Positions 1-40,366 of a stretch of 40,366 bases of DNA are shown here, one piece after another. A program made the position numbers and the translations under genes. The DNA is from Oscillospiraceae bacterium (lineage in GTDB: Bacteria > Bacillota > Clostridia > UMGS1840), in NCBI GenBank assembly GCA_015068645.1, contig SVKD01000016.1, forward strand, positions 1 to 40,366, read 5' to 3'. Under the pieces are notes generated by a model, which was not told the origin of the DNA, ran no database searches, and saw only the letters and a program-made list of their open reading frames with translations. Position 1 is the first letter of the stretch. Each line of letters opens with the position of its first letter.

Positions 1-137
1 CCGCACGTGAGCGGCTGCCTGTAATTGTAATGCGGTGTCAAGCCTTCAATGCCCCTTTGAGGGGTTAAGCCTGTAATAGCCCCTTCTAGGGGCTGGTCAA
101 ACCACTAGTTTACTAGTGGTTATGATTATCGTTTTTT
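1..137. other. Hairpin cluster at window edge, possible end of an IS200/IS605-type element
   Basis: Three short perfect stem-loops follow one another: a 5-bp stem at 52-64, a 7-bp stem at 78-94 (AGCCCCT/AGGGGCT) and a 10-bp stem at 100-121 (AACCACTAGT/ACTAGTGGTT). The 9-base word GCCTGTAAT occurs twice (17-25 and 69-77). A T-run lies at 132-137. One reading frame is open from the window edge (position 3) to a TAA at 66-68, so a gene may end here. Closely spaced hairpins after the end of a coding frame are usual at the right ends of IS200/IS605 elements, where the guide RNA of TnpB also ends. No transposase sequence is visible, so this identification is a guess; a plain terminator cluster is the alternative. 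Confidence 0.3.
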
Positions 138-146
138 ACGTGGAAA

Positions 147-174
147 GGGGCGGCCCCATCCAATAGACCGCCCC
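147..174 (-). terminator. Possible terminator of the glycosidase-domain gene
   Basis: The inverted repeat GGGGCGG (147-153) and CCGCCCC (168-174) lies just beyond the stop of the minus-strand gene ending at 191. On the minus strand only a short TTTCC follows it, so termination may be weak. Confidence 0.35.
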
Positions 175-190
175 TCGGGAGGAGTGAGGA

Positions 191-2317
191 TTAATCCTCA
201 ATATTTTCCGATGCAATCGGAGAAATGTCTTCATTTAATTTTCTGGGATAAAACAGCTGATTGGAAACAATTTCATAAGTCATTTGATTGGAGTTATAAT
301 GAATGGTTAAAAATTGGGAAGGAGTTTCCAAAAAGCTTTTCGTTGTGAGATTATCGTAGGCAACGGATAACACTCGCACACCGTCTTTTAGGGATTTTAA
401 TTCGGTTTTATCGTCACGGTGAATGACTAAAATGTTTTTGCCCTGTTGGGTGGCTTCGCTTAACAGATGGAAGAATAAGTCTTCTTCTTGCTGTCTGGAA
501 AAGGAAATAGGATCTTCTAAACAAATGATGATATTCTTCTTCTGTGTTTGTAATGCGGCAACAAAACGGTTCCATTCACTCATTCTGGAGTTGATAATCT
601 GACCTTCTAAGTTATCCACGGTAATGATTTCAATGTCAGGATGCTCAATTTGCTTGGACTGGAAGGGATATAGAGTATTTGTATATTTTTCCATTACTTT
701 TTCTGAGAGAAGCTTATCCCAGATGGTTTTATATTGTTTTCTGCCACCGTAAACGGAAAGCGATTTGGGAAGACCCAGATTATCAGCCATTGTGTCCACG
801 GTGGGAAAGGTTTCCACTAAGGAAATGTTTTTGCTGTTTTGGTATTCTTCTGCGGAAATGATTCTCTGGTAACCGTCTGCATTTAACACGGTGTAGGTAC
901 CTTCTTTGTTTTTCTTAGCATAAAGAGCAGGAGACACCACTTGAATTTTCATTTCTGCGGTTACGCCCTCGTAGTTTAAGAGAACGGTTTGGCGAGAAAC
1001 ATTGTCTGCATAGTAAAATCCGTCCTCAATCCGACCGTTTTGATCTTTTAAAGATAAAATGACTTCGGAAGGATCCACCTGCATGGGATCTCCGTTTTCG
1101 TTATATACAGTGTAGCTTAATTTTTTCGGAATATTTTTAAAGGTAATGGTATCTTCTGTGTGAATACCGTATGCCTTGGGATTCTCACTTTGAGGTACGA
1201 TTCCAACTCCGTTGGCAATAGCACGTTCGTAGCCGCCTGATAGGGGATGGATATATTCCAGTTCGCCTGTTTCATTATTTTTTACAGCGCATTGGGTGGA
1301 ACCGCCACCGTCTAATGCCACAGCATAGTAAGCTCCCTGTGCTTTACATAGCTCTGCCATTTTTTGCAAGGTAAGGCCATTTTGGTTTACTGCGGTAATC
1401 ATCCACAAGGTTTTTCCGTCTTCGGAAATGCCGATAGCAGGGAAAGACGTGGAATATTTCGGATAAGACATTTTCTTCACCACTTCGCCTTGTTCCACCA
1501 GAAGAGAACCGCCGCCCACGGTGAAATCAGGTAAGAATGCAAGTTGAGGAGTGGTTACAATTTCCAAGGTAACTTCATCTCCCACCTGCACCTGATCAAA
1601 CAGGGTGGTAAGGTCGGATAAACCTGCCAAAACAAAACCATTTTCGGGAATGGTAACGGGAGGCATATCGCGGCGAATTTCGGTTAAAATGTTATCTTCA
1701 ATGACTAATTCCACTAAAGTTCCGTGTGAGCCTAAGGATTCTTTTCCCCAGTGGCTGTCAAAGATGGCTACTCCTTCCAAAGAGGAATATTTGTTATAGG
1801 TTTTGACAAATTCAAACACTTCGTTGCGGAAGCCGATTTTAATCTGATTGGAGAAAATATCAAAGGAATACTGATGATCATCCTTGTAAGAAAAGGAATA
1901 CACCTGTTCTTCCAAGGCGTTGGAAAGAAGTTTACCGTCTTTTTGGTTGTAGCCCACGGCAGAGCCTTCATTGGCTCCGTCGGAACGGTTAAAATAGTCT
2001 GCATTCACAATGACTGCCGCACCGTTTTCTTCCCCGATTGCACGGGTAGGTTTTAAGGTGCTTCCCCCCTCGGAAGGATACAAAAGATCCAGTTCTATAT
2101 TGGGGTTTGTCAGGTCGCATTTCACTACCTGATAATCAAAAAAACCTCCGTTTTCAATAGTGGATATTTTTGTCACCCACACACCTGTGAGGGGACTGTA
2201 TGTAGATTTTTTGACGATGTTTTCATTGGTTTCATCAGCAAAGGCTGTTGCTGTTACAACAAAAATTGCCAGCAATATCAGCGTAAATGTTTTTTGAATG
2301 ATTTTAAAATTTCTCAA
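191..2317 (-). CDS. Secreted phosphodiester glycosidase (NAGPA) domain protein
   Basis: This 708-residue exported protein probably acts on extracellular glycan or phosphodiester-linked sugars. I chose the TTG start at 2317: AAAGGAG lies 10 bases upstream, and translation from it opens directly with a signal peptide (LRNFKIIQ..., then a hydrophobic stretch ending TATAFA). The frame extends up to 2443, but that ATG lies upstream of the consensus promoter at 2409-2437 and cannot be used from it. Residues about 35-375 match the NAGPA family, with the motifs ALDGGGSTQ (336-341 for DGGGST) and ERAIANGVGI (364 on). The last 250 residues are probably a degenerate accessory domain; I recognise no catalytic motif in them. 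It is transcribed away from the SLH gene at 2596, which suggests a shared cell-surface role. The domain call is firm; the substrate is unknown. Confidence 0.85.
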   Translation of the reverse strand: MRNFKIIQKTFTLILLAIFVVTATAFADETNENIVKKSTYSPLTGVWVTKISTIENGGFFDYQVVKCDLTNPNIELDLLYPSEGGSTLKPTRAIGEENGAAVIVNADYFNRSDGANEGSAVGYNQKDGKLLSNALEEQVYSFSYKDDHQYSFDIFSNQIKIGFRNEVFEFVKTYNKYSSLEGVAIFDSHWGKESLGSHGTLVELVIEDNILTEIRRDMPPVTIPENGFVLAGLSDLTTLFDQVQVGDEVTLEIVTTPQLAFLPDFTVGGGSLLVEQGEVVKKMSYPKYSTSFPAIGISEDGKTLWMITAVNQNGLTLQKMAELCKAQGAYYAVALDGGGSTQCAVKNNETGELEYIHPLSGGYERAIANGVGIVPQSENPKAYGIHTEDTITFKNIPKKLSYTVYNENGDPMQVDPSEVILSLKDQNGRIEDGFYYADNVSRQTVLLNYEGVTAEMKIQVVSPALYAKKNKEGTYTVLNADGYQRIISAEEYQNSKNISLVETFPTVDTMADNLGLPKSLSVYGGRKQYKTIWDKLLSEKVMEKYTNTLYPFQSKQIEHPDIEIITVDNLEGQIINSRMSEWNRFVAALQTQKKNIIICLEDPISFSRQQEEDLFFHLLSEATQQGKNILVIHRDDKTELKSLKDGVRVLSVAYDNLTTKSFLETPSQFLTIHYNSNQMTYEIVSNQLFYPRKLNEDISPIASENIED

Positions 2318-2408
2318 TGGTTTTATGCTCCTTTCTAAAATCAGCTTCACTGTTTGGACGAAATCGGAAGGTGAAAAGTTCGTTTTTTTATCGTAGTTGT
2401 TTGAGATG

Positions 2409-2437
2409 ATTGTAATCGAGGGATAGTTTTTTGTCAA
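2409..2437 (-). promoter_or_regulatory. Sigma-A promoter for the glycosidase-domain gene
   Basis: On the minus strand TTGACA (2432-2437) and TACAAT (2409-2414) are separated by 17 bases. The expected transcript starts near 2402, giving a leader of about 85 bases before the TTG start. Confidence 0.85.
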
Positions 2438-2508
2438 TACCAATTAAAAAAAATGTGTCCCAATCACAGAATTTTCATCATTATTTTTTAGAATATTTCC
2501 GAAAAACC

Positions 2509-2537
2509 TTGACGAAACCGCAAAAATACAGTAAAAT
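2509..2537 (+). promoter_or_regulatory. Sigma-A promoter for the SLH/nucleotidase/trmN6/rsmI operon
   Basis: TTGACG (2509-2514) and TAAAAT (2532-2537) are separated by 17 bases. The predicted transcript start near 2544 supports translation from the TTG at 2596 rather than from earlier in the frame. Confidence 0.8.
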
Positions 2538-2595
2538 GGAAGATGTGAAAGAATGGATATTTTGTGTCTGTATTCGGAAAGGAGTTGGCAAAGCT

Positions 2596-3639
2596 TTGAA
2601 ACGTTTGGTCGCAGTTTTTTTAGCTCTTGTTATGCTTTTTATGCAAAACGTCTCCGGTTTTTCCCGTGAAGTTTCTACTTACGATGTACTTCTGAATATG
2701 GATCCCATTCTGATTGAACGTTTCTTGGAAAGCGGACTTTCAGAAGAAATGATTCGTTCTTTTATGGGTGTGCTGGATGAGGAAGCAGACAAGCTCCAAA
2801 AACCGGAGGACAGAGAAACTTTGGAAAATTATTTTCTCTCTTTGCTTCTTTTGTATATTTTTCAGCAGGAAAAATATTTACCCGTGATGGTTGCTTTTGA
2901 CCAATATTTTCAGGATGAAGTGAATTATATCGCAGAAACCGGACGTGTACCGGAGAGTATGGAAATCTTTTTCCTGTCGGTAATGGGGAATAATATTGCT
3001 TATGTTCCACCGGCAGACGAAGATCCTGAAATTGACCCCGAAACCGGACTGGAACCGGAAGAAACTCCCACGCCAACGCCACCGCCGCCGTTACCTTTTA
3101 ACGATATGGCGGGATTTGAGTGGTCTGTTCCTGCAGTGCAGTACCTAAAAGATAACAGTTATGTCAGCGGTTATGCTGATGGTAGCTTCCGACCGGAAAA
3201 TCCTATGACCCGTGCAGAGCTTTGTTCGTTGGTAACCGATGTTTTCTTGGATACCGGATATCATTATGCATCCAGCAGCTTTCCTGATGTAAACCCGTCA
3301 GATTGGTTTTATCGGGATTTGTTGACGGCAGAGTATTTTTCGTTATTCCAATGGATTTATGAAGGGGAATTTTGTCCCGATGAGTTTGTTACCCGTCAGG
3401 AAATGTGTGCTGTGATTTACCGTGCATACCGCCGAAAAGAATCAGAACTGGCGCGGTTGCAACCTCGTTACGATTTTTTGGATTTCGCTCAGATTTCCAA
3501 CTATGCCTACGACCCCATTGTTCGATTGCAGCAGGCAGGTTGCGTAAACGGATATGAAAACGGTAAATTTTTACCGTTGAAGCTTGCCACCCGTGCAGAG
3601 GCGGCAAAAGTGATTGCTGCGGTGTTATGGTTACCGTAG
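2596..3639 (+). CDS. S-layer homology (SLH) domain protein
   Basis: This 347-residue exported protein should bind secondary cell-wall polymer through its C-terminal SLH domains. The TTG start at 2596 is preceded by AAAGGAG (2578-2584) and leads directly into a signal peptide (LKRLVAVFLALVMLF...). Longer translations would begin upstream of the promoter at 2509-2537. The N-terminal 150 residues are helical and unrecognised. A short Pro/Thr linker (TPTPPPPLP) separates them from three SLH repeats, each with an FxD or similar opening and the GYxDGxFxP...TRAE pattern; the third reads GYENGKFLP...TRAEA. The next gene starts 29 bases downstream, so the two are very likely cotranscribed. The function of the N-terminal part is unknown. 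Confidence 0.85.
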   Translation: MKRLVAVFLALVMLFMQNVSGFSREVSTYDVLLNMDPILIERFLESGLSEEMIRSFMGVLDEEADKLQKPEDRETLENYFLSLLLLYIFQQEKYLPVMVAFDQYFQDEVNYIAETGRVPESMEIFFLSVMGNNIAYVPPADEDPEIDPETGLEPEETPTPTPPPPLPFNDMAGFEWSVPAVQYLKDNSYVSGYADGSFRPENPMTRAELCSLVTDVFLDTGYHYASSSFPDVNPSDWFYRDLLTAEYFSLFQWIYEGEFCPDEFVTRQEMCAVIYRAYRRKESELARLQPRYDFLDFAQISNYAYDPIVRLQQAGCVNGYENGKFLPLKLATRAEAAKVIAAVLWLP

Positions 3640-3668
3640 ATCTATGAGTGGAAAGGATGTATCATTCT

Positions 3669-5474
3669 ATGAAGAAAGTCATATTGTTGTTATTATTGAT
3701 GTGTGTGGCTACGGTTGGGGTATTCGCTCAGCCTGTGGCGATTCCGAATCCTACGGCTACTCCGCAACCCGGTGCGGTTCCCGGCAGTACTGAAGTTGCA
3801 CCCATCATGGAAGGGGATACTGCGACTGTGGGAGAAACCGCAGAAGAGGTGTCTTCCACCGGTGAGACAACGGCGGAGGCAACTCCCACTCCGGAACCTA
3901 CTCCTATGCCGGCAAACGGTTCCACTGTGAATATTTTGTTCACGTCGGATATTCACGGTAATTTTCTGCAGAATGCTGAAACCGGAAGCTTAGGATATTC
4001 CGGAATTGCTGCCATCCATCGCTCTATTCCAAACAGTATTTTGGCAGATGGCGGTGATTATTTAACTTCCACCATGTTTATTACCGAAGAAAGCATCAAC
4101 GAAATTTTATCGTTGATGAATGCAACCGGTTATCACGTAGCCGGAATCGGGGAAGCAGATTTGGAAAACGGTGTTGAAATGTTAACGAATGTGCAGGCAG
4201 GCGCTAATTTCCAGATGTTGTCCACCAACGTGACATTGGGCACCAGCCATCAGCCTGTGTTATCGGACCATCAGATTTATGAAGTCAACGGAATTAAAGT
4301 TGGTTTCTTTAGTATTTTAAGTCCGGATTTAAAATTGTCTCCCAGTTTGCAGAATGTAACGGACGTGTATCTGGAAGATGCAGGTAAAACTGCGCAGAAA
4401 GCCGTTAACACGTTAAAACAGGAAGGCGCAGATGTGATTGTGGCATTAAGCCATGTTGGGAACGAAGGCAATACCAATGTGGATCAGATTGCCGCATTCG
4501 TAAACGGAATTGACTTTATTTTAGACGGTCATGACCATCAGGAAGAAAGTGGCAGATGGATTGGGGAAACTCTGATTTTAAATCCCGGAGCCAACGGACA
4601 GCAACTCATTCAGCTGGAGCTTTCGTTCAATAATCGGAGAGAAATCACCAACATTGCAACTACGCAGTGGACCTATGAGGCGATTTCACAATTGCCGGTA
4701 GATCCCGCAATTGCAGCATTGGAACAGTCCATTGCGCAAAATCAGGCTGCATTTTTAAGTGACGGCGTTGCCATGGCAGATAAGGAAATCCCTTATTCTT
4801 ACTCTGTGAATTATCAGTCAGAACCTATCGGAAACTTTATTGCCGATGCGTATCGTCAGAAGTCTCAGGCAACTATTGCGATTATCAATGCAGGAAGCAT
4901 TGAAGCAGGATTGCCCCAGGGACAGGTTTCCAAATCTGACATTTTAGCGGTGTTACCGAATCAGTACACAATTCAAATGAAAAAAATAACCCCAAAGGAA
5001 CTGAAAATGGCCTTGGAAGGTTGTTTCTATAATATCAAACTGAACGAAGACGGCAGCGTGGATCCTGCATCGGCTACACCGGACTTTCCGCAGATTTCCG
5101 GTTTTCAGGTTCAAGTGAACTATCAGAATGAACCCGGTAAGCGTGTGATGGGGGTTCGTTTGGATAACGGTGTTGAATTGAATTTGACCGATGATTTTAC
5201 TCATATTTCATTAGCTTCTTCTGATGGAGCCTTTCATGAAATCTTTGATGCATTTCAAGAGATTGAGGTGGAAGAAGAATTCGGTTCTGAAGGACAGGCT
5301 TTGCTTGAGTATCTTTCTCAGCCGGAAGATGCCGATGATTATACTCAGCAAAGAGTGTTGTCTACCAATCAGAAGGAAAGCTACACCGGAATTATCGTAA
5401 GTATATTATTGATTTTGGTATTTGTGGTTATGATTCTGGTATTTGTGGTCAAATTGCTGACCAAAGGCGCATAA
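3669..5474 (+). CDS. Membrane-anchored 5'-nucleotidase/UshA-like protein, catalytic motifs degenerate
   Basis: The 601-residue product has a signal peptide (MKKVILLLLLMCV...), a Thr/Pro/Glu-rich linker to about residue 85, a calcineurin-like metallophosphatase domain, a 5'-nucleotidase C-terminal domain, and a C-terminal transmembrane helix (about 570-596). I chose ATG 3669, with GAAAGGA 11 bases upstream, over the GTG at 3648. Some metal-site motifs remain: TSDIHGN (D94, H96), GGD (D130), SH (H262) and GHDH (287-290). The GNHE motif is replaced by GIGEAD (159-164), removing its Asn ligand and catalytic His. In the C-terminal domain the usual NGGGIR reads NAGSIE (407-412), so the substrate-binding Arg is absent, and the usual PFGN reads PNQY. 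It may be a binding protein rather than a nucleotidase. It lies in the SLH-trmN6-rsmI operon. Confidence 0.85.
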   Translation: MKKVILLLLLMCVATVGVFAQPVAIPNPTATPQPGAVPGSTEVAPIMEGDTATVGETAEEVSSTGETTAEATPTPEPTPMPANGSTVNILFTSDIHGNFLQNAETGSLGYSGIAAIHRSIPNSILADGGDYLTSTMFITEESINEILSLMNATGYHVAGIGEADLENGVEMLTNVQAGANFQMLSTNVTLGTSHQPVLSDHQIYEVNGIKVGFFSILSPDLKLSPSLQNVTDVYLEDAGKTAQKAVNTLKQEGADVIVALSHVGNEGNTNVDQIAAFVNGIDFILDGHDHQEESGRWIGETLILNPGANGQQLIQLELSFNNRREITNIATTQWTYEAISQLPVDPAIAALEQSIAQNQAAFLSDGVAMADKEIPYSYSVNYQSEPIGNFIADAYRQKSQATIAIINAGSIEAGLPQGQVSKSDILAVLPNQYTIQMKKITPKELKMALEGCFYNIKLNEDGSVDPASATPDFPQISGFQVQVNYQNEPGKRVMGVRLDNGVELNLTDDFTHISLASSDGAFHEIFDAFQEIEVEEEFGSEGQALLEYLSQPEDADDYTQQRVLSTNQKESYTGIIVSILLILVFVVMILVFVVKLLTKGA

Positions 5475-5497
5475 GCACAGAACCAAGCTGTGTTTTT
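5475..5497 (+). terminator. Weak intra-operon hairpin, possible attenuator
   Basis: A short stem (GCACAG 5475-5480 with CTGTGT 5488-5493) is followed by a run of T, between the nucleotidase-like gene and trmN6. The stem is short, so read-through is expected. It could lower expression of the downstream methyltransferases. Confidence 0.25.
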
Positions 5498-5520
5498 GAA
5501 TACAGAAAGGGGAGAGTCTG

Positions 5521-6243
5521 TTGGAACAAAGCAAGGAAATCACTTCAAAAATCAATGAAGATTTCACCATATTCCAACGGGAAGATTCTTTCAAATTCGG
5601 AACAGATGCAGTATTGTTATCCCGGTTTGCCAAAATGGGAACGAAAGACGTTTTGTTTGATATTTGTTCCGGAACCGGCGCCGTTGGTTTCTTTTGCCAT
5701 CTGAACCATTCTCCCAAAGAAATTCATTTTGTGGAGATTGATCCTATGATGGCAGAATTATCCCGAAAAACAGCGTCATATAACGGGATTCTGGAAAAAT
5801 GTCGTTTTTATTGTACCGATATCGCAGACCTTGCGGTTTCCGATCATGTGTTGGCAGATGTCATCACGGTAAATCCGCCTTATTTCCTTGAAAAAAGTGG
5901 AAAGGTGAGCCAAAATGAGAAATTGAAAACTGCCCGTCATACAGAGCAGTTTTCTCACAGTGTTTTATTTCAAAAAGCATTCCGTCTTCTTCGGGACGGC
6001 GGTAAAATTTTTGTAATTCAAAGGGCGCAGAATCTTGCTGAGATTCTGGCAAAATTAAGGGAGAACCGATTGGAGCCGAAACGGTTGCGATTGGTTTATC
6101 CAAATCCTAAAAAAGATGCCAACCTGTTTTTGGTGGAAGCGGTAAAAAACGGAGGTGTCTGGATGGATTGTCTGCCGCCTTTGATGCTATATGATGAAGA
6201 AGGCGAAATGACCGAAGAATTTCGCCGGATGCAGGAGTTTTAA
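5521..6243 (+). CDS. trmN6: tRNA1(Val) (adenine-N6)-methyltransferase family protein (YabB/YfiC-like)
   Basis: This 240-residue cytoplasmic SAM-dependent methyltransferase is probably specific for an adenine in tRNA. It starts at TTG 5521, with AAAGGGGAG about 6 bases upstream. The N-terminal QREDSFKFGTDAVLL segment is typical of the family. The SAM-binding motif is DICSGTGAVG (47-56) and the amino-methyltransferase motif is NPPYF (118-122). Its stop codon abuts the ATG of rsmI. The same pair occurs as yabB-yabC in Bacillus, which supports the assignment. The exact tRNA target is inferred from the family. Confidence 0.9.
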   Translation: MEQSKEITSKINEDFTIFQREDSFKFGTDAVLLSRFAKMGTKDVLFDICSGTGAVGFFCHLNHSPKEIHFVEIDPMMAELSRKTASYNGILEKCRFYCTDIADLAVSDHVLADVITVNPPYFLEKSGKVSQNEKLKTARHTEQFSHSVLFQKAFRLLRDGGKIFVIQRAQNLAEILAKLRENRLEPKRLRLVYPNPKKDANLFLVEAVKNGGVWMDCLPPLMLYDEEGEMTEEFRRMQEF

Positions 6244-7071
6244 ATGATGGGAACCTTATATCTTGTTGCTACCCCCATCGGTAATATGGGGGATTTATCC
6301 CCACGTGCCAAGGAAGTTTTGGAATCGGCAGATTTGGTTGCCGCAGAAGATACCCGCGTGACGGGTGCTTTGCTGAAAAAACTTGGTATTGAAAAAAAAC
6401 TGGTGAGTTACTATGAACATAATGCTGCTATGCGAAGTTCTTTGTTAATCCGACATCTGGAGGAAGGAGAAACCATTGCATTGGTTTCTGATGCAGGAAC
6501 TCCTGCTATTTCAGACCCCGGGGAAGACATTGTGGAAGAATGTATCCGTCGAGATATCCCTGTGTATCCCATTCCCGGTCCCTGTGCATTTGTTTGCGCG
6601 TTAACTGTGTCGGGATTTTCTACCAAACAATTTAGTTTTATCGGCTTTTTACCTGCAAAACCAAATGACCGCAAAAAAGAGCTGGAAAAGGTAAGACATC
6701 GGGAAGAAACTTTGATTTTCTATGAAGCACCTCACCGATTACTCAAAACACTTGCTGATATGAGTGAGGTGTTCGGAGAAGAGCGCAGAGTGTCTGTTTC
6801 CCGTGAAATCACTAAAAAATTTGAAGAGCATATCCGCGGCAGTTTATCTGAAGTGCTTACCCATTTTGAAAATAATCCCGTAAAAGGGGAGTTCGTAATT
6901 GTAGTTGAGGGCGGCAGCAAAGAAGAAAGCAGCCTTAATCAACTGTCTTTGGAAGAACATCTGGATTTTTACTTGGCTCAGGGACTTATGCAAAAAGAGG
7001 CAATTAAACAAATTGCTCAGGACAGAAATCTGCCCAAACGGGAAGTATACGCTTATTTTCATAAAGATTAA
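6244..7071 (+). CDS. rsmI: 16S rRNA (cytidine1402-2'-O)-methyltransferase
   Basis: RsmI methylates the ribose of C1402 in the decoding centre of 16S rRNA, using SAM. The 275-residue product shows the tetrapyrrole-methylase fold signature GTLYLVATPIGNMGDLS at its N-terminus, the VAAEDTR motif, and the SAM-binding loop SDAGTPAISDPG; the length is normal. The start is ATG 6244 (or the adjacent ATG 6247), with AGGAG at 6233-6237 inside the trmN6 end, so translation is probably coupled. It is the last gene of its operon and is followed by a strong terminator at 7077. Confidence 0.95.
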   Translation: MMGTLYLVATPIGNMGDLSPRAKEVLESADLVAAEDTRVTGALLKKLGIEKKLVSYYEHNAAMRSSLLIRHLEEGETIALVSDAGTPAISDPGEDIVEECIRRDIPVYPIPGPCAFVCALTVSGFSTKQFSFIGFLPAKPNDRKKELEKVRHREETLIFYEAPHRLLKTLADMSEVFGEERRVSVSREITKKFEEHIRGSLSEVLTHFENNPVKGEFVIVVEGGSKEESSLNQLSLEEHLDFYLAQGLMQKEAIKQIAQDRNLPKREVYAYFHKD

Positions 7072-7076
7072 AAATG

Positions 7077-7113
7077 CCCCCGGGAGAATAAAATCCCGGG
7101 GGTATCGTTTTTT
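7077..7113 (+). terminator. Rho-independent terminator after rsmI
   Basis: A perfect 9-bp stem CCCCCGGGA/TCCCGGGGG (7077-7085 and 7094-7102) has an 8-base loop and is followed by TTTTTT at 7108-7113. Confidence 0.9.
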
Positions 7114-7150
7114 CAAAAACAAAAAAGCAGCTCCTAAAGGAACTGCTTTT
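7114..7150 (-). terminator. Terminator for rpsU
   Basis: Read on the minus strand, AAAAGCAGTTCC and GGAGCTGCTTTT pair around a TTTA loop, followed by TTTTTTG. It lies about 125 bases beyond the rpsU stop. The sequence between (7151-7275) holds only a small AGGAAC/GTTCCT hairpin near 7220. Confidence 0.65.
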
Positions 7151-7275
7151 GGTAATTCACTATCCTGAAAATTTATGATATTATCAGCGCACTGACCATC
7201 TGCGAGGAATGGTACATAATGAGGAACTGTGGTTCCTAAAAGGTTAGTGGAATTAGGAAGGAAGAAATAAAATTC

Positions 7276-7452
7276 TTATTTGAATTTTCTTTTTCTTGCT
7301 TCTTCGGATTTTTTCTTTCTTTTAACGCTGGGTTTCACATAATGTTCTCTTTTTCTGATTTCAGAAAGAACACCTGCTTTTGCACACTGTCTTTTAAATC
7401 TTTTTAACGCGTTATCTAAAGACTCGTTATCTTTTAATCTGATTTCTGCCAT
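7276..7452 (-). CDS. rpsU: 30S ribosomal protein S21
   Basis: S21 is a small basic protein of the 30S subunit. The 58-residue product [20 protein letters not shown]... with the lysine/arginine-rich tail ([15 protein letters not shown]) is typical in sequence and length. The frame extends 19 codons further upstream, but the ATG at 7452 has a very strong GGAGGAGGG site 9 bases before it. The gene stands alone between convergent rsmI and the divergent ATPase gene and has its own consensus promoter. Confidence 0.97.
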
Positions 7453-7524
7453 CGGTTTGTCCCTCCTCCCGTAAACGCAATCAGTTACGCCGGATAGATT
7501 CTGTATCATAAATTCACAAGTGTT

Positions 7525-7553
7525 ATTATAATATATAATTTTATTGATGTCAA
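7525..7553 (-). promoter_or_regulatory. Sigma-A promoter for rpsU
   Basis: On the minus strand TTGACA (7548-7553) and TATAAT (7525-7530) are 17 bases apart, a full consensus match. The leader is about 65 bases. Between here and 7675 the DNA is A/T-rich without other recognisable signals. Confidence 0.9.
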
Positions 7554-7674
7554 CATTTTTTTTTGAATTTTTCGAAATTTTTGTTTTTTTTGTACATTTT
7601 GTATTTTTATTTTTTTGTTATTTGAAATTTCTTGTGATAGATTCTCATATTTTTTGAGGAAACACACATTTTGC

Positions 7675-7704
7675 TTGACAAACCCCACCCGGGATTGGTA
7701 CAAT
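7675..7704 (+). promoter_or_regulatory. Sigma-A promoter for the P-loop ATPase gene
   Basis: TTGACA (7675-7680) and TACAAT (7699-7704) are separated by 18 bases. The leader of about 85 bases contains a CACCGGTG palindrome near 7727. Confidence 0.8.
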
Positions 7705-7797
7705 CATATCAACCCTTGTAAGTGTCACCGGTGCAAAGGGGGCTGCATAGAATAATGCTGAAGATATGAATGATTCATCCCATCAGGAGGAAATTCT

Positions 7798-8850
7798 ATG
7801 CAATACTTATATCATTATTTCCCCGGGGGTAACACTCCCGAAGGATTTTTTAGTTTTTATCAAGAGATATTGGATACCCCGAGTTCCCGGAAAACCAAGA
7901 AGCCAAAGAAACTGGCTGTGATTAAGGGTGGTCCCGGAACAGGGAAATCCACTTTTTTGAAATCACTCGGCAAAACGTTGGGTGAGCGTGGTGAACAGGT
8001 TACCTATCTGCATTGTTCTTCCGATCCCGATTCGTTAGACGGTATTTTCTTGCCCGGGCACAATTCAGCCGTCATCGACGGAACTGCGCCTCATATGACC
8101 GATGCGAAATTACCCGGCGTTTACGATACGGTACTGAACTTTTGCGATTTCATCGGAGAGATCAGCGAGAAAGAAGAGGCACTTTCGGAGAGCAAAAAAG
8201 CGTCGTCATTGTTTTTGGAAGGATATTGTTACTTAAAAAGCGCCAAAGCTCTTTTGTCTCTGATGCACACTCGCAGTGAAGAACAGCTTTTGGAAGATGA
8301 AATCCGTATGTTTGCTTTGGATATTGCCAAACGGGTTTCAACATTTTCTGCCGACGGATTTTACAAAAAAGCATTTCTCTCTGCTGTTACCGCCAAAGGC
8401 TTTTGTAATTTTTTTAAAGAAAACTTAGAAAATTACTACACACTATCAGTAGAAGCGGAAGTGGGAGACGCATCTTACCGTCTGATGCAGGAGGTGGCAG
8501 CTGCATGTCGTTTGAGAAATGTAGATATGATTGTTTGTCCCTGCCCTATGAACCCCCATCAGATAGAACATCTGCTCTTTCCCTCAGCCAATCTGGCATT
8601 GGTGACTTCCAACGTATACCATTCCTATTCCGGAGCAGACGAAATTGTGTCTTTTGGCGATTTTTTGAAACATCGGATATCGGGCAGAACACCCCAATTG
8701 ATGTATGATGGTATCTTGCACCTCGCCATAAAAGCTTTTTCGGATGCCTTAGAACATCATAACCGTCTGGAAACTCTCTATCAGAGTGTTACCGATTATT
8801 CCAAAATAGACAATTTCCGGCAGAAAACTCTTGACTTTTTGCTTCGCTAA
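7798..8850 (+). CDS. P-loop ATPase of unknown function (PRK06851-type)
   Basis: The 350-residue protein opens with MQYLYHYFPGGNTPEGF and has a Walker A loop GGPGTGKST at 44-52 after the strand KKLAVIKG. The following YLHCSSDPDSLDGIF and GTAPHMTD motifs are those of a conserved but uncharacterised Firmicutes ATPase family. I find no signal peptide or membrane segment, so it should be cytoplasmic. AGGAGG lies 7 bases before ATG 7798. It has a consensus promoter and a possible weak terminator after it, and the radical SAM gene follows 83 bases downstream. No function can be assigned from the sequence or its neighbours. Confidence 0.85.
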   Translation: MQYLYHYFPGGNTPEGFFSFYQEILDTPSSRKTKKPKKLAVIKGGPGTGKSTFLKSLGKTLGERGEQVTYLHCSSDPDSLDGIFLPGHNSAVIDGTAPHMTDAKLPGVYDTVLNFCDFIGEISEKEEALSESKKASSLFLEGYCYLKSAKALLSLMHTRSEEQLLEDEIRMFALDIAKRVSTFSADGFYKKAFLSAVTAKGFCNFFKENLENYYTLSVEAEVGDASYRLMQEVAAACRLRNVDMIVCPCPMNPHQIEHLLFPSANLALVTSNVYHSYSGADEIVSFGDFLKHRISGRTPQLMYDGILHLAIKAFSDALEHHNRLETLYQSVTDYSKIDNFRQKTLDFLLR

Positions 8851-8873
8851 CGTCCCGCGCTGTCATTTCCGCA

Positions 8874-8901
8874 GGGAGGGGTTCCGTTTCCTCCCGATTT
8901 T
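8874..8901 (+). terminator. Weak hairpin between ATPase and radical SAM genes
   Basis: GGGAGG (8874-8879) pairs with CCTCCC (8890-8895) and is followed by GATTTTC. This may be a partial terminator; no separate promoter for the next gene is evident. Confidence 0.35.
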
Positions 8902-8933
8902 CTATGAATACTGAATCATAAAAGGAGAACCCG

Positions 8934-9821
8934 ATGCTGAAATATTCCCAGTTTTTACGAAATATTTACGGAGAAAAAGTGTATAAAATTCCTGTCAACA
9001 CCGGCGGTACCTGTCCCAATCGGGACGGTACCAAAGGGGTAGGGGGATGTATTTTTTGTTCCGAGGTGGGAGCAGGTTTTGAGCTTCCTGATGCCAAGGT
9101 AGACATTTCAGAACAAATCAAAACCAATATGGCATACATCCGCAAAAAATATCACGCCAACCGTTTTCTGATTTATTTTCAGAATTTTACTGCCACTTAT
9201 TTGCCGTTGGAAACATTCCGGAAGTATCTTTTTGAGGCAATTTTAGCAGAAGACATTGTGGGTGTGGTGATTTCCACCCGTCCCGACTGTTTGGACGGCG
9301 GACATTTGGATTTGCTGGATGAGGTGAGGGCAAAAGGGCTGGACGTATTTATTGAATTGGGTCTTCAGTCTGCCAATGATGTTACTTTGGAAAAAATAAA
9401 TCGGGGCCATACGGTTTCTGATTATATCCGCGGTGCAAAACTGGTGAAAGAACATGGCTTTTATTTGGATACCCATCTGATTCTGAACCTTCCTTGGGAT
9501 CGTGAGGAAGACATTCTCACTGCGGCAAAGCTGATGAATGAGGTGAAAACCGATTCGGTGAAACTTCATTCTCTTCATATTCCTTACGGTACCAAATTGT
9601 ATGACTTATATCAGACAGGGGAAATCGAAATTATTTCCAAGGAAGAATATTTTCACCGTTTATATCTCTTTTTGACGGAGCTTTCTGCTGAGGTTGCGGT
9701 GCAAAGACTGTTTTCCCGTGCGCCAAAAGACGATACTGCTTTCTGTAATTGGCAGACAAGCTGGTGGAAACTGGAGGAAGAATATCTCAGATATGCCGAA
9801 TTTATGGATCATGAGAAATAA
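8934..9821 (+). CDS. Radical SAM protein of the TIGR01212 (YtqA) family
   Basis: This 295-residue cytoplasmic enzyme belongs to the Elp3-like radical SAM group. The iron-sulfur cysteines lie at residues 27, 39 and 42 in CPNRDGTKGVGGCIFC, a CX11CX2C spacing rather than the classic CX3CX2C, as is usual for this family. SAM-domain motifs follow (ISTRPDCL, IELGLQSAND). AAGGAG precedes ATG 8934. YtqA-type proteins have been linked to tRNA modification together with a methyltransferase, but no such partner is adjacent here, so the reaction is not assigned. Confidence 0.9.
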   Translation: MLKYSQFLRNIYGEKVYKIPVNTGGTCPNRDGTKGVGGCIFCSEVGAGFELPDAKVDISEQIKTNMAYIRKKYHANRFLIYFQNFTATYLPLETFRKYLFEAILAEDIVGVVISTRPDCLDGGHLDLLDEVRAKGLDVFIELGLQSANDVTLEKINRGHTVSDYIRGAKLVKEHGFYLDTHLILNLPWDREEDILTAAKLMNEVKTDSVKLHSLHIPYGTKLYDLYQTGEIEIISKEEYFHRLYLFLTELSAEVAVQRLFSRAPKDDTAFCNWQTSWWKLEEEYLRYAEFMDHEK

Positions 9822-9900
9822 AAATTCCTATTACATTATATATTATATATAAGGGCACATCAAATTCCCGGGATAAAATAAAAAAAATTCCAAAAACATC

Positions 9901-9929
9901 TTGACATTTCTTAAAAAAAAGAGTATAAT
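9901..9929 (+). promoter_or_regulatory. Upstream promoter P1 of the S-layer gene
   Basis: TTGACA (9901-9906) and TATAAT (9924-9929) are 17 bases apart, an exact consensus. A transcript from here has a leader of about 320 bases. The stretch 9930-10110 holds a small TGACG/CGTCA hairpin and no credible gene. Confidence 0.85.
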
Positions 9930-10110
9930 CAGTTGGTTGATATTTCGCCTTGGTGTGTTTTATGGAACAAAATGACGGATTTCACGTCAAAAAAAGCGAA
10001 AGCGGAAATAACAATTTCCCCTTAATTTAACCGAAAGATTGCAGGTTTGTTACCAAAATATTACCGCAAAGTATAAATTTTACAACTTTGTTACATATAT
10101 TTTGATATTA

Positions 10111-10139
10111 TTGACAAACGGAATCTTATCTGCTAAAAT
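10111..10139 (+). promoter_or_regulatory. Downstream promoter P2 of the S-layer gene
   Basis: TTGACA (10111-10116) and TAAAAT (10134-10139) are 17 bases apart. The leader from P2 is about 110 bases and contains a GGTTTCC/GGAAACT hairpin around 10182-10203. AGGAGG lies just upstream of the start codon. Confidence 0.85.
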
Positions 10140-10253
10140 GACACCATAGGATACCCCTCAGAAGGGATAGTTCTATCAGCCTGGTTTCCCGATGAGGAAA
10201 CTTACCAAAATCGTAAAAAAAAAATTATATATCAATTTTAGGAGGACATCCAA

Positions 10254-13079
10254 ATGAAACTGTCTAAAGTTTTATCCTTAGTGTTAGCAGTTATGATGTT
10301 ACTCGGCATGCAGACTTTTGCATTCACCGACGTTGCAGCTACTGCTAACTACGCAGAAGCTGTTCAGGTTCTGTCCGCTCTCGACATCATCAATGGTTAC
10401 GAAGACGGCACTTTCAAACCTGATGGCAAAATCACTAGAGCAGAATATGCTGCAATCGTTTGCAGAATTCTGGACATGGGCGATGCAGGCGCTAACAAAG
10501 TTGGCGGCTACTTCACCGACGTTCCCGCAGACCTGTGGTCTTCCGGTTACATCGCAACCGCTTCTCAGTTAGGTATCGTTAACGGTATGGGCGACGGTAC
10601 CTTCGCTCCCGAAGCTGAAGTTACTTACGAACAGGCAATTGCTATGTTAGTTCGTGCACTGGGTTATGAAAAGAAAGCTCAGTCCATCGGTGGCTATCCT
10701 ACCGGTTACATGGTAATCGCTAATCAGGAATCCATCACCGTTGGTACTTCCAACACTGCAGGCGGCGCTTCCAGAGCTACTGTTGCAAGATTAACTTACA
10801 ACGCTTTAACCGTTCCCATGATGGACCAGACTTCTTGGGGTTCTGACGAAAAATTCGAACCTATCCCCACTCAGTCCTTACTGTGGACCAAATTAGATGC
10901 AGTTAAAGCTGACGTTACCATCAATACCGTTCCCTTAAGCAAAGAAGCTACTGACGTTACCTTAACTGGTGGCACCGTAGATAAAGTTGCTGCAGCTAAC
11001 GCTTACGCTGTTCCCGCTACCGCTAAAATTAACGGCGTTGATTTAGTTGGCATGCAGGGCTTAAAAGCTACTGTTATCTTAGACAAATCTGATGATGCTG
11101 AAACCAAACTGGTTACCGTTGTTTCCAAAGCTGGTAAAAACGTTGAAGTTACCATCAAACCCGAAATGTTAGCAAACAAAAACAACTCTGGTTATGTAGA
11201 ATACTACAAAACCAACGATGACGACAGAGTTTCTAAATTAAAATTAGAAGATACTGATTCCGTAACTGCTGGTTTACAGTTAAACACCTACGTTAACTTA
11301 GAATCCGGTACTTACGCAGCTAACGTTGCAGTTGGCGGTAACACTGGTGACGTTGCTTACAGATACGTTGATACCGATAACAACGGTTCTTATGACACCG
11401 TATTCGTTGACAACGAAAGAGTATTTGTTGTAGGTAATGTTAACACTACTTCTAACAAAATCTTCAGAGATACCGCTTCTACTTCTCTGACCACCTTTAC
11501 CGGTGCTTCTTTAACCTTAGATCCTGAAAACGATAACTTAGCATGGTCTATCAAAGATACCGAAGGTAATGCAATGGGTATCGCTGATATCAAAGCTGGC
11601 GATGTTGTAGCTGTTAAAACCTCTAACGTAGGTTCTGACACTTACTATGATATCACCGTTTCTAACGAAACTGCTACCGGTACTATCACCGAAACTTTCC
11701 AGGAAACTGCTAAAGTTGGTGGCACTACCTTAAACAAATTCAAAATCGGCGATGCTGATTACATGATGTTAGACAACTCCGCTATGACTCCCGGTGATTC
11801 CATCGTTGCTAAAGTTTATGGCGACAAAGTTGTTTCTTACACCGTAGAAGAAGGCGTTAAAAACTACGCTATCATCGTTGATGCTAACAGAGCTGAAGAC
11901 TTCGGCGTAACTTATCAGTTACAGATCTTCACCCAGAAAGGTGAATTAGTAACCTTAGACTTTGCTGAAAAAGTTAACGGTACTACTCCTTCCTACGCTT
12001 CTACCGCTGCTTTAAAAGCTGCATTCATTAAAGGCGACTTAATCGCTTATGAAACCAACAAAGCTGGCGAAATCAAAGCTATCGATACTCAGACTGCTGA
12101 TACCGACTTCGTATTAGATACTACCGATAGATTTGCAGCTACTTCTTCTGAATTCAAACCTGCTTCTGAAAAATTAGGTTCTTACTACATCACTGCTAAC
12201 ACTGTAGTATTCACCACTTCCGAAGCTAGAACTGCTATCACCAAAGATGACGTTGCTATCGCTACTGCTGATATCTTAGAAGCAGACACCCCGTACAACT
12301 ACTCTGTAATCGCTAACAGCGATAAAGAAGCTATGGTAGTTGTTCTGTTTGAAGCAGAAGGCAACATCAAAATGGATTCTTATCCGATCGCTATTACCAA
12401 AACCGCTACTGTTACCGTTGAAGGTGAATCCAGAACCAAACTGTTTGGTTTAGTAAACGGTGAAGCAGCTGAAATCATCGTTGCTGAAGATGCTGAAGCT
12501 TCCGTTACCGGTTTAACCGTTGGTGATATCGCTATGTTCACTACCAACGCTGCTGGCGAAATGGTTAAAGCTTACACCTTAGCAGACAAAAACGGCGACA
12601 ACTTCATTGTTAAAGCTAACTACGCTGATGATGATGAAGACGGCGACGTAGCTGGTAACCTGGTTACCTTAAGCACCACCAATCGTACCGCTGCTGGTTG
12701 TATGACCGTTGGCGCAACTCACACCTTAAAAGGTTTTGGTGCTGCTGGTAAAGCATACAAAGTTCAGGGTAACTTACTGAGATTAGTAAAAGCTGCTGAC
12801 TACGCTGCTACCTTCTCCGGTACTGACAGAGATTATACCAACATCACTGATGAAGATATGATCCAGGATTACTCTGTAAACGCTAGCGCTGTTGCTTACC
12901 TGTACGATACCGCTACCAATAAATACACCGTTACCACTCTGTTAGACGCTGAAACTGATTACACCACTGCTGACTACCAGCATGGCGATCAGATCGACAA
13001 CGATGACTTAGTATACGTTTACAACTACGACGGCGAAACCAAACTGGTTCTGATCGTTGACGTTGCTAGCGACAACTAA
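10254..13079 (+). CDS. Major S-layer protein with N-terminal SLH domains
   Basis: The 941-residue product is probably the main surface-layer protein. It has a signal peptide (MKLSKVLSLVLAVMMLLGMQTFA), then SLH repeats at about 22-73 (NGYEDGTFKPDGKITRAE), 84-140 (NGMGDGTFAPEAEVTYEQ) and a looser third to about 190. The remaining 750 residues are Thr/Ala/Val-rich, acidic and very poor in cysteine, as is typical of S-layer beta-domains. Codon choice is strongly biased (GTT, GCT, TTA, AAC, ACC) compared with its neighbours, fitting very high expression. Two consensus promoters, an AGGAGG site before ATG 10254 and a private terminator support a monocistronic, abundant transcript. S-layer identity is inferred from these features. 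Confidence 0.9.
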   Translation: MKLSKVLSLVLAVMMLLGMQTFAFTDVAATANYAEAVQVLSALDIINGYEDGTFKPDGKITRAEYAAIVCRILDMGDAGANKVGGYFTDVPADLWSSGYIATASQLGIVNGMGDGTFAPEAEVTYEQAIAMLVRALGYEKKAQSIGGYPTGYMVIANQESITVGTSNTAGGASRATVARLTYNALTVPMMDQTSWGSDEKFEPIPTQSLLWTKLDAVKADVTINTVPLSKEATDVTLTGGTVDKVAAANAYAVPATAKINGVDLVGMQGLKATVILDKSDDAETKLVTVVSKAGKNVEVTIKPEMLANKNNSGYVEYYKTNDDDRVSKLKLEDTDSVTAGLQLNTYVNLESGTYAANVAVGGNTGDVAYRYVDTDNNGSYDTVFVDNERVFVVGNVNTTSNKIFRDTASTSLTTFTGASLTLDPENDNLAWSIKDTEGNAMGIADIKAGDVVAVKTSNVGSDTYYDITVSNETATGTITETFQETAKVGGTTLNKFKIGDADYMMLDNSAMTPGDSIVAKVYGDKVVSYTVEEGVKNYAIIVDANRAEDFGVTYQLQIFTQKGELVTLDFAEKVNGTTPSYASTAALKAAFIKGDLIAYETNKAGEIKAIDTQTADTDFVLDTTDRFAATSSEFKPASEKLGSYYITANTVVFTTSEARTAITKDDVAIATADILEADTPYNYSVIANSDKEAMVVVLFEAEGNIKMDSYPIAITKTATVTVEGESRTKLFGLVNGEAAEIIVAEDAEASVTGLTVGDIAMFTTNAAGEMVKAYTLADKNGDNFIVKANYADDDEDGDVAGNLVTLSTTNRTAAGCMTVGATHTLKGFGAAGKAYKVQGNLLRLVKAADYAATFSGTDRDYTNITDEDMIQDYSVNASAVAYLYDTATNKYTVTTLLDAETDYTTADYQHGDQIDNDDLVYVYNYDGETKLVLIVDVASDN

Positions 13080-13110
13080 TCAATAGTTAGTCAATCTAAC
13101 AAAACCTAAT

Positions 13111-13144
13111 AAAAGGGTTGTTCCTTCGGGAACAACCCTTTTTG
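13111..13144 (+). terminator. Strong terminator of the S-layer gene
   Basis: A perfect 14-bp stem AAAAGGGTTGTTCC/GGAACAACCCTTTT closes on a TTCG tetraloop and runs into TTTGTTTTG. Confidence 0.95.
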
Positions 13145-13195
13145 TTTTGCTTGAAAAATGATTCAGAATCCGTGAATCTCACCACTCGCGTCATG

Positions 13196-13256
13196 CCTCC
13201 CCTGTGTAAGGGGAGGTGAGTTTTGCGAAGCAAAACTCGGAGGGGTTGTAGGTACA
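13196..13256. repeat. Dispersed palindromic repeat, copy A
   Basis: A CCTCCCC/GGGGAGG hairpin (13196-13216) is followed by a GAGTTTTGC/GCAAAACTC hairpin (13218-13238) and then GGAGGGGTTGTAGGT. The same two-hairpin layout with a GGAGG-TTGTAG tail is seen at 32494-32573. The DNA from 13145 to 13437 otherwise holds no gene that I can support. Confidence 0.55.
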
Positions 13257-13437
13257 GCTTCGGGAAGAGAAAACCCTTGGTTTTCTTTCGATTTCCGCAT
13301 TCCGCTCTCATTTTTCTTCACAAAATAAATATGTAAAATCATGTAGGGGACGGCGTCCTCGACGTCCCATTTTGTCAAACGAATTATGAATCATGAAAAA
13401 TGAATAATTATGGTGACAGGCAAAGCCTGCATAAAAC

Positions 13438-13684
13438 GCCTTCCCCTTGAGGGGGGAGCGAGGAAAGCGCTGCCGGTGGCAGATACAGCGAACCGAGTGA
13501 GTGGCAGCGGTCGAAAAAATCAAAGAACAGCGAAATCCTGCAGATTTTTTCGGGTACCGCAACAGGACAGGGGGACCGCTTGCGGTGGATGAGGTGGTTT
13601 CTGCTTTAAATAGTATTACTGATTGGGAAAAGGATTTTAAACATCTCATCAATCACTTTATGACAGCTTCCCCCAAGGAGAAGC
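13438..13684. repeat. Dispersed palindromic repeat, composite copy B
   Basis: The stretch begins with CTTCCCCTTGAGGGGGGAG and ends with a related CTTCCCCCAAGGAGAAGC. Inside it lies a GGACCGC/GCGGTGG hairpin like the GGACCGTC/GACGGTGG of the copy at 32494. It fills the gap between the S-layer terminator and the M14 peptidase; short open frames in it look like repeat sequence, not genes. Confidence 0.5.
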
Positions 13685-13689
13685 ATTTT

Positions 13690-14511
13690 TTACACCTTTT
13701 TCACCGTTTCTATTATAGTATCTAATATCACTTTGCAATCCTTATACACCTTTGTAAATAAATTATGGGGTAAAGGATTCTTGCCCAGGCCTGCCTCTAT
13801 TGTGAAGGCAGGTTTTTTGTATGTTTTGATAAACCAATCTTTCATACCGCCATGAGATGCAGTACCCGTTGGATTCGCAATTTTATAATGAGAATTTTGT
13901 TGGAAGGCATCCAAATAACGATGAGTGCCGAGTGGTAAAAAATCATCATATTCATAGTATATTTCTTCCCCTTGTGAGTGGAATGCAACCGCCACATCAA
14001 AGGGGATTTCGTTACATAATTCTTGAATTGCTTTGGTTTCAGATTCTGAAAACGGTTCTTCTCCGCCGTATTTTGTGGGATTCGGTCCTTTGATTCCCTC
14101 ATTTTCAACCATCTTCTTTGCCAAATAAAATCCTGCATCATAGTTGTGGTTTAAATCCACACCCCGATAATTTGCCTGCCAGTTACTTTTTTCCAAAAAC
14201 GGTTCCGGCGGTTTGATTCGTCCTGCCACAATTTCTGCACCGTCAGGATTTAAAAGAGGAACGGCATACAGGGTTACGCCGTCATACCAATCTTCTTTGG
14301 AACGAAACAAATATTCCATCATAAATTCCGATAACATTGTTTCCAAACTGTGATGTCCACAAACTGCCAGCACATTTTTAGGACCGTCACCTGCTTTCAC
14401 ACAAAAAATATTTTGTCCCAAATAGGATGTGCCTATGGAAAAAAAGGACATCTCTTTTTGGAACACATCCAGACGAATTAAGTCATAAATCAACTCATGA
14501 TATGCATACAT
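13690..14511 (-). CDS. M14 zinc peptidase, gamma-D-glutamyl-meso-DAP peptidase-like
   Basis: This 273-residue enzyme probably cleaves the gamma-D-Glu-diaminopimelate bond of muropeptides. The M14 zinc ligands are visible as GHHSLE (H54, E57) and AFHSQGEEIYY (H178). The catalytic Glu is E239 in FTIEAG, and the RGVDLNHNYD motif stands where carboxypeptidase A has DLNRNF. FHSQGEEIYY is typical of the DAP-peptidase branch. I chose ATG 14511, with AGGAG (CTCCT at 14523-14527) 11 bases upstream, over the ATG 12 codons earlier. There is no signal peptide and no LysM domain, so it is probably cytoplasmic and acts in wall recycling. It appears monocistronic. Confidence 0.85.
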   Translation of the reverse strand: MYAYHELIYDLIRLDVFQKEMSFFSIGTSYLGQNIFCVKAGDGPKNVLAVCGHHSLETMLSEFMMEYLFRSKEDWYDGVTLYAVPLLNPDGAEIVAGRIKPPEPFLEKSNWQANYRGVDLNHNYDAGFYLAKKMVENEGIKGPNPTKYGGEEPFSESETKAIQELCNEIPFDVAVAFHSQGEEIYYEYDDFLPLGTHRYLDAFQQNSHYKIANPTGTASHGGMKDWFIKTYKKPAFTIEAGLGKNPLPHNLFTKVYKDCKVILDTIIETVKKV

Positions 14512-14792
14512 ATGTATCAATTCTCCTAAACTAATAATAATGCACATAAGTTTTGTACAAATTGAGTTTCCTGCGGCACAATTTTGGCATCTTTAGGCTT
14601 ATCGTCGTTGCAAGGCACAAAGCCTTGCTTCCTCCTCTGCACCAAAATCTGCTAAAAATTTTTCGTGCAGTAATTCCCAATTTGCACCAAACCTATGTGC
14701 GAAAGACAGTCAGACCTATCCTTGTTATCAATCAAATATATACAAAAAAACATTAAGAAAGGCGGAAGAAATCTTCCGAAACAGGTGATGTT

Positions 14793-15251
14793 ATGGCAGA
14801 AACAAAAAAAACAGGCTGGTTGATTGCAGCCATTACGGTGGCAACTGCAATTTTGGGCGGACTTTTTTCCATGAATTCCTCTGAATTTTATGACACATTA
14901 GTTCGTCCCCCGTTGGCACCGCCATCCATCGTTTTTCCCATTGTGTGGGGTGTTTTATATGTACTCATGACGATTGCCATGATTCTGTATCTGAAACAGA
15001 ATCCCGATGACGGAACAGCTTTTTGGCTTTATGTGGTAAACCTTGTGTTAAATGCGATGTGGCCGTTATTTTTCTTTGCCCTGCAACAAATTGATGTGGC
15101 ATTGTTCATCCTGCTTGCCATGATCTTTGTGAATTTGCTTTTAATGGGTAGATTAAAAAACGTGAAATGGGCATTTTATTTGTATCTGCCCTATCTGGCA
15201 TGGCAGTTGTTTGCACTTTATCTGAACTTTTCTATTACACTTTTAAATTAA
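14793..15251 (+). CDS. tspO: TspO/MBR family membrane protein
   Basis: This 152-residue protein has five predicted membrane helices. The signature LVRPPLAPPSIVFPIVWGVLY and the later WPLFFFALQQ segment identify the TspO/translocator-protein family, which binds porphyrins and related ligands. An AGGTGATG site precedes ATG 14793. Its last 9 bases overlap the end of the convergent ylbJ-like gene. The role here is unknown. The 280 bases upstream contain a GCAAGGC/GCCTTGC hairpin (14610-14628) but no clear promoter. Confidence 0.9.
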   Translation: MAETKKTGWLIAAITVATAILGGLFSMNSSEFYDTLVRPPLAPPSIVFPIVWGVLYVLMTIAMILYLKQNPDDGTAFWLYVVNLVLNAMWPLFFFALQQIDVALFILLAMIFVNLLLMGRLKNVKWAFYLYLPYLAWQLFALYLNFSITLLN

Positions 15252-16124
15252 AAAAAGAAAGCGGAATCCCTTAAAATAACATACTGAAATTGTGCCGTAA
15301 ACCAATCGTCCCAAAAGCAGACGAGGAAAGTTTACGGCATGATTTTTGTCAAAATATAATGATTGAAACATCACCGATAAGCCTGAAAATCCGCAGAAAA
15401 AAACAGTTAGTTCCATAGGATACCTTTGCGCTGCCAAAAAAATTCCCGTGGTGATTTCCAAAAAAGAGGCACCAATCGGCTCAAAACTTTTGGGAAGCGG
15501 CAGATTTTTCATCAAATCAATCAGGGAAGAAAAAAAACAAACAAAAAAGAGTAGGGATACCATGGTTTGTGCACTTTCGCTGATGGATTCTACCAGCGCA
15601 TCGGATATCGTTAGATTTTTCACTTCGTGTTTTCTAATGAAATGAGTTTGTTTTTCGGGAAGCTTTTTGCTAAAGAACCATAACAAAGATAGGGAAGCAA
15701 GTAAGAAACTCAAATAGGCAAAAACGCCTGTGAGGGTACTTCTGAAAATACTTCCAAGGTAAGAAACCGCAAATCCGAACCCGGGAATATTGGCAAATAA
15801 GAACAGCAGAGAATACTCTTGTTTAGTGATGCTACCATTATCATATGCCAAAGCAGATAATCTTGCTCCTGTGGGGTATCCGCAAAACAGAGAAGGGATG
15901 AGCATTTCTCTTGCGTTTTCCGATAAATTCCCTATGTTGATTTTTTTTGAAATCCCATGTAATGCCCCCGTCTTTATCAAAATTCCAGATGCCACCAGAT
16001 AAGGAAAAATGCTGGGAATCAGTACCCGTCCCCCCAAATCCAGCCCATTGAGGATTCCGTTTTTTACTGCATCGGGACAACACATAAACCAAAAAAGCAG
16101 TCCCCATCCTGTCCATTTAGACAT
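15243..16124 (-). CDS. YlbJ-like sporulation/nucleoside-recognition (Gate) membrane protein
   Basis: This 293-residue polytopic membrane protein has Gate-domain motifs (GGRVLIPSIFPYLVASGIL and IPSLFCGYPTGARL), matching the YlbJ-type sporulation integral membrane proteins. YlbJ is usually nearer 400 residues, so this is a short member. I chose ATG 16124, preceded by AGGTG, over the GTG three codons upstream, which lacks a site. A sigma-E-like promoter precedes it and it is divergent from yqfC, which agrees with mother-cell expression during sporulation. A non-sporulation nucleoside permease-like protein is the alternative. Confidence 0.75.
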   Translation of the reverse strand: MSKWTGWGLLFWFMCCPDAVKNGILNGLDLGGRVLIPSIFPYLVASGILIKTGALHGISKKINIGNLSENAREMLIPSLFCGYPTGARLSALAYDNGSITKQEYSLLFLFANIPGFGFAVSYLGSIFRSTLTGVFAYLSFLLASLSLLWFFSKKLPEKQTHFIRKHEVKNLTISDALVESISESAQTMVSLLFFVCFFSSLIDLMKNLPLPKSFEPIGASFLEITTGIFLAAQRYPMELTVFFCGFSGLSVMFQSLYFDKNHAVNFPRLLLGRLVYGTISVCYFKGFRFLFLI

Positions 16125-16148
16125 ATTTTTCACCTGTTTTCATATAAT
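16122..16148 (+). promoter_or_regulatory. Sigma-E-like promoter for yqfC-yqfD-phoH
   Basis: CATATT (16122-16127) and CATATAAT (16141-16148), 13 bases apart, resemble the sigma-E pattern ATATT and CATACAAT. The transcript would start near 16155, about 50 bases before yqfC. yqfC and yqfD are sigma-E-dependent in Bacillus. Confidence 0.6.
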
Positions 16149-16156
16149 GTTAGCAC

Positions 16157-16185
16157 ATTATATGGAAAATATTGGAAAAGTATAC
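16157..16185 (-). promoter_or_regulatory. Sigma-E-like promoter for the ylbJ-like gene
   Basis: On the minus strand CATATAAT (16157-16164) repeats the -10 of the opposite promoter, forming a palindrome at 16141-16164. A partial -35, GTATAC (16180-16185), lies 15 bases away. The -35 is weaker than that of the opposite promoter. Confidence 0.45.
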
Positions 16186-16203
16186 GCGAAAGAAGGATTC
16201 CGC

Positions 16204-16533
16204 ATGAAGCGAGACAAGAAAAAAGGCCGAAAAAATGTGCCAACCGGTTCCCCAATAGAGCAAAGCATCGGGATTCAACCCAAAAAAACGTTGGCAGACC
16301 GTTTGGGAATTTCTCCTGAAGTTTTATTGGGAGAACCGAAAATCACCGTCACGGGAGATTATTTGATAGAGATTATCAATCATAAGGGAATTATCAGTTT
16401 ATCCGACGAGCAAATTGAGGTGAATACCCGAAAATATGTGTATAAAATTTTGGGCAGCAACCTGATCATTACTGCTCTTACCGATGAAGAACTGACCGTT
16501 TCAGGAAATTTAGTGAGCATTGAAAAACAGTAG
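16204..16533 (+). CDS. yqfC: Sporulation protein YqfC
   Basis: This 109-residue YabP/YqfC-family protein is expected in the mother cell during sporulation. The basic start (MKRDKKKGRKN) leads to LADRLGISPEVLLGEPKITVTG and IINHKGIISLSDEQIEV, typical of the family. ATG 16204 has a GAAGGA site and lies about 50 bases after the sigma-E-like promoter; the frame upstream belongs to the opposite gene and is not used. yqfD follows with its ribosome site overlapping the yqfC stop. Confidence 0.9.
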   Translation: MKRDKKKGRKNVPTGSPIEQSIGIQPKKTLADRLGISPEVLLGEPKITVTGDYLIEIINHKGIISLSDEQIEVNTRKYVYKILGSNLIITALTDEELTVSGNLVSIEKQ

Positions 16534-16545
16534 GAGGTGATTTTG

Positions 16546-17721
16546 GTGGTACGTGCCTATCGGTTTGTAAAGGGGTACCGTTGTTATTTTGCCAAGGGAA
16601 TTCATCTGGAAAAATTTTTGAATCTGTGCCTTGCACATAAGCTGTACCTTTGGAATATCAGCCGTCCCGATGATCAAACGATGTTGTTTTCCGTCAGTAA
16701 TCGGGGAGCCGTTTTGTTAAAAGAATTTGCTGAAAAAACGGGAACAGCTCTTACGCTGCAGCAGGGAATGGGCCTGCCTGTTTTTATGAAATCGCTTCAG
16801 AAAAGGACAGTTTTCTGTTTTGCAGCGGTCCTCTTTTTTGTGGGGATTTTTCTTTCTTCTTCCTTTATCTGGACGGTAACCTTTGATGCTGCTCCCGGAA
16901 TTGATACTGCCAAAATACGTGCCTTTTTGGCTGAAAATGATTTAGGGGTAGGAAAAATCAGAAAAACAGTGGATACCACTTATCTTTCCAATCAGATAAT
17001 CAATCGCTTTCCTCAGGTTTTGTGGGCAAATTTGGAATTGTCAGGTACCAATCTTTTGGTCACGTTGATTCCCAGAACTGATTCGCCACCGTTGATTCCA
17101 AAAGATGTGCCTACCAATATTGTGGCAAAAAAAGACGGTCATATTAAAGAAATTATTGCAGAAAACGGAGAAGCTATGGTGAAGGTGGGAGATACGGTGT
17201 TAAAAGATCAGATTTTAATTTCGGGTCTTATCCCCAGTCCCACCGTGGGGAACAGATATTTACATTCAATGGGGAAAATTCGTGCTGTTACTTGGGAAAA
17301 AGAAGTTTACGAAAAAAAACTGTACTGTTACGAGAAAATTCCCACAGGAGCAGAAAAAAGCAAACGTGAGCTTGCCCTGTCTTTCCTAAAAATTCCACTG
17401 GATTTTGGGCAAAGTATTGACTTTTATAATTATGATAGTATAATAAAAGAAAGACATTTTTTATTTGTCACTTATCGGGAAACCCTTTTTTCGGAATACA
17501 ACTTGCAAAAAGTGGAAAGAACTGAGGAAGAAGCAATCAAAGAAGCGACCGAGGAGTTCTTAAAGAAACTTTCCGAAAAGGGGATTGAAGATATTATTTC
17601 ATTAAAAACAGAGTCGTTAAGGCTTACGGATGACAGTATTTCTGTGACGGTGTTTGCAGAATGCGAGGAAGAATTGGGGATAGAAAAAACCATCCAGAAG
17701 TCTGTCGACCAAGAAACATAA
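16546..17721 (+). CDS. yqfD: Sporulation protein YqfD
   Basis: This 391-residue membrane protein has a single clear transmembrane helix at about 85-110 (FCFAAVLFFVGIFLSSSFIW), an N-terminal domain beginning VVRAYRFVKGYRCYF and a large extracytoplasmic part, as in YqfD/SpoIV-type proteins. I chose GTG 16546 because AGGAGG (16532-16537) lies 8 bases upstream; the earlier GTG at 16537 falls inside that site. It sits between yqfC and phoH in the order found in Bacillus. Confidence 0.9.
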   Translation: MVRAYRFVKGYRCYFAKGIHLEKFLNLCLAHKLYLWNISRPDDQTMLFSVSNRGAVLLKEFAEKTGTALTLQQGMGLPVFMKSLQKRTVFCFAAVLFFVGIFLSSSFIWTVTFDAAPGIDTAKIRAFLAENDLGVGKIRKTVDTTYLSNQIINRFPQVLWANLELSGTNLLVTLIPRTDSPPLIPKDVPTNIVAKKDGHIKEIIAENGEAMVKVGDTVLKDQILISGLIPSPTVGNRYLHSMGKIRAVTWEKEVYEKKLYCYEKIPTGAEKSKRELALSFLKIPLDFGQSIDFYNYDSIIKERHFLFVTYRETLFSEYNLQKVERTEEEAIKEATEEFLKKLSEKGIEDIISLKTESLRLTDDSISVTVFAECEEELGIEKTIQKSVDQET

Positions 17722-17730
17722 GAGGTATGT

Positions 17731-18717
17731 ATGGAGAAAGAAATTTTGCTTAATTCGGTAGATGAAGCGATTCGTCTGTTCGGCAATTTCGATGAAAATA
17801 TTTTGCTCATAGAAAAAGAGTTGGGTGTGAAAATTTTTCACAGAAACGGCATTGTGAAAGTGAGCGGGGAAGAGGTTGCGGTAACTATGGCAACCGAAGT
17901 GTTGGAAGGACTCATTCAGCGTCTCAAATTTGAAGAATCCTTAGATGAACAAACGGTGCGTTATCTTATCAGTATGGCAAGAGAGGGGAACGTGAAATCG
18001 GTTGCAGAAATCGGCGGAAACTGCGTTTGCGTCACTGCCAAGGGGAAACCAATCAAACCAAAAACGCTGGGGCAGAAAGCTTATATCGAAAATATCGAAA
18101 AAAATATCATCAATTTAGGCATTGGTCCTGCAGGAACGGGAAAAACATATCTGGCAGTTGCCTGTGCGGTAACTGCATTTAAAAATAAAGAAGTTTCTCG
18201 TATTATTTTAACCCGTCCTGCCATTGAAGCGGGGGAAAAACTTGGTTTTTTACCCGGAGATTTGCAGTCTAAAATTGATCCCTATCTGCGGCCCTTATAC
18301 GATGCATTGTTCGATTGTTTAGGTTCTGATACTTTTACAAAATACTCCGAAAAGGGATTGATTGAGGTAGCACCGCTCGCCTATATGCGAGGTCGAACTT
18401 TAGACGATTGTTTCGTAATTTTAGATGAAGCACAGAACACCACTCCCGAACAGATGAAAATGTTTTTAACCCGTATCGGATTCAATACAAAAGCGGTTAT
18501 CACAGGGGATATCACCCAAACTGACCTGCCTTTCGGGAAAAAATCGGGATTGAAGGAAGCGGTTTCCATCTTAAAAAATATTGAGGGAATTTCCATCACT
18601 ATGCTTTCTCATAAAGACGTTGTTCGCCATCCGCTGGTGCAGAAAATTATTTTAGCCTATGAAAAACACGAACAGCAAAAATTAAGAAAATCCCGTTATC
18701 AGGGTAACGAAAAATAA
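17731..18717 (+). CDS. phoH: PhoH family protein (phosphate-starvation-inducible-type ATPase)
   Basis: This 328-residue cytoplasmic ATPase has an N-terminal KH-like region and a PhoH ATPase domain. Walker A is GPAGTGKT (132-139), Walker B is CFVILDEAQN, followed by the QMKMFLTRIG segment and GDITQTDLP. An RNA-linked role is likely, given the fold. It follows yqfD by 9 bases and closes the operon at a strong terminator; ybeY, which often follows in Firmicutes, is absent here. Confidence 0.93.
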   Translation: MEKEILLNSVDEAIRLFGNFDENILLIEKELGVKIFHRNGIVKVSGEEVAVTMATEVLEGLIQRLKFEESLDEQTVRYLISMAREGNVKSVAEIGGNCVCVTAKGKPIKPKTLGQKAYIENIEKNIINLGIGPAGTGKTYLAVACAVTAFKNKEVSRIILTRPAIEAGEKLGFLPGDLQSKIDPYLRPLYDALFDCLGSDTFTKYSEKGLIEVAPLAYMRGRTLDDCFVILDEAQNTTPEQMKMFLTRIGFNTKAVITGDITQTDLPFGKKSGLKEAVSILKNIEGISITMLSHKDVVRHPLVQKIILAYEKHEQQKLRKSRYQGNEK

Positions 18718-18721
18718 AAAG

Positions 18722-18761
18722 AAACAGACTGTTTGATGAAAACGAAACAGTCTGTTTTTTT
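18722..18761 (+). terminator. Terminator after phoH
   Basis: A 13-bp perfect stem AAACAGACTGTTT/AAACAGTCTGTTT is followed by a continuing T-run. Confidence 0.9.
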
Positions 18762-18777
18762 GTATTGCAATTCTTAA

Positions 18778-19232
18778 AGTTCAAGTCCTGTATGAAAAAA
18801 AGAGCCATCCATTATATGGATGACTCTTTTTCTTTGGTCGAGGTGACAGGACACGGTTGTGCATTGCACACCCTATCAGCTTGGCGACCCAAGCCGTTGG
18901 CTTCGGTACCCGCCTGCGCTCCAACTTCGCTAAAAACCGTTCCCCGAACGGTTTTCTAAACGCTCGTTGCCTTCTTAAGGTTCAAGTCCTGTATGAAAAA
19001 AAGAGCCACCCGCTTAGTGGATGACTCTTTTTCTGGTCGAGGTGACAGGACACGGTTGTGCGTTGCACACCCTATCAGCTTGACGACCCAAGCCTTCGGC
19101 TTCGGTACCCGTCTGCGCACCAACTTCGCTAAAAACTTGCCGCAGGCAACTTTTTAACGCTCGTTGCCTTCTTAAGGTTCAAGTCCTGTATGAAAAAAAG
19201 AGCCACCCACATTGTGGATGACTCTTTTTCTT
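18778..19232 (-). repeat. About 200-bp tandem repeat carrying truncated tRNA-Pro 3' ends
   Basis: The GTTCAAGTCCTGTATG junction occurs at about 18781, 18981 and 19179, giving a period of 197-201 bases. Each unit holds, on the minus strand, the last 16 bases of tRNA-Pro plus CCA (from 18835 and 19034 in the first two) and then a GAGTCATCC/GGRTGGCTC hairpin with a T-run (18795-18832, 18996-19033, 19193-19230). Between the tRNA ends lie about 110 bases of unrelated shared sequence in place of the 5' part of the tRNA. Only the unit next to 19233 joins a complete tRNA. Confidence 0.85.
19193..19230 (-). terminator. Terminator of tRNA-Pro
   Basis: On the minus strand a GAGTCATCCAC/GTGGGTGGCTC hairpin is followed by a run of T. 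It uses U-G pairs that would be mismatches on the plus strand, so it serves the tRNA strand. It begins 3 bases after the encoded CCA. Confidence 0.85.
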
Positions 19233-19309
19233 TGGTCGAGGTGACAGGACTTGAACCTGCGGCATCTTGGTCCCAAACCAAGCACTCTACCAAACTGAGC
19301 TACACCTCG
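19233..19309 (-). tRNA. tRNA-Pro (anticodon UGG), CCA encoded
   Basis: The minus strand folds as a complete cloverleaf. The acceptor stem is CGAGGTG/CACCTCG. The D-arm contains TAGCTCAGTTTGGTAGAG. The anticodon stem CTTGG/CCAAG encloses TTTGGGA, giving anticodon TGG. The T-arm is GCAGG-TTCAAGT-CCTGT. The discriminator A and CCA are encoded. It has a full consensus promoter and its own terminator. Confidence 0.97.
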
Positions 19310-19322
19310 AAAACCAAGGGCT

Positions 19323-19351
19323 ATTATACACTATTTTTTCATTCTTGTCAA
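19323..19351 (-). promoter_or_regulatory. Sigma-A promoter of tRNA-Pro
   Basis: TTGACA (19346-19351) and TATAAT (19323-19328) on the minus strand are 17 bases apart, about 14 bases before the tRNA 5' end. Confidence 0.9.
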
Positions 19352-19437
19352 GTGGATTTTTTTGGATTTTTTTGTTATGATTTGTTATTGAAAAAGGTAT
19401 TGTAAGATTGCACAAGAGGAAAAATCGACGGAAATAA

Positions 19438-19467
19438 TTGACAAATGCGGGTTTTATGTGATATAAT
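19438..19467 (+). promoter_or_regulatory. Sigma-A promoter of the first SLH-protease gene
   Basis: TTGACA (19438-19443) and TATAAT (19462-19467) are separated by 18 bases; the leader is about 40 bases. Confidence 0.85.
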
Positions 19468-19511
19468 ACCCAGAAGGACTTTGTGTAAATCGCCATAAAG
19501 GAGAGAACGCA

Positions 19512-21290
19512 ATGAAGAAAATAATTGCAATTTGTTTAGTTGTAGTATTGTTAATTATAGCATTCCCCACCTCTGTTTTAGGGGCGAGAGATGTATTTTT
19601 TGAAAATCATCTGGCAGGGGATTTGAAAAAATTGGGACTGTTTCAAGGTGTTTCTGAGAATGATTTTGATCTTGACCGTGCACCCACCCGTTTGGAAGCC
19701 CTGGTGATGCTGGTTCGTTTGATGGGCCTGGGTAACAGCGCACAAAACAGCACTGCATCCCATCCTTTTACCGATGTACCCGAGTGGGCAAACTCTTATG
19801 TGGGATTTGCTTATCAGAAAGGATTGACCAATGGGATTTCTGACACTGTTTTTGGTACAGCAGATGCAAACGCACAGACCTATCTGACCTTTGTACTCCG
19901 TGCACTTGGTTATTCTGACGTGGACGGAAAAGATTTCACTTGGGATAACCCGTTTCCCTTAGCAGAACAGTTGGGGTTGATTTCTCCCAAGACTGATCTG
20001 GAAAACTTCCTGCGTGCAGACGTGGTATTGGTGTCTTATGCGGCACTGGAAGCCAAAACAAAGGGGACCGGTGGCACATTGTCTCAAAAGCTGATGGAAA
20101 ACGGCTTGTTTTCCTTCAACGAGTATAATATGAACTATGACCGCACTGCGCTCAAACGTTTTTCGCAAGAGCAGGTGCAGTTAACCTCGGAAGAAATTTA
20201 TACCAAATGTTCACCGTCTGTTTTTCGGATCGATGTGTATAATCGTGCAGATGAACTCATTAGTACCGGAAATGGTTTCTTTATTGAAGAAAGCGGTGTA
20301 GCGGTTACTGATTTTCATGTGATTAAAAATGGTTATTCTGCCAAAATCACTATGTTGGAAACCGGAGCTGTATATCAGGTGTCCGGTGTTTATGATTACA
20401 GTATTGACTATGATTGGGCGATTATTCAGGTGGCGGGAAGCGGATTTTCCGTTTTACCTGTGGGAGATGCTGCCATTGCAACAGACGGTGCGATGGTATA
20501 TACCGTGGGAGAACAGAAAAATTCCAACGGTGGCATTGCTACCGGTAAAATCTCCAATGCAAATAACTGGATAGGAAATATTTGTTATATTGCAACGGAT
20601 GTTGCTGCAGCCAACCAAGTCTGCGGCAGTGCATTGGTTAACAAAAGCGGGGAAGTAATCGGGATTGTTTCAGATGCTTCATCCAATGGTCAAAATGCAC
20701 TTTTGGCGCTACCGATCTCCGTGATCGAAAATCATTTGAAAGGGAATCTGATTACTTTAGCAAGTTTGACCAGAATTCTTCAGTCTGCAGTTGGTACCGA
20801 ACATACTCCCAGAGAAGAAGCGTATGCATTGCTGTTGTCTGTGATTGATGCGATGGAAAACGAAACCATCAACGGAAAACGTTCCTATGCAGAAACCGTA
20901 GAAACCGAAAACGGTATGATTGAATATTCCCTGGTCCGTAATGACGATCACTCTATTGATGTGACCATTTGGGAAATTTCGGGAGAAGATACCTATTACA
21001 CTTCTTTGACACTGGAACCTTATGATGATAATATGTTTGTGTATTACAGCTACAATCATGCAGGGGATTCTTTTGAATGTACGGGCCTTGCACAGATTCA
21101 TGCTCCTACCTACAGTGTTCACAGCGATCTTCGTTTTATTGAAGCAGATGCCAACATTGATGCACAGTTGGATGCAGCAATCTGTCATGAAAATGTTGTG
21201 AAAGGCTTGCAATTTGTTCAACGCATTTATGAACGGTTCCACGGTTTGGGAGATTACACCATTTCCGATTTGGGATTCTTAAATTTCTAA
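19512..21290 (+). CDS. SLH-anchored trypsin-fold protein with Ser-to-Cys substitution
   Basis: The 592-residue secreted protein has a signal peptide (MKKIIAICLVVVLLIIAFPTSVLG), three SLH-like repeats (about 25-200) and an HtrA/trypsin-like domain (about 225-410). An unrecognised C-terminal domain shared with its neighbour completes it. The triad positions read H269 (TDFHVI), D301 (DYDWAIIQV) and C371 (QVCGSALVN, codon TGC at 20622-20624). The paralogue has GSSGGALIN at the same position, so the nucleophile Ser is Cys here and the oxyanion-loop glycines are altered. The substrate loop GSPLGL of the paralogue reads GEQKNS. It may be a cysteine-nucleophile protease or an inactive binder. AAAGGAG precedes ATG 19512; the gene has its own promoter and terminator. 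Confidence 0.85.
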   Translation: MKKIIAICLVVVLLIIAFPTSVLGARDVFFENHLAGDLKKLGLFQGVSENDFDLDRAPTRLEALVMLVRLMGLGNSAQNSTASHPFTDVPEWANSYVGFAYQKGLTNGISDTVFGTADANAQTYLTFVLRALGYSDVDGKDFTWDNPFPLAEQLGLISPKTDLENFLRADVVLVSYAALEAKTKGTGGTLSQKLMENGLFSFNEYNMNYDRTALKRFSQEQVQLTSEEIYTKCSPSVFRIDVYNRADELISTGNGFFIEESGVAVTDFHVIKNGYSAKITMLETGAVYQVSGVYDYSIDYDWAIIQVAGSGFSVLPVGDAAIATDGAMVYTVGEQKNSNGGIATGKISNANNWIGNICYIATDVAAANQVCGSALVNKSGEVIGIVSDASSNGQNALLALPISVIENHLKGNLITLASLTRILQSAVGTEHTPREEAYALLLSVIDAMENETINGKRSYAETVETENGMIEYSLVRNDDHSIDVTIWEISGEDTYYTSLTLEPYDDNMFVYYSYNHAGDSFECTGLAQIHAPTYSVHSDLRFIEADANIDAQLDAAICHENVVKGLQFVQRIYERFHGLGDYTISDLGFLNF

Positions 21291-21311
21291 ATCAGATAAT
21301 AACTGTTAAGG

Positions 21312-21346
21312 AAAACACCGTCTGTATTTGAACAGACGGTGTTTTT
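21312..21346 (+). terminator. Terminator after the first SLH-protease gene
   Basis: A 14-bp stem AAAACACCGTCTGT/ACAGACGGTGTTTT with a 6-base loop continues into T. Confidence 0.92.
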
Positions 21347-21388
21347 ATATTGGGGTAGGGGTAAATTTTGTAAACGCCAAGAAAAGAA

Positions 21389-21418
21389 TTGACAAATATA
21401 AAATGGTTATGATACAAT
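21389..21418 (+). promoter_or_regulatory. Sigma-A promoter of the second SLH-protease gene
   Basis: TTGACA (21389-21394) and TACAAT (21413-21418) are 18 bases apart, the same spacing as for the paralogue upstream. Confidence 0.85.
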
Positions 21419-21459
21419 AAATGAAAGATTAAAATTTGCGGGACAAAGGAGAGAGGCAG

Positions 21460-23253
21460 TTGAAAAAACTTATTGCAACATTTTTGAGCATCATGCTTGT
21501 TATGATGGCGTTGCCCGCTGCTGCGTCGGCAGCTGCCGGTTCAGATTTCGAACAGCAGCTTGCAGGAGATTTGAAAAATCTTGGGCTGTTTCAGGGTGTT
21601 TCAGACACGGATTTTGCTCTGGATCGTGCACCTACCCGTGTGGAAGCACTGGTGATGTTGATTCGTTTATTAGGTGACGGATCTCTGGCACAAAACAGCA
21701 CAGCTTCCCATCCTTTTACCGATGTTCCCCAGTGGGCAGACGGATATGTAGGATATGCATATCAAAAAGGTTTAACTAAGGGTGTTTCTGAAACGACTTT
21801 TGGTACCGGCGAGGCAAGCGCACAGATGTATCTGACCTTTGTGTTAAGAGCTTTGGGATATTCCGATACCAACGGAGAAGATTTTTCTTGGAGCAATCCT
21901 TATTCCTTAGCAGAAACCGTAGGAATCTTGCCCGGGCAGGTTAATCGGGTGAATTTTCTGCGTAAAGATGTGGTTTTAGTTTCCTATGCGGCACTGAATT
22001 CCAATTTGAACGATACTGACAAATCCCTTGCCCAAAAGCTGATTGAAGACGGTGTGTTTACATATGAGCAGTACACCGAATATTATGACCCTGCGGCATT
22101 TGCAAAGGTGGAACAAAATGCTAAGGAGCTGTCCTCAGAGGAAATTTATAACCGTTGTTCTTCTGCTGTTTTTTATATTGAAATGTATAACCGTGCAGGT
22201 GATGCAATTTCTTCCGGGAGTGGATTTTTTCTAGAAGAAAGTGGTGTTGCAGTTACCAATTATCATGTGATTGAAGGTGGTTATTCCGCAAAAGTCACCA
22301 TTTCAGGCACGGAAGAAGTGTATGATGTTTTAGGTGTTTATGATTACAGTGAGAAATATGACTGGGCTGTAATTCAAATTGACGGAAGCGGATTTTCCAC
22401 ACTGGAAATCGCTGACGAAGATACTGTGATTGGCGGTAGTACCGTGTACGCCATCGGTAGCCCTCTCGGACTGAAAAATACCATTAGCCAGGGATTGATT
22501 TCCAATACTCACCGTTGGCTTGATAATGTTTGTTATATCCAGACCAGTGCTGCGATTTCACAGGGGAGCAGTGGCGGCGCTTTGATTAACAAATACGGCG
22601 AAGTAATCGGAATTACTTCAGCAGGTTTTACGGAAGGTCAGAATCTGAATCTGGCTCTTCCTATGTCTGTGATCGCAGAGCATCAGAGAAACGCTCTTAC
22701 CTCTTTATCTACGTTGGCTGAAGAATCTTCTGTAGCGGCTGTTCCTTCCGGCAATAATACGAATGCTACTGCCAAAGAAAATGCTTATTATATGCTTCTG
22801 GCTGTTATTGAAACCATGGAAAATGAAGATATCAACGGTCAGCCTGCTTACACGGAACGGATCGATACCGAAAACGGCTATGTGGAATGCTCCATTTGCC
22901 GGAACGACGATTATACCATTGACGTGATTTATTTTGAAGTATATCGGGACGATATTTACTATACCTCGTTAACTTTGGATTTTGCAAGTAACGACTACTT
23001 TGTTTACTATAGCTTCAATAATGATCAATCTCCCTTTTATTTTTTAGGTATGACTGAAATTTATGCGCCCAATTACACGCCCGATAGCCAAATCCACTTC
23101 TTAAGAGCTGAGGGTACCGTAGATCAGCAACTCAATGAAGAAATTTGTCACGAGAATGTAATGACAGGTCTTGATTATGTGCAAAGCATTTTTTACAGGC
23201 TGTCTGATATCGGTAATTTTTCCGTTGCAGATCTTGGATTTATCAATTACTAA
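21460..23253 (+). CDS. SLH-anchored HtrA/trypsin-like serine protease
   Basis: The 597-residue protein has the same architecture as its upstream neighbour: signal peptide (LKKLIATFLSIMLVMMALPAAASA), three SLH-like repeats, a trypsin-fold domain and a shared C-terminal domain. The catalytic triad is intact: H269 (TNYHVI), D301 (KYDWAVIQI) and S371 (GSSGGALIN), numbered from the TTG start. I chose TTG 21460, preceded by AAAGGAGAG, over the codon 8 positions earlier. It probably cleaves or checks exported proteins at the cell wall. The tandem arrangement and even register show a gene duplication. No PDZ domain is evident. Confidence 0.87.
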   Translation: MKKLIATFLSIMLVMMALPAAASAAAGSDFEQQLAGDLKNLGLFQGVSDTDFALDRAPTRVEALVMLIRLLGDGSLAQNSTASHPFTDVPQWADGYVGYAYQKGLTKGVSETTFGTGEASAQMYLTFVLRALGYSDTNGEDFSWSNPYSLAETVGILPGQVNRVNFLRKDVVLVSYAALNSNLNDTDKSLAQKLIEDGVFTYEQYTEYYDPAAFAKVEQNAKELSSEEIYNRCSSAVFYIEMYNRAGDAISSGSGFFLEESGVAVTNYHVIEGGYSAKVTISGTEEVYDVLGVYDYSEKYDWAVIQIDGSGFSTLEIADEDTVIGGSTVYAIGSPLGLKNTISQGLISNTHRWLDNVCYIQTSAAISQGSSGGALINKYGEVIGITSAGFTEGQNLNLALPMSVIAEHQRNALTSLSTLAEESSVAAVPSGNNTNATAKENAYYMLLAVIETMENEDINGQPAYTERIDTENGYVECSICRNDDYTIDVIYFEVYRDDIYYTSLTLDFASNDYFVYYSFNNDQSPFYFLGMTEIYAPNYTPDSQIHFLRAEGTVDQQLNEEICHENVMTGLDYVQSIFYRLSDIGNFSVADLGFINY

Positions 23254-23270
23254 AATGATTATCAACAACA

Positions 23271-23307
23271 AAAAACATCCTTTGTAGAAACAGAGGATGT
23301 TTTTTTG
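23271..23307. terminator. Bidirectional terminator between convergent genes
   Basis: AACATCCTTTG pairs with CAGAGGATGTT (one wobble), with T-runs on both strands. It can serve the protease gene (plus) and the cobalamin-regulated operon (minus, ending at 23342). Confidence 0.85.
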
Positions 23308-23341
23308 TGTTAAAAATATTTGAAATCAAAACTGTGATAAA

Positions 23342-24373
23342 TCAGTTGCCGGTTATAGCAGCAGAACCACCAATATCCCTTCCCAATTCGCAGGTATACA
23401 GCCATTCGATCCGATCGCCGTCTTTTAACTGATAACGTGAACAGCCGTAATTGGGGAACCAATCGTTTACTCGGTACATCCATCCGGAAAGCTCCCCGCA
23501 GTCAAACTCGTAAAGATTTGCTATGCCTTCAATATAGGAGCTGTTATACAGAGGGGTGTGTTCAAATTCCATGTGAATTCTATTTTGTTTCATTTCCCGC
23601 AGGAGCACATCAAATACATTTTCTCCGTCATAGAAGACGACCGTCTGTTCTGCATAGATAACACCGTCTTTCGGAACAAGTTCCACCTTCTCCGGATCCA
23701 GCCATTCCATATGCTGAAGAATACTGTCACAACGAACAGACAGAGTGCAGCTCAGCGCTTGATCAGATACATCCACATTCTGAGGTTCCACGGGGACGGG
23801 TTTTCCCTCGGGAACCGGGTCGGTGAGATATTGGTCTTTTCCGGTGTTTGGATCGATTATCATCGTGTTTTTTATATCGATATTTTCATGTTCTGTTTTT
23901 GCCTGAGAAGCAAGATCTTTTTCTGCAGTATCTTCCTTTTTGTTTGCTGTAACGATATCACTTGTGGTTTTCTTTTTTGTAGTAAGTTCAGAGTGTTCTG
24001 TTGGATTAGCATTCTGTGGCTCCTCTGTGACAGGTGCGGTGTGATTTTGTTCTTCCTCGGAACTTTCATCTGTGATGACATCATTTTCAGTCGGGGGATT
24101 TTCGTTTTTTGTTTCCGTTTGAGGAGCAGGATCTTTTTCTGCACTATCTTCATTTGTACTTGTCGGAAGGATAGGATTGATTTTTTGCTCCTTCGGAGTA
24201 GGAGTAATATATTCTGATGAAACAGATACCTTGCTTTTGGGAGACAACTCCTGACTTTCCGAATGAATTGCCCATCCCCGAAGTCCCGGAGCGTCGCCGC
24301 CGTACCAAAAAGTAAAGGAAAGGACTGCTACAATAAGAAGTCCCCATATGATTTTATTTTTGTGTTTTATCAA
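23342..24373 (-). CDS. Membrane-tethered DUF4430 (transcobalamin-like) protein
   Basis: This 343-residue protein has an N-terminal membrane segment (IIWGLLIVAVLSFTFWYGG). A Thr/Glu/Pro-rich stalk of about 165 residues follows, with a loose internal repeat (EDSAEKDPAPQTETKNEN and EDTAEKDLASQAKTEHEN). A DUF4430 beta-grasp domain lies at about 206-328, with FDVLLREM, SGWMYRVNDWFPNYGCSRYQLKDGDRI and WLYT motifs. DUF4430 is related to the C-terminal domain of transcobalamin and intrinsic factor. The TTG start at 24373 follows an AAGGA site. It begins 18 bases after the toroid-SLH gene, as the third gene of the cobalamin-riboswitch operon. I infer a membrane-proximal corrinoid-binding role. Confidence 0.8.
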   Translation of the reverse strand: MIKHKNKIIWGLLIVAVLSFTFWYGGDAPGLRGWAIHSESQELSPKSKVSVSSEYITPTPKEQKINPILPTSTNEDSAEKDPAPQTETKNENPPTENDVITDESSEEEQNHTAPVTEEPQNANPTEHSELTTKKKTTSDIVTANKKEDTAEKDLASQAKTEHENIDIKNTMIIDPNTGKDQYLTDPVPEGKPVPVEPQNVDVSDQALSCTLSVRCDSILQHMEWLDPEKVELVPKDGVIYAEQTVVFYDGENVFDVLLREMKQNRIHMEFEHTPLYNSSYIEGIANLYEFDCGELSGWMYRVNDWFPNYGCSRYQLKDGDRIEWLYTCELGRDIGGSAAITGN

Positions 24374-24391
24374 CCGATTTCACATCCTTTT

Positions 24392-26392
24392 TTATTTTGT
24401 TGTTGTTATTTGAAGAAAACGCATCAGAATGGTTGCCACTTGAGCACGGGTTGCAGTATTCTTGGGAGATAAGGTCGTGGCATCAGTACCATTCAGCAGA
24501 GAAACAGCGTTCGCCCATTGGACGGCATCCCTTGCCCAATCACTGATCTCGTTGGTATCTGTATACTTTTCAAGATTGGAGCTGATTGAAACATCAATTC
24601 CGCACATCTTTGCGTAGCGCCAGAGCATTAAAGCCATTTGCTCGCGGGTAACTTCTTGTTCCGGCATAAATTCTGTTTCACTCACACCGTTTACAATCTT
24701 ATTTGTAACTGCCCACGAAACTGCGTCAAAGTACCAACTATCTTCCGCTACATCTGAAAAACTGTGGATAACTTCTGTTGTTTCGGAGGGGGACATTCTG
24801 TAAAGAGTGGTTACAAGCATTGCTCTTGTCATTTTACCGTTGGGCTCAAAGCCGTTGTCGGTACCTTGCATCAGGTTGTTTTCATATACGTACTTCACGG
24901 ATTCGTAATACCAGTCGTTTCTTTGAACATCAGCGAAAGTGGTATCGGTCATTACAAAAATCTCTGTGTTTTCAGATGTTGTTTGTTCGGGTTCGGGCTG
25001 TGTTTCTTCCGTTTGTGTTGGATTATTTTCTTTGGAGAGGGAGTCCTCTGCTTCGGGGGCTTGGTCTTCCTCTACGATAGGATCGTCCCAAATTTCAGGA
25101 TCTTCTTCCACGATAGGATCCTCCCAAATTTCAGGATCTTCTTCTGCAATGGTATCATCCCAATCATCGTTTTCTTCCTGATCTTCGTCTTGTGTTATGG
25201 TGACATCTGACATATCGTAAAGATGAGTTTTGCCTTCCAGGAAACGAATGTAAGAAACCAATGCATATTCTCCCTGCTCAGTAGCCATGCCGTTTAAGCC
25301 AATATAGGGGATATGTTCAAATCCGCCGCCCTCTATGGCAAACATACACAAGGCATCTACCACGGAAATTCCATTCTTCACAAAACGCTCGTCGGTTTCG
25401 GGGTCAATGCCTAGCGCCGTCAATGCAACAAGTACCTGAGCACAGGACTCGCTGCAAATACCGTCGATGGAACCAAAAGCTCCATTTTCATATTGAGCTT
25501 CAGAAAGGTAACTCAGCGCAGTTTCCACGGCTTCTGCAACCTGGGGATTGGTATCGCAATAGGGAGCAAGCGCCACAATTGCCATCCCTGTCATATCAGG
25601 GTCGGAGGTCTGTCCATAAATGGACCAGCCACCGTCAGGAAGTTGTTTTTCCAGAATATAGGATATGATATCTTCTCGGGTTGCCTGAGTGTCTTCGTTG
25701 GAGTTTTGGGGAATTTCATAACCATAACTATCTAAGGCGATAAGAGCCCAGATGGGACCGTTCACCCCTTGTCTTTTTAAGTAACTCATATCGGAAAGTC
25801 CGCAAAGCAGATTATGTCCATCCACATTGGTAACATCATATCCCAATGAGGTAAGTGCAAGAATTACTCTGGAATTCTCAGTGGACTTCGCTCTGTGAAG
25901 TTGCCCTTTATCATTGATGTTTTCATTCACAAAGGTTACCACATTTTCATAATAACCATCCGGACATTCCCTGCCGGAACGGGTAAGGGCAATTACCATC
26001 CATTCTCCGCCAACAGACCCCACATTGGGGATTCCAAGCTGAGAAATATACTCGGCAGTTGCTTCGTAAACAGACAGATAATCGATGTTGGCTAATTCTT
26101 CATACAACACTGCGATGACTGCTTCCGCATCGGTTAAACTATCAATATTTTCAACCAATTCTTTGTGAGAATCGGGTAATTCTTCGTAGGTATTCCGGGC
26201 TTCTTTGATTCTCTCGCCAGCAAATATGGTAACTTCGCCGATGGCGTCGATTGTTTCCATCACCGCATTGATACTATTATAATCTATTTCTTCGGTGACA
26301 ATATCATTTTCCGTAACTTCCTCTGATGCCAGAACGGGCAATGTAGAAAACAGCATTACCAAAAGAAGCAAAATACTAACAATTTTTTTCAT
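24392..26392 (-). CDS. SLH-anchored alpha/alpha-toroid (prenyltransferase/squalene-cyclase repeat) protein
   Basis: The 666-residue secreted protein begins with a signal peptide (MKKIVSILLLLVMLFSTLPVLA). A helical spacer (about 38-108) follows, then a toroid region (about 110-390) with the repeat motifs GGEWMVIALTRSG, KQLPDGGWSI and QYENGAFGS. A very acidic linker with the tandem repeat EEDPEIWEDPIV/EEDPEIWDDPIV (about 417-442) leads to three SLH domains (about 485-660). The toroid fold is that of squalene cyclases and prenyltransferases, but also of the N-terminal barrel of intrinsic factor and transcobalamin. No enzymatic DXDD-type motif stands out. AAAGGA precedes ATG 26392. As the middle gene between two DUF4430 genes under a cobalamin riboswitch, it probably binds corrinoid rather than acting as a cyclase. 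Confidence 0.82.
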   Translation of the reverse strand: MKKIVSILLLLVMLFSTLPVLASEEVTENDIVTEEIDYNSINAVMETIDAIGEVTIFAGERIKEARNTYEELPDSHKELVENIDSLTDAEAVIAVLYEELANIDYLSVYEATAEYISQLGIPNVGSVGGEWMVIALTRSGRECPDGYYENVVTFVNENINDKGQLHRAKSTENSRVILALTSLGYDVTNVDGHNLLCGLSDMSYLKRQGVNGPIWALIALDSYGYEIPQNSNEDTQATREDIISYILEKQLPDGGWSIYGQTSDPDMTGMAIVALAPYCDTNPQVAEAVETALSYLSEAQYENGAFGSIDGICSESCAQVLVALTALGIDPETDERFVKNGISVVDALCMFAIEGGGFEHIPYIGLNGMATEQGEYALVSYIRFLEGKTHLYDMSDVTITQDEDQEENDDWDDTIAEEDPEIWEDPIVEEDPEIWDDPIVEEDQAPEAEDSLSKENNPTQTEETQPEPEQTTSENTEIFVMTDTTFADVQRNDWYYESVKYVYENNLMQGTDNGFEPNGKMTRAMLVTTLYRMSPSETTEVIHSFSDVAEDSWYFDAVSWAVTNKIVNGVSETEFMPEQEVTREQMALMLWRYAKMCGIDVSISSNLEKYTDTNEISDWARDAVQWANAVSLLNGTDATTLSPKNTATRAQVATILMRFLQITTTK

Positions 26393-26409
26393 GTGATTGG
26401 TTCCTTTCC

Positions 26410-27471
26410 TTAATTTACAATATATGCTTCACAAAGGGGCATACAGGTTGTAAAGCCATCCCACAACATCAGTTTATCATTGGAAGAAAGTGTGATATCG
26501 GAATCAATGGGAACAATCATCACATTTTCACCGCTTGTTTTTTTGGTGGTCAGGGGAATTGGTTTTATAAGGTTTAATTGATCGTTTTCATAATCTGCAA
26601 GAATCAAAGTGATGTTGGCACCTTCTTCGGGGAATGTGATATACACAAAATCTCCGTCATAGCCTGTGATTTCAAAATCTGAAACCGTGGCGGTGAAAAA
26701 AGTATCTTCAATGTAGCTGGTGAGAATTGTTTCCTGTTCTGTCAGTTCCGAAGCACTTGCCAAAGGATTGGCAGCTACCGCAAGTGCAGTTTCATACACA
26801 TCGTCGGTATCAAGATTTCCATAATAATCATTGATTGCAGCCAAGAGGAAAATGAGATCAGATTTATCTTCCTGAATAAATAAATTTCCACCCATCCATT
26901 CTGCCATCACATTATTAGCAAATCCACAATCACAGCCATAACCTTTGATGGTAAAATGCCAACGGATTACATCGCCGAGAATCACCGTTTCGCCGGAGTT
27001 GTAATCAACAATTGCATCCCCCGGATATGCATCCGATGCCCCCCAGGATGCCCACCAGTCATTCATGGTATAGCACCAACCGGACATCCAGCTATAATCG
27101 AATTCCTCCAAATAACCGTTTCCGTCCCCTAAGCCTTCAAATTCCCAGATGTAGTCTTGTAGATATTCGGGATATTGGGGTTCAATAGTATCGTCAAATT
27201 CAAATCCGCTGAAATAAGAGGTGTCCCCCGTATAACCAATGTTCTTTTTGGTAAGAACCTCTACTGTAATATCGCCAACCGATTTTCCTTCTTTGGCATA
27301 TAAAGACGGTTCTACCAGAAAACCCTGACCAAGATTATACGCTTCCACAGAAATTGCACCGTAGTTTTCTCTTAAATCAACCAAGGGCATTGTGTTGGCA
27401 AAGGTTGCGAGAGGGAAGAGGGAAACTGCCATCATCAAAAACATCAGGATACTAAAAAATTTTTTGTTCAT
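26410..27471 (-). CDS. Secreted DUF4430 (transcobalamin-like) protein
   Basis: This 353-residue exported protein has a signal peptide (MNKKFFSILMFLMMAVSLFPLATFA). A DUF4430-type beta-grasp region (about 38-180) contains the motif SGWCYTMNDWWASWGASDAYPGD and GDVIRWHFT. A helical segment (about 200-260) and a C-terminal beta domain ending WDGFTTCMPLC follow. Several cysteines (GWC, GCDCG, TCMPLC) could form disulfides outside the cell. No SLH or membrane anchor is present. I chose ATG 27471, with AAGGAG upstream; the longer frame to 27603 runs through the terminator hairpin. It is the first gene after the cobalamin riboswitch and is followed by the toroid gene after 17 bases. Confidence 0.82.
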   Translation of the reverse strand: MNKKFFSILMFLMMAVSLFPLATFANTMPLVDLRENYGAISVEAYNLGQGFLVEPSLYAKEGKSVGDITVEVLTKKNIGYTGDTSYFSGFEFDDTIEPQYPEYLQDYIWEFEGLGDGNGYLEEFDYSWMSGWCYTMNDWWASWGASDAYPGDAIVDYNSGETVILGDVIRWHFTIKGYGCDCGFANNVMAEWMGGNLFIQEDKSDLIFLLAAINDYYGNLDTDDVYETALAVAANPLASASELTEQETILTSYIEDTFFTATVSDFEITGYDGDFVYITFPEEGANITLILADYENDQLNLIKPIPLTTKKTSGENVMIVPIDSDITLSSNDKLMLWDGFTTCMPLCEAYIVN

Positions 27472-27567
27472 TTTGAAATTCTCCTTTTTATTATTTGCGG
27501 GAAATAGCGCTTTGGTAGCACGATGTTTTATTTTTTTATACGCCTCCTCGTTGTTACCGCAGATAAT

Positions 27568-27605
27568 AAAAAAACTGCGGCAATTTTGATTCAAAATTGC
27601 CACAG
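27568..27605 (-). terminator. Leader terminator downstream of the cobalamin riboswitch
   Basis: On the minus strand CTGTGGCAATTTTG and CAAAATTGCCGCAG pair (one U-G) around an AAT loop, followed by TTTTTTT. It lies about 100 bases after the aptamer and about 100 bases before the first start codon, so it can act as the switch-controlled terminator. Confidence 0.88.
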
Positions 27606-27708
27606 CAGAGTGTTTCTGTGAACTTCATATTTTGTTTTCTAAAAAAAGAAAAACAAAACTATTATTCCTGTGCAAATTCTCCAGACACATTGGCGGAACA
27701 ACATCAAA

Positions 27709-27893
27709 GCAGGTCTTCTGACTCGTATCTTAAAACGCTCATTCCTTAGTCTTCTCAGTTTCCCAATGACCGGCTTTCGCCCTGTGCCAGAATCTGGCGG
27801 AATCAACTTGATACATACAGCGACTGGTATCGTCCGGGATTCGCACCCGGTTCCCTTTTCATCTGCAAAGCCAAACGGCAGGGCAGACACTTT
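27709..27893 (-). promoter_or_regulatory. Cobalamin riboswitch
   Basis: The minus strand carries the conserved cobalamin-aptamer landmarks in order: AAAAGGGAACCGGGTGCGAA, a CCGGG/CCCGG stem, CCAGTCGCTGT in place of the usual GCCACTGT, AAGCCGGTC, GGGAAACTGAGAAGACTAA, and the closing GAGTCAGAAGACCTGC box. A promoter precedes it and a terminator follows. Riboswitches of this class usually shut off genes when adenosyl- or other cobalamins are abundant, so the three surface proteins should be made under corrinoid shortage. Which cobalamin form is sensed cannot be told from this. Confidence 0.93.
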
Positions 27894-27918
27894 GTATGAA
27901 TTATTTTGTTGTATCAAA

Positions 27919-27947
27919 AGCATAGCATAGATATTCTTTATTGTCAA
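27919..27947 (-). promoter_or_regulatory. Sigma-A promoter of the cobalamin-regulated operon
   Basis: TTGACA (27942-27947) and TATGCT (27919-27924) on the minus strand are 17 bases apart. Transcription would begin near 27912, just before the aptamer. Confidence 0.8.
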
Positions 27948-27995
27948 GCAAAAAAATTTTCTTTTGAAAAAAACTTCTAATTTTTGTAAAAACTA

Positions 27996-28024
27996 TTGAA
28001 CTTTGGGCGCAGATATGCTATAAT
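27996..28024 (+). promoter_or_regulatory. Sigma-A promoter of the hydrogenase operon
   Basis: TTGAAC (27996-28001) and TATAAT (28019-28024) are separated by 17 bases. The leader is about 100 bases; AAGGAGGG precedes the first gene. Confidence 0.82.
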
Positions 28025-28131
28025 ATTTATGCATATTGTATAAAATGCACGATAAATCAAGCAAAAAATTTAACGATATATCCAAATGGCATGGATTTTC
28101 GTGCCGACAACATATTAAGGAGGGCTTAATT

Positions 28132-28620
28132 ATGGCGCACATTAGTGAGGCAGGTGTAGCAAAGATTTTGGAAATCTGCCAAAGATACGCAAACGAAAAA
28201 ACTCCCCTGATGATGATTTTAAGTGACATTCAGAATGAATACGGATATATTCCTCTGGATGTGCAGCAGATTGTGTCGGATCAAACCGGCATTTCGGTTG
28301 CAGAGATTTACGGTGTGGTAACCTTCTATTCTTTCTTTTCGTTAGAACCGAAAGGAAAATACGTCATCGGTTGTTGTATGGGTACCGCTTGTTATGTAAA
28401 AGGTGCTCAGCTGGTAATGGACAAATTTTCCGAAATCTTGGGTATTGCTCCCGGGGAAACCACCGCTGACGGATTATTTACCATTGACGCTTTAAGATGT
28501 ATCGGTGCCTGCGGGATTGCGCCTGCGGTAACTATCAACGGAAAAGTGTATCCCAAGCTGTCTGTGGATCAGGTTCCCGGCATTGTGGCAGAATACAAAG
28601 CTTTAGGAGGTGCCATCTGA
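28132..28620 (+). CDS. NuoE-like [2Fe-2S] subunit of NAD(P)-linked [FeFe] hydrogenase
   Basis: This 162-residue thioredoxin-fold subunit carries a [2Fe-2S] cluster and passes electrons between the NuoF-like and catalytic subunits. The four cysteine ligands lie in GCCMGTACYVKG and RCIGACGIAP, as in NuoE and HndA/HydC. MMILSDIQNEYGYIP near the N-terminus is also typical. I chose ATG 28132 with an AAGGAGGG site; the upstream part of the frame overlaps the leader. Its TGA overlaps the next ATG by one base, so the pair is translationally coupled. Confidence 0.93.
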   Translation: MAHISEAGVAKILEICQRYANEKTPLMMILSDIQNEYGYIPLDVQQIVSDQTGISVAEIYGVVTFYSFFSLEPKGKYVIGCCMGTACYVKGAQLVMDKFSEILGIAPGETTADGLFTIDALRCIGACGIAPAVTINGKVYPKLSVDQVPGIVAEYKALGGAI

Positions 28621-30500
28621 TGAAAACATTTGCAGAATTAGATGCTAAAATTTGCAGCTGTACCGAAGCATTAAAAGGTAAAATAGACGGTGCTGACGGA
28701 AAACGTGCCATTCTGCTTTGTGGCGGTACCGGATGTTTGTCCTCCAATTCTATGGACATCAAAGCAAAATTTGAACAGTTGATTGCTGATAATAATATGG
28801 GTGACAAGGTAACCTGCAACATCGTTGGATGTTTCGGATTCTGTTCCCAGGGACCTTTCGTGAAAATTTTCCCCGAAGACACTCTGTACCGTTTGGTAAA
28901 GGTAGACGACGTGGAAGAAATCTTTGAAAAAGATATCAAAAACGGCGAAATCGTGGAACGCCTGCTTTACATAGAACCCTTAACCGGCGAAAAAGTGGCA
29001 AAACAGGAAGATATCAATTTCTATAAAAAACAAAAACGTATTGCATTGCACGGTTGCGGTGTTATCAATCCCGAAGACATCAACGAAGCAATGGGCGAAG
29101 GCGCATTTTTGGGATTGAAGAGAGCTTTGTCTATGAGCCAGAAAGAAGTCATTGACGAAGTGTTGGCATCCGGTCTTCGCGGACGTGGGGGAGCAGGGTT
29201 CCCCTCCGGACGTAAATGGAGTTTTGCGTATGCCAACGAAGCAGACCAGAAATATGTGGTTTGTAATGGTGACGAAGGTGACCCGGGTGCATTTATGGAC
29301 CGTTCCATTTTAGAAGGAAATCCCTTTGCAGTGTTGGAAGGGATGATGATTGCAGGGTATGCCATCGGTGCCACTGAAGGTTATTTCTATGTGCGTGCAG
29401 AATATCCTATTGCCGTTGCACGTTTGAGAAATGCTATCAAGCAGATGAACGAAGCCGGTATTTTAGGCGAAAATATTATGGGAAGCGGTTTTAGCTTCCA
29501 GGCACATATCCGTTTGGGTGCAGGTGCCTTTGTATGTGGGGAAGAAACTGCTCTTTTAAATTCCATCGAAGGAAAACGCGGTATGCCTCGTCCCCGTCCT
29601 CCGTTCCCGGCGGTAAAAGGTTTATGGGGAAAACCCACCATTGTAAATAACGTGGAAACATTGGCATGTGTGCCTTATATTTTAAGAGAGGGTGCCGAAA
29701 AGTTTGCAGAATGCGGTACCGAAAAATCCAAAGGTACCAAAGTGTTTGCCTTGGGCGGTAAAGTAAATAACGTAGGGTTGGTGGAAATTCCTATGGGTAC
29801 CACCTTACGGGAACTGATTTATGATATCGGTGGCGGTATTCCGAACGGGAAAGAATTTAAAGCAATTCAGACCGGCGGTCCCTCCGGCGGATGTCTGACC
29901 AAAGAAGCCCTGGACGAACCCATTGATTTTGATAACTTAGTAGCAAAAGGCTCCATGATGGGTTCCGGCGGTGCTATCGTTATGGATGAAGATAACTGTA
30001 TGGTAGACGTTGCCAAATTCTATATGGAATTTATTTGTGACGAATCCTGCGGTAAATGTTCTCCCTGCCGTATCGGTACTAAGAGAATGCTGGAAATCTT
30101 AACCCGCATTACCGAAGGTAATGGCACTATGCAGGACTTGGAAGAACTGGAAGAACTGGGCAAAACCGTAAAAGCAAACTCTCTTTGTGCATTGGGTCAG
30201 ACTGCGGCAAACCCCATTATCTCCACCTTGACTCACTTTAAAGATGAATATTTAGCACATATTGTGGATAAACAATGTCCCGCAAAAGTATGTAAAAAAC
30301 TCATTCAGTACACCATTGTGCAGGATAACTGTTTTGGTTGCGGAATGTGTGCAAAAGCTTGTCCTGTTGGTTGCATTGAGCAAACCGATTACACCGCACC
30401 CGGTAAGAAACTGAAATCTTATCAGATTGATGCTTCTAAGTGTGTGAAATGCGGTGCTTGTCTTGCAACCTGTAAGTTTAAAGCAATTATTCAGAAGTAA
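28620..30500 (+). CDS. NuoF-like flavoprotein subunit of NAD(P)-linked [FeFe] hydrogenase
   Basis: This 626-residue subunit holds the NAD(P)H and FMN site. In order it shows a thioredoxin-like [2Fe-2S] domain (CGGTGCLSS ... CNIVGCFGFC), the nucleotide-binding loop GLRGRGGAGFPSGRKW, the FMN motif NGDEGDPGAFMDR, the [4Fe-4S] motif ESCGKCSPCRIGT, and a C-terminal 2[4Fe-4S] ferredoxin domain (CFGCGMCAKACPVGC and CVKCGACLATCKFKA). The architecture matches HydB/HndC of bifurcating and NADP-reducing hydrogenases. It starts at ATG 28620 with AGGAGG inside the previous gene. Bifurcation itself cannot be shown from sequence. Confidence 0.95.
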   Translation: MKTFAELDAKICSCTEALKGKIDGADGKRAILLCGGTGCLSSNSMDIKAKFEQLIADNNMGDKVTCNIVGCFGFCSQGPFVKIFPEDTLYRLVKVDDVEEIFEKDIKNGEIVERLLYIEPLTGEKVAKQEDINFYKKQKRIALHGCGVINPEDINEAMGEGAFLGLKRALSMSQKEVIDEVLASGLRGRGGAGFPSGRKWSFAYANEADQKYVVCNGDEGDPGAFMDRSILEGNPFAVLEGMMIAGYAIGATEGYFYVRAEYPIAVARLRNAIKQMNEAGILGENIMGSGFSFQAHIRLGAGAFVCGEETALLNSIEGKRGMPRPRPPFPAVKGLWGKPTIVNNVETLACVPYILREGAEKFAECGTEKSKGTKVFALGGKVNNVGLVEIPMGTTLRELIYDIGGGIPNGKEFKAIQTGGPSGGCLTKEALDEPIDFDNLVAKGSMMGSGGAIVMDEDNCMVDVAKFYMEFICDESCGKCSPCRIGTKRMLEILTRITEGNGTMQDLEELEELGKTVKANSLCALGQTAANPIISTLTHFKDEYLAHIVDKQCPAKVCKKLIQYTIVQDNCFGCGMCAKACPVGCIEQTDYTAPGKKLKSYQIDASKCVKCGACLATCKFKAIIQK

Positions 30501-30514
30501 GGAGGTATTTCAAA

Positions 30515-32281
30515 ATGGCTACTGTAACTATTAAAATTGAAGGCGTTTCCTATCAGGTAGAAGAAGGCATCACCATTTTGGAAGCTGCAAAAAAATGCGG
30601 TTATGAAATTCCTTCTTTGTGTGCATTTAATCACGGTGAGTGTTCCAACGGTTCCTGCCGTGTATGTTTAGTTGAAGTTGCAGGTGCAAGAGGATTGGTT
30701 GCTTCTTGTGTATATCCTGTGAATGAGGGAATGGAAATCCGTATTTCCACTCCCGCAGCAGCAGAAGCACGTCGTGCATCTGTGGAACTGTTATTATCCA
30801 ACCACAATCAGAACTGTCAGCAGTGTGATAAGAACGGTCAATGTGAACTGCTGCACGTGGCATCGGTAACCGGTGCAAGAGAAGGCAGATATCAGGGCGT
30901 GAAAACTCCCGTGACCTTAGATGATTTAACCCCCTCCATCGTTCGTGATACATCAAAATGTATCCTTTGCGGACGTTGTGTGGCAAGATGTGAAAACGCT
31001 CACGGAATGGGTATCTTAGGCTTTGAAAACCGTGGCTTTAAAACCATTGTTGCACCGGCAGAAAACCGTTCTATGAAAAATTCTCCCTGTATCCTTTGCG
31101 GACAGTGTGTCAGCGTATGTCCCACCGGCGCTTTGATGGAAAAATCCGAAATTTCCAAAGTGGATGCTGCTATGAAAGCAGGAAAACACGTGGTGGTGCA
31201 GACTGCTCCCGCAGTTCGTGCCGCATTGGGTGAAGAATTCGGAATGCCCGTTGGCACCGCTGTGACCGGCAAAATGGTGGCTGCCTTAAAACGTTTAGGA
31301 TTTGACAAAGTGTATGACACCAACTTTGCTGCCGACTTAACCATTATGGAAGAAGGTACTGAATTATTAGGCAGAATCAAAAACGGCGGCGTTCTTCCTA
31401 TGATTACCTCCTGTTCTCCCGGATGGATTAACTATGCAGAATATAATTATGGTGATTTATTGCCTCATCTGTCCAGCTGTAAATCCCCCCATCAGATGCA
31501 GGGTGCCATTATTAAGTCTTACTATGCCGAAAGAAACGGTATTGACCCCAAAGATATTTTTGTGGTTTCCATTATGCCCTGTACTGCAAAGAAAGACGAA
31601 AAAGAAAGAGAACAAATGCAGGTGGATGGCATCAAAGATGTGGATGCAGTGTTAACCACCCGTGAACTTGCCCGTATGATTAAACGTGCAGGTATTCTGT
31701 TCACCCGTCTGCCCGACGAAGAATTCGACCAGGATTTAATGGGAGATTACACCGGTGCAGGTGTTATCTTCGGTGTTACCGGCGGTGTAATGGAAGCGGC
31801 ACTTCGTACCGTATATTTTGTGTTGACCGGCAAAGAACATGATGCTATCAAATTTGAAGCGGTTCGTGGATTCGACGGCATCCGTGAAGCATCCTTGGAT
31901 ATCAACGGCACCACCGTAAACGTGGCAATTGCACACGGTATGAAAAACGCAAAAGTCTTGCTTGATGATATTCGTGCAGGCAAATCCAAATATCACTTTA
32001 TTGAAATTATGGGTTGCCCCGGCGGATGTATTGCAGGTGGCGGTCAGCCGATTATCCGTTCCTGTTTCTTACCGAACGAAGCAGACGATATTTTGGATAC
32101 CTACAAGGAAAAACGAGCAAAAGCGTTGTATAGCGAAGACGAAAGACTTACCTTACGTCAGTCTCACAACAACCCGCAGATTAAACAGCTCTATGATGAA
32201 TTTTTGGGAGAACCCAATTCTCATAAAGCACACGAACTTCTGCATACGACTTATTCTTCTCGTGTAGGTTTTAACGATTAG
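30515..32281 (+). CDS. [FeFe] hydrogenase catalytic subunit
   Basis: This 588-residue subunit makes or uses H2 at the H-cluster. Its N-terminus has a [2Fe-2S] domain (CAFNHGECSNGSCRVC), a His/Cys-ligated [4Fe-4S] motif (HNQNCQQCDKNGQC) and two more [4Fe-4S] sites (CILCGRCVARC, CILCGQCVSVCP). H-cluster motifs are L1 TSCSPGW, L2 MPCTAKKDE and L3 EIMGCPGGCIAGGGQP, and the small-subunit-like end SHNNPQIKQLYDEFLG ... HELLHTTY is present. L1 has Ser in place of the second Cys of TSCCPGW. AAGGAGG precedes ATG 30515, 14 bases after the NuoF-like gene. The maturases HydE, HydF and HydG are not in the window. Confidence 0.95.
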   Translation: MATVTIKIEGVSYQVEEGITILEAAKKCGYEIPSLCAFNHGECSNGSCRVCLVEVAGARGLVASCVYPVNEGMEIRISTPAAAEARRASVELLLSNHNQNCQQCDKNGQCELLHVASVTGAREGRYQGVKTPVTLDDLTPSIVRDTSKCILCGRCVARCENAHGMGILGFENRGFKTIVAPAENRSMKNSPCILCGQCVSVCPTGALMEKSEISKVDAAMKAGKHVVVQTAPAVRAALGEEFGMPVGTAVTGKMVAALKRLGFDKVYDTNFAADLTIMEEGTELLGRIKNGGVLPMITSCSPGWINYAEYNYGDLLPHLSSCKSPHQMQGAIIKSYYAERNGIDPKDIFVVSIMPCTAKKDEKEREQMQVDGIKDVDAVLTTRELARMIKRAGILFTRLPDEEFDQDLMGDYTGAGVIFGVTGGVMEAALRTVYFVLTGKEHDAIKFEAVRGFDGIREASLDINGTTVNVAIAHGMKNAKVLLDDIRAGKSKYHFIEIMGCPGGCIAGGGQPIIRSCFLPNEADDILDTYKEKRAKALYSEDERLTLRQSHNNPQIKQLYDEFLGEPNSHKAHELLHTTYSSRVGFND

Positions 32282-32420
32282 ACGACTTGATAAAACGCGC
32301 CAAATGGATGAACCTCATCACTCGGCGTACACAATGTACGCCTTCGGATAACCTCTTCGGGTTCGGTTTCTCCATTTTGCATCGTTTTCTCTGCGTCTCA
32401 TGTTGTAAAAATCAAAATAA

Positions 32421-32455
32421 AAAAAGGAGTATCAGGTTTTCTGATGCTCCTTTTT
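32421..32455 (+). terminator. Terminator downstream of the hydrogenase operon
   Basis: AAAAAGGAGTATCAG pairs with CTGATGCTCCTTTTT (one wobble) around a GTTTT loop. The 140 bases before it hold a GGCGTACA/TGTACGCC hairpin (32323-32341) and no gene. Confidence 0.85.
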
Positions 32456-32493
32456 GGTATCACTCCATTGCTTTGGCTTTCTCTGAATGAAAA

Positions 32494-32573
32494 AAGCCCT
32501 CCTTGCCTAAAGGAGGGGGGACCGTCGAAGACGGTGGGAGGATTCCCAAAGGTGACCGTTGTAGTTAGGGCTT
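32494..32573. repeat. Short palindromic element with 7-bp terminal inverted repeats, copy C
   Basis: The 80-base element is bounded by AAGCCCT and AGGGCTT. Inside are a CCTCC/GGAGG hairpin and a GACCGTC/GACGGT hairpin, then GGGAGGATTC and GTTGTAGTT. It shares its layout with copies A and B near 13200-13680. The size and ends suggest a MITE- or REP-like element; no gene is inside. Confidence 0.55.
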
Positions 32574-32608
32574 AATAGGGGAGTATAGAAAATGAATCAT
32601 TGCAAAAC

Positions 32609-32645
32609 AAAAAAACGCAAGGATTTTTTAAAAATCATCCTTGCG
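32609..32645 (-). terminator. Terminator of the ABC exporter gene
   Basis: On the minus strand CGCAAGGAT and ATCCTTGCG pair and are followed by TTTTTTTG, 23 bases after the exporter stop codon. Confidence 0.88.
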
Positions 32646-32667
32646 GTTTTTGTTTGGTATTGAAAAA

Positions 32668-34449
32668 TTATTCCGTTTTAAACTGATACTGATATAATTC
32701 GCTGTATAAACCGCCTTTTTGGAGCAGTTCTTCGTGAGTACCCCGTTCGGAAACGCCTTCGTCGGTAATCACCACGATTTCGTCCGCATTTTTGATGGTG
32801 GAAAGTCTGTGCGCCACCACGATGGTGGTTCTGCCACGGGACAGTTCTTCCAATGCAGATTGAATCAGCATTTCGGTGGCATTATTCAGAGCGGAAGTGG
32901 CTTCGTCCAAAATCAAAATCGAGGGATTCTTTAAGAAAACTCTGGCAATGGAAATACGCTGTTTTTGTCCGCCTGAGAGTTTAATGCCTCGCTCACCCAC
33001 ATAGGTGTCGTAGCCATCGGGGAGGGTCATAATGTAATCGTGGATATTGGCTTTCTTAGCGGCATCCATAATTTCTTCTTCGGTGGCATCTAAGTTGCCG
33101 TAGCCGATATTTTCCCTGATGGAACCGGTAAAGAGGAATACGTCCTGTGCCACCATTCCGATATGACTTCTGAGACTTTGGCGTGTGATGTTGCGAATAT
33201 CCACGCCGTCTAATAAAATTTCGCCATCGGAAATTTCATAGAAACGGGGAATCAGATGACACAGTGTAGTTTTACCGCCGCCGGAAGGACCCACCAGCGC
33301 TACGGTTTTCCCTTTGGGAATATGCAGATTCAGATGCTCAATCACAGGTTTTTGTTTTTCTTTTTCGTCTTGTTCTTTGTCAGCTTCTGTTTCTTTTTCC
33401 TCCTCCTCTTTGGGTTCTTCATAGCGGAAGGTAACATTGTTGAATCGGATATCTCCGTTGGTAGATTCAATGGTAATGGCATTTTCGGCTTCTTCTTCGG
33501 GAGCCACGGCAAACACTTCCTGAATTCGCTCAAAGCCTGTCATACCGTTTTGGTACTGCTCAAAGAAGCTGATGAGTTTTCGTAACGGCTGCAGGAAGGA
33601 ATTGATATATAAAAGGTACATTGTGAATTCCCCAGCATCAATCTGATTCCGGAAAAAGAAAATACCGCCTGCCGCCAGCACCACCAGATACAGAATATCC
33701 GTGGAGAAGGTGAGTGATGAATGAAATTGCCCCATCACCTGATAAGAGGCATTTCTGGCAGTTTGATATTGGTCGTTGTACTGACGGAATTTTTCTTCCT
33801 CACGGGAAGTGTTGTTGTATGCACGGGTTACACGGATGCCTGAGATGGAATTTTCCAAGTTGGCATTCACTTCTCCCAATTCTTCACGGGATTTTTTGAA
33901 AGTAGCACTCATTTTAAGACGTAGCGAAACCACAATCAGAAGAATAAAGGGAAGCAGAGCGAAGGTAATAACCGTGAGCCACACGTTTACCGTGCACAAA
34001 ATAGCAAAGGAGCCAACCATTACAATCAGCGATAAAAATAAGTCTTCCGGACCGTGGTGAGCGAGCTCAGAAATATCCATCAAATCATTAACCAAACGGG
34101 ACATAATAGTTCCCGATTTGTTTTCGTCAAAATAGGAGAATGGTAGCGTTTCCAAATGCTGAAACATTTTTTCACGCATTTCAGCTTGCATCCGCACTCC
34201 CATCACGTGTCCGTAGTATTGGATAAAGTAGTTGAGCAGAGCCTTCACGATATAGATAAGAAGTAACACGCCTGACCATACCAAAAACAAACGAAGATTG
34301 CCATTTGGTACATAGTCGTTAATCATATTTTTGGCAATCATAGGGTACACCAGGTCTGCAACCGCTACTAAAAATGCACAAAGCATATCTTGGAAAAATA
34401 ATTTCTTGTGGGGTTTATAATAGGAGAGAAAATCTCGGATATTTTTCAA
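32668..34449 (-). CDS. ABC exporter half-transporter (permease fused to ATPase)
   Basis: This 593-residue protein has an ABC-type transmembrane domain with six helices (about 20-300) and a nucleotide-binding domain. Walker A is GPSGGGKTT (387-395), the signature is LSGGQKQR, Walker B is SILILDEATSALN and the switch is VVAHRLST. Between the two domains lies a highly charged insertion of about 25 residues (EEPKEEEEKETEADKEQDEK), which most relatives lack. I chose TTG 34449 because the GTG at 34458 lies inside the AGAGGTG ribosome site. The substrate is unknown. It probably works as a homodimer, since no partner gene is adjacent. It is divergent from ppk1. Confidence 0.9.
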   Translation of the reverse strand: MKNIRDFLSYYKPHKKLFFQDMLCAFLVAVADLVYPMIAKNMINDYVPNGNLRLFLVWSGVLLLIYIVKALLNYFIQYYGHVMGVRMQAEMREKMFQHLETLPFSYFDENKSGTIMSRLVNDLMDISELAHHGPEDLFLSLIVMVGSFAILCTVNVWLTVITFALLPFILLIVVSLRLKMSATFKKSREELGEVNANLENSISGIRVTRAYNNTSREEEKFRQYNDQYQTARNASYQVMGQFHSSLTFSTDILYLVVLAAGGIFFFRNQIDAGEFTMYLLYINSFLQPLRKLISFFEQYQNGMTGFERIQEVFAVAPEEEAENAITIESTNGDIRFNNVTFRYEEPKEEEEKETEADKEQDEKEKQKPVIEHLNLHIPKGKTVALVGPSGGGKTTLCHLIPRFYEISDGEILLDGVDIRNITRQSLRSHIGMVAQDVFLFTGSIRENIGYGNLDATEEEIMDAAKKANIHDYIMTLPDGYDTYVGERGIKLSGGQKQRISIARVFLKNPSILILDEATSALNNATEMLIQSALEELSRGRTTIVVAHRLSTIKNADEIVVITDEGVSERGTHEELLQKGGLYSELYQYQFKTE

Positions 34450-34486
34450 AAAAAGCACCTCTTTTTTAAAAAAATGGATTATCTAT

Positions 34487-34515
34487 AGTATATTGCTTCA
34501 AAAAGAATTTGTCAA
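34487..34515 (-). promoter_or_regulatory. Sigma-A promoter of the ABC exporter gene
   Basis: TTGACA (34510-34515) and TATACT (34487-34492) on the minus strand are separated by 17 bases. Confidence 0.83.
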
Positions 34516-34541
34516 GTCGTCATTTTTTTATGTAAAATCCC

Positions 34542-34570
34542 TTGCAATTGAGAGGTTTTTTTAGTATAAT
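34542..34570 (+). promoter_or_regulatory. Sigma-A promoter of ppk1 and probably nnr-alr
   Basis: TTGCAA (34542-34547) and TATAAT (34565-34570) are separated by 17 bases, back to back with the exporter promoter 26 bases away. Confidence 0.78.
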
Positions 34571-34613
34571 AAGAATGGTATTTTGTAAACTACAATCCTT
34601 GGAGTGAATTGCC

Positions 34614-36731
34614 GTGTATCAGATGTATGAAAACAGAGAACTCAGCTGGTTAAAATTTAATGCAAGGGTGCTTGATGAAGCAACCGATTCTTTAACACCG
34701 CCGCTTGAAAAGTTGCGGTTTCTTTCCATTGTTACCAGTAATTTAGACGAGTTTTATATGGTGCGGGTGGGAAGCTTAACCGACCATGTGCAATTCGGCA
34801 AACAAACCAAGGATGATAAAAGCGGATTGACTGAGCAGGAGCAAGTGCAGAAAATTTTAAAACGAACTCAGAAATTTTATGTGCATCAGGAAGGTGTTTA
34901 TGAAGATGTGATAAGGGAACTCTCATCTCACGGATTTCGTTTGTTAAAACCTACCCAGTTATCCAAAGAGCAGCTTTCTTTTGTGAAAGATTATTATCAG
35001 CACGAGGTGGAGCCCCTGCTGTCTCCCCAAGTGGTAGAATCCCGTCAACCTTTTCCGCATCTGGAAAACCGTGCTGTGTATACAGCTCTTCATTTTAAGA
35101 AAAAAGAAAAAAGCGGGATTGCTTTTGTGCTAAAGAGCTCTTCTGTTCCGGAAATCATTCGTCTTCCGGGGAGCAAAGGGTTTGAATTTGTGTTGACGGA
35201 TGATGTCGTTCATTTTTTTGCAAAAAAACTGTTCCCCGGCTATGAAATTTTGGAAACCTGTTTGGTAAAAGTAACCCGTAATGCCGATCTGGAAATGTTG
35301 GAAGCCTGGTACGATCAGGATGTGGATTACCGTGATATGATGAAGGATATCTTAAAAAAACGTGTCCGCTTGTCACCGGTCCGCATTGAAGTTTCCGATT
35401 CTGTTTCCAAAGAATTCAAAAAACTGATTTGTCATAAGTCATCCGAAAATATTGTGTTAATCAACAAGGTGCCCCTGTCTTATGCCTTTTTCTCGGAAGC
35501 GGAAAAGCATCTCTCCAAAGAACAGCGGGATGAACTGAGCTTTTCTCCGATGACGCCTCAGCTACCCTCATGGTATCGTCAGGAAGAAAAACTGATGGAT
35601 CGGGTGCACAAAGAAGACTTGTTTTTATCCTATCCTTATGACAGCACGAAACCCTTCTTCCGGTTGTTGGAAGAAGCGGTAGACGATCCTGATGTGATTT
35701 CCATTAAAGTGACGTTATATCGTTTAAGCTCCAATTCCCGAATGATTTCTTTGTTGGAAAAAGCGGCAGAGAAGGGGAAAGAAGTTCTGGTAGTAATGGA
35801 GCTTCGTGCTCGTTTTGACGAAGCGAACAACATTAACTATTCCGAACAGTTGGAGCAGGCGGGTGTTCGTTTGCTTTACGGCTTGAGTTTATACAAGATT
35901 CATTCTAAAATATTACTCATTACCAAAAAGACCGACCGCGGAATTTCCCATATCGTTCATTTGGGGACAGGGAATTACAATGAAAAAACTGCTCAGCTTT
36001 ATACCGATATGAACCTCATTACTTCTCATCGGGAAATCGGGGAAGATGCAGCAGAATTTTTCAATAATATCACCACATCCAATGTAAATGGAACATACAA
36101 ACATCTTTTGGTTTCCCCTTATGGAATCAGCCGCGGACTTTGCGATTTGATTGATGATGAAATCAGATTCCACAAGCAACACGGCGACGGCCATATTGTG
36201 ATGAAGTTTAATTCGTTAACTTCTAAAACCATGATTGATAAGCTGGCAGAGGCAAGCAGAGGCGGGGTGAAAATTGAGCTGATTGTGCGAGGAATCTGCT
36301 GTTTGATTCCCGGAATTCCCGGCGAAACAGAAAATATTACTGTTACCAGTATCGTGGGACGGTATCTGGAACATTCCCGTATATATTATTTTTATCATCA
36401 CGGCAATGAGAAATTTTATATTTCTTCTGCAGATCTGATGACCAGAAATTTGGAACGCCGTCTGGAAATTGCGGCTCCTGTGTATGACACAAAGATTCAA
36501 CGGAAGCTGAAGGAACATCTGGATGCCCTGCTTTCGGATGACGTAAAGGCAAGGGTGCTCCATTCCAACGGCAGATATACCAAGAAGCCCACTGTCAACG
36601 GATTTTATGCCCAAAAGCATTTTATGGAATGTGCTGTGACAGAGGCAGCAGAGGCAACCAACCGACAGGTCAGCCAAAAGCGAGGCTTTTTCGCAAAGTT
36701 ACTTGAATGGCTGAAACCAAAGAAAGGCTAA
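34614..36731 (+). CDS. ppk1: Polyphosphate kinase 1
   Basis: PPK1 reversibly polymerises the gamma-phosphate of ATP into polyphosphate. The 705-residue length is typical. The N-terminus ENRELSWLKFNARVL...TSNLDEFYMVRV is diagnostic. The histidine that becomes phosphorylated is expected at H430 (YKIHSKI). The second conserved site is VHLGTGNYNEKTAQLYTDMNL (H449), and RRLEIAAPV closes the active site. GTG 34614 has GGAG 9 bases upstream; the ATG three codons on is too far from it. nnr follows after 9 bases, so they are probably cotranscribed. Confidence 0.96.
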   Translation: MYQMYENRELSWLKFNARVLDEATDSLTPPLEKLRFLSIVTSNLDEFYMVRVGSLTDHVQFGKQTKDDKSGLTEQEQVQKILKRTQKFYVHQEGVYEDVIRELSSHGFRLLKPTQLSKEQLSFVKDYYQHEVEPLLSPQVVESRQPFPHLENRAVYTALHFKKKEKSGIAFVLKSSSVPEIIRLPGSKGFEFVLTDDVVHFFAKKLFPGYEILETCLVKVTRNADLEMLEAWYDQDVDYRDMMKDILKKRVRLSPVRIEVSDSVSKEFKKLICHKSSENIVLINKVPLSYAFFSEAEKHLSKEQRDELSFSPMTPQLPSWYRQEEKLMDRVHKEDLFLSYPYDSTKPFFRLLEEAVDDPDVISIKVTLYRLSSNSRMISLLEKAAEKGKEVLVVMELRARFDEANNINYSEQLEQAGVRLLYGLSLYKIHSKILLITKKTDRGISHIVHLGTGNYNEKTAQLYTDMNLITSHREIGEDAAEFFNNITTSNVNGTYKHLLVSPYGISRGLCDLIDDEIRFHKQHGDGHIVMKFNSLTSKTMIDKLAEASRGGVKIELIVRGICCLIPGIPGETENITVTSIVGRYLEHSRIYYFYHHGNEKFYISSADLMTRNLERRLEIAAPVYDTKIQRKLKEHLDALLSDDVKARVLHSNGRYTKKPTVNGFYAQKHFMECAVTEAAEATNRQVSQKRGFFAKLLEWLKPKKG

Positions 36732-36740
36732 GGAATTTTT

Positions 36741-38195
36741 ATGATATTATTAAACAGTGCTCAGGCAAATAAGTTGGATCAGTTGGGCGAAACCATCGAC
36801 CATCTTTCCGGCGAACAACTGATGAAAAATGCCGCCAAGGCATTGTGCGATGCGCTGATGCGTGATGTGGATAAATCCAAACGGATTGCTATTTTTTGCG
36901 GTCGTGGCAAAAATGGTGGCGATGGCTTTTTGCTGGCGGCCAATCTGGTGGCTGAAGGATACCGCGTGACTGTGATTGTATGTTTTGACGAAACTGCAGA
37001 AGTGCATCCGCTGACCAGTCAGGCAATTGTTTTTGCCAAGCATAAACAGGTTTCTATGATTTCCGTGAGAGATTTTCAGGATGCCGACATTTGCATCGAT
37101 GCTGTACTTGGCACGGGGGTGAAGGGAGAACTTTCCGGTAAATATTTAAAAGCTGTGGAGTGTATGCAGAACCGTCGTGTATTTTCGGTGGATGTTCCCA
37201 GCGGCTTGAATTGTGATAACGGAAAAATTGCCGGAGCCTGTGTCAAAGCGGAAAAGACGTATACTTTAGCCGCTCATAAAGTTGGCTTATGGATGTATCC
37301 CGGTGCAGAATATGCAGGAGAAATTGAGTTGCTTCCCATCGGCTTGTCCAAAGAATCCTATTCTGCTATTGATTCCAAAATTCAGTTGGTGAACTCCAAC
37401 CTGTTTCGCCGTCTGATGCCGAGGCGTTCCCCGAATTCTCACAAAGGCACTTTCGGGAGAGTAGCAACATTTGGCGGAAGTAAAGGGATGTCAGGATCGG
37501 TTGTGATGGCAGCCACAGCGGCTCTTCGCAGTGGTGCAGGATACAGCTATGCCGTGGTTCCCGATGAGATTTTTTCTCTGGTTGAGCAAAAACTCACCGA
37601 AGTGATTGTAAAAAGTGATAAAGATTATAAAAAAATGTATGAACTGGCAGATTCTTTGGTAATCGGTCCGGGCTATTTGTCAGCTCCCGGAATTTCGCAT
37701 ATAATGAAATTGGCGAGCCAGGGCAGAAAGCCTGTCGTGGTGGACGCCGAAGGCTTAAATTATTTGAATCAGATTCAACTGACCTGTCCTGCTGTAATTA
37801 CACCTCATCCGGGTGAATTTGCAAAACTTGTGGGATTATCTGCAGAAGAAGTGAACCAAAACCGCATTTATCTGTCCGGAAGATATGCCAAGGAACACAA
37901 TGTGGTTGTGGTGTTAAAAGGTGCTGCAACAGTAATTGCGGCGCCTACCGGAGAAATCCGGATCAATACTACCGGCAATTCCGGTATGGCAACCGCAGGA
38001 AGCGGTGATGTGCTTGCAGGAATCATCGGTGGGATGTTAGCGATGGGAGCATCACCTTTTGACAGCGCTGTCTTAGGTGTGTATCTACACGGCCTTGCGG
38101 GTGATTTAGCAGCAAAAGAAACCTCGGAATACGGGCTGACTGCTACCAAAATTTCAGAATATATAGGGAAGGCGTATTTATATGAACAGTTATAA
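36741..38195 (+). CDS. nnr: Bifunctional NAD(P)H-hydrate epimerase / ADP-dependent dehydratase
   Basis: The enzyme repairs hydrated NADH and NADPH. The 484-residue product joins a YjeF_N epimerase domain (about 1-210, GRGKNGGDGFLLAANL and DAVLGTGVKGEL) to a ribokinase-like dehydratase domain (about 225-480, GTFGRVATFGGSKGMSGSVVMA, TPHPGEFA and NSGMATAGSGDVLAGIIGG). AAGGA lies before ATG 36741. The 3' end overlaps alr by 14 bases in another frame, which implies coupling. An nnr-type gene next to alr is a common order in Firmicutes. Confidence 0.94.
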   Translation: MILLNSAQANKLDQLGETIDHLSGEQLMKNAAKALCDALMRDVDKSKRIAIFCGRGKNGGDGFLLAANLVAEGYRVTVIVCFDETAEVHPLTSQAIVFAKHKQVSMISVRDFQDADICIDAVLGTGVKGELSGKYLKAVECMQNRRVFSVDVPSGLNCDNGKIAGACVKAEKTYTLAAHKVGLWMYPGAEYAGEIELLPIGLSKESYSAIDSKIQLVNSNLFRRLMPRRSPNSHKGTFGRVATFGGSKGMSGSVVMAATAALRSGAGYSYAVVPDEIFSLVEQKLTEVIVKSDKDYKKMYELADSLVIGPGYLSAPGISHIMKLASQGRKPVVVDAEGLNYLNQIQLTCPAVITPHPGEFAKLVGLSAEEVNQNRIYLSGRYAKEHNVVVVLKGAATVIAAPTGEIRINTTGNSGMATAGSGDVLAGIIGGMLAMGASPFDSAVLGVYLHGLAGDLAAKETSEYGLTATKISEYIGKAYLYEQL

Positions 38196-39375
38196 ATTAT
38201 CAAGAGCATGGGCAGAAATTCACTTAGACCGTTTCCGCCATAATCTTACTACCATAAAAAATCATGTAGGTCCTCAAACAAAAGTAATGGCAGTGATCAA
38301 AGCTGATGCATATGGTTGCGGTGTGAATGAAATCTCCACTGCGGCGGTAGAAAACGGTGCAGATTATCTGGCAGTTGCCTGTGTGGACGAAGCAAAACAA
38401 ATCCGCAGAAACGGAATCGATTTACCCATTCTGATTTTGGGTGCCACTCCGTTAGAATGTGTGGAAGATTTGTTCACTTACAATATCAGCCCTGCTGTTT
38501 TTGAGGAACAACTTCCTCAGGCGATTAGCCAATATGCAAAAGAACACAATAAAACTTTAAATATTCATATTAAGGTAGACACCGGTATGGGGCGTTTGGG
38601 CTTTCCGTATTATGACAGTTCTTATGATTCTTCCGTAGAACAGATTTTGGCAATTTCAAAATTAGAAGGAATCCACGTGGAAGGGATTTTTACTCATTTT
38701 TCCAATGCAGACTGTGAAGATAGCGAAACGGTTACCAAAAAGCAGTTTTCTCAGTTTATGGATATGATTGAAAAGTTGAACCGGAACGGACTTGAGATTC
38801 CTCTTCGTCATGCGGCGAACTCTGCAGCAACCTGTCTGTATCCCGAAATGCATCTGGATATGGTCCGTCCCGGCATCATTCTTTACGGAGAGTACCCCTC
38901 TGCCTACGTGCAAGAACGTACTTCTTTGAAATTACAGCCGGTGATGGAATTAAAAGCCAGAGTGTGGCAAGTAAAAAAAGTACCTGCCGGACAGGGGATC
39001 AGCTATGGAAAAACTTATGTTGCCGATTGCGAAAAAACCGTAGCGGCGGTGGGTATCGGTTATGCAGATGGTTATTTTCGCACTCTTTCCAATCAGATTC
39101 AGGTAATCATTAACGGAAAACTAGCTTCTCAGGTCGGTAATATCTGTATGGACCAGACTGTGGTAGACGTTACTGAAATCCCAAATGTATCCTACGGTAC
39201 CGAAGTGATTTTGGTGGGAGCGGCAGGAGAAAACGCTATTTCCTTCTCCCAGATGGCAGAGTATACCGGCAGCATCAACTATGAAATGATGTGTGATACG
39301 GGGAAACGTATTGTAAAAGCATATTTTGACGGAGACGATTTAATCAAAACCGTCAACTATATGGATAAAATTTAA
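38182..39375 (+). CDS. alr: Alanine racemase
   Basis: Alanine racemase supplies D-alanine for peptidoglycan, using pyridoxal phosphate. In the 397-residue product the PLP lysine is K40 (VIKADAYGCG), the second catalytic base is the Tyr in GISYGKTYV, and HAANSAATCLYPEMHLDMVRPGIILYGEYPS is the usual central motif. It starts at ATG 38182 within the end of nnr, with GGAAGG as the ribosome site. The toxin gene mazF follows after 147 bases. Confidence 0.96.
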   Translation: MNSYKLSRAWAEIHLDRFRHNLTTIKNHVGPQTKVMAVIKADAYGCGVNEISTAAVENGADYLAVACVDEAKQIRRNGIDLPILILGATPLECVEDLFTYNISPAVFEEQLPQAISQYAKEHNKTLNIHIKVDTGMGRLGFPYYDSSYDSSVEQILAISKLEGIHVEGIFTHFSNADCEDSETVTKKQFSQFMDMIEKLNRNGLEIPLRHAANSAATCLYPEMHLDMVRPGIILYGEYPSAYVQERTSLKLQPVMELKARVWQVKKVPAGQGISYGKTYVADCEKTVAAVGIGYADGYFRTLSNQIQVIINGKLASQVGNICMDQTVVDVTEIPNVSYGTEVILVGAAGENAISFSQMAEYTGSINYEMMCDTGKRIVKAYFDGDDLIKTVNYMDKI

Positions 39376-39522
39376 AAAATGTATTTTGATGTTTCATATA
39401 ATTTAAGTCATCTTTTCATAAAATGAAACTTCTGATTTTATAAAAATAAAATATTCATGTATTTTCAGCACACATTCGGGAAAAACTGATATTGAAATCA
39501 GATATATGGAGAGTGAATCAGT

Positions 39523-39864
39523 GTGCAAGTGAAACGAGGCGATATTTATTATGCTGACCTGAGCCCTGTGGTAGGTTCGGAGCAGGGCGGTGTGCGACCT
39601 GTTCTGATTGTGCAGAACGACGTGGGGAATAAATACAGTCCCACTGTGATTGCTGCGGCAGTAACCAGTCAGCTCAATAAGTCCAAATTGCCTACGCATA
39701 TCGCAATTGATGCAATGAAGTATGGGTTGCCCAAAGACTCCGTAATTCTTACCGAGCAAATCCGTACCATTGATAAACGTAGACTGAAAGAAAAAATCGG
39801 TCATGTAGATGAAACGCTGATGAACTCAGTAAACGATGCTTTGTTTGTCAGTTTCGGACTTTAA
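39523..39864 (+). CDS. mazF: MazF/NdoA-type mRNA interferase toxin
   Basis: This 113-residue endoribonuclease of the PemK/MazF family should cleave mRNA at specific short sites. [40 protein letters not shown] and the [18 protein letters not shown] motif match NdoA of Bacillus closely. GTG 39523 has GGAGAG about 10 bases upstream. In Bacillus the antitoxin gene ndoAI lies between alr and ndoA; here the 147-base gap is too short for it and shows no open frame. The antitoxin must be elsewhere or a different type. A terminator follows directly. Confidence 0.95.
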
Positions 39865-39870
39865 AATTTG

Positions 39871-39904
39871 GGGCAGATACAAACGACTTTGTGTCTGCCC
39901 TTTA
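39871..39904 (+). terminator. Terminator after mazF
   Basis: GGGCAGATACAAA pairs with TTTGTGTCTGCCC (one T-G) around CGAC, followed by TTTATATA. It separates mazF from the rRNA promoters. Confidence 0.82.
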
Positions 39905-39975
39905 TATATAGTATAGCAAATGTTACTGTTTTTTTCACCTTTTTTAAAAAAAATGAAAAAAATTCAAAAAAATAG

Positions 39976-40004
39976 TTGACAAATGTAAATTCTTTTGATA
40001 TAAT
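39976..40004 (+). promoter_or_regulatory. rRNA operon promoter P1
   Basis: TTGACA (39976-39981) and TATAAT (39999-40004) are separated by 17 bases, with A/T-rich tracts just upstream that could act as an UP element. Confidence 0.9.
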
Positions 40005-40088
40005 GGTCAAGCTCTCACGAAAAAAGAGCGCAATTTCATAGGGAAAACGTTGTTGAAAAAATTTTTTCAAAAAATTTGAAAAAAACTA

Positions 40089-40117
40089 TTGACAAATGAA
40101 AAAACCTGTGATAGAAT
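40089..40117 (+). promoter_or_regulatory. rRNA operon promoter P2
   Basis: TTGACA (40089-40094) and TAGAAT (40112-40117) are 17 bases apart, 113 bases after P1. Tandem promoters are normal for rRNA operons. Confidence 0.87.
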
Positions 40118-40294
40118 AACGAAGCTGTCTGATTCGGACGGCAAATGAATCTTGAAAACTGAATAACATAATGGACCTTGAAAATTCTAGAGTTTTTATT
40201 TAGAGAACTACGAACGAAATCAAGTAAATCGAGGAAAAGAAAAAGCGAAGCGAAAAGCTAGCGAACTTAAATTGTTTATTTTTTTAATGGAAAT
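40118..40294 (+). other. 16S rRNA leader with boxA-like antitermination site
   Basis: The leader contains TCTTGAAAACTGAATAAC near 40149-40166, the usual Firmicutes pre-rRNA antitermination-type sequence. The remainder is presumably part of the 16S processing stalk, whose partner lies beyond the window. Confidence 0.6.

Positions 40295-40366
<72 letters not shown>

Follow-up and report, generated by a model that had tools for sequence, protein, structure and literature searches.

A cobalamin riboswitch-controlled operon for a putative split, intrinsic-factor-like corrinoid-capture system on the surface of an Oscillospiraceae bacterium

An Oscillospiraceae bacterium (GCA_015068645.1; 1.76 Mb, 20 contigs, 97% complete) contains an operon that probably encodes the surface part of a system for the uptake of B12 (corrinoid), in which, as we infer, two of the proteins would hold the corrinoid between them and hand it over to a transporter. 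The operon is located on contig SVKD01000016.1, of which positions 1-40,366 (40,366 nucleotides, here called the window) were analyzed, and occupies positions 27947 to 23342 of the minus strand, with a promoter-like site, a cobalamin riboswitch, an intrinsic terminator and three genes following each other. The promoter-like site TTGACA-17-TATGCT (27919..27947, minus strand), assigned by its match to the consensus only, lies just 5' of the riboswitch aptamer RF00174 (27691..27909, minus strand), which scores 74.8 bits (E 8.4e-17) against a cut-off of 31.5 bits. In the interval between aptamer and gene 1 there is the terminator (27574..27606, minus strand) with a perfect stem of 15 bp, a loop of 3 nt and a U tract; the stem, read from 27606 to 27574, is followed by TTTTTTTA, and the 61-nt fold has -22.8 kcal/mol with a z of -6.0. 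The leader has both the aptamer and the expression platform of a cobalamin riboswitch regulon, in agreement with the sequence-only reading, which had placed riboswitch and terminator at the head of three genes. Since in the predicted fold of 221 nt the ribosome-binding region of gene 1 is base-paired with the U tract and the bases 3' of the terminator, translation of this gene may be under control as well.

The three genes are separated by only 17-18 nt and encode exported proteins. Gene 1 (26410..27471, minus strand) codes for a secreted protein with a signal peptide, a DUF4430 domain of the SLBB beta-grasp type and a further C-terminal part. Its DUF4430 domain (26923..27354, minus strand) is below the threshold in Pfam (10.7 bits, E 0.77), but is found by the family HMM with E 3.6e-26 and aligns with the DUF4430 signature EFD..SGW.Y..N...GD.I.W..T..G.D.G. 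The start codon is the ATG at 27471, which is preceded by AAGGAG; a longer reading frame from the GTG at 27603 begins within the terminator and was rejected as start. Gene 2 (24392..26392, minus strand) encodes a signal peptide, an alpha/alpha toroid, an acidic linker and three SLH domains. The toroid (residues 108-397; 25202..26071, minus strand), assigned by HMM and structure prediction, has weak Pfam matches to Prenyltrans/SQHop. The SLH domains (24413..24943, minus strand; Pfam 1e-32) are an anchor to cell-wall polymer, and the PHROGs matches of gene 2 resemble shared repeats and SLH-type modules. Gene 3 (23342..24373, minus strand) starts with TTG and encodes an N-terminal membrane anchor with a TM segment, a long hydrophilic linker and a C-terminal DUF4430 domain (23366..23749, minus strand; Pfam E 1.8e-17, also found by the family HMM), which belongs to PF14478 with 64 bits at a curated cut-off of 23.8. 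The TM anchor is kept in the gene 3 orthologues of the same genus, and a lipobox is present in both Bacilli inspected. Signal peptides, SLH domains, TM segment and HMM matches are all in line with the order first read from the letters, i.e., a secreted DUF4430 protein, an SLH-anchored toroid and a membrane-tethered DUF4430 protein on separate chains with distinct anchors. In the four genus members compared (at 24373 in the window, and in L008, L009 and L010), gene 3 seems to begin with TTG throughout, within a conserved K-H-K-x-K-I anchor.

Two other gene groups of the window were noted by eye. Two neighboring paralogs on the plus strand (19512-21290 and 21436-23253) combine SLH-like repeats at the N-terminus with a trypsin/HtrA-like domain; a GSSGG catalytic motif is present in the second and QVCGSALVNK at this place in the first, so judged by this motif the first paralog may be inactive. 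The divergent operon at 28036-32281 (plus strand) resembles an electron-bifurcating [FeFe] hydrogenase with NuoE-like and NuoF-like proteins and a hydrogenase large subunit.

Relatives of the toroid are encoded at 79 loci of other genomes. The three-gene order with the riboswitch is kept in the relatives of the same genus, and a DUF4430 gene lies directly 3' of the toroid gene in 59 of the 66 loci with enough sequence; in nearly all relatives DUF4430 is either fused to the toroid or placed beside it. The architecture is fully split in the genus of the window, whereas DUF-toroid fusions occur in Ruminococcus bromii and others. Solibacillus has a giant DUF-toroid-DUF-SLH protein, with genes for a toroid-SLH protein and a DUF4430 lipoprotein behind it, and Lysinibacillus is similar. 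Toroid and DUF4430 are fused in many of the relatives, in both domain orders; a single chain with the toroid first is present in L067, L046 and L060, among others, while the window has separate chains. In the Clostridium loci L076, L078, L079, L084 and L085, toroid and DUF4430 modules form large arrays, in which single chains of L084 and L085 have as many as four toroids, and at several of the five loci two or three cobalamin-riboswitch-like motifs fall within ~20 kb.

The control by B12 extends beyond the window. An upstream cobalamin riboswitch on the same strand was detected by Rfam in 23 of 28 homologous loci (572 kb; L007-L010, L012, L013, L015, L016, L019, L021, L037, L040, L043, L046, L049, L050, L052, L054, L060, L065, L067, L073, L078), and none above the Rfam threshold in the other five (L020, L022, L024, L028, L051), of which L020 and L022 may have their true operon start outside the locus sequence. 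A riboswitch regular expression was positive in 20 of 60 loci; since it missed many riboswitches that Rfam finds, the Rfam counts were used. In a survey of the class with 148 unselected, evenly drawn genomes, 39 of 150 DUF4430 matches, among the matches listed, had a riboswitch on the same strand within 15 kb upstream, where a rough density estimate, with the mean genome taken as 2.4 Mb, gives an expectation of ~0.6. The controls, again among the matches listed, gave four riboswitches on the wrong side and two on the wrong strand. The sequence-only reading had proposed such a survey of co-occurrence and had named orthologous operons without riboswitch as the case that would speak against it; because of the linkage in the 23 loci and in the class survey these operons are not the rule. 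As judged from riboswitch placement, B12 control characterizes the toroid/DUF4430 family. That DUF4430 alone implies B12 was considered as well and rejected, as small stand-alone DUF4430 frames of the class (<170 aa) are riboswitch-linked in only one of 20 cases and the neighbors of the other DUF4430 gene in this genome are unrelated. This second DUF4430 gene (G000:C1:142624-142824; L006 6595-6978) encodes a lipoprotein of 127 aa with an LLSGC lipobox and adjoins a thioesterase-like gene, without a riboswitch. Small solo DUF4430 proteins may perhaps have another ligand. At L019 (15931-16834) a second S-component-like gene lies immediately 3' of a small DUF4430 gene, which points to a possible pairing of small DUF4430 proteins with other ECF S components. 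In L046 (7361-7948) two cobalamin riboswitches lie back to back on opposite strands.

A role in corrinoid uptake, as initially proposed, gains weight from the neighboring genes. In 56 of 66 loci the toroid and DUF4430 genes are adjoined by genes for EcfT, EcfA and an S component, and in L008 and L010, which belong to the same genus, these ECF genes come immediately after gene 3, their frames overlapping. In the window genome, EcfT and a fused EcfA-A-S are encoded on contig C13, where they lie behind the one further RF00174 match of the genome, and these genes are 78-83% identical to their L008/L010 orthologs. Since the orthologous ECF genes are found on another contig behind another riboswitch, one operon appears, from this comparison of gene order, to have been split into two, each with its own riboswitch. 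The transporter is encoded within the operon in relatives such as these two and is co-regulated in the window genome. Its S component matches PF12822/PF07155 (ECF_trnsprt/riboflavin-S type), and its best and only PDB match is, with a modest E-value of 0.0023, 6FNP, which is the vitamin B12 transporter ECF-CbrT (PMC5997447). Together with EcfT and EcfA, this CbrT homolog constitutes a transporter of the CbrT type. The genome also encodes two proteins with a B12-binding domain, one of which has the motif DLHDIGK that we take to be typical of corrinoid methyltransferase proteins, whereas a search of the genome for CbiC found none. B12-binding domains together with a missing CbiC suggest that the organism likely depends on external corrinoid.

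The folds of the two partners were compared with those of animal intrinsic factor. The predicted structure of the window toroid (pTM 0.82, with a pLDDT of mostly 97-99 across the domain) is an alpha/alpha toroid as in the intrinsic factor family, a fold that is also common to terpene cyclases and sugar epimerases. Its closest structures are class II terpene cyclases with Z ~23, besides other (alpha/alpha)6 barrels; transcobalamin (2V3N) is among the Foldseek matches with E 1.8e-4, but absent from the best 50 VIA-align matches. On the sequence level, the toroid profile retrieved terpene (squalene) cyclases only and not transcobalamin from the PDB sequences, the narrow profile of the gene 3 DUF4430 domain had no match there, and the DUF4430 part of the profile reached transcobalamin-2 at an E-value of 0.09 only. 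Since terpene cyclases are the closer matches, the toroid alone is no proof of kinship with intrinsic factor. The two domains were examined together in a natural toroid-DUF4430 fusion from Lysinibacillus contaminans (L067). For its predicted structure, intrinsic factor, transcobalamin and haptocorrin account for all of the first 15 PDB matches (E 7e-11 to 5e-9), and the next ones are the isolated transcobalamin beta domain, with which the beta domain of the fusion superimposes at 2.1-2.2 A over ~100 columns; this fused homolog thus has the beta-grasp of the intrinsic factor family. The closed two-domain arrangement was not reproduced (rmsd 8-12 A), and the linker of ~40 residues is disordered in the prediction (pLDDT ~30-40). 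By structure prediction both folds of intrinsic factor are present, and this part of the sequence-only reading stands for the fusion, whereas the toroid on its own is closer to terpene cyclases and has transcobalamin among its Foldseek matches.

Starting from the riboswitch, the anchors, the predicted folds, the transporter linkage and their conservation, the system would most likely work as follows. At low intracellular corrinoid the riboswitch would let transcription pass the terminator, and the three exported proteins would be made, i.e., a soluble DUF4430 beta-grasp, a toroid that is fixed to the wall through its SLH domains, and a DUF4430 domain tethered to the membrane through a TM segment and a long linker. 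The toroid and one beta-grasp domain, whichever of the two would serve as the cap, would sandwich the corrinoid in the manner of intrinsic factor, and its transfer to the CbrT-like ECF transporter (EcfT-EcfAA'-S) would then fall to the membrane-tethered beta-grasp. A more specific version, which we put forward tentatively, is a truly split intrinsic factor that binds corrinoid tightly only when the toroid of the wall and the beta-grasp of the membrane meet, before relaying it to the S component, and that is a relative of the ancestor of the animal carriers. We know of no counterpart to such an intrinsic-factor relay from wall to membrane. It is also possible, though in our opinion less likely, that this is a corrinoid system without any sandwich, in which toroid and beta-grasp bind independently or DUF4430 domains pair with each other. 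The two DUF4430 chains per toroid in the window and the open predicted structure of the L067 fusion would fit, as would the fact that the isolated transcobalamin beta domain has been solved both in apo form and with bound cobalamin (5NO0, 5NP4), but that the two domains are fused repeatedly, in either order, and that their genes are strictly adjacent in operons suggests that toroid and DUF4430 work together.

The proximity to terpene cyclases raises the question whether the toroid might rather be a surface enzyme of terpene-cyclase or prenyltransferase type that acts on lipid or glycan, with B12 control being indirect. Its closest folds at Z ~23 are squalene-hopene and drimenyl diphosphate synthases, the sequence profile matches the same family, and a conserved DPDMTGMA is located at the position of the cyclase DVDD (in one HMMER alignment). 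However, the DxDD motif of class II cyclases is not retained, as the toroid family has DPDM at the aligned place and Met replaces the last Asp. Moreover, the protein is exported and SLH-anchored, DUF4430 is its fused or adjacent partner in nearly all relatives, the neighbors encode an ECF vitamin transporter and no terpenoid genes, and cobalamin riboswitches recur across the loci, so that we consider such an enzyme highly improbable. Import of cobalt or another metal instead of corrinoid would agree with the T component resembling CbiQ (26.0 bits, Pfam cut-off 25), the ATPases matching CbiO models, the B12-riboswitch control that cobalt transporters can have (PMC2667541) and the title "putative metal binding protein" of 3U7Z, which matches the DUF4430 domain, but there is little chance of it, since the S component resembles CbrT and not CbiM, cobalt alone would yield no B12 in a genome without CbiC, and toroid and DUF4430 are the intrinsic-factor pair.

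A surface capture of corrinoid is the preferred reading, and parts of it have precedents. In the Bacteroides BtuG surface lipoproteins (PMC6143338), riboswitch-controlled capture of B12 at the surface also feeds a transporter, but BtuG works with BtuB in a Gram-negative bacterium, and no BtuG homologs were found outside the Bacteroidetes (PMC6143338). ECF-CbrT shares the homologous S component (6FNP) and the ECF T/A module, whereas the transporter described here has surface-exposed partners; riboswitch, operon and DUF4430 are not mentioned in the text of that paper (PMC5997447). Burroughs et al. (2007) named the SLBB superfamily, observed fusions with toroids as well as surface SLBB paralogs that share an operon and have CbiO/CbiQ-like neighbors, and predicted that in low-GC Gram-positives DUF4430-like domains and toroids serve to scavenge B12 at the cell surface; they also proposed bacterial proteins as the origin, by transfer, of the animal B12 carriers (PMC1796856). 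Gram-positive B12 scavengers with these folds are thus already predicted. Their transcobalamin-like clade has the DUF4430-type beta-grasp, the toroids and the paralogs with CbiO/CbiQ-like genes in common with our operon, but fusions were stressed there, while the window toroid has an SLH-anchored chain to itself and the transporter a CbrT-like S component. Riboswitches and S-layer anchors are not mentioned by Burroughs et al. (PMC1796856). No experimental work on bacterial toroid/DUF4430 proteins was found in the open-access papers searched, and compared to this open-access literature the links to the riboswitch and to CbrT are new, as is the split form with its SLH anchor. The linkage of riboswitch, toroid, DUF4430 and CbrT-type ECF transporter turns the prediction of 2007 into a concrete, testable system, which occurs across many clostridia and bacilli, culturable species included. 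It is relevant for how Gram-positive gut bacteria catch scarce corrinoid ahead of an ECF transporter, for the competition for B12 in the gut and for a possible bacterial origin of animal intrinsic factor. Intrinsic factor, haptocorrin and transcobalamin consist of an alpha/alpha toroid followed by a beta-grasp domain, the same two folds that are predicted for the window operon, and a natural bacterial fusion of the same domain order retrieves their structures first. In contrast to the animal carriers, the window domains are on separate chains with SLH and membrane anchors and under riboswitch control, and the toroid alone is nearer to terpene cyclases in sequence and fold.
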